A stretch of 41,733 bases of DNA from Winogradskyella sp. (GTDB lineage Bacteria > Bacteroidota > Bacteroidia > Flavobacteriales > Flavobacteriaceae): NCBI RefSeq assembly GCF_016744625.1, contig NZ_JADGDZ010000024.1, positions 1 through 41,733 of the forward strand, read 5' to 3'. The notes under the pieces were generated by a model that was given only the letters and a program-made list of their open reading frames with translations, was not told where the DNA came from and did no database searches. This document shows, piece by piece, positions 1 through 41,733 of the stretch (positions are counted from its first letter, which is position 1; the number at the start of each line of letters is the position of its first letter). Made by a program: the position numbers and the translations under genes.

Positions 1-1119
1 ACAGGAGGTTATATGGTATATACAGCTTATACGTTTAAAAATGTATTTCAATATAGAGAGCAAGATGTATATTGGTGTACAGCAGATATAGGTTGGATTA
101 CAGGACATAGTTATATTGTTTATGGACCATTATGTAATGGAGCTACAACAGTAATGTTTGAAGGTGTACCAAGTTATCCAGATTTTGGACGTTTTTGGGA
201 GATTGTAGAGAAGCATAAAGTTAATCAATTTTATACAGCACCCACTGCGATTAGAGCTTTAGCTAAAGAAGGTGTGGCGCATTTAGAAAAATATGATTTA
301 TCATCTCTAAAAGTATTAGGAACTGTTGGTGAACCAATAAATGAAGAAGCTTGGCATTGGTACGATGATAACGTAGGTAAGAAAAAAGCACCAATTGTAG
401 ACACTTGGTGGCAAACCGAAACAGGAGGTATCATGATTACTCCAATTGCATTCGCAACACCAACAAAACCAACATATGCGACCTTACCTTTTATTGGCAT
501 TCAGCCAGCATTAATGGACGAACATGGTGAAGAAATAAAAGGGAATCAAGTCGATGGAAGACTGTGTGTTAAATTCCCTTGGCCAAGTATGGCTAGAACA
601 ATTTGGGGAAATCATCAACGATATAAGGATACTTATTTTTCAGCTTATGATAATAAATATTTCACTGGTGATGGAGCGTTAAGAGACGAAGTTGGTTATT
701 ATAGAATAACAGGTAGAGTAGATGATGTTATTATTGTTTCTGGTCATAACTTAGGAACTGCGCCAATAGAAGATGCTATTAATGAGCATCCAGCAGTTGC
801 AGAAAGCGCCATAGTAGGTTTTCCTCATGATATAAAAGGAAATGCTTTATATGGTTACGTGACTCTTAAAGAGACAGGTGAAAGTCGAAATCATGATAAT
901 TTACGTAAAGAAATTAACCAAGTCATTACAGAACAAATTGGACCTATAGCAAAGTTGAATAAAATTCAATTTACGGAAGGTTTACCAAAAACTAGAAGTG
1001 GGAAAATTATGAGACGAATCTTAAGGAAGATTGCATGTAATGAAACGGATCAATTAGGTGATACAAGTACATTATTAAATCCAGAAGTAGTTAAGGATAT
1101 TATGGATAATGTGTTATAA
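1..1119 (+). CDS. acs: Acetyl-CoA synthetase (AMP-forming), 3' part only
   Basis: Makes acetyl-CoA from acetate, ATP and CoA through acetyl-AMP in the cytoplasm. The reading frame is open to the first base, so the N-terminal part lies outside the window. About 372 of the usual ~640 residues remain. Visible are the adenylate-forming core ([10 protein letters not shown], then [10 protein letters not shown]), the hinge region ([23 protein letters not shown]), and the C-terminal [11 protein letters not shown] whose lysine is the catalytic and acetylation-regulated lysine in characterised Acs. A small oddity is [10 protein letters not shown] where most Acs have GHRLGTAEIE. It sits beside the glyoxylate-shunt genes and a DUF294 protein, which fits growth on acetate. 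It ends 4 nt before a convergent small gene. Identity is very secure; the full start cannot be seen. Confidence 0.96.
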
Positions 1120-1123
1120 TTAA

Positions 1124-1285
1124 TTAAGATTTGCTGTCTTTTTTTGCTTTTGAAAGCTCAACTATTGCTTTTAAACGAGCCTTGCGTTCAGCATCTTTAG
1201 ATTTTATCTTGTTCTTTTTTTGAGCAATTAGTTTACTATGCTTGGCTTTATTTGCGGTGTTTTTCTCACGTCCTTTTTTTGCCAT
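1124..1285 (-). CDS. Small highly basic protein, 53 aa
   Basis: An ATG at 1285-1283 opens a 53-residue frame beginning MAKKGREKNTANKAKHSKL and ending KAKKDSKS before TAA. Roughly a third of residues are Lys or Arg, there is no signal peptide or membrane segment, and the middle is predicted helical (KSKDAERKARLKAIVELSKAKK). The composition suggests a nucleic-acid or ribosome-associated protein, but I do not recognise the family with certainty. The stop lies 4 nt from the acs stop, so the two genes converge. It was found by reading the minus strand of a gap that otherwise has no gene. Confidence is moderate because it is short, but the frame is clean and the composition is biased in a protein-like way. 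Confidence 0.6.
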   Translation of the reverse strand: MAKKGREKNTANKAKHSKLIAQKKNKIKSKDAERKARLKAIVELSKAKKDSKS

Positions 1286-1340
1286 TTTGTATTAAATAAG
1301 TATCAAGCTGTAAAACTAAACATAATTTTATAAAAATATA

Positions 1341-1358
1341 ATGGTATTGCTATACCAT
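1341..1358. promoter_or_regulatory. Perfect 7-bp inverted repeat
   Basis: ATGGTAT-TGCT-ATACCAT lies between the small basic gene (minus) and the HAD gene (plus). The 4-nt loop allows an RNA hairpin or a dimeric operator. A TAnnTTTG-like box (TATCTTCG, 1385-1392) lies just downstream of it, before the HAD start. Function is not known. Confidence 0.35.
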
Positions 1359-1408
1359 CTAGTATACAATGCCATTTACTTTTTTATCTTCGTCGCAAAT
1401 TAAAAAGT

Positions 1409-2062
1409 ATGCTAAAAGCTGTTTTATTTGATATGGATGGTGTAATCGTTGATACTGAGCCGTTACATCGTAAGGCATATCATCAAATGTTTGAAGATGT
1501 TAAAATAGATGTCGATGAAGATTTATATGCTTCATTTACAGGGCAATCTACAATCAATATTTGTATGCGTTTAGTTGATCATTTTAATATAAGTGAAACT
1601 CCAGAATATTTAATGAGTCTAAAACGCAAGCATTACAAGTATTTCTTTGTTAATGATGAGCTAGATTTAATAGATGGTGTATTAGATAGAATCAAAGATT
1701 TTTATGCTAACGATGTAGTCTTAGTTGTTGCGTCTTCTGCATCTATGTTAGGCATTAATCAAATTTTCGATCGTTTTAATCTCAATCAATATTTCATCGC
1801 AAAATTTAGTGGAGCAGATTTGAAGCAGTCAAAACCACATCCAGAAATTTTTATTAAAGCAGCTGAATCAACTGGTTTTAAACGATCTGAATGTATTGTA
1901 ATAGAAGATTCTACCAATGGTATTAAGGCCGCAAATTCCGCAGATATATTTTGTGTAGGTTTTAAAAGTCTGCACTCATCACATCAGGATTACGCTTTAG
2001 CAAATAAGGTTGTGACTAGTTTTGAAGCCCTTAGTTATTCTAAAATCGCAAATATCGTTTAA
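1409..2062 (+). CDS. HAD-superfamily phosphatase, beta-phosphoglucomutase-like
   Basis: A 217-residue cytoplasmic HAD subfamily IA enzyme. Motif I is FDMDGVIVDTEP (nucleophile Asp8, acid/base Asp10). Motif II is the serine run in VVASSAS, motif III is KQSKPHPEIF (Lys then Pro), and motif IV is VIEDSTNGIKAA (Asp for Mg2+). The helical cap between motifs I and II (roughly residues 15-90) is typical of beta-phosphoglucomutase and related sugar-phosphate phosphatases. Length matches the family. The true substrate cannot be read from sequence; phosphoglycolate or a hexose phosphate is possible. It ends 3 nt before the convergent regulator gene. The start is the only good ATG and follows a TATCTTCG box by about 16 nt. 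Confidence 0.85.
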   Translation: MLKAVLFDMDGVIVDTEPLHRKAYHQMFEDVKIDVDEDLYASFTGQSTINICMRLVDHFNISETPEYLMSLKRKHYKYFFVNDELDLIDGVLDRIKDFYANDVVLVVASSASMLGINQIFDRFNLNQYFIAKFSGADLKQSKPHPEIFIKAAESTGFKRSECIVIEDSTNGIKAANSADIFCVGFKSLHSSHQDYALANKVVTSFEALSYSKIANIV

Positions 2063-2065
2063 GGT

Positions 2066-3544
2066 TTACTTCCCGTATTTTTCCTGAAGCTGGTTTACGA
2101 CATCTGCAATTTTTTCATCTTTAAGTTTAGATGTAATAAACACCGGCTTGGCTTGTCTTACGTAGCATTCTTTTATGGCGCAACGTTCACAAGTTACACC
2201 AACTTGAACCGTAGTTATGGATCGACTTTTTGCAAATGCTACTTTACGATTAAATTGATTATTGATTAAAATACCAATACTAACGCTTCTGTATCTGTCT
2301 GATACAAATGGGTCAGCTGTAGCAGAAGATAATACTAAATAACTTTTGTCTTCATTTGGGTAATTTGAAATCTGTACATCAAATTCATGTAAGTTATTAG
2401 TACGACTTATTCGATCTATAACTTTTAGAGATACCCATCGCCTGCAATAATGTTCATCTGTTTCATTGGCATGTGGCGATTGCTGCTTAGATAAGTGTAG
2501 CTCTTTATTTAATTCGAAATTATTGTTGCCTTTTTGATGAGAGAACCTTAAAAAGAATAAGCTATTTAGGTTGAAATCCTTAGGTAAAATATTGGTTAGT
2601 CTATGGTAAATAGATTCCGGTGAAGCATTATAATTACTAATTACACGTTCAAAATCTTTTGTTTTAAAGGATTTCTTAGAAAATAATGTTTTTAAATCAG
2701 AAACTAATCGTGCTCTAGGAATAATTAAAGCACCAGCGAAATATGACGCGTAGAAGTTATTAAGAACTTGGTCAAAATTTTCAAATTTAATCCAAGAGAA
2801 AGTGTAAAGTCGTTCACTGATTTCTAAGTAGTTATAAGCAATCTCTTTAGCATATATAAATGTTTTCTGAGCATCATCAATATGTTTAGCGAGTAAAAGT
2901 GTTTTTGTTTTAGGGATAAAAACAGAACGTAAATTATCTAATTCTGTATGTGATGCTAGTTCTGATGTATTAATAGTATATCCATACTCTTCAATTAAAA
3001 TATCTTCAAGTTCTTTAGATTTTAATGACTGCTTTAAATCTACATGATAGGTTTTTGCAAATGCTAAAACGGATAGTTCTAAATCATCGAAATAATTATT
3101 GTTAGCTTCTTGAAAAGATCGTACAGAAGCTAAGTAAAAACTTTCTTTACTAAAGTTGTAATTCTTCGCGATTTCAATAATAGTGCTAATAAATGCAGTG
3201 ACTTTTGATGGTGCATTAGAAATAATGTCAATCATAGTACTTTCCTGAATCCCAAATAACTCTAAAGGAATTTCTTTTAGCAACTTAGATTGCAAAATTT
3301 CGCCAATAGGAGCTAAGTTTTTATCAAGTTTTAATGAGACCATTTCATCATATGGAACATCTAAATGTTCAGATAATGAAGCGATTTTATCTGGCTTTGG
3401 GTATTTTTTTCCCTTTTCTATTTCATTAAGATATGATTTTGAGAGACCTGATAATTTTGATAACCCAAACAACGAAAGCTCTCTGTCTGTACGGATTTGC
3501 TTCAATTTTAGTCCAAATATTAGTTTAATATAATCTTGTTCCAT
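2066..3544 (-). CDS. XRE-family regulator of the RamB/ScfR type with degenerate IrrE-like domain
   Basis: A 492-residue regulator transcribed divergently from aceB. Residues ~8-65 are a Cro/C1 helix-turn-helix (LSLFGLSKLSGLSKSYLNEIEKGKKYP). The middle resembles the ImmA/IrrE (M78) domain of this family, but where HExxH would sit it reads YAKEIAYNYL, so the zinc-protease residues are missing. The C-terminal part carries CERCAIKEC (C-x2-C-x4-C), characteristic of short-chain fatty acyl regulators (ScfR, DUF2083). RamB of Corynebacterium and Mycobacterium, from the same family, controls aceA, aceB and acetate activation. By family and position this protein probably senses acyl-CoA or acetate status and controls aceB-aceA and itself. 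The start ATG is just 5 nt past a TATATTTG box, suggesting a leaderless or nearly leaderless mRNA. Confidence 0.88.
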   Translation of the reverse strand: MEQDYIKLIFGLKLKQIRTDRELSLFGLSKLSGLSKSYLNEIEKGKKYPKPDKIASLSEHLDVPYDEMVSLKLDKNLAPIGEILQSKLLKEIPLELFGIQESTMIDIISNAPSKVTAFISTIIEIAKNYNFSKESFYLASVRSFQEANNNYFDDLELSVLAFAKTYHVDLKQSLKSKELEDILIEEYGYTINTSELASHTELDNLRSVFIPKTKTLLLAKHIDDAQKTFIYAKEIAYNYLEISERLYTFSWIKFENFDQVLNNFYASYFAGALIIPRARLVSDLKTLFSKKSFKTKDFERVISNYNASPESIYHRLTNILPKDFNLNSLFFLRFSHQKGNNNFELNKELHLSKQQSPHANETDEHYCRRWVSLKVIDRISRTNNLHEFDVQISNYPNEDKSYLVLSSATADPFVSDRYRSVSIGILINNQFNRKVAFAKSRSITTVQVGVTCERCAIKECYVRQAKPVFITSKLKDEKIADVVNQLQEKYGK

Positions 3545-3549
3545 ATTAA

Positions 3550-3557
3550 CAAATATA
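3550..3557 (-). promoter_or_regulatory. -7 box (TATATTTG) of the regulator gene
   Basis: Matches the Bacteroidota TAnnTTTG -7 consensus exactly. It ends 5 nt before the regulator's ATG, so the transcript would begin at or next to the start codon. Operator site 1 lies immediately upstream, where the -33 region would be; no clear TTG is visible there. Confidence 0.6.
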
Positions 3558-3562
3558 GTACA

Positions 3563-3580
3563 TTTTGCGAACTTACGTAA
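3563..3580. promoter_or_regulatory. Candidate operator 1 (GCGAAC half site)
   Basis: TTTTGCGAACTTACGTAA aligns with the perfect palindrome at 3601-3614: GCGAAC is identical and the second half (TTACGT versus GTTCGCT) is degenerate. It covers the upstream element of the regulator's promoter, as expected for autoregulation. The RamB family is known to bind TTTGC-containing sites, which fits TTTTGCGAA. Confidence 0.5.
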
Positions 3581-3600
3581 AAAACGAAAAAAAAATATTT

Positions 3601-3614
3601 AGCGAACGTTCGCT
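3601..3614. promoter_or_regulatory. Candidate operator 2, perfect 14-bp palindrome
   Basis: AGCGAACGTTCGCT is a perfect palindrome in an otherwise A/T-only stretch and touches the TTG of the likely aceB promoter. Its GCGAAC half repeats the one at 3567-3572, 35 bp away, about 3.3 helical turns. Position and symmetry suggest binding by the adjacent helix-turn-helix regulator. Confidence 0.65.
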
Positions 3615-3644
3615 TGTTTTTTTTAAAAATAGTTTGTAACATTG
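3614..3644 (+). promoter_or_regulatory. Candidate aceB promoter
   Basis: TTG (3614-3616), a 20-nt spacer and TAACATTG (3637-3644) match the Bacteroidota -33/-7 pattern (TTG, 17-23 nt, TAnnTTTG) with one mismatch. It would give a leader of roughly 15 nt before the aceB ATG. Operator 2 overlaps the -33 end. Confidence 0.5.
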
Positions 3645-3664
3645 TTTCATCAAAATAATTAAGC

Positions 3665-5263
3665 ATGGAAGTAATTGCAAAAACACAAAAGAAAATGAAA
3701 TTTTCACCAGAGGTGACAAATTTCTACCCAGAACTTTTAACGGAAGAAGCATTAGTCTTTCTTACAGTATTACAAGAAAAATTTAATGCATCTCGTTTAT
3801 CTTTGTTAGAACGCAGAGAAAAACAACAACTAGTTTTTGATAAAGGTGGATTTCCTTCTTTTCCTAAAGAAACTGAATCAATAAGAGTATCAGAATGGGT
3901 AGCAGCACCAATTCCTGAAGATTTATTAGACCGTCGTGTCGAGATTACTGGTCCAGTAGATCGTAAAATGGTGATTAATGCTTTAAACTCTGGTGCCAAA
4001 ACATTTATGGCAGATTTTGAAGATAGTAACGCACCAAGTTGGAAAAACACTTTAGAAGGTCAACAAAATTTAATTGATGCTAACTTAAAAACCATTGAAT
4101 TAGTAGATGAAACTAGAGGTAAGCATTATAAACTTAATGAAAATATAGCTGTACTAATAGTTAGACCCAGAGGTTTGCATTTAAACGAACGTCATCTAAT
4201 TGTTAATGGAGAGGAAATGTCTGGTAGCTTGTTTGATTTTGGGCTTTATGTTTTTCATAATAGTATAGCATTAATTGAAAGAGGTACTGCACCATATTTT
4301 TATTTGCCAAAATTAGAGTATTATTTAGAAGCACGCTGGTGGAACGAAGTTTTTGAGTTCGCTCAAAACTATTTAGAAATTCCTAATGGAACATTCAAAG
4401 CAACTTTACTTGTAGAAACCATTACGGCGAGTTTTCAGTTAGATGAATATATCTACGAACTCAAAGACCATATTGTTGGTTTAAACTGCGGACGTTGGGA
4501 TTATATTTTTTCATACATCAAAAAATTTAGAAACCATAAAGGTTTTGTAGTTCCAAATCGTGATCAGGTAACAATGACTACACCTTTTATGGCTGCCTAT
4601 TCTAACTTAGTGATTCAACGTTGTCACAAACGTGGTATCCATGCAATGGGCGGAATGGCAGCACAAATTCCGATTAAAAATAATCCTGAAGCCAATAATG
4701 TTGCACTCGAAAAAGTGAGAGTTGATAAGGAACGCGAGGCCAGAAATGGACACGATGGAACTTGGGTTGCACATCCTGCATTGGTAGAAGTTGCAATGAA
4801 GGAATTTGACAAATATATGCCAACACCAAATCAGATTTTCAACAAACGAGAAGATGTTAAAGTTACAGAATACGATCTGGTAGAAATGCCACAAGGCACT
4901 ATTACTGAAGCCGGAATTAGAAAAAATATCAACGTTGGTATATTATATCTAGAAGCTTGGTTAAGAGGATATGGTGCTGTAGCGCTTTACAATTTAATGG
5001 AAGATGCTGCAACTGCTGAAATATCTAGAACTCAAGTCTGGCAATGGTTAAAAAACAAAGCGTTTTTAGAAGATGGAAGCGTTTTTAATAAGGATGTATT
5101 TGACACGTTGTTTGATGATGAAGTCGAAAAAATCATAATCGAAGTAGGAGAGGGGAAAATTAAAAACACCAAATTCTCTGAAGCAATAGGCCTTTTTAAG
5201 CGTTTAGTAACACAAACTGAATTTGAAGAATTCTTAACGCTGTCAGCATATAAGTATATATAA
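3665..5263 (+). CDS. aceB: Malate synthase A
   Basis: Condenses glyoxylate with acetyl-CoA to malate, the second step of the glyoxylate shunt, in the cytoplasm. The 532-residue length is right for the A-type enzyme. Visible are TFMADFEDSNAPSW (~114-126), the catalytic-arginine segment IVRPRGLHLNERH (~165-177), the Mg2+-binding Glu in LVETITASFQLDEYIYEL (~249-266) and Asp in LNCGRWDY (~273-280), and the acetyl-CoA-side NGHDGTWVAHP. The start ATG at 3665 is preceded by no Shine-Dalgarno sequence, normal for this phylum. aceA follows after 84 nt on the same strand, so the two are probably cotranscribed under control of the divergent regulator. Confidence 0.97.
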   Translation: MEVIAKTQKKMKFSPEVTNFYPELLTEEALVFLTVLQEKFNASRLSLLERREKQQLVFDKGGFPSFPKETESIRVSEWVAAPIPEDLLDRRVEITGPVDRKMVINALNSGAKTFMADFEDSNAPSWKNTLEGQQNLIDANLKTIELVDETRGKHYKLNENIAVLIVRPRGLHLNERHLIVNGEEMSGSLFDFGLYVFHNSIALIERGTAPYFYLPKLEYYLEARWWNEVFEFAQNYLEIPNGTFKATLLVETITASFQLDEYIYELKDHIVGLNCGRWDYIFSYIKKFRNHKGFVVPNRDQVTMTTPFMAAYSNLVIQRCHKRGIHAMGGMAAQIPIKNNPEANNVALEKVRVDKEREARNGHDGTWVAHPALVEVAMKEFDKYMPTPNQIFNKREDVKVTEYDLVEMPQGTITEAGIRKNINVGILYLEAWLRGYGAVALYNLMEDAATAEISRTQVWQWLKNKAFLEDGSVFNKDVFDTLFDDEVEKIIIEVGEGKIKNTKFSEAIGLFKRLVTQTEFEEFLTLSAYKYI

Positions 5264-5270
5264 AAAAAAT

Positions 5271-5301
5271 GTCTCGCAACTACTGGAATAGCTTACGAGA
5301 C
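5271..5301. promoter_or_regulatory. Intercistronic hairpin between aceB and aceA
   Basis: GTCTCG (5271-5276) pairs with CGAGAC (5296-5301), extended by two pairs past one mismatch, with a loop of ~15 nt. No T-run follows, so it is not a standard terminator. It could mark mRNA processing or adjust the relative amounts of aceB and aceA. Confidence 0.45.
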
Positions 5302-5347
5302 CTAATTATCAAAATTTCGTATAACCTCAATAATCAAAAGCAAAATT

Positions 5348-6976
5348 ATGAAAAATTTATCACAAAGTAACTATCGTTCAGCATTACAAACAGTGAGAGA
5401 TCTTAAAGCAAAGTATGGACAAACTTGGAATGCCATAAATCCTGAAAGCGCAGCCAGAATGGTCGCTCAAAACCAATTTAGAACAGGATTAGATATCGCA
5501 AAATATACAGCGGCTATTATGAGAGAAGATATGGCAGCGTATGATGCAGATTCATCTAATTACACTCAATCTTTAGGTTGCTGGCATGGTTTTGTGGCTC
5601 AGCAAAAAATGATTGCTGTAAAAAAACACCACAAAACAACTAGTAAACGCTATTTATATCTTTCTGGTTGGATGGTAGCGGCATTACGCTCAGAATTTGG
5701 ACCATTACCAGATCAGTCTATGCACGAAAAAACAGCTGTTTCTGGACTTATTGAAGAAATTTATGATTTCTTACGACAAGCTGATGCTATAGAGTTGAAT
5801 GATTTGTTTAGAAGATTAGAGAATGGTGAAAATGTACAGAATCAAATTGATAATTTCGAAACGCATATCGTTCCGATTATTGCTGATATCGATGCTGGAT
5901 TTGGGAATGAAGAAGCAACATTTTTATTGGCAAAAAAAATGATTCAGGCTGGAGCATGTGCTATTCAAATTGAAAATCAAGTGTCTGATGCTAAACAGTG
6001 CGGACATCAAGATGGAAAAGTAACAGTACCACATGAAGATTTTATTGCGAAATTGAATGCGATTAGATATGCATTCTTAGAGTTGGGTGTTGAAGATGGA
6101 ATTATTGTAGCAAGAACAGATTCTGAAGGTGCAGGTCTTACTCAAAAACTACCAGTAAGCCAGGAACCAGGTGATTTAGCGTCTCAGTATTTAGCTTTTG
6201 TAGATGCTAGAGAAATTGCAATTGAAGATGCTAAAGAAGGTGACGTTTTATTAAAGAGAGAGGGCAAATTAGTGCGTCCAATTAGATTGGCAAATGGTTT
6301 ATATAAATTCAAAGAAGGTTCAAATATAGATCGTGTTGTTTTAGATTGTATTACCAGCTTACAAAATGGAGCAGATTTGTTATGGATTGAAACACCAACA
6401 CCAAATGTGAAACAAATAGCTCATATGGTAAACAGAATTAAAGACGTAGTACCTAATGCAAAATTGGTGTACAATAACTCACCATCTTTTAACTGGACAT
6501 TGAACTTCCGTAATCAAGTATATGACGAAATGCTTGCAGAAGGGGAAAATATGACGGCTTATGATAGAAATAATTTAATGGAAGCACAATATGATAATTC
6601 TGAATTATGTCATCGTGCAGATCAAAAAATTAAAACATTTCAAATAGATGGAGCAAGAGATGCTGGTATTTTTCATCACTTGATTACGTTACCAACGTAT
6701 CATACAACGGCATTGCATATGAATGATTTAACCGAAGGTTATTTTGGAGAAGAAGGCATGTTGGCTTATGTAAAAGGTGTACAGAGACAGGAAATAAGAA
6801 AAAGTGTTTCTTGTGTTAAGCATCAAAGAATGGCAGGTTCTGATCTTGGTGATGATCACAAAACATTTTTTGCGGGTGATAAAGCATTAAAAGCTGGTGG
6901 TGAAAATAATACCTCAAATCAATTTGAAGTTAAATCAAAAGCGCCTAAAGTTGATAATGAATTAAGTGTTGCTTAA
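5348..6976 (+). CDS. aceA: Isocitrate lyase (long form)
   Basis: Splits isocitrate to glyoxylate and succinate, the first glyoxylate-shunt step. The Mg2+-binding segment IIADIDAGFG (Asp180, Asp182) and catalytic KQCGH (Cys218) followed by QDGKVTVPHEDF are present, as is YNNSPSFNW near the C-terminus. At 542 residues it belongs to the longer bacterial isocitrate lyases, such as that of Pseudomonas aeruginosa, rather than the ~430-residue E. coli form; the catalytic loop is KQCGH instead of KKCGH. The start is the ATG at 5348 after an A-rich leader without a Shine-Dalgarno sequence. A strong terminator follows at 7016. Competition with isocitrate dehydrogenase implies tight control, consistent with the operators upstream of aceB. 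Confidence 0.97.
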   Translation: MKNLSQSNYRSALQTVRDLKAKYGQTWNAINPESAARMVAQNQFRTGLDIAKYTAAIMREDMAAYDADSSNYTQSLGCWHGFVAQQKMIAVKKHHKTTSKRYLYLSGWMVAALRSEFGPLPDQSMHEKTAVSGLIEEIYDFLRQADAIELNDLFRRLENGENVQNQIDNFETHIVPIIADIDAGFGNEEATFLLAKKMIQAGACAIQIENQVSDAKQCGHQDGKVTVPHEDFIAKLNAIRYAFLELGVEDGIIVARTDSEGAGLTQKLPVSQEPGDLASQYLAFVDAREIAIEDAKEGDVLLKREGKLVRPIRLANGLYKFKEGSNIDRVVLDCITSLQNGADLLWIETPTPNVKQIAHMVNRIKDVVPNAKLVYNNSPSFNWTLNFRNQVYDEMLAEGENMTAYDRNNLMEAQYDNSELCHRADQKIKTFQIDGARDAGIFHHLITLPTYHTTALHMNDLTEGYFGEEGMLAYVKGVQRQEIRKSVSCVKHQRMAGSDLGDDHKTFFAGDKALKAGGENNTSNQFEVKSKAPKVDNELSVA

Positions 6977-7015
6977 AATTATTATTACCCTTTTATATTT
7001 TATTATTTAGATCGA

Positions 7016-7047
7016 GGCACACTCAATTTTGAGTGTGTCTTTTTTTT
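7016..7047 (+). terminator. Intrinsic terminator after aceA
   Basis: CACACTCAA-TT-TTGAGTGTG forms a 9-bp stem followed by TCTTTTTTTT. Its T-run overlaps the stop codon of the convergent exonuclease gene. Confidence 0.9.
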
Positions 7048-7708
7048 ACAGCAAACCAATTCTTTTATGTGAACGCAGCAAATCTTTTAGATTTAAGTTA
7101 TTGTTCTTGTTGAGGAAAGAGAGAATTTTTAAAAATAAAACAGCAGTAATATAAGCATCACCAGAAGCTGTATGCCTATCGTGTAAAGGAATACTAAATC
7201 GGTTTGAAAGTTCATCTAATCCAAAATGCTCTTTACTGGTATCTAGCTTTGTCTTTTGAAAAAGGTGCCCAGTATCTAATACTTTGTTTTTAAGTTTTGG
7301 TAGCTGCATTCGTTTTAATACATTGTTAACCATTGCTACGTCAAATGCAGCATGATGTGCTACTAAAATTGCATTTTCAATATAGCTTAAGAATTCAATA
7401 ATAGCTTCTTCTTCATCAATTTTTGATAGTTTACCTTCTTTTAATAAACCATGAATTTTAACCGTTTCAACATTAAAATGTTCTTGACTTAAATAGCTTT
7501 CTAATTGATCGGCAACTTTAATTCTAGAATTTTCAACACCAATACAGCCTATAGATAGAATACGATCCTTTTTAGGATTAAGACCTGTAGTTTCTGTATC
7601 AAAGATGATAAAGCGAATACCTTCTATATCTACTTGCTGTTTCTCTTTAAAATGAGCGACATAGTTTTGCCAGAAATCAGGATAGTTTTTACGTTTAAAC
7701 CAAGACAT
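7046..7708 (-). CDS. DnaQ/PolC-like 3'-5' exonuclease (DEDDh)
   Basis: A 220-residue DEDDh exonuclease. Exo I is IIFDTETTGL (Asp37, Glu39), Exo II is HHAAFDVAMV (Asp123) and Exo III is H-x4-D in HDRHTASGDAY (His179, Asp184). This single-domain form is probably not the replicative proofreading subunit. It follows the DUF294 gene with a 1-nt gap, so the pair is cotranscribed. The same DUF294 plus exonuclease pairing is often seen next to acetate uptake and activation genes in other bacteria, in line with acs here. Nucleic-acid or nucleotide-messenger turnover is possible; the real substrate is unknown. The start ATG overlaps no other candidate. Confidence 0.9.
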   Translation of the reverse strand: MSWFKRKNYPDFWQNYVAHFKEKQQVDIEGIRFIIFDTETTGLNPKKDRILSIGCIGVENSRIKVADQLESYLSQEHFNVETVKIHGLLKEGKLSKIDEEEAIIEFLSYIENAILVAHHAAFDVAMVNNVLKRMQLPKLKNKVLDTGHLFQKTKLDTSKEHFGLDELSNRFSIPLHDRHTASGDAYITAVLFLKILSFLNKNNNLNLKDLLRSHKRIGLL

Positions 7709-7709
7709 A

Positions 7710-9575
7710 CTATAGGAATTGTGAAAGTTTAAAACGTGTTTGAATCAGTTCTTGTATTAATTTCACAGCTTTAAAACTACGTCTTAGTTTTAAACGATTT
7801 ATTTTGCTTAATGATTGTACATCGATAAATCTGCCAGAGTCAACATTTTTTAATCCTTGTTCTGTTCTAAACCAAAGAAGATCTTTATAAGCTTCTATAC
7901 AAAATAAGTAAGTGTCTTTATTTTGAGGTTCTAACTCAACTAATTTTTTAAAACGCTCAATAGTATTGTTTATGTGTTTTATTTTATGGGATAAAATAAG
8001 CAATCGAGCAGCATCAACTAGAGGCATCATTGAGCGTGCTTTAATATCAAATTGATTTTTGTGTTCACCACTTTCTTCTACCAAAAATTGTCTAAAAAAG
8101 CTAAGAGGAGGTGGATTTTGTAATGCATTTCTTCCTAAGTAAGTTAAAAATATATCGTGATTATCAATACTTTCAAAAATACTTTGAGAAAGTGTCTCAA
8201 TTAAATCTTTACTACCAAATACATGCTCAAAATCGAAGAAAATAGTGCAAAGCATTAAGTTGTCTTGATCTGGCGATGTAATCCATCTATTAAACTGTTG
8301 CGACCATTCAGATGATGACAAGCACCATTTTGGATTACTTCCCATCATGTCAGCAGGACATAATTCAAATCCTACAGTAGTCAAATCTTTATTTATCTGC
8401 TTTGCTAAGTTTATAAAGTACAATTTGTTGGCCTCATTTATATCCTCAGAGATATCATCAAAGACTAAAGCATTGTCTTGATCCGTCATTAATAATTGCT
8501 CTTGTCTACCTTGGCTACCAATGGCCAACCATGCAAAATTTACTGGAGGTTCTTCATTTTGCTGTGAAATAGCCATGTCTATTATTCTTTGAGTAATTAC
8601 ATCATTTATGGTTGATATTAATTTTGCCGCAAATTCTATAGGTAAATCTTGTTCTAAATAGCGCTTAAGTAAATTCTCTGCTCTAGCTCTTATATCTTTT
8701 AATTGTAATACTGAGCTACAACGTTTAATTTCTTTGACTAGGGAGGATGCATTATTCTCTCTTAAAACAATGATGTCGTGCTCAGATAATATACCAGTCA
8801 ACTGAGAATTAATTGTACCGTCTTTGGTAATACACAAATGTGTTATTTGGTGTTTCAGCATCGCAATTTGTGCCTCAGATACTGTAGTGTTCTCTGGATA
8901 AGTTACTACAGGAGAAGACATAATTTTTGAGACAGATTCTGAAATTGAAATACTACCAGTTGCAATTTTTGTACGTAAGTCTTTATCAGTAATAATTCCT
9001 ATTGGTTTTAACTCATTTACAACCACAATTGAACCTACGTGCTTTTCAGTCATAATTTGAGCCGCAGATTGTATTGAGGTGTCTATAGAACAGGTAATTG
9101 GATTTTTAGAATAATCTGCAGACTGAAGATTAGTAAATTCTGAAGAGGTTATATTAGATTCTATATTTCTAGAATTAGTAACAAAACTTGTCATTAAAAA
9201 TTGACTGGCTTCTGAGTTATTTGTAATATAATCTTCTAATAAATGTGAAGAAATTGAATAAACTATACTTTCTTCTATAGCAATAGCATCTAAAATATAG
9301 TTGTCTTTTCTCAATAATGCTCTAAGACCAAAGATGTCGCCTTCATCACATTCATCTACAATAGTTCCTTCAGTTGTATATAATCCTATAGCACCATTTT
9401 TAACGACATAAAAATGATCTTCAACAGATTCTTCGATTTTAAATATAGATTGCCCTTTTTCAAAATACCCAACCTCTACAGCTTTTGATATAGCTATAAG
9501 TTGTTTACTATTCAGCATATCAAAAGGAGGGAAGTTCTTTAAAAAATCAAAAATGCGTTCTGCAATGGTATTCAT
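7710..9575 (-). CDS. cNMP-binding / CBS / DUF294 nucleotidyltransferase-like protein
   Basis: A 621-residue cytoplasmic signalling protein. Domains in order are a cyclic-nucleotide-binding fold (~14-130, GQSIFKIEESVEDHFYVVKNGAIGLY), two CBS motifs (~155-275, with GSIVVVNELKPIGIITDKDLR and THLCITKDGT...GILSEHDII), a GlnD-like DUF294 nucleotidyltransferase core (~285-430, GSQGRQEQ at 353-360 and TDQDNAL with Asp365/Asp367) and a DUF294 C-terminal helical domain (~460-610). The GSxGRxE and DxD residues suggest retained catalytic chemistry. Homologues neighbour acetate permease and acs genes in proteobacteria. Here it probably links a nucleotide signal to acetate metabolism. Ligand and target protein are not known. 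Confidence 0.9.
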   Translation of the reverse strand: MNTIAERIFDFLKNFPPFDMLNSKQLIAISKAVEVGYFEKGQSIFKIEESVEDHFYVVKNGAIGLYTTEGTIVDECDEGDIFGLRALLRKDNYILDAIAIEESIVYSISSHLLEDYITNNSEASQFLMTSFVTNSRNIESNITSSEFTNLQSADYSKNPITCSIDTSIQSAAQIMTEKHVGSIVVVNELKPIGIITDKDLRTKIATGSISISESVSKIMSSPVVTYPENTTVSEAQIAMLKHQITHLCITKDGTINSQLTGILSEHDIIVLRENNASSLVKEIKRCSSVLQLKDIRARAENLLKRYLEQDLPIEFAAKLISTINDVITQRIIDMAISQQNEEPPVNFAWLAIGSQGRQEQLLMTDQDNALVFDDISEDINEANKLYFINLAKQINKDLTTVGFELCPADMMGSNPKWCLSSSEWSQQFNRWITSPDQDNLMLCTIFFDFEHVFGSKDLIETLSQSIFESIDNHDIFLTYLGRNALQNPPPLSFFRQFLVEESGEHKNQFDIKARSMMPLVDAARLLILSHKIKHINNTIERFKKLVELEPQNKDTYLFCIEAYKDLLWFRTEQGLKNVDSGRFIDVQSLSKINRLKLRRSFKAVKLIQELIQTRFKLSQFL

Positions 9576-9615
9576 TCTAGCAAGTTAGCTAAAAAATGAA
9601 TGGATGGTTATGAGT

Positions 9616-9643
9616 TATATCATATTGTTGCTAAAATGATATA
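9616..9643. promoter_or_regulatory. 8-bp inverted repeat upstream of the DUF294 gene
   Basis: TATATCAT and ATGATATA are separated by 12 nt, about 40 nt upstream of the DUF294 start codon. It could be a leader hairpin or operator. The remaining 9576-9760 gap shows no gene and no convincing TAnnTTTG box. Confidence 0.3.
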
Positions 9644-9760
9644 GTTATTAATTTAGCCCTTTAATATTAAAATTGTCGACAATATTTTCTTCATCACGAC
9701 TCTTGTACTGAATAAGGGTAAATATTAATCTAAAAAATCTTTAATTAAAGGTAACCGTAT

Positions 9761-10231
9761 TTAGCCTTTATCTTTTTTACGCTTCTTTTTCCTTTTCTTC
9801 TTTTTTTTCTTTTCTTTTAAGACCTCTTTTTCTTTGAAATTACCTTTAATTAGTTCTTGTATTTTGGACATATCACTTTCTGAAATCAATTCTTTTAGTT
9901 CGATAAAGTGCGTCTCTTCTAATTTTTTTATGGCTGCTTCACGATCTATTCTGTGCTCAAACTTTGTTTTAATAATTTCAAACCTTGCATCATTATAACT
10001 ATTAAGATATTGTTTAATTATTTGTTTCTGAAAGTCATCAGCTTCAAGTGTTGTTAAGAAAGTAGCAATGTATTCATTTTTTCGCTCTTCCATCTCACGC
10101 TTTTGTTTAGCGATATCTCTCTCAGAAGGTTCGCTATTGGCTTGAGGAATATTATTTGTGTTTCTACGTCTTTGTCCAAATACATTTAGAACTAGAAATA
10201 ATGAGAAAAGAACTAATATTGTTTTTTTCAT
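9761..10231 (-). CDS. Secreted helical protein with poly-lysine tail, 156 aa
   Basis: Unrecognised. The N-terminus is a Sec signal peptide (MKKTILVLFSLFLVLNVFGQ) followed by RRRN. The body (~35-130) is charged and helical, with QKREMEERKNEYIATFLTTLEADDFQKQIIKQYLNSY. It recalls helical periplasmic proteins of the Spy/LTXXQ type, but no LTxxQ motif is seen. The last ~20 residues are almost all lysine and arginine (KKKKKKRKKKRKKDKG). Last gene of the prfB operon, 12 nt after arsC. A secreted polycation could bind membrane lipid, LPS or polysaccharide. It is similar in tail design, not in fold, to the barrel protein at 26698. Confidence 0.75.
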   Translation of the reverse strand: MKKTILVLFSLFLVLNVFGQRRRNTNNIPQANSEPSERDIAKQKREMEERKNEYIATFLTTLEADDFQKQIIKQYLNSYNDARFEIIKTKFEHRIDREAAIKKLEETHFIELKELISESDMSKIQELIKGNFKEKEVLKEKKKKKKRKKKRKKDKG

Positions 10232-10243
10232 TTGTCTTAAATT

Positions 10244-10585
10244 TTAGATGATGTTTAATATAGTTTGTGGTGGTCTTCCAACCACTGCTTTATTTCCGTT
10301 GATGACAATTGGTCGTTCTATTAATTTAGGGTTTGCTACCATTGCTTCAATAATTTTTTTATCTGACAGTGTTTTACCTTTATAATCAGATTTCCAAATA
10401 GCTTCGTTTTTACGAACCAAATCAATCGGTTTGATATCTAATTTAGAGATGATAGCTTCTAATTCTTTGATAGTTATGTTTCCATCAAGATATTTGATGA
10501 TTTCAAATTCTTTTCCAGATTCCTCTAGTAAAGCTAAGCCTTGTCTAGATTTTGAACATCTTGGGTTATAATATATAGTAGTCAT
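10244..10585 (-). CDS. arsC: ArsC/Spx-family reductase (arsenate-reductase fold)
   Basis: A 113-residue thioredoxin-fold protein of the ArsC/Spx/YffB family. The N-terminus YYNPRCSKSRQGLALLEE carries the single active-site cysteine (Cys10) followed by Ser-Lys-Ser-Arg, as in glutaredoxin-dependent ArsC. LVRKNEAIWK and LIERPIVINGNKAVVGRPP are further family motifs; the Arg in ERPI is one of the arginines that hold arsenate. No arsR, acr3 or arsB lies nearby, so arsenic resistance cannot be inferred from context; a general thiol role is possible. It is in a tight operon 2 nt after the HAD gene. Confidence 0.88.
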   Translation of the reverse strand: MTTIYYNPRCSKSRQGLALLEESGKEFEIIKYLDGNITIKELEAIISKLDIKPIDLVRKNEAIWKSDYKGKTLSDKKIIEAMVANPKLIERPIVINGNKAVVGRPPQTILNII

Positions 10586-10587
10586 TT

Positions 10588-11205
10588 TTAAATTGTAATT
10601 GAATATGTTTTTAATTGATTTAGTAACGCATTTGATGATTCAAAATGTATGCCATTAATGCCTAATGCATTTGCGGACTCAATATTTCTAAGATTATCAT
10701 CTATAAAAATAGATTTTTCTGCAATAATATTGAACCTATCTAAGGTTAATTTATAAATCTCTGGAAATGGCTTTCTTGTTTTTTCATCACCTGATACGAT
10801 AATACCTTCAAACCAATGTAAAAATTCAAAACGCTCTAATGCGACAGGAAAGGTTTCATGACTCCAATTAGTTAAGGCTACTACTTTGTAATTTGGATTC
10901 TCAATTAGACTTTTAAGTATTGCAACAGTACCATCAATGGCTTCTCCGAGCATTTCTTCCCAACGACCATAAAATATGCGAATTAACTCTTCATGCTCAG
11001 GAAATAGTGCAACACGCTCTTCTGTAGCTTTTTGTAATGGATAACCTGCATCTTGATTCTCGTTCCAATCATTAGTGCAAATGTTGTCAAAAAACCATTG
11101 CATTTTTTCTCGGTCTCCATTAAAAACGTCTAGATAAACATATTCTGGATTCCAGTCTATTAAAACACCTCCAAGGTCGAAAATTATTGTATCTATTTTT
11201 TTCAT
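10588..11205 (-). CDS. HAD-superfamily phosphatase, YihX-like
   Basis: A 205-residue HAD subfamily IA-v3 enzyme. Motif I is IIFDLGGVLIDWNP (nucleophile Asp9), where the usual second Asp is Gly, as also seen in YihX and haloacid dehalogenases. Motif II is the Thr in VVALTNWS, motif III is the Lys in DEKTRKPFPEIY and motif IV is IFIDDNLRNIESA (tandem Asp). Substrate is probably a small sugar phosphate, but is unproven. It begins at the base after the prfB stop codon, indicating translational coupling. The start ATG is required by motif I position. Confidence 0.88.
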   Translation of the reverse strand: MKKIDTIIFDLGGVLIDWNPEYVYLDVFNGDREKMQWFFDNICTNDWNENQDAGYPLQKATEERVALFPEHEELIRIFYGRWEEMLGEAIDGTVAILKSLIENPNYKVVALTNWSHETFPVALERFEFLHWFEGIIVSGDEKTRKPFPEIYKLTLDRFNIIAEKSIFIDDNLRNIESANALGINGIHFESSNALLNQLKTYSITI

Positions 11206-12316
11206 CTATAGTTTATTTGTATCAACTTCTTGTTGTCCCATCATCATTAAATAAGCCTTTAAAAAAGGTTCAATATCTCCATCCATAACCGCATCTACAT
11301 TTCCTGTTTCGTGAGCAGAACGTACATCTTTAACCAATTTATAAGGATGCATAACGTAGTTTCTAATTTGGCTTCCCCATTCAATCTTCATTTTACCTGC
11401 TTCAATATCCTCGCGTTGTGCCATTTGCTTTTGTAATTCAATTTCATATAGTTGAGACTTCAACATTTGCATTGCTCGTGTTCTATTGTCTTGTTGAGAA
11501 CGTGTCTCTGAACATTGAATTTGAATACCAGATGGTTTATGTCGTAATTGCACTTTAGTTTCAACCTTATTTACATTCTGCCCACCAGCTCCACTAGAAC
11601 GTGCTGTTGTGATTTCAATATCAGCAGGATTAATGTCAATTTCAATAGAATCATCAACTAAAGGATACACATAAACCGAAGCAAAACTTGTGTGTCGTTT
11701 GGCATTACTATCAAAAGGTGAAATACGCACTAAACGATGAACACCATTTTCGCCTTTAAGCCAACCGAAGGCAAAATCTCCTTCAATTTCTATGGTTACG
11801 GTTTTAATGCCTGCAACATCGCCTTCTTGGTAGTTAAGCTCTTTAACTTTGTATCCACTTTTTTCGGCAAACATTAAATACATACGCATTAGCATGTTTG
11901 CCCAATCACAAGATTCTGTTCCACCAGCACCTGCAGTGATTTGTAGCACAGCACTTAAGCTGTCTCCTTCTTCAGAAAGCATATTTTTGAATTCGAGTTT
12001 TTCAATAGCATTCACAGCTTTTTCAAAACGTTTCTCCACATTTTCCATTGGCGCTTCGTCTTCTTTGTAGAATTCATATATAACTTCTAAGTCTTCAAAA
12101 AGTGATTTGGCAGAATTGTAATCTTTTACCCAGCTTTTTTTCTCTCGAATGGACTTCATAACCAATTCGGCTGCTTTAGAGTCATTCCAGAAATTAGGAT
12201 CGAAAGTTTGTTCTTCTTCGTTGGCGATTTCTATGAGCTTAGCATCTAAGTCAAAGATATTGTCTAAGTGTGTCTAGACGGGAATTAAGATCTTTAATTT
12301 GATCTGATGTTATCAT
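11206..12316 (-). CDS. prfB: Peptide chain release factor 2, made by +1 programmed frameshift
   Basis: Terminates translation at UGA and UAA. The main frame (11206-12252) carries SPF (recognition, in [13 protein letters not shown]) and GGQ (hydrolysis, in [15 protein letters not shown]). The normal N-terminus is in another frame: ATG at 12316-12314 starts [21 protein letters not shown] and runs 21 codons to an in-frame TGA at 12253-12251. The context is CTT TGA C, the classical RF2 shift site; skipping one base gives [24 protein letters not shown], which matches RF2. The joined product is 369 residues, normal length. The shift is autoregulatory: low RF2 slows reading of TGA. Unlike E. coli, no AGGGGG-like element precedes CTT. 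First gene of the operon continuing to 9761. Promoter not resolved. Confidence 0.95.
12250..12256 (-). other. RF2 +1 frameshift site (CTT TGA C)
   Basis: On the minus strand CTT (12256-12254), TGA (12253-12251) and C (12250). The base preceding GAC is skipped so that the frame continues as CTT-GAC. The 9 nt before it (AGACAATAT) lack any purine-rich Shine-Dalgarno-like stretch. Confidence 0.93.
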
Positions 12317-12425
12317 AAATAATAGTAATTTCTACAAATATAAGGTGCTCTAATTATGTACCATAATTTTGAATTAGTTTTTTATAAGTCTAGTTGGCTA
12401 ATAAATATTAAAGAATTTATGACGT

Positions 12426-12433
12426 TAAATTTG
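12426..12433 (+). promoter_or_regulatory. -7 box TAAATTTG before 12488
   Basis: Exact TAnnTTTG match 54 nt upstream of the start codon. The nearest upstream TTG (12394) is 29 nt away, longer than ideal, so the -33 element is uncertain. The rest of the 12317-12487 gap holds no gene. Confidence 0.4.
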
Positions 12434-12487
12434 TTATTGAAATAAAACACTAACTTTAAACCAACCAACGCTTTAATCAAAGTTTTT

Positions 12488-12955
12488 ATGAAATATATCT
12501 TTATAGTTATCTTTTTGTTCCCTTTAACAATAAGCTCTCAAGAAAAGTACGAACGTAAGTTTTACGAATTATCAGAACGTATTGATTTTAAAATAATTAG
12601 TTATTCTAAAAGTAAAATGGTTGATGTTGGTACTACAGGTGGTGGAGGAACTGTTTATGAAAAGGCAAAAAAAGGTTATAAATCAATTTTTATTTGGTTT
12701 AAGATTAAGAACAAGACCGATGAAAAAATAGTTTTTGATTTAAGACAATTTCAAGTCGTTGACGAAGATTTAAACGTTTATGATGCATATTTATGCGCAG
12801 GTAATGGATTAAACATGAATGATTGCGAAAATTATGAATTTAAAATTAAGCCTAACAAAGGTCGACAAGCTAGGATTTATTTTCAACCACAAATCCCAAA
12901 AGAAACAAAGCTAAAATACTTACGTGTTAAAGGTAATGATCTTATTGAATTTTAA
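12488..12955 (+). CDS. Secreted beta-sandwich-like protein, 155 aa
   Basis: Not identified. MKYIFIVIFLFPLTISSQ is a Sec signal peptide. The mature part alternates short beta strands (GYKSIFIWFKIKNKTDEKIVFDLRQFQVVDEDLNVYDAY) in the manner of DUF4352-like immunoglobulin-fold proteins that follow ligand or envelope proteins. It contains a glycine run (GTTGGGGTVYEKA) and two cysteines (CAGNG, NDCEN) 11 residues apart that could pair after export. No lipobox cysteine, so probably periplasmic. The next gene starts 68 nt later on the same strand. Confidence 0.7.
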   Translation: MKYIFIVIFLFPLTISSQEKYERKFYELSERIDFKIISYSKSKMVDVGTTGGGGTVYEKAKKGYKSIFIWFKIKNKTDEKIVFDLRQFQVVDEDLNVYDAYLCAGNGLNMNDCENYEFKIKPNKGRQARIYFQPQIPKETKLKYLRVKGNDLIEF

Positions 12956-13023
12956 TTTACTATTGAATAATATCTTACTAGTTTTTTAGAAATTCCGTAG
13001 TTTTATGATTCAATATTTTGAAC

Positions 13024-15438
13024 ATGAAAAAATCAGCTATCCTTTTTTGTCTTGTATGTTTTAGTTTTCAATTTCAGGCACAGATTCTAAATAAGAAAGA
13101 CCTTAAAACCTATGAAGGTTATTTTGACTTTTATTACGAAGATAGCACTGATAAAATTTACCTTAAGGTTGAAAAGCTTAATGAAGAATTTCTTTATGTT
13201 AATTCTTTGGCTTCTGGTATAGGAAGTAATGATATAGGCTTAGATAGAGGGCAACTAGGCAATGAACGCTTAGTGTATTTTAAAAAAACGGGAAATAAAT
13301 TACTACTCATTCAGCCAAATCTAAAATACAGAGCAAATACAGATAATGCATTAGAAAAGAGAAGTATTGAGCAAGCTTTTGCACAGTCCGTTTTATTTGG
13401 ATTTAAGATTTTATCTAAAAAAGAAGGAAATTACATCGTGGATTTCACACCATTTTTAATGGAAGATACACATGGTGTTGTAAATCGTTTAAAAGGAAGT
13501 AAGGAAGGAAATTATAAAATCGACGCTTCTAAAAGTGCATTGGCATTAGAACGAACAAAAGCATTTCCAGAAAACGTAGAATTTGAGTCATTATTGACTT
13601 TTAAAGGTCAACCAACTGGACGAAATTTGAGGAGTGTAACTCCTACAGCATCTTTAGTAACTGTTGTTCAGCATCATTCGTTTATTAAATTACCAGATAA
13701 TAATTATAAGCCTAGAGTGTTTGATACTAGAAGTGGAGCAATTTCTATGTCTTATTTGGATTATGCGACTCCAATTCAAGAAAATATCAAGAAGCGTTTT
13801 ATCATTCGCCATCGTTTAGAAAAGGAAAATCCAAATGCTCAAGTTAGTGAAGCTAAAGAACCTATTATTTATTATTTAGATCCTGGTACTCCAGAACCTG
13901 TGCGCTCTGCTTTGTTAGAAGGCGCGCGTTGGTGGAATGAAGCTTATGAAGCGATTGGGTTTAAGGATGCATTTCAGGTAAAACTATTGCCTGAAGATGC
14001 AGATCCAATGGACTGTAGATATAATGTAATTCAATGGGTTCATAGAAGCACAAGGGGTTGGAGTTATGGAGCTAGTGTCGTTGATCCAAGAACTGGTGAA
14101 ATTATAAAAGGCCACGTAAGTTTAGGGAGTTTACGTATTCGTCAAGATTTTATGATTGCACAGGCACTTATGAACAAACCTTTTGCAGAGCGCGATGATA
14201 ATTATCAACCGATGTTAGATATGGCTTTGGCAAGAATAAGACAATTAAGTGCTCACGAAGTTGGACATACGATAGGATTTACTCATAATTTTGCGGCAAG
14301 TACTAATAATAGAGCTTCGGTTATGGATTATCCACATCCTCAGATTTCTTTAAGAAATGGAACTATAGATTTTAGTAAAGCTTATGCTACAGGAATTGGA
14401 GTATGGGATAAAGTGACAGTTGTATATAGTTATTCTGAATTTGATAAAGACACGAACGAGATACAGGCTTTAAATGCCATATTAAAAAAAGCACAAGATG
14501 ATGATTTACGTTTTATTACAGATTCTGATGCTAGAGCTTCTGGCGGAGCACATGTTTTAGCACATTTGTGGGACAATGGAAAAACAGCAGCAGAAGAATT
14601 GAATGCTGTATTAGAATTACGAGAACAAGCTATTTCTAACTTTTCAAAAGATAACATAAAGACTTATGAGCCATATTCGGTTTTAGAAGATGTCTTTTTG
14701 CCTTTATATTTTTATCATCGCTTTCAGGTTGAAGCAGCAACCAAAATTATTGGTGGCTTAGATTACAATTATGCGGTTAAAGGTGATGGACAATTAACGA
14801 CTAAACCTGTTGATGTTAATTCGCAAAAACAAACTTTAGATGTAATACTAAAAACACTAAAGGCCAAAACCTTGGCTATTCCAAAAGATAAACTTGCTTT
14901 GTTTCCTCCAAGAGCATTTGGATATAATCGCACACGCGAATCTTTTAAAGGAAAAACTGGAGTTGCTTTCGATCCGTTTAGTGCTGTGAATACTGCAAGT
15001 GATATGACTTTAAAATATTTATTACATCCTCAACGCGTTAATCGTTTGGTGTTGCAGAAGAGTTTAGATAAGAACCAGTTGGGTTTAGAAGAAGTTATGG
15101 ATGAACTTTTAAAGAATTCATTTGGTATAAAACAAAATGATTCTTATTTGTCAGAAATACAGCAACAAATTAATGTGAATGTATTGAAATATTTAATGAA
15201 TTTAGCGGTTAATGATGCGAGTTATTTTCAAGTTAAAGCTATAGTTAATCAAAAGATTTCTTCACTTGTTGGAGATTATTTATTTGATAAAAAAGAAGGA
15301 GTTCCTTATGCATCACAATATGGAATGATGATAAGAGAGTTTACACAAAGACCAGAAAAATTCAAATTAGAAAATTCACCAAAAATACCAGATGGTTCAC
15401 CAATAGGAAGTGACATCTGCAATTACAATTCAAATTAG
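13024..15438 (+). CDS. Secreted zinc metalloprotease (HExxHxxGxxH zincin, DUF5117/DUF4953-like)
   Basis: An 804-residue exported protease. The start is taken as ATG 13024 because MKKSAILFCLVCFSFQFQAQ is then a clean signal peptide; the TTG at 13018 would add just two residues. The catalytic motif HEVGHTIGFTHNF (His411, His415, His421) is of the extended zincin type. The upstream region (~30-190, KDLKTYEGYFDFYYEDSTDKIYLKVEKLNEEFLYV) matches DUF5118/DUF5117-type segments and the C-terminal half (~400-780) matches DUF4953-like proteins of Bacteroidota. Probably periplasmic or outer-membrane-associated; substrates unknown. The threonine aldolase gene follows after 3 nt. Confidence 0.9.
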   Translation: MKKSAILFCLVCFSFQFQAQILNKKDLKTYEGYFDFYYEDSTDKIYLKVEKLNEEFLYVNSLASGIGSNDIGLDRGQLGNERLVYFKKTGNKLLLIQPNLKYRANTDNALEKRSIEQAFAQSVLFGFKILSKKEGNYIVDFTPFLMEDTHGVVNRLKGSKEGNYKIDASKSALALERTKAFPENVEFESLLTFKGQPTGRNLRSVTPTASLVTVVQHHSFIKLPDNNYKPRVFDTRSGAISMSYLDYATPIQENIKKRFIIRHRLEKENPNAQVSEAKEPIIYYLDPGTPEPVRSALLEGARWWNEAYEAIGFKDAFQVKLLPEDADPMDCRYNVIQWVHRSTRGWSYGASVVDPRTGEIIKGHVSLGSLRIRQDFMIAQALMNKPFAERDDNYQPMLDMALARIRQLSAHEVGHTIGFTHNFAASTNNRASVMDYPHPQISLRNGTIDFSKAYATGIGVWDKVTVVYSYSEFDKDTNEIQALNAILKKAQDDDLRFITDSDARASGGAHVLAHLWDNGKTAAEELNAVLELREQAISNFSKDNIKTYEPYSVLEDVFLPLYFYHRFQVEAATKIIGGLDYNYAVKGDGQLTTKPVDVNSQKQTLDVILKTLKAKTLAIPKDKLALFPPRAFGYNRTRESFKGKTGVAFDPFSAVNTASDMTLKYLLHPQRVNRLVLQKSLDKNQLGLEEVMDELLKNSFGIKQNDSYLSEIQQQINVNVLKYLMNLAVNDASYFQVKAIVNQKISSLVGDYLFDKKEGVPYASQYGMMIREFTQRPEKFKLENSPKIPDGSPIGSDICNYNSN

Positions 15439-15441
15439 AAT

Positions 15442-16461
15442 ATGATAATAGACCTAAGAAGCGATACAGTTACAAAACCAACTAAAGGCATGTTAGATGC
15501 CATGTTAACAGCAGAAGTTGGTGATGATGTATATAAAGAAGATCCGTCAGTTAATGCCTTAGAAAAACGTTTGGCAGATATGTTTGGTATGGATGAAGCT
15601 TTGTTTTTTCCAACAGGAAGTATGGCGAATCAAGCAGCTTTGAAATTGCATACAAATCCTGGAGAGCAAGTAATTTGTGATCAATATGCGCATATATATA
15701 ATTATGAAGGAGGAGGAGCATCTTTTAATAGTGGAATTTCATGTAAATTAATAAATGGTCATAGAGGTATGTTTACTGCAGAACAAGCAGAAGCATCTAT
15801 AAATCCTCCAGATTTTTACCACAGTCCACTAACGAGTTTAATAGAAGTTGAAAATACAACTAACAAAGGTGGAGGTGCATGTTGGGATTTTGAAGAACTT
15901 AAAAAAATTAAGGAAGTTGCTGATAAGCATAATTTGGGTTATCATTTAGATGGAGCGCGACTTTGGAATGCACTTATTACTACAGGAGAAAGTCCTAAAC
16001 AATATGGCAAATTGTTTGATACCATTTCTGTGTGTTTGAGTAAAGGGTTAGGCTGTCCAATGGGTTCTGTACTAATTGGAAAGAGTGACTTAATGAAAGG
16101 AGCTTTGAGAGTTCGTAAAATATTAGGTGGAGGAATGCGACAAGTTGGTTTTGCAGCTGGAGCAGGTTTATATGCTTTAAATCATCATTTTGAGCGTCTT
16201 TCTGAAGACCATACAAAAGCTAAGGAAATAGGTGAGGTCTTAGCTAAACTAGGATCAATTAAAAAAATAGAACCTATAGAAACAAATATTGTCATTTTTG
16301 AATTAAATAATGATGTGGATGAAACTCAATTTCTAAATAGTTTAAAAGAGAAACAGATTTACATTATTGGTATGGGAAGTAATAAGCTTAGAATGGTAAC
16401 TCATTTGGATTACACCAATGCTATGCATGATAAACTTTTGACAACATTAAAAGCATTATGA
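15442..16461 (+). CDS. ltaE: Low-specificity L-threonine aldolase
   Basis: PLP enzyme cleaving L-threonine or allo-threonine to glycine and acetaldehyde in the cytoplasm. At 339 residues it matches the family. MIIDLRSDTVTKPTKGML is the signature N-terminus. The Asp that pairs with the PLP ring is in YHLDGARLWNA, and the PLP lysine is Lys201 in SVCLSKGLGCPMGSVL. GGGMRQVGFAAGAGLYAL is also typical. It starts 3 nt after the metalloprotease stop, so the two are cotranscribed, though no functional link is obvious. The gap to the next gene is 89 nt. Confidence 0.95.
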   Translation: MIIDLRSDTVTKPTKGMLDAMLTAEVGDDVYKEDPSVNALEKRLADMFGMDEALFFPTGSMANQAALKLHTNPGEQVICDQYAHIYNYEGGGASFNSGISCKLINGHRGMFTAEQAEASINPPDFYHSPLTSLIEVENTTNKGGGACWDFEELKKIKEVADKHNLGYHLDGARLWNALITTGESPKQYGKLFDTISVCLSKGLGCPMGSVLIGKSDLMKGALRVRKILGGGMRQVGFAAGAGLYALNHHFERLSEDHTKAKEIGEVLAKLGSIKKIEPIETNIVIFELNNDVDETQFLNSLKEKQIYIIGMGSNKLRMVTHLDYTNAMHDKLLTTLKAL

Positions 16462-16550
16462 TTTTAATAGTCAATCTATGTCATATAAACGAATATATTT
16501 AAGAGAGAGTTCTATTACCTCTATTTTCGCTCAATCTTTAATAAAATAGT

Positions 16551-17567
16551 ATGAAGCTTAGCATATTGATTCCTATGTATAATGCCAAAAATTATATTGG
16601 TAATTGTATAGAAAGTTTAATCAATCAAGATATTTCAGAAGACGATTATGAGATTATTATTATCGATGATGGCTCTATGGATAATTCTGTTGATATAGTG
16701 AATGGTTATGCGAAACGACATAAGAATATAAGTCTTCATAAAGAGCCTAATGCTGGAGCTTACACTACAAGAAATAAACTTTTAAAGTTAGCAAATGGCG
16801 ATTATATCTATAATCTTGATGCAGATGATTATATCGTTAAAAATTGTTTAGGTGCATTGTTAGGTATAGCTGAAAGTAAACAACTTGATATTATAGGTTT
16901 TAATACTGTTGAAACTTCAAGTTTAGATAAGTTAGACATATCAAAACCTATTGAGCCGAAAGAAGTTGAACATAGTACAGGTAAAGAATTTATTGAAACT
17001 CATGTACATTTTAGACACGAAATCTGGTGGTATTTTATAAAGAGAGATTTTATGCTAGAGCATCATATGTCTTTTAATAAAAATGAATACAATGCTGATG
17101 TAATGTTTACTTTAGAAGTCTTACTCAAAGCTAATAAAGTTGGTTATCTTCCCGTTTCCCTTCATCGTTATGTACAGACTACAGATTCTTTAATGCGTAG
17201 TAAAAATTTTGATATTATATGTAAGAGAATTGAATATATACAAATGATGATTGGCAATTCAAGCCAATTGATTAATGAGCTAAAAAAGGAATCAAATTTT
17301 GATGTCTTATTAAAAAACATGAGTTATAGAAGAGATGTATTTACATTCTTTAATATTTTAAATATGTTTAGAAATCCATTTAGCGTTAAGTATGTTAAGG
17401 CTAAGGTGAAGATTTTTAAAGGTATTGGTGCTTACCCAATGAAGAACTTTAACAACTATAAATATACTAGTCTACGTTATCGTATATTGCTATCTATTGT
17501 AAACAATGAAAAACTAATATATACTTTGATTTCAATTAAGAATTTGTTTTCAAAATCAATAAAATAA
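16551..17567 (+). CDS. Glycosyltransferase family 2 (first of a tandem pair)
   Basis: A 338-residue GT-A fold enzyme. The N-terminus MKLSILIPMYNAKNYIGNCIESLINQD and IIIIDDGSMDNS are GT2 hallmarks; the metal/nucleotide-sugar motif is DAD (90-92, NLDADDYI). The stretch normally reading GxGxARN is here GAYTTRN (~69-75), a small deviation in the donor-side loop. The C-terminal half contains EIWWYFIKRDF and NADVMFTLEVL. It aligns without gaps to the next gene over the first ~100 residues, so the pair arose by duplication. Acceptor and sugar are unknown; likely cell-surface glycan or lipid glycosylation. Confidence 0.88.
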   Translation: MKLSILIPMYNAKNYIGNCIESLINQDISEDDYEIIIIDDGSMDNSVDIVNGYAKRHKNISLHKEPNAGAYTTRNKLLKLANGDYIYNLDADDYIVKNCLGALLGIAESKQLDIIGFNTVETSSLDKLDISKPIEPKEVEHSTGKEFIETHVHFRHEIWWYFIKRDFMLEHHMSFNKNEYNADVMFTLEVLLKANKVGYLPVSLHRYVQTTDSLMRSKNFDIICKRIEYIQMMIGNSSQLINELKKESNFDVLLKNMSYRRDVFTFFNILNMFRNPFSVKYVKAKVKIFKGIGAYPMKNFNNYKYTSLRYRILLSIVNNEKLIYTLISIKNLFSKSIK

Positions 17568-17585
17568 GCGAATCTAAATTGTTCT

Positions 17586-18593
17586 ATGAGGTTAAGTATA
17601 ATTATTCCTGTTTATAATGCTGCAAAATTTATTTCTATTTGCTTAGACAGTCTTTTAGCTCAGGATATTGATTCTACTGATTATGAAATTTTAGTTATCA
17701 ATGATGGTTCTACAGATAATAGTTTAGCAATTGCTAATACATATAGTAATAAGCACAAGCATATTAAAGTACATACTAAAGAGAATGGAGGAGTAGGTAG
17801 TGCTAGAAACAAAGGCTTATCTCTTTCTAAAGGGACTTATGTTTATTTTATAGACCCTGATGATTATTTAGCTCAAGACGTTCTAAAAACTATATTAGAG
17901 CAGGCTGAGAATAGAAACTTAGATATATTGACTTTTATATCTCAATCGACCACAGATTCGAATTTATATCATTCTACGCCAGATATAACAGGGCAAGAAT
18001 TATCAACCATATTAACCGGTGAAGATTATATTGCAAAGCATAATTATAATAATGAGGTTTGGTGGTATGTCATCAAAAGAGAATTTATAGAAGAAATTAA
18101 GATTAAATTCATTGAAGATAGATGGATGGAAGATGCTATTTTAACTGCAAAGCTTTTTTTAAAAGCTAAAAAAATGGCATTTTTTCCTATTAATGCACAC
18201 AGACATTTAATTGTTGAAGGTTCTGCAATGACAAATAAAGAACCTTCACATTATCTAAGAGTTATTGATGATAATAGAAATGCTGCAATAGTATTTGAAT
18301 CATTAATAAAAGGTTTAGAGCAAAGTAATGTTAATTCTGAGTGTATAAAACGATTGAGAACAAGACAACAATCTTTTGTCTTTTTTTTAATGGTAAGAAT
18401 GTTAAAATCTACGATAAGTTTAAATCAAGCAAAAAAGGCTATAGATGATATCTCTAACACTAATGCCTACCCAATGAACACATTTCCGGGAAGCGATTAT
18501 AAGGGAATAACTTACTCCATATTAACTAAGTTATTTAATTCTAAACAAATATTTTATTTGTTATTTAGGCTATTTAATCCTTTTTTAAAATAA
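17586..18593 (+). CDS. Glycosyltransferase family 2 (second of a tandem pair)
   Basis: A 335-residue GT2 beginning MRLSIIIPVYNAAKFISICLDSLLAQD, with DPD (90-92) as the metal-binding motif and the canonical GSARN loop (71-75). EVWWYVIKREF and RWMEDAILTAKLFL mirror EIWWYFIKRDF and NADVMFTLEVL in the paralogue 18 nt upstream. Both have YPMxxF-containing tails (AYPMNTF, AYPMKNF). It likely adds a different sugar to the same acceptor or the same sugar in sequence. No membrane segment is visible, so it acts at the cytoplasmic face. Confidence 0.88.
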   Translation: MRLSIIIPVYNAAKFISICLDSLLAQDIDSTDYEILVINDGSTDNSLAIANTYSNKHKHIKVHTKENGGVGSARNKGLSLSKGTYVYFIDPDDYLAQDVLKTILEQAENRNLDILTFISQSTTDSNLYHSTPDITGQELSTILTGEDYIAKHNYNNEVWWYVIKREFIEEIKIKFIEDRWMEDAILTAKLFLKAKKMAFFPINAHRHLIVEGSAMTNKEPSHYLRVIDDNRNAAIVFESLIKGLEQSNVNSECIKRLRTRQQSFVFFLMVRMLKSTISLNQAKKAIDDISNTNAYPMNTFPGSDYKGITYSILTKLFNSKQIFYLLFRLFNPFLK

Positions 18594-18603
18594 GCTTCAA
18601 GAT

Positions 18604-18638
18604 CTTAAGAAGATATCCGTAGCCCTCTTAATCTTAAG
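18604..18638 (+). terminator. Weak terminator-like hairpin after the GT2 pair
   Basis: CTTAAGA (18604-18610) pairs with TCTTAAG (18632-18638), followed by a T-rich stretch. The loop is 21 nt and the stem AT-rich, so this is tentative. The 18594-18928 gap otherwise has no gene that I can support. Confidence 0.35.
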
Positions 18639-18865
18639 TATTTTATTACTTTTTTTATATCAATTTTAGTTAATAATGTATTGTAAAATAAAAAGGAATT
18701 GAAGCCTTGTGACTACTTTAGTTATTGGTGTTAAATCATTTCGATTTTTTGTTTTTCAGTCTAGTTAATTAATAGTACAGAATGAACTACTCTATAATCT
18801 AATAAAAAACCTAATGTATTTGTGCTGATTAAGAAGCGTTATTATTAGTTAGGATTTGTTTAAAT

Positions 18866-18901
18866 AAAAAAGAGGTAACAAATTAATTGTTACCTCTTTT
18901 T
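18866..18901. terminator. Bidirectional terminator after the lipoprotein gene
   Basis: AGAGGTAACAA and TTGTTACCTCT form an 11-bp stem around a 5-nt loop, with A-run on one side and T-run on the other. It can stop the minus-strand lipoprotein transcript and any plus-strand readthrough. Confidence 0.9.
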
Positions 18902-18928
18902 ATAGTTTATGTTATAACTTATGTGATA

Positions 18929-20164
18929 TTAACGATATCTACAAGAGTTATAGTTTCTACAAGACCAGTGTCTGTAACAATGGTTATCTGGCTGTACGTA
19001 TTCACATAACTCACCACCTTGTGAACTATGTCCGCTAACAACTTCTAGCACACCTTTAGTATATCCAGGTCCAATGTTTAACCAACAGTTCGTCTTAATT
19101 TTAGTATAGTAACAGTTACCTACATATATGTAAACATACTTACCAAAAGTACCATTTGCATTAGAACCAGTTAATGAAAAGTCTTCACCAGCACCAACAA
19201 CTTGATCAAAGATTTTAGTTGCATAACATGTGTTTTCATAACGTTGGTAAACTCTTACTCTGTAATCATTATGCCAATCCCAGTTTAATATTAAATCTGT
19301 TACTTTACCTTCACAGTCGCTGCATTCGTCAGCAACAGGTTCTAACACAAAGTTGAAATCCATTAACCATAATGGGTCACAAGTTACAGGATCGATTAAC
19401 CAACCCCAAGAACTCATACCAAGTGCTCCGGTATTAGAATCGTAGTTTGCACCACCTGGACCTATGTGAGAACCATAGTTAGGTGTATTAGAATCGTTTG
19501 GATCAGGTCTTTGAGTTACACCAAAAGTACCTTCTTGTACACAATCTCCACCAGCAGCAGAAATCACACTCTTTGTATGATCAATTACATAAAAGTTCAT
19601 GTCTTCAGAGTTAGATGCATTTCCAGCAGTTCCTTCTTTTTTGTGTTCTCCTCCAATTGCAGACCACTCATCCCATGTTTTTTTGTTTTTAAACCATACA
19701 TTAACAGCTACTGTACAAGTACCAGAAATAGTAGTTCCAGTAAGGTTCGCAGTACCGTTTGCATATTCTGTAAATACTAGGTTTTCACCATCAGCAGCAC
19801 CAAAATAAGTTGTTGCGTCAAAATAATCATCACCTTCAGCAGTTTCTGACCACCAGAAATTTGCATTTGGCTGTTGGCTTCCAAAAGGATCTCTGTCTGC
19901 ATCGATAACATTATAAACTTGTGTTACCGCAGCACCACTAGTATAAGTGTTGGCCATTCCAATAGCCATAGAATCATTCATGTCTTCGCTACCTGCTGTA
20001 AAAACAAGTTCTGCGTCTTCTTCACCATCAGATACAATAATTTCATCTTCAAGTAAAATCTCTCTTTGTTGTAATGTTTGTGAATCTTCTTCTGAAGTTT
20101 CGTTCTCACACGATGCAAAAATCACTAGCATCGCAAATAAGCATAATTTTGTTAATTGTTTCAT
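18929..20164 (-). CDS. Cys-rich lipoprotein with surface-protein-like C-terminal domain, 411 aa
   Basis: MKQLTKLCLFAMLVIFASC is a lipoprotein signal peptide, with the lipidated residue Cys19, and an acidic stretch (EEDSQTLQQREILLEDEIIVSDGEED is read in two parts) follows, as in surface-exposed flavobacterial lipoproteins. The middle (~75-240) is Gly/Asn/Trp/Asp-rich. The C-terminal ~130 residues begin CSDCEGKVTDLIL and include ANGTFGKYVYIYV, IGPG, SGHSSQGGELCEYV; this matches a domain of bacterial surface proteins that I believe is DUF7467. The very end is Cys/Arg/Tyr/His-rich (HCYRHWSCRNYNSCRYR). Probably anchored in the outer membrane; ligand unknown. Confidence 0.75.
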   Translation of the reverse strand: MKQLTKLCLFAMLVIFASCENETSEEDSQTLQQREILLEDEIIVSDGEEDAELVFTAGSEDMNDSMAIGMANTYTSGAAVTQVYNVIDADRDPFGSQQPNANFWWSETAEGDDYFDATTYFGAADGENLVFTEYANGTANLTGTTISGTCTVAVNVWFKNKKTWDEWSAIGGEHKKEGTAGNASNSEDMNFYVIDHTKSVISAAGGDCVQEGTFGVTQRPDPNDSNTPNYGSHIGPGGANYDSNTGALGMSSWGWLIDPVTCDPLWLMDFNFVLEPVADECSDCEGKVTDLILNWDWHNDYRVRVYQRYENTCYATKIFDQVVGAGEDFSLTGSNANGTFGKYVYIYVGNCYYTKIKTNCWLNIGPGYTKGVLEVVSGHSSQGGELCEYVQPDNHCYRHWSCRNYNSCRYR

Positions 20165-20198
20165 AATTTAAATTAGGTTAATAGCATTAATATTGGTA

Positions 20199-20206
20199 CA
20201 AATATA
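20199..20206 (-). promoter_or_regulatory. -7 box TATATTTG of the lipoprotein gene
   Basis: Exact TAnnTTTG match on the minus strand, giving a leader of about 29 nt. The -33 TTG is not clear. Between here and the YbaB terminator (20207-20384) nothing else is seen. Confidence 0.5.
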
Positions 20207-20384
20207 TATTTTAACAATCCTTTTCGAATTTTTTTTAGACAAAATGCCAAACTATTAGTTTTAAGAGAAATACATTGCGTTTCATCGTTTTTATTAGCAT
20301 TTCTCTGATGTTTTTTCCTACATGTTTTTCTCACGTGTTAAGCAATAATAAAAAAACTTACTCCTTTAATATATATATAAATGC

Positions 20385-20421
20385 AAAAAAAATGCACTCT
20401 AACTAGTTGTTAAAGTGCATT
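20385..20421 (-). terminator. Intrinsic terminator after ybaB
   Basis: On the minus strand AATGCACT pairs with AGTGCATT, with four further pairs inside one mismatch, followed by eight T. Reads out of the YbaB gene. Confidence 0.85.
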
Positions 20422-20466
20422 AATATATTTTTCTGTTCAAAAAACAGAGAAGACAAATTGCTTCAT

Positions 20467-20790
20467 CTATTTAAACATATCCATACCAGGAATATTTGGC
20501 ATTCCTTCTTTTGCGACTGCTGCAATTTCCGCTTCATTAATATTGCTAGCTTTTACTATAGCTTTGTTCAGTGTTAAGATGAGGTAGTCCTCTAGCATAT
20601 CCTTATCTTTCAATAGTTCATCATCTATAGTAATAGATTTAATAGTTCTATTAGCAGTAATGGTCACTCTAATTTTGCTATCAGTACTGTTTTCATCTAT
20701 TAAAACGCTGTGTAGACGTTCTTTTGTCTCTTCTACTTTTTTTTGAGCTTCTTTTAATTTGCCCATCATACCCATCATATCTCCAAACAT
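20467..20790 (-). CDS. ybaB: YbaB/EbfC nucleoid-associated protein
   Basis: A 107-residue small DNA-binding protein. [26 protein letters not shown] is the methionine-rich N-terminal helix typical of YbaB, and the body has [19 protein letters not shown] and a final helix [23 protein letters not shown]. It forms dimers that bind DNA with little sequence preference. The usual partners recR and dnaX are not next to it here. Divergent from oligopeptidase B with 77 nt between. Flanked by its own -7 box and terminator, so it is a single-gene unit. Confidence 0.93.
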
Positions 20791-20817
20791 ATTCTAGTCT
20801 TTTAAATTATTACCATG

Positions 20818-20825
20818 CAAAATTA
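20818..20825 (-). promoter_or_regulatory. -7 box TAATTTTG of ybaB
   Basis: Exact TAnnTTTG match on the minus strand 27 nt before the ybaB ATG. Confidence 0.5.
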
Positions 20826-20867
20826 CTAAATTGCTCCACTTTTTAGATTAAATTTTTCTTAAAACAA

Positions 20868-22928
20868 ATGACAAAACATTCAGAGTTAAAACCACCAGTT
20901 GCAAATAAGGTTCCTCATACATTAGAAAAACATGGTGATATTCGCATTGATAATTATTTTTGGATGAAAGATAGAGAGCATCCTGATGTTATTGATTATC
21001 TCAAAGCCGAAAATGAGTATTGCGATGTTAAAATGGCACATACAAAAGATTTTCAGAAGGATTTGTTTGAAGAAATGAAAGCTAGAATTAAAGAAGATGA
21101 TTCTTCTGTGCCTTATAAATATAATGGCTATTGGTATATCAGTAAATTCGAAAAAGGAAAGGACTATCCAATTTACACTCGAAAAAAAGATACACTAGAG
21201 AATCCTGAGGAATTACTATTCGATTGTAATAAAATGGCAGAAAGTAAAAGCTATTTTAAACTTGCAGGAATTAGTATTAGTCCAGATAATAAGCTCGTGT
21301 CTTATGGAATTGATACTACAGGAAGACGTAATTACACCATTCATGTAAAGAATTTAATAACTCATGAGGTTGCTTCAGATAGAATAGAAAGTACAACAGG
21401 CTCTTCAAGTTGGGCAAATGATAATAAAACGTTGTTTTATACTAAAAAAGATGAGGTAACACTTAGAGCTTTTCAAATTTATAAACATTGTCTTGGAGAC
21501 AACAAGGATTCATTAGTTTTTGAAGAAAGTGATGAGACCTTTGGTGTAGCTGTATATAAGTCTAAATCCCGAAAATATATCATTATTGCATGTTATAGTA
21601 CATTGACTAATGAGTATCACATCTTAAACGCAGATAAACCTGAGGAAAAATTTGAAGTGTTTCAAGAACGCATTAGAGGTTTAGAATACAGTATATCTCA
21701 TTATAAAAATCATTTTTATATTCTTACAAATAAAGATAAGTCCATCAATTTTAAATTGATGATGACACGAGAGACCAATACAAAAGTTAAAAATTGGTCA
21801 GAGGTGCTTCCACATAGAAAAGATATACTACTAGAAAATATTGATATTTTTAAGGATTATCTAGTGATTAGTGAACGCAGCAATGGTCTCAATGAAATAA
21901 GGGTTAAACGATGGGATGGAAGTGCCGATTATTATTTACCTTTTGATAATGAAACTTATACTTGTTATACAGGGACTAATGTAGATTTTGATACCGAAAT
22001 ATTGAGATATGGATACAACGCTTTAACTACACCTTCTTCTGTCATAGACTTTAATATGCGAACAAAGACTAAGACCATTTTAAAAGAGCAAGAGGTTTTA
22101 GGTGGGAAATTCAATAAAGATAATTATACTTCTGAACGTATATGGGCAACAGCAGAAGATGGTACAAAAATACCAATGTCTGTTGTTTATAAAAAAGATA
22201 TCAAAAAGGATGGCACAAATCCTTTACTACAATATGCTTATGGAAGTTATGGGTCTACAGTAGATCCTTACTTTTCAACCATCAGATTAAGTCTATTAGA
22301 TCGTGGTTTTATTTATGTTATAACGCATGTTCGAGGAGGTGAATATCTTGGGCGTCAATGGTACGAAGATGGTAGACTATTGAATAAGAAGAATACATTT
22401 ACTGATTTTATAGCTTGTTCTGACCATTTAATTAACGAACAGTATACATCTTCAAAACATTTGTATGCCATGGGAGGAAGCGCAGGTGGTCTATTAATGG
22501 GTGTCATAATTAATGAAGTTCCCAATTTATACAATGGTGTTATTGCTGCGGTCCCTTTTGTTGATGTTATTACTACAATGTTAGATGATTCTATACCGCT
22601 AACTACAGGTGAGTATGACGAATGGGGAAATCCTAATGATAAATTGTATTATGATTATATGAAGTCGTATTCTCCTTATGATAATGTTGAAATTAAAGAT
22701 TATCCTAACATGCTTCTGACAGCTGGGCTTAATGACTCTCAAGTTCAATATTGGGAACCTGCAAAATGGATAGCAAAACTGCGTGATATGAAGACAAATG
22801 ATAAGCAACTATATTTAAAAACTAATATGGATGCTGGGCATGGAGGAGCTTCAGGACGTTTTGAAAGCTTAAAAGAAGATGCAGAAGAGTTTGTATTTTT
22901 ATTTGATCTTGAAGGTATCTTCAATTAA
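20868..22928 (+). CDS. ptrB: Oligopeptidase B (S9 serine peptidase)
   Basis: Cleaves short peptides after basic residues. The N-terminal ~400 residues form the beta-propeller (PPVANKVPHTLEKHGDIRIDNYFWMKDREHP onward), and the C-terminal alpha/beta-hydrolase holds Ser538 in MGGSAGGLLMG, Asp623 in AGLNDSQVQYWEPAKW and His658 in DAGHGG. EYDEWGNP is the conserved acidic loop linked to the preference for Arg/Lys. Length 686 is typical. No signal peptide at the chosen start, so cytoplasmic or periplasmic only by another route. Single gene with ybaB divergent upstream and the cysteine-synthase-like gene downstream. Confidence 0.94.
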   Translation: MTKHSELKPPVANKVPHTLEKHGDIRIDNYFWMKDREHPDVIDYLKAENEYCDVKMAHTKDFQKDLFEEMKARIKEDDSSVPYKYNGYWYISKFEKGKDYPIYTRKKDTLENPEELLFDCNKMAESKSYFKLAGISISPDNKLVSYGIDTTGRRNYTIHVKNLITHEVASDRIESTTGSSSWANDNKTLFYTKKDEVTLRAFQIYKHCLGDNKDSLVFEESDETFGVAVYKSKSRKYIIIACYSTLTNEYHILNADKPEEKFEVFQERIRGLEYSISHYKNHFYILTNKDKSINFKLMMTRETNTKVKNWSEVLPHRKDILLENIDIFKDYLVISERSNGLNEIRVKRWDGSADYYLPFDNETYTCYTGTNVDFDTEILRYGYNALTTPSSVIDFNMRTKTKTILKEQEVLGGKFNKDNYTSERIWATAEDGTKIPMSVVYKKDIKKDGTNPLLQYAYGSYGSTVDPYFSTIRLSLLDRGFIYVITHVRGGEYLGRQWYEDGRLLNKKNTFTDFIACSDHLINEQYTSSKHLYAMGGSAGGLLMGVIINEVPNLYNGVIAAVPFVDVITTMLDDSIPLTTGEYDEWGNPNDKLYYDYMKSYSPYDNVEIKDYPNMLLTAGLNDSQVQYWEPAKWIAKLRDMKTNDKQLYLKTNMDAGHGGASGRFESLKEDAEEFVFLFDLEGIFN

Positions 22929-22943
22929 TTCAAAAAAAAATGT

Positions 22944-22951
22944 TACTTTTG
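22944..22951 (+). promoter_or_regulatory. -7 box TACTTTTG before the cysteine-synthase-like gene
   Basis: Exact TAnnTTTG, 49 nt before the start codon. No TTG at a fitting distance, so only the -7 part is claimed. Confidence 0.5.
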
Positions 22952-23000
22952 CGAGGTTTTAGGTGTCAAATAATTAAATTGATATCGATAAATAGCATTT

Positions 23001-24038
23001 ATGAACAACAACAAAAATGTATTTGATAACGTACTTCAACTTATAGGAAGTACACCTCTTATCAAGTTGAACAGAATGACAGCCGAATTTGACGGTGATT
23101 TTTATGCTAAAGTAGAAGCATTTAATCCTGGTCATTCTTCTAAGGACAGAATCGCATTACATATTATTGAAGAAGCAGAGCGTCAAGGTATTTTGACTCC
23201 TGGTGATACTATTATTGAAACTACTTCTGGAAATACTGGTTTTAGTATAGCAATGGTGAGTATCATTAAAGGTTACGAGTGTATTTTAGCCGTAAGTTCT
23301 AAGTCTTCTGCAGATAAAATTGACATGCTAAAGTCTATGGGAGCAAAGGTTTACGTTTGTCCTGCACATGTTAATGCAGATGATCCACGTTCGTATTATC
23401 AAGTTGCAAAGCGTTTACACGAAGAAGTTAAAGGCTCTATTTATATTAATCAGTATTTTAATCAGTTGAATATTGATGCACATTATAATTCTACTGGTCC
23501 AGAAATTTGGGATCAAACCGAAGGGCAAATCACACATTTAGTAGCTTGTAGTGGAACAGGAGGAACAATTTCTGGTATTTCTAAGTATTTGAAAGAGCAA
23601 AACTCTAATGTAAAAGTTATTGGAGTTGATGCTTACGGTTCTGTATTAAAGAAGTATCACGAAACTCGTGAGTTTGACGATAAAGAGATTTATCCATATA
23701 GAATAGAAGGCTTAGGTAAAAACTTAATTCCTTCGGCTACGGATTTTGATTTAATTGATAAGTTCGTAAAAGTTACAGATGAAGAAAGCGCACATACTGC
23801 AAGAGAAATATCTAATACTGAAGGACTTTTTGTTGGTTACACTAGTGGTGCAGCAATGCAAGCTATAAAGCAACTTAATGCTGAAGGTGAATTTAAGCAT
23901 ACAGACAAAATTGTTGTTGTATTTCCAGATCACGGATCTCGTTATATGAGTAAAGTATATAGTGATAAATGGATGAGCGATCAAGGATTTTTTGATAGCA
24001 AGACAGCTACACCAGCAACTATTGAGTATATAAAATAA
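23001..24038 (+). CDS. PLP-dependent cysteine synthase / cystathionine beta-synthase-like enzyme; cysteate synthase possible
   Basis: A 345-residue fold-type II PLP enzyme. The PLP lysine is Lys48 in [10 protein letters not shown], the TSGNTG loop (75-80) binds the amino acid, and GTGGT (near 188) holds the phosphate. The C-terminal half ([35 protein letters not shown]) is closer to the catalytic core of cystathionine beta-synthase than to CysK, but there is no heme or CBS regulatory domain. Reaction is beta-replacement on serine, O-acetylserine or O-phosphoserine. Because an alpha-oxoamine synthase follows, cysteate made with sulfite is a plausible product (inference). A terminator separates the two. 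The start ATG fits the motif positions. Confidence 0.9.
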
Positions 24039-24057
24039 AAATATTTTAAGTATATAT

Positions 24058-24089
24058 ACCTATCATAGGCAACTGTGATAGGTTTTTTT
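24058..24089 (+). terminator. Intrinsic terminator after the cysteine-synthase-like gene
   Basis: ACCTATCA and TGATAGGT form an 8-bp stem around 10 nt, followed by seven T. Confidence 0.85.
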
Positions 24090-24149
24090 ATGTTCAAAAC
24101 TTAGTTAATACTTAGATTAAATAAATTATGCGGTCATAATATTATTAAT

Positions 24150-24157
24150 TAATTTTG
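24150..24157 (+). promoter_or_regulatory. -7 box TAATTTTG before the alpha-oxoamine synthase
   Basis: Exact TAnnTTTG about 90 nt before the start codon, giving a fairly long leader. The -33 part is not clear. Confidence 0.4.
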
Positions 24158-24248
24158 CAGATACTAACAAAATTAAATTAACTAAAGTTAATGGTGTTTA
24201 TATACTGGCTTAAAAGTTTATAGATATCGATTAATAGCAACTTAGCGC

Positions 24249-25508
24249 ATGAAGGATTTATTTGAAAAGATTTATAGAGATAAAGGACCACTTGGTAAAT
24301 GGGCTGCTCAGGCTGAAGGTTATTTTGTGTTTCCTAAGCTAGAAGGCGAAATTTCTAATAGAATGAAATTTCAAGGTAAAGATGTTATCACTTGGAGTAT
24401 CAATGATTATCTAGGCTTAGCAAATCACCCAGAGGTTAGAAAAGTAGATGCTCAAGCAGCTGCAGATTACGGTTCTGCATACCCAATGGGAGCACGTATG
24501 ATGTCTGGTCATACAGAATTACATGAACAATTGCAAAATGAGTTAGCTGAATTTGTTAGTAAAGAAGCTGCATATTTACTAAATTTTGGTTACCAAGGTA
24601 TGGTGTCTACTGTAGATGCTTTAGTTGGTAAAGATGATATTATTGTTTACGATGTAGATTCTCACGCTTGTATTATTGATGGTGTGCGCTTACATATGGG
24701 AAAACGCTTTACCTATAAGCATAACGATATAGAAAGTTTAGAGAAAAATCTTGAACGTGCTACGAAAATGGCAGAACAAACTGGAGGTGGAATCTTAGTG
24801 ATTTCTGAGGGTGTGTTTGGTATGAGAGGAGAGCAAGGAAGACTTAAAGAAATTGTCGCTCTTAAAGAAAAATTCAATTTCAGGTTATTTGTAGATGATG
24901 CACATGGATTTGGTACTTTGGGTGCAACAGGAGCTGGAGCAGGTGAAGAGCAAGGAGTGCAAGATGGTATAGATGTTTATTTCGCAACCTTTGCTAAATC
25001 GTTAGCAAGTACAGGAGCTTTTATTGCTGCAGATCAAGAAATTATTGATTACTTAAAATACAACTTGCGTTCTCAAATGTTTGCTAAATCATTGCAAATG
25101 CAATTAGTTGTAGGTGCATTAAAACGTTTAGATATGTTGCGTACAATGCCAGAGCTTAAAAAGAATCTTTGGACTATAGTTGATGCGTTACAATCTGGTT
25201 TAAAAGATCGTGGTTTTGATATTGGAACAACACAAAGTTGTGTAACACCTGTATATTTAAAAGGTAGTATTCCTGAAGCTATGGCTTTGGTTAGAGACTT
25301 GCGAGAAAATTATGGAATCTTCTGTTCTATAGTTGTTTACCCTGTTATACCTAAAGGATTAATTTTATTAAGAATGATTCCTACAGCAACTCATACTTTA
25401 GAGGATGTTAGAGAAACCTTAGATGCATTTGATGCCATTAGAGATAGACTCGAAAATGGAACTTATAAAAGAATGTCTGCAGCTTTAATTGCCGCTATGG
25501 GAGAGTGA
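24249..25508 (+). CDS. Alpha-oxoamine synthase (SPT/KBL/cysteate acyltransferase group)
   Basis: A 419-residue fold-type I PLP enzyme that condenses an amino acid with a fatty acyl thioester, losing CO2. The PLP lysine is Lys250 in FATFAKSLASTGAF; the ring-stacking His139 is in YDVDSHACIIDG, and Asp216/His219 are in FVDDAHGFGTLG. SLASTGAF rather than KALG-GGG points to the serine palmitoyltransferase side of the family, not to biotin (BioF) or glycine C-acetyltransferase. Flavobacterium and Alistipes enzymes of this group use cysteate and make the sulfonolipid precursor 3-ketocapnine; others use serine. A cysteine-synthase-like gene upstream and a GNAT gene convergently downstream support a lipid role. 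Confidence 0.88.
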   Translation: MKDLFEKIYRDKGPLGKWAAQAEGYFVFPKLEGEISNRMKFQGKDVITWSINDYLGLANHPEVRKVDAQAAADYGSAYPMGARMMSGHTELHEQLQNELAEFVSKEAAYLLNFGYQGMVSTVDALVGKDDIIVYDVDSHACIIDGVRLHMGKRFTYKHNDIESLEKNLERATKMAEQTGGGILVISEGVFGMRGEQGRLKEIVALKEKFNFRLFVDDAHGFGTLGATGAGAGEEQGVQDGIDVYFATFAKSLASTGAFIAADQEIIDYLKYNLRSQMFAKSLQMQLVVGALKRLDMLRTMPELKKNLWTIVDALQSGLKDRGFDIGTTQSCVTPVYLKGSIPEAMALVRDLRENYGIFCSIVVYPVIPKGLILLRMIPTATHTLEDVRETLDAFDAIRDRLENGTYKRMSAALIAAMGE

Positions 25509-25531
25509 TTTTCTAAAAATTTATAAAATAT

Positions 25532-25557
25532 AAAGCCACTGAAAAGTGGCTTTTTTT
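25532..25557. terminator. Bidirectional terminator between convergent genes
   Basis: AAAGCCACT-GAAA-AGTGGCTTT followed by a T-run on plus. On minus, TTTATATTTTA follows. It ends right at the stop of the GNAT-like gene. Confidence 0.88.
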
Positions 25558-26677
25558 ATGCAATAGATTTTTTAAACGTACAACGTCTCTTATGAGTAAC
25601 GGGTTTAAAGTTTTTCCAAAGTTTTTGAATGGCTTCATTATCATCTAATTCTGGACCTCTAACGCAAAGCTCAATATCTTTGGCATTGAATGTTTGCCAA
25701 AATTCTTCAAAAATTATAGCAGTAACACCTTTGTTTTGGTATTCTGGTAATACACCAATAAGGTAAAAAGTTACAGTTTTGGCCTTCTTTTTAGCTTTTA
25801 ATAGATGCATAAATCCAAAAGGAAAAAGTTTGCCATTCATTTTTTGTAAAGCTTTAGCATATGATGGAGTTACAATTCCGAAGCCTACTAATTTGTCATC
25901 TTTGTCTAATACGAATTTGACATATTCAGGATTTAAAAAACCAATAAATTTTTTCTTGAAGTATTCGCGCTGTTCTTGGTTGATTTCTACAAAAGAGGAT
26001 AGGACAGAATGTGATTTTGAAAACACATCAAACATCTCATCTGCATAATCCATGATATCTTTATTATTTGTGAAATTAAGCGCTCTAAGCTGGTAGCGCT
26101 TTTTAACCATAGTCTGAACACGTGTAAAGAATTCTTGGAGAATATTCTTAAACTCCATTTTATTCTCAGAGTACGTTGTGCCAACAGCATAACCTAATGC
26201 TTTAAAATGCTCAGCATAATATGGATGATTATGCCACGTAATCATGCTTCCTATTTCATCAAAGCCTTCTGTTAAAACACCAACTTTATCTAGATTAGAA
26301 AACCCTACAGGACCTTCAACATAATCTAAATCTTTTTCTTTTCCTATTTTGTGGACTTTTTCAAGTAGTAACCGAGTCACTTCAACATCATCAATTACAT
26401 CAAACCAACCAAAACGCATTTTCTTTTCGTTTTGCCCATTCACTTCTAACCAATTGATAATTGTAGCAACACGACCAACTATTTCATTACTTTTATAAGC
26501 CAAGAAATAACGTGCCTCAGCATCTTTAAAAACGGGATTAACATCCTTATCTAAAGTTCTTACTTCTTCAGCTATGATAGGTGGTACCCAAGATGATGAC
26601 CCTTTATAGAGTTTAAAAGGAAACTTAACGAATGCTTTTAAGTCTTTCTTAGATGTGATTTCTCTAATTGTAATCAT
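25556..26677 (-). CDS. GNAT-like acyltransferase, 373 aa
   Basis: Begins MITIREITSKKDLKAFVKFPFKLYKGSSSWVPPI, followed by NPVFKDAEARYFLAYKSNEIVGRVATIIN and DYVEGPVGFSNLDKVGVLTEGFDEI, then HPYYAEHFKALGY. The C-terminal part has the GNAT acyl-thioester loop VLPEYQNKGVTAII and ends GPELDDNEAIQKLWKNF...HKRRCTFKK. This layout resembles bacterial proteins annotated as GNAT N-acyltransferases, a superfamily that also includes the bacterial ceramide synthase bCerS. An N-acylating step for a sphingoid or capnoid base is therefore possible, supported by the alpha-oxoamine synthase next door; this is inference. No membrane segment is visible. The beta-barrel gene lies 20 nt upstream on the same strand. 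Confidence 0.75.
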   Translation of the reverse strand: MITIREITSKKDLKAFVKFPFKLYKGSSSWVPPIIAEEVRTLDKDVNPVFKDAEARYFLAYKSNEIVGRVATIINWLEVNGQNEKKMRFGWFDVIDDVEVTRLLLEKVHKIGKEKDLDYVEGPVGFSNLDKVGVLTEGFDEIGSMITWHNHPYYAEHFKALGYAVGTTYSENKMEFKNILQEFFTRVQTMVKKRYQLRALNFTNNKDIMDYADEMFDVFSKSHSVLSSFVEINQEQREYFKKKFIGFLNPEYVKFVLDKDDKLVGFGIVTPSYAKALQKMNGKLFPFGFMHLLKAKKKAKTVTFYLIGVLPEYQNKGVTAIIFEEFWQTFNAKDIELCVRGPELDDNEAIQKLWKNFKPVTHKRRCTFKKSIA

Positions 26678-26697
26678 GTAGTTAGGAGAGCTATAAA

Positions 26698-27663
26698 TTA
26701 AGAGTCAAAATCATCAGTTCTCTTTTCTTTTTTCTTCTTTTTCTTCTTCTTTTTAAAATTTCCATCATTACCATTGCCATTATCAATTTTCTTGTCTTTA
26801 TGAAAATCTAAGCGATATGAAGCACCAAAAGCGATATTAAACACTGAAGGTGTGTCTTTTGTATTGAAGCCAATATTAGCATCTAACTGAAAATCTGGCG
26901 TCCATAAATATGCACCACCAAATCTAAAAATATTATCTGCATAAAAATCACTATTGATTCCTTGTGCTTCCCCAAAAATGACCCATTGTGGTGTAAAAGA
27001 ATGTGTTAAAGTAAATACATATTGAAATTCTGAAAACTCAGAACCAATTCTATCTTTTATTAAATTCATGACAAATACCCAACCACCATTAAAATTGTTT
27101 TGTGTAGCTACCATAACTTTAGGACTAAAGCCTTCAACATCTGGTGCTGTATATGGATTGCTTTTAGTGTCGAAATTTGCACCGACATATACTGCCACTG
27201 CAGGTATCAATGATTTCCATTGAAACTTCTTATTAGCATGATAACTATATAAGTTTGGTTTTGCTTCTTCTGCATTTTTATAAGGATCATAAACCAAATA
27301 TTTAGCTCCTAAAGTGAAATTTTTAAAATTAGAACGTTTATCTTCTAAAGGAATCGCAGCATTATTAAAAGTAATTTTATCATTTTGGTATTTACCATCA
27401 AGAGACAATTCTAATTGCTCAAATAAAACACCATATCTCAAAGCGAAATCTAATCCAAAACCTGAAACTTCGTAATTTAGTGGGACATGTTCTTCTTTAA
27501 CTGTAAATGCACCAGCTTCAAATTGAACAATACCTGTTCCAACTGAAAATGCACTTTTAGAAACACCAGGACGATTAGAGTTAATTACCTCTGTGTATTG
27601 TGCGTAGGTTGAAGTAAAAGATAATGAAATAAGAAAAACGAAAATTGATTTGAGTACTCGCAT
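26698..27663 (-). CDS. Predicted outer-membrane beta-barrel with poly-lysine tail
   Basis: A 321-residue exported protein. The ATG at 27663 is preferred over the TTG at 27684, because the latter overlaps the TATATTTG promoter box; MRVLKSIFVFLISLSFTSTYAQ is then a good signal peptide. The mature part shows repeated amphipathic strands (FGLDFALRYGVLFEQLELSLDGKY, NFTLGAKYLVYD, FAFGASYRLDF-like endings) and resembles transporter-type barrels of the 'meta-pathway of phenol degradation' group. After the last strand comes GNGNDGNFKKKKKKKKKEKRTDDFDS, a polycationic tail facing the periplasm. Substrate unknown. The GNAT-like gene starts 20 nt after it, so they may be cotranscribed. Confidence 0.8.
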   Translation of the reverse strand: MRVLKSIFVFLISLSFTSTYAQYTEVINSNRPGVSKSAFSVGTGIVQFEAGAFTVKEEHVPLNYEVSGFGLDFALRYGVLFEQLELSLDGKYQNDKITFNNAAIPLEDKRSNFKNFTLGAKYLVYDPYKNAEEAKPNLYSYHANKKFQWKSLIPAVAVYVGANFDTKSNPYTAPDVEGFSPKVMVATQNNFNGGWVFVMNLIKDRIGSEFSEFQYVFTLTHSFTPQWVIFGEAQGINSDFYADNIFRFGGAYLWTPDFQLDANIGFNTKDTPSVFNIAFGASYRLDFHKDKKIDNGNGNDGNFKKKKKKKKKEKRTDDFDS

Positions 27664-27681
27664 TAGATTTTGGTTTAAATT

Positions 27682-27689
27682 CAAATATA
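27682..27689 (-). promoter_or_regulatory. -7 box TATATTTG of the beta-barrel gene
   Basis: Exact TAnnTTTG on minus, leading to a leader of about 13 nt before ATG 27663. This decides the start over the upstream TTG. Confidence 0.55.
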
Positions 27690-27743
27690 GATATTTTATA
27701 CTTTTTTTAAGGAATAATAACGGATTATAAATGAGTATAATTG

Positions 27744-27751
27744 TATTTTTG
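27744..27751 (+). promoter_or_regulatory. -7 box TATTTTTG of the DUF4834 gene
   Basis: Exact TAnnTTTG 15 nt before ATG 27767, so the leader is short. Divergent from the beta-barrel promoter. Confidence 0.5.
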
Positions 27752-27766
27752 AGTATTATTTAATTT

Positions 27767-28060
27767 ATGATACAAGAAGCTTCGGCCATGGGATTATTAA
27801 GAACCATTTTAATTATATTACTTGTTTACTTTGGTTTCAAGATATTAGCACGCCTTTTTGCTCCTTTTCTTTTACGATTTGTAGCTAAAAAAGCAGAGCA
27901 GAAATTTGGTGAGCAATTTGGCGGATTCAAAAATCAAGCAAATCAGAAGCAACAACAAAAGCAAAGAGAAGGTGAGACTGTTATTGATAAAATGCCTAAC
28001 CAAAATAGAAAGTCTAACGAAAAAGTTGGAGAATATATCGATTACGAAGAAATTGATTAG
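27767..28060 (+). CDS. DUF4834 family small membrane protein
   Basis: A 97-residue inner-membrane protein. One hydrophobic segment (LLRTILIILLVYFGFKILARLFAPFLL, ~9-35) is followed by a basic stretch (KKAEQKF) and a glutamine/asparagine/lysine-rich tail that would be cytoplasmic, ending GEYIDYEEID. DUF4834 is confined to Bacteroidota and its function is unknown. The first ATG is chosen because family members I recall begin with a short MxEAS-like leader before the membrane helix. YfhO follows 98 nt later on the same strand. Confidence 0.82.
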   Translation: MIQEASAMGLLRTILIILLVYFGFKILARLFAPFLLRFVAKKAEQKFGEQFGGFKNQANQKQQQKQREGETVIDKMPNQNRKSNEKVGEYIDYEEID

Positions 28061-28158
28061 TTAAATTCCTGTAAGTTCTGATTACTATCAAGATGAATCT
28101 CTAATGTTTTTAGAAAAAAATAACTATTTTTCAGAATCGTTCAATTTAAAGCATACTC

Positions 28159-30618
28159 ATGTCATTTTCCTTTAAGCGTATACTACCTCATATCTTAGTT
28201 TTAATAGGGTTTGTAGTACTTTCTTTAGCCTATTTCAGTCCAGTTTTACAAGGCAAAAAAATCAACCAAAGTGATATTATGCATTACATTGGTATGGCGC
28301 AACAGCAAAAGGAATTTGCTAAAACTACTGGAGAAGAAACGTATTGGACTAATAGTGCTTTTGGAGGTATGCCAACCTATCAACTTGGAGCAAAATATCC
28401 TCATAATTATATTAAAAAACTCGATTTAACCTTACGCTTTTTACCAAGACCTGCAGATTATTTATTCCTATATTTTATAGGTTTTTATATTTTATTATTA
28501 TCTCTTAAAGTAGATTATAAGCTTGCAGCATTGGGTTCGCTTGCGTTTGGATTTTCGACTTATCTGATTATAATTCTTGGTGTTGGTCATAACTCAAAAG
28601 CACATGCCATAGCATACATGCCCTTGGTTTTAGCAGGAATCATTTTAACCTTTAGAAAGAAATACATACTAGGTTTTCTACTAACCATCGCAGCTTTAGG
28701 GTTGGAGATTGTAGCTAACCATTTCCAAATGACTTATTATCTTTTGTTATTAGTCATTGTTTTAGGAATAGTTTATTTGATTGATGCCTATCGTAAAAAA
28801 CAATTGCCTCACTTTTTTAAATCCATAGGATTACTTTCTATTGCAGCTATTCTTGCAGTTGGCTTAAATGCTACCAATATTATGACGACTCAAGAGTATG
28901 TAAAAGAAAGTACACGTGGCAAGAGTGAGTTAACTATAAATTCTGATGGTTCTGCAAAAGAGGTGACTTCTGGTTTAAGTAAAGAATATATTACTGAATA
29001 TAGTTATGGAATTTTAGAGACGTTTAACCTCTACATTCCTAAGTTTATGGGAGGAGGAAATAGGGAAGATGTAGGTAAAGATTCAGATACTTATAAAGCT
29101 TACATAAATCTTGGAGCTTCACCTATTGAAGCCTTGCAAGCTTCTAGAAATGCACCTATGTATTGGGGAGACCAAACTATTGTTGAAGCTCCTGCTTATG
29201 TAGGAGCAGTTATTATCTTCCTTTTTGTTCTAGGACTATTCTTAGTTAAAGGACGATTAAAATGGTGGCTTGTAGGTGGAACAATACTTTCATGGATTTT
29301 ATCATTAGGAAAAAATTGGTTTTTCATTGAAAACCCTAAACCAGACAGTAATCCAATAACTAATTTCTTTATTGATTTTGTTCCTTTATATGATAAATTC
29401 AGGGCTGTAAGTTCAATTCAAGTAATTTTAGAATTGTGCATTCCTGTGCTGGGAATTTTTGCTTTGGTTCGTTTGTTTAATGATTTCCAAAAAAATGAAG
29501 AAAAACTTAAGGCTTTAAAATATTCTGTTGCAATTACTGCAGGTTTGGCATTAGTATTTTTATTATTTAAATCAGTATTATTCGATTTTGAAAGCTTTAG
29601 AGATGATGGTTATATAGAAGCTTATGGCCAACCATTTATTGATGCAATTATTGAAGATCGAAAATCATTAATGACCACTGATACATTAAGAACATTAATT
29701 CTAGTACTACTTTCTGCAGGTGCCGTTTATTTTTTCTTAAAAAAGAAACTATCTGAAAAACTAGTTGTTGTCGTTTTTGCGGTTCTGTTACTTTTTGATT
29801 TGGTAAGTGTTGATAGACAATATGTGAACAACGATAATTTTGTATCAGCACTAAAGGTAGATAAACCTTACCAAGCGAATGCTGCGGATAAAGAAATCTT
29901 AAAAGACAAAGGACATTTTAGAGTATTAGATATGTCTTCAGAAGGGCAAAGTAAACCAGGCAGAACGGCTTATTTTCATAATTCACTGTTTGGTTATCAT
30001 GCAGCAAAATTAGGACGTTATAATGAGTTAATGGAATTTCATGTATACAAGAACAACATGAATGTTCTTAATATGTTGAACACAAAATATATCATAGCTG
30101 AAGAGCAAGGTTCAATTTTTCCATATACCAATACTGAAACTAATGGTAATGCTTGGTTTGTTTCAGAATTAAAACAGTTAACTAGTGCTAACATAGAAAT
30201 AAGAGTCCTAGATAGTTTAGATACAAAAACTAAAGCAGTCACTACGATGTCAGACTTTAGTGGCAAGCCAGAAATTATTCGTTATAAGGTTGATTCGATA
30301 GCATCTATTCAATTAAAAGCACATAAACCTAATTACCTTAAGTATGAATCTATTAATTCAAATAATGGTCTTGCTGTGTTTTCAGAGGTTTATTATAAAG
30401 AGGGATGGAATGCTTATATCGATGGAAATTTAATTACTCATTTTCGTGTAAACTATGTTTTAAGAGCTTTAGAAGTTCCAAAAGGAAATCATACAATAGA
30501 ATTTAAGTTTGAACCAGAAGTTGTTGAAACAGGAAGTAGAGTGGCTTTGGCGAGCTCTGCTATATTTGGGATATTGCTTTTATTGGCTGTTTTCTATACT
30601 TTTAAAAAGAAAGATTGA
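28159..30618 (+). CDS. YfhO-family membrane protein
   Basis: An 819-residue polytopic inner-membrane protein. A large N-terminal part (~10-560) has about a dozen hydrophobic segments (e.g. ILPHILVLIGFVVLSLAYFSPVL, YLFLYFIGFYILLLSL), then a ~230-residue periplasmic domain (~570-790), and a last membrane helix (VALASSAIFGILLLLAVFYTF). YfhO of Bacillus is implicated in lipoteichoic acid glycosylation; Bacteroidota have many paralogues of unknown substrate. Typical loop motifs here are NSAFGGMPTYQ (~66-76) and YKEGWNAYIDG near the end. It is followed by a GT4 and a flippase, so it probably takes part in surface-glycan assembly. The gene ends just ahead of an inverted repeat. Confidence 0.9.
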   Translation: MSFSFKRILPHILVLIGFVVLSLAYFSPVLQGKKINQSDIMHYIGMAQQQKEFAKTTGEETYWTNSAFGGMPTYQLGAKYPHNYIKKLDLTLRFLPRPADYLFLYFIGFYILLLSLKVDYKLAALGSLAFGFSTYLIIILGVGHNSKAHAIAYMPLVLAGIILTFRKKYILGFLLTIAALGLEIVANHFQMTYYLLLLVIVLGIVYLIDAYRKKQLPHFFKSIGLLSIAAILAVGLNATNIMTTQEYVKESTRGKSELTINSDGSAKEVTSGLSKEYITEYSYGILETFNLYIPKFMGGGNREDVGKDSDTYKAYINLGASPIEALQASRNAPMYWGDQTIVEAPAYVGAVIIFLFVLGLFLVKGRLKWWLVGGTILSWILSLGKNWFFIENPKPDSNPITNFFIDFVPLYDKFRAVSSIQVILELCIPVLGIFALVRLFNDFQKNEEKLKALKYSVAITAGLALVFLLFKSVLFDFESFRDDGYIEAYGQPFIDAIIEDRKSLMTTDTLRTLILVLLSAGAVYFFLKKKLSEKLVVVVFAVLLLFDLVSVDRQYVNNDNFVSALKVDKPYQANAADKEILKDKGHFRVLDMSSEGQSKPGRTAYFHNSLFGYHAAKLGRYNELMEFHVYKNNMNVLNMLNTKYIIAEEQGSIFPYTNTETNGNAWFVSELKQLTSANIEIRVLDSLDTKTKAVTTMSDFSGKPEIIRYKVDSIASIQLKAHKPNYLKYESINSNNGLAVFSEVYYKEGWNAYIDGNLITHFRVNYVLRALEVPKGNHTIEFKFEPEVVETGSRVALASSAIFGILLLLAVFYTFKKKD

Positions 30619-30619
30619 T

Positions 30620-30691
30620 TGTCATTCCTGAGAAGGCAGGAATCCATTATCTACCGACAAAAAATAGATTCCTGCCTTCTCAGGAATGACA
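30620..30691. repeat. REPIN-like element: two 25-bp inverted arms
   Basis: Arms at 30620-30644 and 30667-30691 are perfect inverted copies separated by 22 nt. Each arm itself holds the palindrome ATTCCTG-N6-CAGGAAT. This two-level symmetry is that of REP doublets. It fills almost all of the gap between YfhO and the GT4 gene, and its right arm reaches 4 nt from the preferred GT4 start. Confidence 0.93.
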
Positions 30692-30694
30692 GAA

Positions 30695-31984
30695 ATGAGT
30701 AAAAAAAGAGTTCTTATAATTTGCTATTATTGGCCACCAGCTGGAGGTCCTGGTGTACAGCGTTGGTTAAAATTCGTTAAGTACTTGCCTGAGTTTGATA
30801 TTGAACCAATTGTGTATTGCCCAGAAAATCCAAATTATCCTATTGTGGATGAAAGTTTGGTAAATGAAATATCAAAAAGCATTACAATACTTAAACAACC
30901 TATAAATGAGCCTTATGGTTTAGCAAGTTTGTTTTCAAAGAACAGTGCTAAAAAAATTAGTTCAGGAGTGATTCCTAAAGCTAAAAAACAGTCTTTTATT
31001 GAAAAAGCAATGCTTTATGTGAGAGGAAATTACTTTATACCAGATGCACGTAAGAATTGGATAAAACCTTCGGTTTCATTTCTTTCAAATTATATTAAAA
31101 AGCATCAAATAGAAATTATTATAACTACAGGTCCACCACATAGTTTGCATTTAATTGGATTAAATCTAAAACAACAGCTTGGAGTAAAATGGCTAGCAGA
31201 TTTTAGAGATCCATGGACAACCATTGGATATCATAAGGACTTAAAATTGACTAAATCTTCTGAAGCTAAACATAAAGATTTAGAGCTTAAAGTTCTTAAT
31301 GCTACAGATGAAATTATTGTTACTAGCAGTCATACCAAGAATGAGTTTAAAGCAAAAACAGAGCAATCTATTTCTGTTATCACAAATGGTTATGATTCAC
31401 ATAAAGTTAGAGTAGATGAGAAGGACGACTTATTTACATTATCACATATTGGTTCATTATTATCTGAACGAAATCCAAGTATTTTATGGGAGGTGCTTTC
31501 AGAATTGATTAAAGAAAATGAAACTTTTTCAAAAATTTTTAAACTGAATTTAGTAGGAGTAGTGAGTGATGATGTTTTAGAATCTATTCACAATAATGGA
31601 TTAAGACATCATTTAAATATTGTTGGTTATGTGAGTCATGATGAAGCGATTAAATTTCAGATGCAATCGCAGGTTTTGTTACTGATAGAAATTGATACAG
31701 ACGACACCAAAGCCATCATTCCTGGTAAAATCTTTGAGTATCTTATTTCTGAAACACCAATATTGGCTATTGGACCAAAAGATGCTGATGTTGAGCAAAT
31801 AATTAAAACAACCAATACAGGAACTTACTTTAGTTATAATGAGAAGGTCGAATTAAAAACGCAAATCTTAAACTATTTTGAAGCCTACCAAAATAATAAC
31901 TTAAAAGTAAATGCGATTGGCTTGCAACCATATAGTCGCAAAGCATTGACGAAAAAGTTAAGTTCTATCATCAACAATATCTAA
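30695..31984 (+). CDS. Glycosyltransferase, GT4-like
   Basis: A 429-residue GT-B fold enzyme. It starts MSKKRVLIICYYWPPAGGPGVQRWLKFVKYL, the N-terminal glycine loop of GT4 enzymes; IIITTGPPHSLHLIG and WLADFRDPWTT are the acceptor-side motifs, and the nucleotide-sugar domain has THIGSLLSERNP-like (LSHIGSLLSERNPSIL), NIVGYVSHDEAIKFQ and PGKIFEYLISETPILAIG with the donor glutamate. The ATG at 30695 is preferred to 30686, since the latter lies inside the REPIN arm and adds only three residues. Located between YfhO and a flippase, so it likely builds a surface polysaccharide. Confidence 0.9.
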   Translation: MSKKRVLIICYYWPPAGGPGVQRWLKFVKYLPEFDIEPIVYCPENPNYPIVDESLVNEISKSITILKQPINEPYGLASLFSKNSAKKISSGVIPKAKKQSFIEKAMLYVRGNYFIPDARKNWIKPSVSFLSNYIKKHQIEIIITTGPPHSLHLIGLNLKQQLGVKWLADFRDPWTTIGYHKDLKLTKSSEAKHKDLELKVLNATDEIIVTSSHTKNEFKAKTEQSISVITNGYDSHKVRVDEKDDLFTLSHIGSLLSERNPSILWEVLSELIKENETFSKIFKLNLVGVVSDDVLESIHNNGLRHHLNIVGYVSHDEAIKFQMQSQVLLLIEIDTDDTKAIIPGKIFEYLISETPILAIGPKDADVEQIIKTTNTGTYFSYNEKVELKTQILNYFEAYQNNNLKVNAIGLQPYSRKALTKKLSSIINNI

Positions 31985-32037
31985 TTCCTCAAACACGTTT
32001 TGTAATTTGATATTTTATAGTTGTATTTTGCATCACT

Positions 32038-33498
32038 ATGGGAATTGTACTAAACCAATCATTTAAAAATACCATAAGTACTTACTTAGGTTTCGGTATT
32101 GGTGCGATTAACACACTCTTCCTTTACACCAATTTTTTAACAGATGAATACTTTGGATTAGTTGCTTTTTTACTCTCTGCTGCTAATATTATGATGCCTT
32201 TTATGGCTTTTGGAGTCCATAATGCTATTATTAAATTCTATTCATCATTTAAAACTAAAAATAGTATTAATAGCTTTTTAAGCTTCATGTTGTTTTTGCC
32301 TTTGGTGTTTATTATTCCTGCATCTATTATAGGTTATTTTGCCTATGATTCTATTGCAGGTTTGCTTTCAAAAGAGAATGCAATCGTTGGAAATTATGTT
32401 TGGCATATTTTTATTTTGGCAATTGCGATGGCCTATTTCGAAATCTTTTTTGCTTGGTCTAAAGTGCAATTACAGACTGTATTTGGTAATGTAATGAAAG
32501 AGATCTTTCATCGTGTATGCATAATGCTTTTGCTTTTTGCCGTTTATATGAATTGGTTATCGGTTAACGACTTTATTTTAGCAGTAGTCGCTATGCATAT
32601 ATTACGAATGTTAGTAATGATGTTGTATGCGTTCTCAATTAGAATTCTAAAATTGAAATTTCAGAAAATAGAAAAGATTTCTTCAATATTAAAATATGCA
32701 GGATTAATGATTGTCGCTGGTTCTGTAGCGATGTTAATTCTTGATATAGATAAGTTTATGATAGGCTTAATGCTCGAAGATATAGAACAAGTGGCATACT
32801 ATAGTGTTGCTATATTTATTGCTACAGTAATTGCAGTGCCACAGCGTGCTATGCATCAAATAATGATGCCTTTAACTGCTAAGTATTTAAATGAAAATGA
32901 TAAGCCAGCACTAGAAGATTTATATAAGCGAAGCTCTATGAGTTTATTGGTAATTAGTGGCTTTATTTTTCTATTAATTATCCTAAATATTAATCAGCTT
33001 TACCAAATAATTCCTAAGGAATTTACCGGAGGACTTTTTGTTGTAATTATTGTAAGTCTAGCAAAACTATATGATAATAGTTTAGGGAATAATAATGCGA
33101 TTTTATTTAATAGTGATTATTACCGAATGGTTTTGTTCTTTGGTGTATTGTTAGCGATTATGGCTATAGTCTTAAATATTATTTTTATTCCTGTTTATGG
33201 TATTGAAGGCTCAGCGTTAGCAACATTTTTAGCAGTTTTTGTTTATAATACTATCAAAGTATATTTTGTAAAACGCAAGTTTAACATACAGCCATTTACA
33301 ATGGCATCGCTCAAAATTGTGCTAACGCTAATGGTATTGTCGTTAGTTTTTTATTTTTGGGAGTTTCCTTTTCATCCTATTGTTAATATTATTTTTAAAT
33401 CTGTCTTAATTGGGTTACTTTATTTTAGTGTGATTTATAAAATGAATGTTTCCGAAGATATTTCTAGTCAGATTAAGAAGTATTTGCGGTTAAAGTAA
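32038..33498 (+). CDS. Polysaccharide flippase (Wzx/MOP family)
   Basis: A 486-residue integral membrane protein with about 12-14 hydrophobic segments (e.g. LVAFLLSAANIMMPFMAFGVHNAIIKF, FILLIILNINQLYQIIP, LAIMAIVLNIIFIPVYGIEGSALATFLAVFVYN). The 'PVYGIEGSALAT' stretch is characteristic of the MOP exporter superfamily that flips lipid-linked glycan units. The GT4 gene ends 53 nt upstream, making a short glycan cassette: membrane enzyme, transferase, flippase. No Wzy polymerase is visible in the window. The start ATG at 32038 gives a typical short cytosolic N-terminus. Confidence 0.9.
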   Translation: MGIVLNQSFKNTISTYLGFGIGAINTLFLYTNFLTDEYFGLVAFLLSAANIMMPFMAFGVHNAIIKFYSSFKTKNSINSFLSFMLFLPLVFIIPASIIGYFAYDSIAGLLSKENAIVGNYVWHIFILAIAMAYFEIFFAWSKVQLQTVFGNVMKEIFHRVCIMLLLFAVYMNWLSVNDFILAVVAMHILRMLVMMLYAFSIRILKLKFQKIEKISSILKYAGLMIVAGSVAMLILDIDKFMIGLMLEDIEQVAYYSVAIFIATVIAVPQRAMHQIMMPLTAKYLNENDKPALEDLYKRSSMSLLVISGFIFLLIILNINQLYQIIPKEFTGGLFVVIIVSLAKLYDNSLGNNNAILFNSDYYRMVLFFGVLLAIMAIVLNIIFIPVYGIEGSALATFLAVFVYNTIKVYFVKRKFNIQPFTMASLKIVLTLMVLSLVFYFWEFPFHPIVNIIFKSVLIGLLYFSVIYKMNVSEDISSQIKKYLRLK

Positions 33499-33534
33499 AG
33501 TCGTGTGAAACTATAACTTATAATTATCACTCTG

Positions 33535-33587
33535 AACTTGTTTCAGAATCTAGACTACAATTAAATTATAAGATATTGAAACAAGTT
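33535..33587. repeat. Inverted repeat around TGAACTTGTTTCAG
   Basis: AACTTGTTTCA (33535-33545) and TGAAACAAGTT (33577-33587) are perfect inverted copies, 31 nt apart. CTGAACTTGTTTCAG in the left arm is itself nearly palindromic. Looks like a second class of REP doublet, different from 30620. Confidence 0.7.
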
Positions 33588-33621
33588 TAGCATCATAAAA
33601 AGAATAAGCGTTATAAAAGAG

Positions 33622-33641
33622 ATTCCTGAGAAAGCAGGAAT
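33622..33641. repeat. Single REP-like copy (19/20 match to the arms at 30620)
   Basis: ATTCCTG-AGAAAG-CAGGAAT differs by one base from ATTCCTG-AGAAGG-CAGGAAT at 30624-30643. It is a solo arm, about 3 kb from the doublet. Confidence 0.8.
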
Positions 33642-33650
33642 TTGTAAACG

Positions 33651-33696
33651 AGAAATCCCGCAAGGTGCTCTGAGGCATACATCATGCGGGATTTCT
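33651..33696. terminator. 12-bp stem with structured loop
   Basis: AGAAATCCCGCA (33651-33662) pairs with TGCGGGATTTCT (33685-33696). The 22-nt loop includes GCAT-ACATC-ATGC overlapping the stem end, so an alternative hairpin can form. It lies 26 nt downstream of the stop of the minus-strand gene at 33723 and could be its terminator, or another palindromic repeat. Confidence 0.6.
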
Positions 33697-33722
33697 ACTA
33701 ACCAACCAAAAAAAACTTAATT

Positions 33723-34895
33723 TTATCCTCTCGATCGTCTTGAACTAGATCTAATAGAACTCTGGTTGCTTTTTCTACTTGTGTTAGATTTTGTCTTTGC
33801 AGACGATGATTTTCTTTTATTTTGTACTGTACTTCGTTGTCTTGTACTTTGCGACTTCGCTTTATTATATGTACGAGATTTTGTCGCGTTTGGTTTTCTT
33901 ATCGAAGCACTTCTCTTATTAGACACAGAAGAACGTGTTTTGGTCACATTTCTATTAGTGTTTCTATTAGGCGTTACACTTCTAGTAGATCTAGTAGAAC
34001 GTGTTGTTGCTTGCTCAGAACCTCTTGTTACGCCAGTGTTACCTGTTGTTCTAGTGCTAGTGTTGCCAGTTGCTCTAGTACTCCTAGTAGGAGTATTGTT
34101 ACTTTGTAAACGCATCGCTCTTGTTTTTGCTATTGTAGCATTACGAGTCTCTACAGTTCTTCTAATTGTGCGCTCACTTCTATTTCTAGGTGTTTGAGCA
34201 TATCTGTTACTGTTTCTTGTTGCATTTCTCCTTCCAACTTGATTGTTTCCACGTCTTCCATTAATGTTGTAATGTCTAACGTTATTAGTATATGGTCTAT
34301 AGTAAATATGTCTTGCAGGTGCATAATATTGTCTGTACGGATTTGCATTAATAATACAGAAGTTTACTGTAGGTATTGCATAGAACCTGTGCCATGGTCT
34401 GTAAACATAAGCTCTGTTATAGATATTAATAAACCCATCGTATCTCCAAAAAGCATTATTTCTGTAATACACATTTAATCCACCTAATCTTGTAATTCTT
34501 CCACGACTATTATAGTTAATGAAGATATCTCCAATTTGATTTACACGACCATAGTAATCGTAATATATAGGTGTGTTTTCTACTTGGATAATCGCCCCAA
34601 AACTATCGTACTGTACATAAGGGTTGTAGTTATAGCCCGAGTTAAAACTTAATGAAAAACCTGGTGAATCAAAACCGATACTTACATCTGGTCCGTAGTT
34701 AGGTATATAAAAATCGAATTGCCCATCTGCGTATACCGAGAATTCGATACCTGCTTCATTAAATATGAAAGAATTACCGTAACCTCTCACGTAATTATTA
34801 ATTGAAGCTTCAGCTTCTGATGTTGATGTGGTGGTTGCAAATGCGGTAGTGCTTAAAGCAACTAAACCTGCAAATAAAAATAGTATCCGTTTCAT
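33723..34895 (-). CDS. Secreted protein with beta-repeat core and highly basic Arg/Ser/Thr tail
   Basis: A 390-residue exported protein of unknown function. MKRILFLFAGLVALSTTAFA is the signal peptide. Residues ~40-165 (NEAGIEFSVYADGQFDF, IYYDYYGRVNQIGDIFINYNSRGRITRLGGLNVYY) carry short G-[RK]-[IVL]-x2-[IVL]-G repeats resembling YD/beta-hairpin repeats, shared with the paralogue at 35073. From ~210 to the end the sequence is low-complexity and strongly basic, rich in Arg, Ser, Thr, Asn (TRSTRATGNTSTRTTGNTG), with histone-like composition and DNA-level tandem repeats around 33960-34090. A sigma-54-type promoter precedes it. No Cys pairs or enzyme motif. An extracellular or periplasmic polycation is expected. 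Confidence 0.85.
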   Translation of the reverse strand: MKRILFLFAGLVALSTTAFATTTSTSEAEASINNYVRGYGNSFIFNEAGIEFSVYADGQFDFYIPNYGPDVSIGFDSPGFSLSFNSGYNYNPYVQYDSFGAIIQVENTPIYYDYYGRVNQIGDIFINYNSRGRITRLGGLNVYYRNNAFWRYDGFINIYNRAYVYRPWHRFYAIPTVNFCIINANPYRQYYAPARHIYYRPYTNNVRHYNINGRRGNNQVGRRNATRNSNRYAQTPRNRSERTIRRTVETRNATIAKTRAMRLQSNNTPTRSTRATGNTSTRTTGNTGVTRGSEQATTRSTRSTRSVTPNRNTNRNVTKTRSSVSNKRSASIRKPNATKSRTYNKAKSQSTRQRSTVQNKRKSSSAKTKSNTSRKSNQSSIRSSSRRSRG

Positions 34896-34930
34896 AATAA
34901 AGGGTTTTTAAATATTAATTACTAACTATA

Positions 34931-34948
34931 AAACAAACAGCGTGCCAA
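34931..34948 (-). promoter_or_regulatory. Sigma-54-type promoter of the basic-tail protein
   Basis: On minus, TTGGCACG-CTGT-TTGTTT matches the -24/-12 consensus YTGGCACG-N4-TTGCW, with T for C at the -12 step. It lies ~36 nt before the start codon, allowing a leader of about 27 nt. Confidence 0.65.
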
Positions 34949-34990
34949 AATCATAAGTCACTGATAATAAGCCGCTATTTTAAGGTAAAG

Positions 34991-35025
34991 AAAAACCCTG
35001 AACTACTTGGGGAAGTATTCAGGGT
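34991..35025 (-). terminator. Terminator after the gene at 35073
   Basis: ACCCTGAA/TTCAGGGT outer stem with an inner TACTT-GGGG-AAGTA stem. On minus it is followed by TTTTTC. It separates the two paralogues, so each has its own unit. Confidence 0.85.
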
Positions 35026-35034
35026 ATATATATG

Positions 35035-35051
35035 CCACTAACAATTAGTGG
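35035..35051. repeat. Second hairpin next to the terminator
   Basis: CCACTAA-CAA-TTAGTGG, a perfect 7-bp stem with a 3-nt loop, immediately downstream of the stop codon of the 35073 gene. No T-run. May help terminate or protect the mRNA end. Confidence 0.5.
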
Positions 35052-35072
35052 TTAAACAAATCAATTAAATTC

Positions 35073-35756
35073 TCAACTCTTAATTTTCTTTTTCTTTAAG
35101 GTTTTACCACCTTTTCTATAATAGTAGTAATCGTCTTCGTCGTTCCAATCATCATCCCAATCATTGTCATGAGATTGATTATCAAAGTGATCTACTGTAC
35201 AACCAGATGTGCCACAAAAGCTACAACCTTGGTTGTTACGATTTACAGAACCTCTTGTGCCAATAACATCTCCATATCTGTTGTAAAGAATACGTAAGCC
35301 ACCAACTTGTTTCAATTGTCCTCTTCTGTAACTCATATATACAGAGCCTACACGCTTTAGTTTACCATCTCTATCGTAGTTGATAAAAACATTTCCGATA
35401 CGTCTTACACGTCCAAGTCTATCGTGTGTTACTAAAACACCTCTGTCTCTGTTGTGGTACGTTGTGCCAGGAGCTCCATGAGTTCTATTTGTACTTCTTC
35501 TGTTTCTTGTTTTAGAACGTCTGTAGTAATAATTGTCGTCGTCTGGCACTGTAGAAAATGAATCTGTATTAAAATCAAAACTGCCATCGGCAAAGACTAA
35601 AAATTCTACACCTCGTTCTACAAACAAAATAGGTTGTGTATAACGGTAGCGTGCATTGTTAAAATCTTCCCCAATTAAAACAGCATTTCCTGCTGTTGTC
35701 GCTGTGGCTGATGTTAATCCTAACAACATAGCCAAAAAAAGTACTTGCTTTTTCAT
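35073..35756 (-). CDS. Secreted beta-repeat protein, paralogue of 33723
   Basis: A 227-residue exported protein. MKKQVLFLAMLLGLTSATATTAGNA is the signal peptide; VERGVEFLVFADGSFDF matches NEAGIEFSVYADGQFDF in the paralogue. From ~107 it has three 15-16-residue units: GRVRRIGNVFINYDRD, GKLKRVGSVYMSYRR, GQLKQVGGLRILYNRY. After them come CSFCGTSGC (Cys cluster C-x2-C-x4-C, possible metal or disulfide) and an acidic tail with many Asp/Tyr (DWDDDWNDEDDYYYYRKGG) ending in a basic TLKKKKIKS. It thus has an acidic/basic split, whereas the paralogue is wholly basic. Function unknown. It too has a sigma-54-type promoter. Confidence 0.85.
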   Translation of the reverse strand: MKKQVLFLAMLLGLTSATATTAGNAVLIGEDFNNARYRYTQPILFVERGVEFLVFADGSFDFNTDSFSTVPDDDNYYYRRSKTRNRRSTNRTHGAPGTTYHNRDRGVLVTHDRLGRVRRIGNVFINYDRDGKLKRVGSVYMSYRRGQLKQVGGLRILYNRYGDVIGTRGSVNRNNQGCSFCGTSGCTVDHFDNQSHDNDWDDDWNDEDDYYYYRKGGKTLKKKKIKS

Positions 35757-35833
35757 AATTTATAGGTTTTTAGATTCGCCCAGTCACTAACTCATTTAGG
35801 ACTTTTAGGCTTACGCTATTTGTTTTTAGAAAA

Positions 35834-35850
35834 ACCAATTAACGTGCCAA
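35834..35850 (-). promoter_or_regulatory. Sigma-54-type promoter of the secreted repeat protein
   Basis: On minus, TTGGCACG-TTAA-TTGGT fits YTGGCACG-N4-TTGCW with G for C at -12. The start codon lies 78 nt downstream, so the leader is about 68 nt. It is in the gap divergent from the DUF3667 gene. Confidence 0.65.
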
Positions 35851-35988
35851 GATTTTAAATACCTGAAAAACAGTTGGTTGAATGGACTTTGAAATTGCTA
35901 TTTGTAACAATTGTGTTGTTAGATCTTCTAATTAATAACTACTGGTATTATAAATTTCAGTATTTTTAAACCAGACTAACCATCAATT

Positions 35989-37056
35989 ATGAGTACCAAC
36001 CAAGTTAATTGCCAGAATTGTGAAGAGCTTCTTGAGGCTGACTTTGAGTTTTGTCCACATTGTGGACAAAAAACCAATGAAGAATTAACCATTGGAGTGC
36101 TTTTTTACAATACCATAAGTAATTATTTTTCTTTTGATGCTCGCTTTCTAAAAAGCTTCATTCCATTAATGTTTAGACCAGGTTATTTGGCTAAAGAATT
36201 TATTAAAGGAAAGCGATTGTTGTATTTGCATCCTGCACAGATGTATTTGTTTATCGCTGTTATCTTCTTCTTTTTATCTAATATTTATTCTAGAGAATTG
36301 AGAGAAGACTTAGATAAGAATATGCAAAAAGTTTTGGCTAATAGGACAGAAAAAAAACAAGACCAAGATAGTGTTGTACAAGATTCTATAGATGTTGGGG
36401 AATTTATAAAACCATTAAAAGACAATGGTGTTACTATAGGCTTAGATGATGATGATTTAAAGGCTTTAGATTCTCTAACTAATATAAAAGTACCTAAAAA
36501 GAATATAGGAACTTCCTTTACTTTTAATGAAAGAGAAATGGATTCCCTCATAGCAGCTGGTGCATCAGATGAAGCGATATATAAAACCATGGGAATGGAA
36601 GAGGATGCTGGCTTTTTTAAACGCAAGTTTTATACACAAATATTAAAGTTTTATAAAACAATGGGACTTGGGCAGATATTTCAAACCTTTATAGATAGTA
36701 TTCCATTGGCCATGTTTTTTCTATTACCAATTTTTGCGTTTTTATTAAAGATATTCTTTTATAATAAAGGAAGATATTCACACCATTTAGTCTTTAGTTT
36801 CTATTACTTTTCCTTTCTTTTTGTTGCATTTAGTATTGTATTCGGAATGAATAGAATTTGGGATATACCAAATTGGATAGATTCGCTAATTGTTTTATCG
36901 ACCTTCTTTTATTTGCTTTTTGCAATTATTAAGTTTTACAGACAAAACTGGTTTTTAAGTTTTATTAAGACTGGAGTCGTAAGCTTCTTGTTTTTATTGA
37001 TTGTTTTGCCTTTTTCCTTTTCAATTTTAGCATTTATATCCTTTTTATTTTATTAG
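35989..37056 (+). CDS. DUF3667 membrane protein with N-terminal zinc ribbon
   Basis: A 355-residue inner-membrane protein. The N-terminus CQNCEELLEADFEFCPHCGQKT is a four-cysteine zinc ribbon (two C-x2-C pairs), followed by GVLFYNTISNYFSFDARFLKSFIPLMFRPGYLAKEFIKGKR, the DUF3667 signature. Hydrophobic segments follow at about 85-100, then ~245-270, 275-300, 305-320 and 330-355, with a long acidic soluble loop between ~105 and 225 (DKNMQKVLANRTEKKQDQD...). Function unknown in the family. Its stop overlaps the convergent gene's stop by 3 nt. Confidence 0.88.
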   Translation: MSTNQVNCQNCEELLEADFEFCPHCGQKTNEELTIGVLFYNTISNYFSFDARFLKSFIPLMFRPGYLAKEFIKGKRLLYLHPAQMYLFIAVIFFFLSNIYSRELREDLDKNMQKVLANRTEKKQDQDSVVQDSIDVGEFIKPLKDNGVTIGLDDDDLKALDSLTNIKVPKKNIGTSFTFNEREMDSLIAAGASDEAIYKTMGMEEDAGFFKRKFYTQILKFYKTMGLGQIFQTFIDSIPLAMFFLLPIFAFLLKIFFYNKGRYSHHLVFSFYYFSFLFVAFSIVFGMNRIWDIPNWIDSLIVLSTFFYLLFAIIKFYRQNWFLSFIKTGVVSFLFLLIVLPFSFSILAFISFLFY

Positions 37057-37721
37057 GCTTCATTAGATTTTGAATGCCAAATAGGGACATTCAAAAACTC
37101 GCTTATTATATGAGCGTCGTCTATAATTGATTTTAAATTTCCGTGATCAACCACATTTTTTCTGGAGTCATCTTCTAGAACTAGGTTAAGTTCAAAACTT
37201 TTATATGATCCATTATCACTTCTCACGTGTTCACCAATAATTTGGATAGCAATTATTGATTTCAATGGTAATTGGTTTTTTGAGTCATTTTTACTGATAT
37301 GAAGATCAACTTTATAGGTTTTATAATAAAGACCAAGTTGCTTGTCAAAAACTCTTGGCATATAAGAGCGATAACACATATAACCACCAACAGACCCAAA
37401 AATAGCACCGAAAACAAATAGCATCCAATTGCCAGGTGGTGGAATTGATAATAAATCAGTAAAACTCAAAATGCTAAGAATAATAACAGCTATACCAATG
37501 ACTAAGAATAAGAATGAGAAAAGAGCTCCACCTATCGATGGTTTATAGGCTAATTTTGATGATGATTTTTTTACAAGAACATGAGTTTTAAAGTTAGCTC
37601 CTCCAGAATTTAATGGAGATGTATCTATATTATTTGTTGTAGAGGACTCGCTAAAATCCACATCATCAATAGATTTTCTAGTATCAATAACTTCTCTATG
37701 AAATCCTTCTGACAAATCCAT
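37053..37721 (-). CDS. Small membrane protein following uvrA, 222 aa
   Basis: Unrecognised. The start ATG 37721-37719 (MDLSEGFHREVIDTRKS) is chosen because it begins 1 nt after the uvrA stop; a frame from 37799 would lie inside uvrA. Two hydrophobic segments (~75-95, ALFSFLFLVIGIAVIILSIL; and ~105-125, WMLFVFGAIFGSVGGYMC) are separated by a short loop. The C-terminal ~95 residues (LPLKSIIAIQIIGEHVR...FELNLVLEDDSRKNVVDHG) look like a cytoplasmic PH-like beta domain. Tight linkage to uvrA suggests cotranscription, but no DNA-repair role can be read from it. Confidence 0.75.
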   Translation of the reverse strand: MDLSEGFHREVIDTRKSIDDVDFSESSTTNNIDTSPLNSGGANFKTHVLVKKSSSKLAYKPSIGGALFSFLFLVIGIAVIILSILSFTDLLSIPPPGNWMLFVFGAIFGSVGGYMCYRSYMPRVFDKQLGLYYKTYKVDLHISKNDSKNQLPLKSIIAIQIIGEHVRSDNGSYKSFELNLVLEDDSRKNVVDHGNLKSIIDDAHIISEFLNVPIWHSKSNEA

Positions 37722-37722
37722 G

Positions 37723-40512
37723 TTATAATTTGTCTTGTAGGTATTTACCAGTAACAGAATTCTTGTTCTTCGCAATTTCTTCTGGTGTACCAAAAGCAAC
37801 TAATTGCCCACCGTTTTTACCACCTTCAGGCCCTAAGTCGATAATATAATCAGCACACTTAATTAAATCAATATTATGTTCAATTACTATTATAGAGTGT
37901 CCTCTTGCAATTAAAGCTTGAAATGACTTTAGCAATTTTTGAATATCATGAAAATGAAGACCAGTTGTAGGCTCATCAAAAATGAACAGCGCATTATTGT
38001 TTTTGCTTCCTTTGCCTAAGAATGTTGCTAATTTAATACGCTGCGCTTCACCACCAGAAAGGGTAGAAGAGGACTGTCCTAAAGTTACATAACCCAAACC
38101 AACATCTTGTAAAGGTTGCAGTTTATTCTGAATTTTAGACTGTTTATTGATTGTAAAGAAATCTATAGCATCATCGATGGTCATATTTAAAATATCATCA
38201 ATCGATTTACCTTCAAAATGAACCTCTAGTACTTCTTTCTTAAAACGCTTTCCACCACATGTATCACAAGTTAAATGCACATCTGCCATAAATTGCATTT
38301 CAATAGTCACTTCACCTTCACCTTTACAGGTTTCACAACGTCCACCATCAACATTAAAACTAAAGTGCTTGGCTTGGTAATTTCTAATCTTGCTTAGTTT
38401 TTGGCCAGCATATAATGCTCTAATATCATCATAAGCCTTAATATAAGTCACAGGATTAGAACGAGATGAGCGACCAATAGGATTCTGATCTACAAATTCA
38501 ACATGCTGAACAATACTATGATTGCCCTTCATTTCGCTAAATTGACCAGCTTTATCACTAAATCCAGTTAGTTTTTTCTGAATTGCAGGAAATAGAATTT
38601 TCTTTACCAAAGTACTTTTTCCACTACCCGAAACTCCAGTAATAACCGTAAGCATTTCTAAAGGAAACGTAACATCAATATTTTTTAAGTTGTTTTCTCG
38701 AGCTCCAACAATATCTATCTGATATTTAGAGGTTCTTCGTTTTTCAGGAACTTTTATTTCTAGCTGACCATTAAGGTATTTAGCTGTTAAAGTATTTGAA
38801 GCTAAAATGTCTTTGAAATCTCCAACTGCAACAACTTCGCCTCCAAATGTACCTGCTTCTGGCCCAATATCTATAATAGAATCAGCAGCTTTCATAATAT
38901 CTTCATCATGTTCTACAACGATGACTGTATTACCTATATTTCGTAACGCTTTTAAGACATCTATTAAACGCTCTGTATCTTTTGGATGCAAACCAATACT
39001 TGGCTCGTCCAAGATATACATAGAACCAACAAGGCTACTTCCAAGAGATGTCGCTAAGTTAATTCGCTGACTTTCTCCACCAGATAAGGTGTTAGAACGT
39101 CTGTTAAGCGTTAAGTAATCCAAACCAACATTAGACAAGAATTCTAGTCTTGTATTGATTTCTGTAAGTAATCGTTTTGCAATTTTAGCATCGTATTCAT
39201 TAAGTTTTAAATCTTTAAAAAATACAGACAATTCATCTAAAGGTAGATCTACTAAGTCTGTTATCGTCGCATCATTTATTTTAACATAATTTGCTTCTTC
39301 TCGCAAGCGTTTTCCTCTACAAACATTACATTTCGTTTTTCCGCGATAACGAGATAACATTACACGATTCTGAATCTTATAAGCTTTAGATTCTAGTTCA
39401 GCAAAGAAACTATCTAAGCCTTCAAAGTATTGATTGCCTTTCCAAATTAGGCTTTTATGTTTTTCACTTAATTCGAAAAATGGTTTATGAATTGGAAAAT
39501 CAAATTTATGAGAGTTATTTACCAATTGATCTTTGTACCAACTCATACTTTCTCCTCTCCAAGGAAAAATTGCATTTTCAAAAACAGATAATGCTGTATT
39601 TGGAATGACTAAATCATCATCAATACCAATAACATCTCCATAACCTTCACATTTAGGACAAGCACCATAAGGATTATTGAAACTAAATAAATGTGCGTTG
39701 GGTTCTAGAAACAACATGTCATCTAATTCAAACTTATTATTGAAAGTTGTTAGTTTGTTATCAAAAAGTGATTCTATAATACATGTACCAACACCTTCAA
39801 AAAATGCAGTTTCAATAGCATCTGCCAAACGGTTTAAGAAATCTTCATCGTCTTTATAAACGATTCTATCTACAACCAAAAACAGATTTTTAGCAGATTT
39901 AATCTTTGTTTTTAAAGCATCATCAATTCTTAAAACGTCGTCTTTTATTTTAATACGTGCGTAACCTTGCTGTTGAAGAGTTTGCAGTTTGTTTTCGATA
40001 GTTCTACCTTCTTCTAATATTATTGGTGATAGAAGTAGTAATTTTGTGCTTTCTTCGAATTTTGAAATATACTCAATAACATCTTTAGTAGAATGTTTCT
40101 TTACCAATTCACCAGAAATAGGAGAGTAGGTTTTACCAATTCTTGCAAATAATAATTTTAGATAATCGTAAATCTCAGTGGTTGTGCCAACCGTTGAACG
40201 CGGATTAGTAGAATTCACCTTTTGCTCAATAGCAATAGCTGGAGCAATCCCTTTTATATAATCTACTTTTGGTTTATTGAGTCTTCCTAAAAACTGACGT
40301 GCATAGCTCGAAAGACTTTCTACATAACGTCTTTGACCTTCTGCATACAAGGTATCGAAGGCTAAACTAGACTTTCCAGAACCAGATAAACCTGTGATAA
40401 CTACTAATTCATTTCTAGGAATAACAACATCAATATTTTTAAGATTATGCAGTTTTGCACCTTTTATGATAATATTTTCCTTTGGGTTAACATCTATAAC
40501 AGTAGTATTCAT
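37723..40512 (-). CDS. uvrA: Excinuclease ABC subunit A
   Basis: DNA damage recognition ATPase of nucleotide excision repair. 929 residues. The first Walker A is GLSGSGKSS (41-49) and the second GVSGSGKST; the ABC signatures are LSGGESQRINLATSLGS and LSGGEAQRIKLATFLG; the Walker B regions are YILDEPSIGLHP and FIFDEPTTGLHF. Zinc modules CPKCEGYGDV / CNVCRGKR and CETCKGEGEV / CDTCGGKRF are intact. Nothing seems missing. A canonical TATCTTTG box stands ahead of the start. The downstream membrane protein is coupled. No SOS-box typical of other phyla was noticed. Confidence 0.97.
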   Translation of the reverse strand: MNTTVIDVNPKENIIIKGAKLHNLKNIDVVIPRNELVVITGLSGSGKSSLAFDTLYAEGQRRYVESLSSYARQFLGRLNKPKVDYIKGIAPAIAIEQKVNSTNPRSTVGTTTEIYDYLKLLFARIGKTYSPISGELVKKHSTKDVIEYISKFEESTKLLLLSPIILEEGRTIENKLQTLQQQGYARIKIKDDVLRIDDALKTKIKSAKNLFLVVDRIVYKDDEDFLNRLADAIETAFFEGVGTCIIESLFDNKLTTFNNKFELDDMLFLEPNAHLFSFNNPYGACPKCEGYGDVIGIDDDLVIPNTALSVFENAIFPWRGESMSWYKDQLVNNSHKFDFPIHKPFFELSEKHKSLIWKGNQYFEGLDSFFAELESKAYKIQNRVMLSRYRGKTKCNVCRGKRLREEANYVKINDATITDLVDLPLDELSVFFKDLKLNEYDAKIAKRLLTEINTRLEFLSNVGLDYLTLNRRSNTLSGGESQRINLATSLGSSLVGSMYILDEPSIGLHPKDTERLIDVLKALRNIGNTVIVVEHDEDIMKAADSIIDIGPEAGTFGGEVVAVGDFKDILASNTLTAKYLNGQLEIKVPEKRRTSKYQIDIVGARENNLKNIDVTFPLEMLTVITGVSGSGKSTLVKKILFPAIQKKLTGFSDKAGQFSEMKGNHSIVQHVEFVDQNPIGRSSRSNPVTYIKAYDDIRALYAGQKLSKIRNYQAKHFSFNVDGGRCETCKGEGEVTIEMQFMADVHLTCDTCGGKRFKKEVLEVHFEGKSIDDILNMTIDDAIDFFTINKQSKIQNKLQPLQDVGLGYVTLGQSSSTLSGGEAQRIKLATFLGKGSKNNNALFIFDEPTTGLHFHDIQKLLKSFQALIARGHSIIVIEHNIDLIKCADYIIDLGPEGGKNGGQLVAFGTPEEIAKNKNSVTGKYLQDKL

Positions 40513-40537
40513 AGGACTTTTGGTACGTATAATTTTG

Positions 40538-40545
40538 CAAAGATA
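40538..40545 (-). promoter_or_regulatory. -7 box TATCTTTG of uvrA
   Basis: Exact TAnnTTTG on minus, giving about 19 nt of leader. No clear TTG at the -33 distance. Confidence 0.55.
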
Positions 40546-40710
40546 CCTAAACTATTTAACCTGATGAAGTGTAAAAATATTAGATTAAATGTTAAAATTT
40601 GGCATGAAATTTTGTTTTTGTGGAATGATTGTTGTTATATTGTAACCATAATCATTTAAAAAACAACCGCGTATAGCATAATATTACTTTAGAAAATTTT
40701 AACCCCTTGT

Positions 40711-40728
40711 TAAGAAGTCCGCTTCTTA
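40711..40728 (+). promoter_or_regulatory. Leader hairpin before the sigma factor gene
   Basis: TAAGAAG-TCCG-CTTCTTA, a 7-bp stem with tetraloop, 17 nt before the ATG. May be a leader structure affecting translation or RNA stability. Confidence 0.45.
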
Positions 40729-40745
40729 CTACTAAAAGTAATATT

Positions 40746-41330
40746 ATGAAAAAAGAACTTATCCAAGACGCAGAGTTGGTTAGCAACTACATTAACGGAG
40801 ACGAGAATTCTCTTTCAATTTTAATTAAAAGACATAAGCAAAGAATCTATAGCTTTATTTATTCTAAAGTTTATGATAGAGATGTTACAGAAGACGTATT
40901 TCAAGACACTTTTATTAAAGTGATTAAGACTTTAAAGCTTGGAAAGTATAACGAAGAGGGTAAATTTTTGCCTTGGGTTATGCGAATTGCACATAATCTG
41001 GTTATTGACCATTTTAGAAAGAATAGTCGTATGCCTAAGTTTGATAATGCAGGCGAGTTTAGTATTTTTTCGGTGCTAAGTGACTCTAGTTTAAATGCAG
41101 AAAAAAAACTTATTAAGAATCAAGTAGAGTCAGATGTAAGACGTATTATAGAAGAATTGCCTGAAGATCAAAAGCAAGTTTTATTGATGCGTATGTACCA
41201 AGATATGAGTTTTAAAGAAATCTCAGAACGTACAGGTGTTAGTATCAATACTGCCTTAGGTAGAATGCGATATGCACTCATTAATATGCGTAAGGTGATT
41301 GAACAAAATAACATCGTTTTAACGAACTGA
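40746..41330 (+). CDS. ECF-type RNA polymerase sigma factor
   Basis: A 194-residue sigma-70 family factor with only regions 2 and 4. Region 2 is DENSLSILIKRHKQRIYSFIYSKVYDRDVTEDVFQDTFIKVIKTL...FLPWVMRIAHNLVIDHFRKNSRMP, and region 4 is IEELPEDQKQVLLMRMYQDMSFKEISERTGVSINTALGRMRYALINMRK. The ATG at 40746 is chosen over that at 40707, since the longer form would add 13 residues coded by the leader hairpin region. No anti-sigma gene with a membrane domain follows; instead there is a 47-residue ORF 57 nt downstream. The regulon is unknown. Confidence 0.93.
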   Translation: MKKELIQDAELVSNYINGDENSLSILIKRHKQRIYSFIYSKVYDRDVTEDVFQDTFIKVIKTLKLGKYNEEGKFLPWVMRIAHNLVIDHFRKNSRMPKFDNAGEFSIFSVLSDSSLNAEKKLIKNQVESDVRRIIEELPEDQKQVLLMRMYQDMSFKEISERTGVSINTALGRMRYALINMRKVIEQNNIVLTN

Positions 41331-41387
41331 TGCAATAAAGTGTTTTATGTTACGTTTTATCCATGTAATAACTCCTAAATTATTAAA

Positions 41388-41531
41388 ATGGAAAAAATTT
41401 ACTCTGACGCTTCCCCAAAAAATGATAACCTAAACCCAAAAGATGAAACAATACGTTTCCTTTTGAATTACTCAAAGGCTTTAAGTGTTATAAATTATAA
41501 TAAATTGAAGTTTGAAGCACTTCTAAATTAA
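41388..41531 (+). CDS. Small soluble protein after the ECF sigma factor, 47 aa
   Basis: MEKIYSDASPKNDNLNPKDETIRFLLNYSKALSVINYNKLKFEALLN, given here in parts: an acidic, Asn/Pro-rich start followed by an amphipathic helix DETIRFLLNYSKAL and a closing helix. No signal peptide or membrane segment. It is in the same transcript as the sigma factor by position and is followed by a strong terminator. Small ORFs directly behind ECF factors are recurrent in flavobacteria, from memory, but I cannot name a family. A role in binding or tuning the sigma factor is possible (inference). Confidence 0.65.
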   Translation: MEKIYSDASPKNDNLNPKDETIRFLLNYSKALSVINYNKLKFEALLN

Positions 41532-41733
41532 TTTGAAGAAAAATCCTGATGTGAAAATATCAGGATTTTTTTTGTAAATAATAACTCTTCATAATTGTGA
41601 GTAGCTAAGTATTCTTGCTTTATGTCTTTTAAGTATTCAAGTACTTTTGATTTCATAGGATGATTCTCAATCTGGCAATTTTTTATCTGTTTATCGTATA
41701 CGGTTATGATGATGTACCAATGATCTTTTCTAC
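41528..41733 (-). CDS. Unidentified protein, C-terminal part only
   Basis: On minus, a frame open at the right edge (first full codon at 41731) reads RKDHWYIIITVYDKQIKNCQ, then IENHPMKSKVLEYLKDIKQEYLATHNYEELLFTKK, and stops at 41528-41530. The 67 visible residues are protein-like, with helices rich in Lys/Glu/Tyr and no low complexity. The last ~15 codons lie in the terminator hairpin shared with the opposite strand, and the stop overlaps the small protein's stop by 4 nt. Not recognised; the N-terminus is outside the window. Confidence 0.55.
   Translation of the reverse strand, partial: RKDHWYIIITVYDKQIKNCQIENHPMKSKVLEYLKDIKQEYLATHNYEELLFTKKILIFSHQDFSSN
41539..41573 (+). terminator. Terminator after the sigma factor unit
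   Basis: AAATCCTGAT and ATCAGGATTT with an 8-nt loop, then a T-run. Strong intrinsic terminator for the plus-strand unit. Confidence 0.9.

Follow-up and report, generated by a model that had tools for sequence, protein, structure and literature searches.

A locus of the Winogradskyella sp. stretch studied here (the window, 41,733 nucleotides in full) is best explained, with a probability of about two in three, as a sulfonolipid locus of a Flavobacteriaceae bacterium, in which the genes for cysteate synthase (capA) and 3-ketocapnine synthase (capB, or sulA) adjoin a gene for a tandem-GNAT protein that would be the N-acyltransferase (Table 1). Gliding Bacteroidota have sulfonolipids among the major lipids of their outer membrane; the sulfobacins, which are immune-active, and the Algoriphagus rosette-inducing factor belong to this class. 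In the portions of the literature searched, a cysteate synthase, a condensing enzyme and a ketoreductase are named, and no gene is named for the N-acylation of sulfonolipids, on which the fuller primary accounts may say more. As proposed here, CapA would form cysteate from phosphoserine and sulfite, and CapB would join cysteate to an acyl thioester to give 3-ketocapnine; both reactions are those that the literature describes for these families, and they are assigned here by sequence. The GNAT protein would then transfer a second acyl chain, often 3-hydroxylated, to the amino group of capnine or of 3-ketocapnine, the ketone being presumably reduced by a short-chain dehydrogenase of the CapC/KCR type encoded elsewhere; I infer on which substrate the GNAT protein acts, which donor supplies the acyl chain (probably acyl-ACP) and in which order acylation and reduction take place. 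More broadly, Bacteroidota may employ one tandem-GNAT family for the second chain of both sphingolipids and sulfonolipids, the protein encoded at 25556 being the missing sulfonolipid N-acyltransferase, a proposal that is still probable, if slightly less so than the reading of the locus as a whole.

Table 1. Features of the capA-capB-GNAT locus, in window coordinates
Feature	Position	Strand	Remarks
capA	23001-24038	+	345 aa; ORF list
terminator-like hairpin 3' of capA	24058..24083	+	11 pairs and T tail
capB / sulA	24249-25508	+	419 aa; ORF list
two-way terminator-like hairpin, capB/GNAT gap	25532..25553	both strands	pattern match only
tandem-GNAT gene	25556-26677	-	373 aa; ORF list
Phenol_MetA_deg family gene	26698..27684	-	PF13557, 128 bits

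The three open reading frames lie where the earlier note had placed them. capA is found 210 bp upstream of capB, and the hairpin that follows it is taken as a pattern match only, because the stretch has four terminator-like sites and shuffled sequence gives 2.7 (sd 2.1). A three-gene operon was considered and rejected, since the GNAT gene is convergent to capB and the two-way terminator-like stem lies between them. Directly upstream of the GNAT gene, on the same strand and across a gap of 20 bp, lies the gene at 26698, whose Phenol_MetA_deg product is a companion of the GNAT gene within a synteny block, no role being implied.

The capA protein scores 652.3 bits over its full length on the NCBIfam model NF053679 (CysteaSynCapA; cut-off 600) and 501 bits against PDB 9k2p. 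It has the PALP fold (Pfam PF00291, 266 bits) and falls short of the cut-off for cystathionine beta-synthase (389 bits against 510); the first gene is, as had been claimed, a cystathionine-synthase-like PLP enzyme and, more precisely, a cysteate synthase. Its assignment to CapA is supported by these profile scores, and the enzyme is already established, not new.

The second protein is an alpha-oxoamine synthase with the FAKSLASTGAF motif quoted in the earlier note, and comparison with the enzyme families named there places it, by score, with CapB/SulA: 705 bits against the cysteate-C-fatty acyltransferase structure PDB 28eh and 575 bits against SulA (7u7h), versus 241 bits for SPT (3a2b), 194 for Kbl (1fc4) and 148 for BioF (5vnx). 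On the SPT model NF047600 it obtains 297.6 bits, far under the cut-off of 640. In the alignment its PLP lysine K250 corresponds to K251 of SulA, and K280 to SulA K281; the latter position is an alanine in SPT 3a2b, so that a lysine there separates SulA from SPT, and it is kept in all 144 of the CapB ORFs aligned. These scores, together with K280, bear out the earlier proposal of a capnoid-base synthase and support the identification of the second gene as CapB/SulA (3-ketocapnine synthase), again a known enzyme.

The product of the third gene matches Pfam PF00583 with 25.8 bits (cut-off 20.7) and, among NCBIfam models, no family; there was likewise no match to PF13444 or to the NCBIfam GlsB/OlsF models. 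The fold model (mean pLDDT 90.3) matches tandem-GNAT structures, at about 10% identity and with no clue as to the substrate; profile and fold agree with the GNAT-like character first proposed. In a search of a plasmid collection the protein retrieved E. coli YghO (E 8e-28, 25.1%, query 1-372), the pairwise identity being 25.9% over 379 columns, and in the IQ-TREE phylogeny its clade of 65 tips joins E. coli YghO with a support of 100. Within this clade, a subclade of 38 tips (support 81) is made exclusively of genomes carrying CapB. Judged by these comparisons with YghO, the 25556 protein belongs, as a tandem-GNAT acyltransferase, to the bacterial ceramide synthase (CC_1154/YghO) family; PMC9386255 lists CC_1154 and yghO together where it gives the acyltransferase gene for making dihydroceramide, and in PMC10865984 BF9343_4218 serves as the reference for a Bacteroides CerS. 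Basic residues occur at K86, K131 and K241 in 31 GNAT sequences of CapB genomes, the same positions being mostly non-basic in 28 comparison GNATs that are SPT-adjacent or from Bacteroidales; as sulfonate-specific residues the three are only a lead, because the CapB-genome group is largely one family.

Relatives of the GNAT protein are encoded directly downstream of SPT in six of the eight genomes with an SPT above the NCBIfam cut-off, and in five of the eight a CerR-type epimerase comes next. These counts are limited to the eight genomes above the curated cut-off, because the SPT tally at E 1e-100 (232 of 247) contains Kbl enzymes, the Kbl of the present genome itself reaching 5.5e-104. At one such locus (L095) the SPT gene runs 4 bp into the GNAT gene, and CerR comes 44 bp after; protein identity at L095 is 37-38%. 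The neighbours of plasmid-borne yghO are an oxoamine synthase, an ACP, an epimerase and a fatty acyl-AMP ligase. Relatives are also found in CapB-negative genomes, away from SPT, as well as on a plasmid of Chloroflexota and in Vescimonas; therefore, the family is not tied to a single substrate. At three loci (L089, L093 and L109) a GNAT gene adjoins FabA-type, ketoacyl-synthase and SDR genes, which may be another lipid cluster.

In the genome from which the window comes, one member of the CC_1154/YghO family was found, along with three oxoamine synthases: CapB, a Kbl that scores 698 bits (cut-off 493) and a BioF-like protein that, with 328 bits, stays under its cut-off of 426. All three were scored, and no SPT was found among them. 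Nor was the CerR-type reductase of SPT operons found in this genome, the best match to its profile being 74 bits, as compared to 304-491 bits in seven of the eight SPT genomes, five of which had contributed sequences to the profile. As regards the earlier expectation of a reductase encoded elsewhere, it holds that none lies in the window, and the search of the genome returned none of the CerR type. Because neither SPT nor CerR was found, the GNAT protein is called here a member of the family and not a ceramide synthase. It is, in turn, a likely sulfonolipid N-acyltransferase, and its family makes it a good candidate; it is the only family member found in a genome where CapB is the only SPT-type synthase. 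The earlier proposal that the third gene N-acylates the base stands as a proposal, one with good motives in family, tree and genome content.

Conservation of the neighbourhood was assessed in 80 named capB loci of Flavobacteriaceae, these being the best 80 matches. capA lies within three genes of capB in 79 of them and the GNAT gene in 54; wherever a GNAT gene occurs in the flank it is on the strand opposite to capB (55/55), and the homologue of the 26698 gene is the next ORF to it, on the same strand, in 48 of these 55 GNAT-bearing loci. The capA-capB-GNAT arrangement is therefore not due to chance within the family. Yet the capB neighbourhood is a wider synteny block, in which a prolyl oligopeptidase gene, unrelated to lipids, is more constant (76/80) than the GNAT gene, as is a YbaB gene (66/80). 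Among 40 capB loci from outside Flavobacteriaceae, capA is at most three genes away in four and the GNAT gene in none. Gene adjacency was thus rejected as proof of the role of the GNAT protein, and the odds for that role rest on family and tree, not on linkage. The joint conservation of the three genes, which had been put forward as a check, holds in part within Flavobacteriaceae (capA-capB nearly always, GNAT in roughly two of every three named loci, some of it general synteny) and does not extend beyond them.

At the level of whole genomes, 168 Flavobacteriaceae carry both CapB and the GNAT protein, eight CapB only, none the GNAT protein only and three neither, so that it is absent from 8 of 176 CapB-positive genomes. 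As evidence the co-absence (Fisher p 1.8e-4) is weak, since the three genomes with neither gene are divergent, their homologue of the 26698 gene being at 35%, at 31% or not found. Gramella, Salegentibacter, Mesonia, Gillisia and Psychroflexus keep capAB and lack the GNAT gene; in the first four, the 26698 homologue comes directly after capA-capB, as if the GNAT gene alone had been excised. In the wider class, 3 of 28 CapB-positive genomes are without a full-length member of the CC_1154/YghO family. A different case is that of Leeuwenhoekiella polynyae, with no GNAT gene beside capB but one elsewhere in the genome; according to PMC9859067, a congener contains the N-acylated sulfonolipid sulfobacin A.

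Alternatively, capA and capB would act as known and the GNAT protein would be a mere synteny neighbour acylating another amine, with a different acyltransferase N-acylating capnine. The convergent, apparently separate transcription units, the block synteny with unrelated genes, the lack of linkage outside the family, the capAB-positive genera without a GNAT gene and the occurrence of the GNAT family where CapB is lacking and away from SPT are all in line with this explanation, which is the most serious competitor, though an unlikely one: the known context of the GNAT family is the N-acylation of long-chain bases, and no long-chain-base synthase other than CapB was found in the genome.

Far less probable is N-acylation by an enzyme of the OlsF/GlsB type (PF13444), as in ornithine and glycine lipids. 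The genome does encode one PF13444-type protein, an OlsF-like fusion of 610 aa (409 bits, where the cut-off of the OlsF model is 620), but this single fused copy is accounted for by ornithine lipids; along the same line, a passage of PMC12045153 gives fjoh_0833 as a bifunctional ornithine-lipid acyltransferase and fjoh_2419 as the sulfonolipid gene. An ordinary sphingolipid locus, with an SPT as second gene and a ceramide synthase as third, was the alternative kept by the earlier note, and despite the family of the third gene and the oxoamine synthase fold of the second it is hardly credible and was rejected, on the SPT and CapB scores, the SulA lysine, a cysteate synthase gene next door and the failure to find an SPT or a CerR in the genome, whose other oxoamine synthases are Kbl and the BioF-like protein.

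If the 25556 protein is the sulfonolipid N-acyltransferase, the five capAB-positive genera without it would make free capnine or would have replaced the enzyme, and these natural losses offer a second, independent test of its role. Being a single-gene candidate adjoining a locus on which work in a laboratory strain exists, it renders the N-acylation step directly testable.

The capnine pathway CapA/CapB(/CapC) of Capnocytophaga ochracea and Ornithobacterium was reportedly described by Liu et al. in 2022. It has the CapA and CapB families in common with the window, CapC not being in the window; a passage of PMC12927429 gives CapA and CapB of C. ochracea under consecutive accession numbers. In the parts of PMC10191378 and PMC12927429 that treat it, the pathway ends at capnine, and N-acylation is mentioned without a gene being named. 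SulA, the cysteate acyl-ACP transferase of Alistipes finegoldii (PMC9304779), shares with CapB the PLP lysine and the SulA-specific one; in Alistipes, cysteate is said, in an excerpt of PMC10191378, to come from an archaeal-type synthase and not from CapA. The OlsF/GlsB enzymes also N-acylate an amino group in aminolipids of Bacteroidota, but they form another GNAT family, none of whose models is matched by the third protein. From the bacterial ceramide synthases (Caulobacter CC_1154 = CCNA_01212; E. coli YghO) the GNAT protein differs in its genome, where no SPT or CerR was found, in its opposite-strand linkage to capB and in its identity of about 26% to YghO; it resembles them in its size of about 370 aa, its tandem GNAT fold and its full-length homology to YghO, and in having relatives that sit in SPT-GNAT-CerR operons.

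The GNAT-type gene convergent to capB (see table) is, judging from sequence, a sound candidate for N-acylation, a step of sulfonolipid synthesis without an assigned enzyme; the available part of PMC11211663 gives enzymes for the first three of the four path steps and names none for the last. The three genes which the earlier note placed side by side are all present in the window, with terminator-like hairpins 3' of capA and, as a two-way element, between capB and the GNAT gene; these are pattern matches, four having been found against 2.7 expected.

Layout of the capA-capB-GNAT locus in the window
Feature	Positions	Strand	Remark
capA	23001-24038	+	
capB	24249-25508	+	
GNAT-type gene	25556-26677	-	373 aa, convergent to capB
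Phenol_MetA_deg family gene	26698-27684	as GNAT gene	20 bp upstream of GNAT gene

The earlier reading of the first two genes as cysteate synthase and capnoid-base synthase was borne out. The product of capA scores 652 bits against the NCBIfam CapA cysteate synthase model (cut-off 600) and 389 against the cystathionine synthase model, under its cut-off of 510. In alignments the product of capB reaches 705 bits with PDB 28eh, whose entry name is cysteate-C-fatty acyltransferase, and 575 with SulA (7u7h), versus 241 for serine palmitoyltransferase (SPT, 3a2b). Its K250 and K280 correspond to SulA K251 and K281, the second position being Ala in 3a2b, and both lysines are present in 144/144 aligned CapB ORFs; PMC9304779 proposes the K281-type lysine as a possible mark separating SulA from SPT. 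The two genes are an already known pair, ordinary for the Flavobacteriaceae. Two CapB-like genes of other genomes (G042:C3:296962-298194 and G092:C6:44003-45235) each carry one in-frame stop inside the matched stretch.

In the proposed pathway, CapA would form cysteate from phosphoserine and sulfite, CapB would join cysteate to an acyl thioester to give 3-ketocapnine, and the GNAT protein would carry out the N-acylation, before or after reduction of the ketone by a short-chain dehydrogenase that would be encoded elsewhere. Named, characterised families underlie the predicted CapA and CapB steps; family, tree and elimination underlie the proposed GNAT step.

No NCBIfam family hits the GNAT protein, and the hit to Pfam PF00583 is weak; the AlphaFold model of the protein (53 sequences, mean pLDDT 90.3) matches tandem-GNAT structures. 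A relative lies directly downstream of SPT in six of the eight genomes passing the NCBIfam SPT cut-off in a 247-genome draw of the phylum, and in five of these six a CerR-type epimerase comes next. At one such SPT locus, L095, the relative is 37-38% identical to the window protein over almost its full length; its gene shares 4 bp with that of SPT, and CerR comes after it. In the other two SPT genomes, G230 and G238, a family member lies away from SPT (525 and 516 bits, profile search) and groups in the tree with a Bacteroides finegoldii protein. The sphingolipid half of the earlier note can be set aside, for a search of the strain's own genome with the CapB protein found no SPT, returning three oxoamine synthases, namely CapB itself, a Kbl that clears its cut-off (698 bits against 493) and a BioF-like protein that does not (328 against 426), and a profile of 11 CerR sequences from SPT loci found nothing there above 74 bits. 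The same profile gives 304-491 bits in seven of the eight SPT genomes, five of these seven having supplied sequences to it and G230 (304 bits) and G238 (309) none; for the eighth, G214, the score is no more than 93 bits.

The GNAT phylogeny (IQ-TREE, 103 sequences, rooted on the most distant members) contains 12 capB-adjacent sequences reduced from 64, the window protein included, and its tip counts are therefore not frequencies. Every genome in the 38-tip subclade holding the window protein (support 81) has CapB; the adjoining 18-tip group (support 94) includes the L095 SPT-operon protein, and both groups together have support 82. At L109:8066-12946 and L089:7925-12289 a family member has genes for a FabA-type dehydratase and a ketoacyl synthase as neighbours; L109 also has a GT2 gene, an SDR ORF that overlaps with the GNAT and, about 7 kb away on the same strand, a CapB-like gene.

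Joint conservation of the three genes gives a mixed picture: within the family capA almost always stays with capB and GNAT does so in about two thirds of the named loci, and outside it neither is usually near capB. In 80 named capB loci (the best 80 matches), the counts for a position no more than three genes from capB are 79 for CapA, 76 for prolyl oligopeptidase, 66 for YbaB, 54 for GNAT and 52 for a homologue of the Phenol_MetA_deg gene; anywhere in the flank, GNAT occurs in 55, on the opposite strand to capB in 55/55 (median gap 60 bp), some of the other 25 loci ending shortly past capB. A set of 40 capB loci drawn from the class and phylum outside the family has CapA within three genes in 4/40 and GNAT in 0/40. 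The GNAT gene thus sits in a family-wide synteny block, and adjacency gives modest support only. In one genus (g2, loci L138-L141) capA and the peptidase lie away from capB, and GNAT remains one or two genes off. The genus-mate G226 has a CapB 96% identical to that of the window and a GNAT only 63% identical, below the 82% of another genus; fast evolution or exchange of GNAT may account for this.

Relatives of the GNAT protein occur in 237/247 phylum genomes (E 1e-5) and CapB in 89/247 (E 1e-80). Within the family (179 genomes; thresholds 1e-120 and 1e-20), 168 have both genes, 8 CapB only, 3 neither and none GNAT only, the 11 negatives yielding 0/11 GNAT by profile search; the co-occurrence (Fisher p 1.8e-4) is weak evidence because the three genomes with neither gene are divergent. 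In the wider class, profile search finds a full-length family member of at least 180 bits in 25/28 CapB-positive genomes, the remaining three giving partial matches only (two, 58 and 72 bits) or none (one). A distant type, defined by score (about 180-235 bits; loci L303-L310 and L312-L317 returned for part of them), occurs in 22/28, as the sole member in 15 and together with a closer one in 7, and in 0/3 CapB-negative, SPT-positive class genomes by the same search. Of 14 such proteins in the tree, one (G178, L314) branches away from the other 13; the distant members may be the counterpart of GNAT in those other families. Four genomes of family f12 (G001, G006, G011, G016) yield no CapB at E 1e-80 and no SPT-model match at E 1e-100; the acyltransferase family is missing from the first three, G016 giving only a 54-bit partial match.

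The third claim, gene 3 as N-acyltransferase, stands as a candidacy: family, tree and elimination speak for it, and the real counter-evidence is the GNAT-less genera and the absence of linkage in other families. A profile search of 17 named genomes, 15 of them picked for capB without a nearby GNAT, found the gene in 11 (9/15 of those picked) and not in Mesonia, Gramella, Salegentibacter, Gillisia, Psychroflexus and one Aquimarina MAG, genome completeness not being stated. The GNAT-less genera may form one clade. The Phenol_MetA_deg homologue directly follows capB in Mesonia, Gramella, Gillisia and Salegentibacter; at L172, L179, L193, L200, L264, L265, L267, L268 and L269 capA-capB is retained with no GNAT between capB and that homologue, apparently a natural gene loss, which gives a lipid prediction open to test. 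In Leeuwenhoekiella polynyae the GNAT sits away from capB (profile search), and PMC9859067 reports sulfobacin A in its congener L. parthenopeia, which together fit the GNAT role.

The 65-tip clade of the window protein joins YghO with support 100, YghO being the relative encoded on the E. coli PN43 plasmid. There yghO neighbours an oxoamine synthase, an ACP, an epimerase and a fatty acyl-AMP ligase (L320:1346-9125), a ceramide-type gene set, which genes annotated lptF and lptG adjoin. PMC9386255 lists yghO and Caulobacter CC_1154 together as the gene for the acyltransferase in dihydroceramide synthesis.
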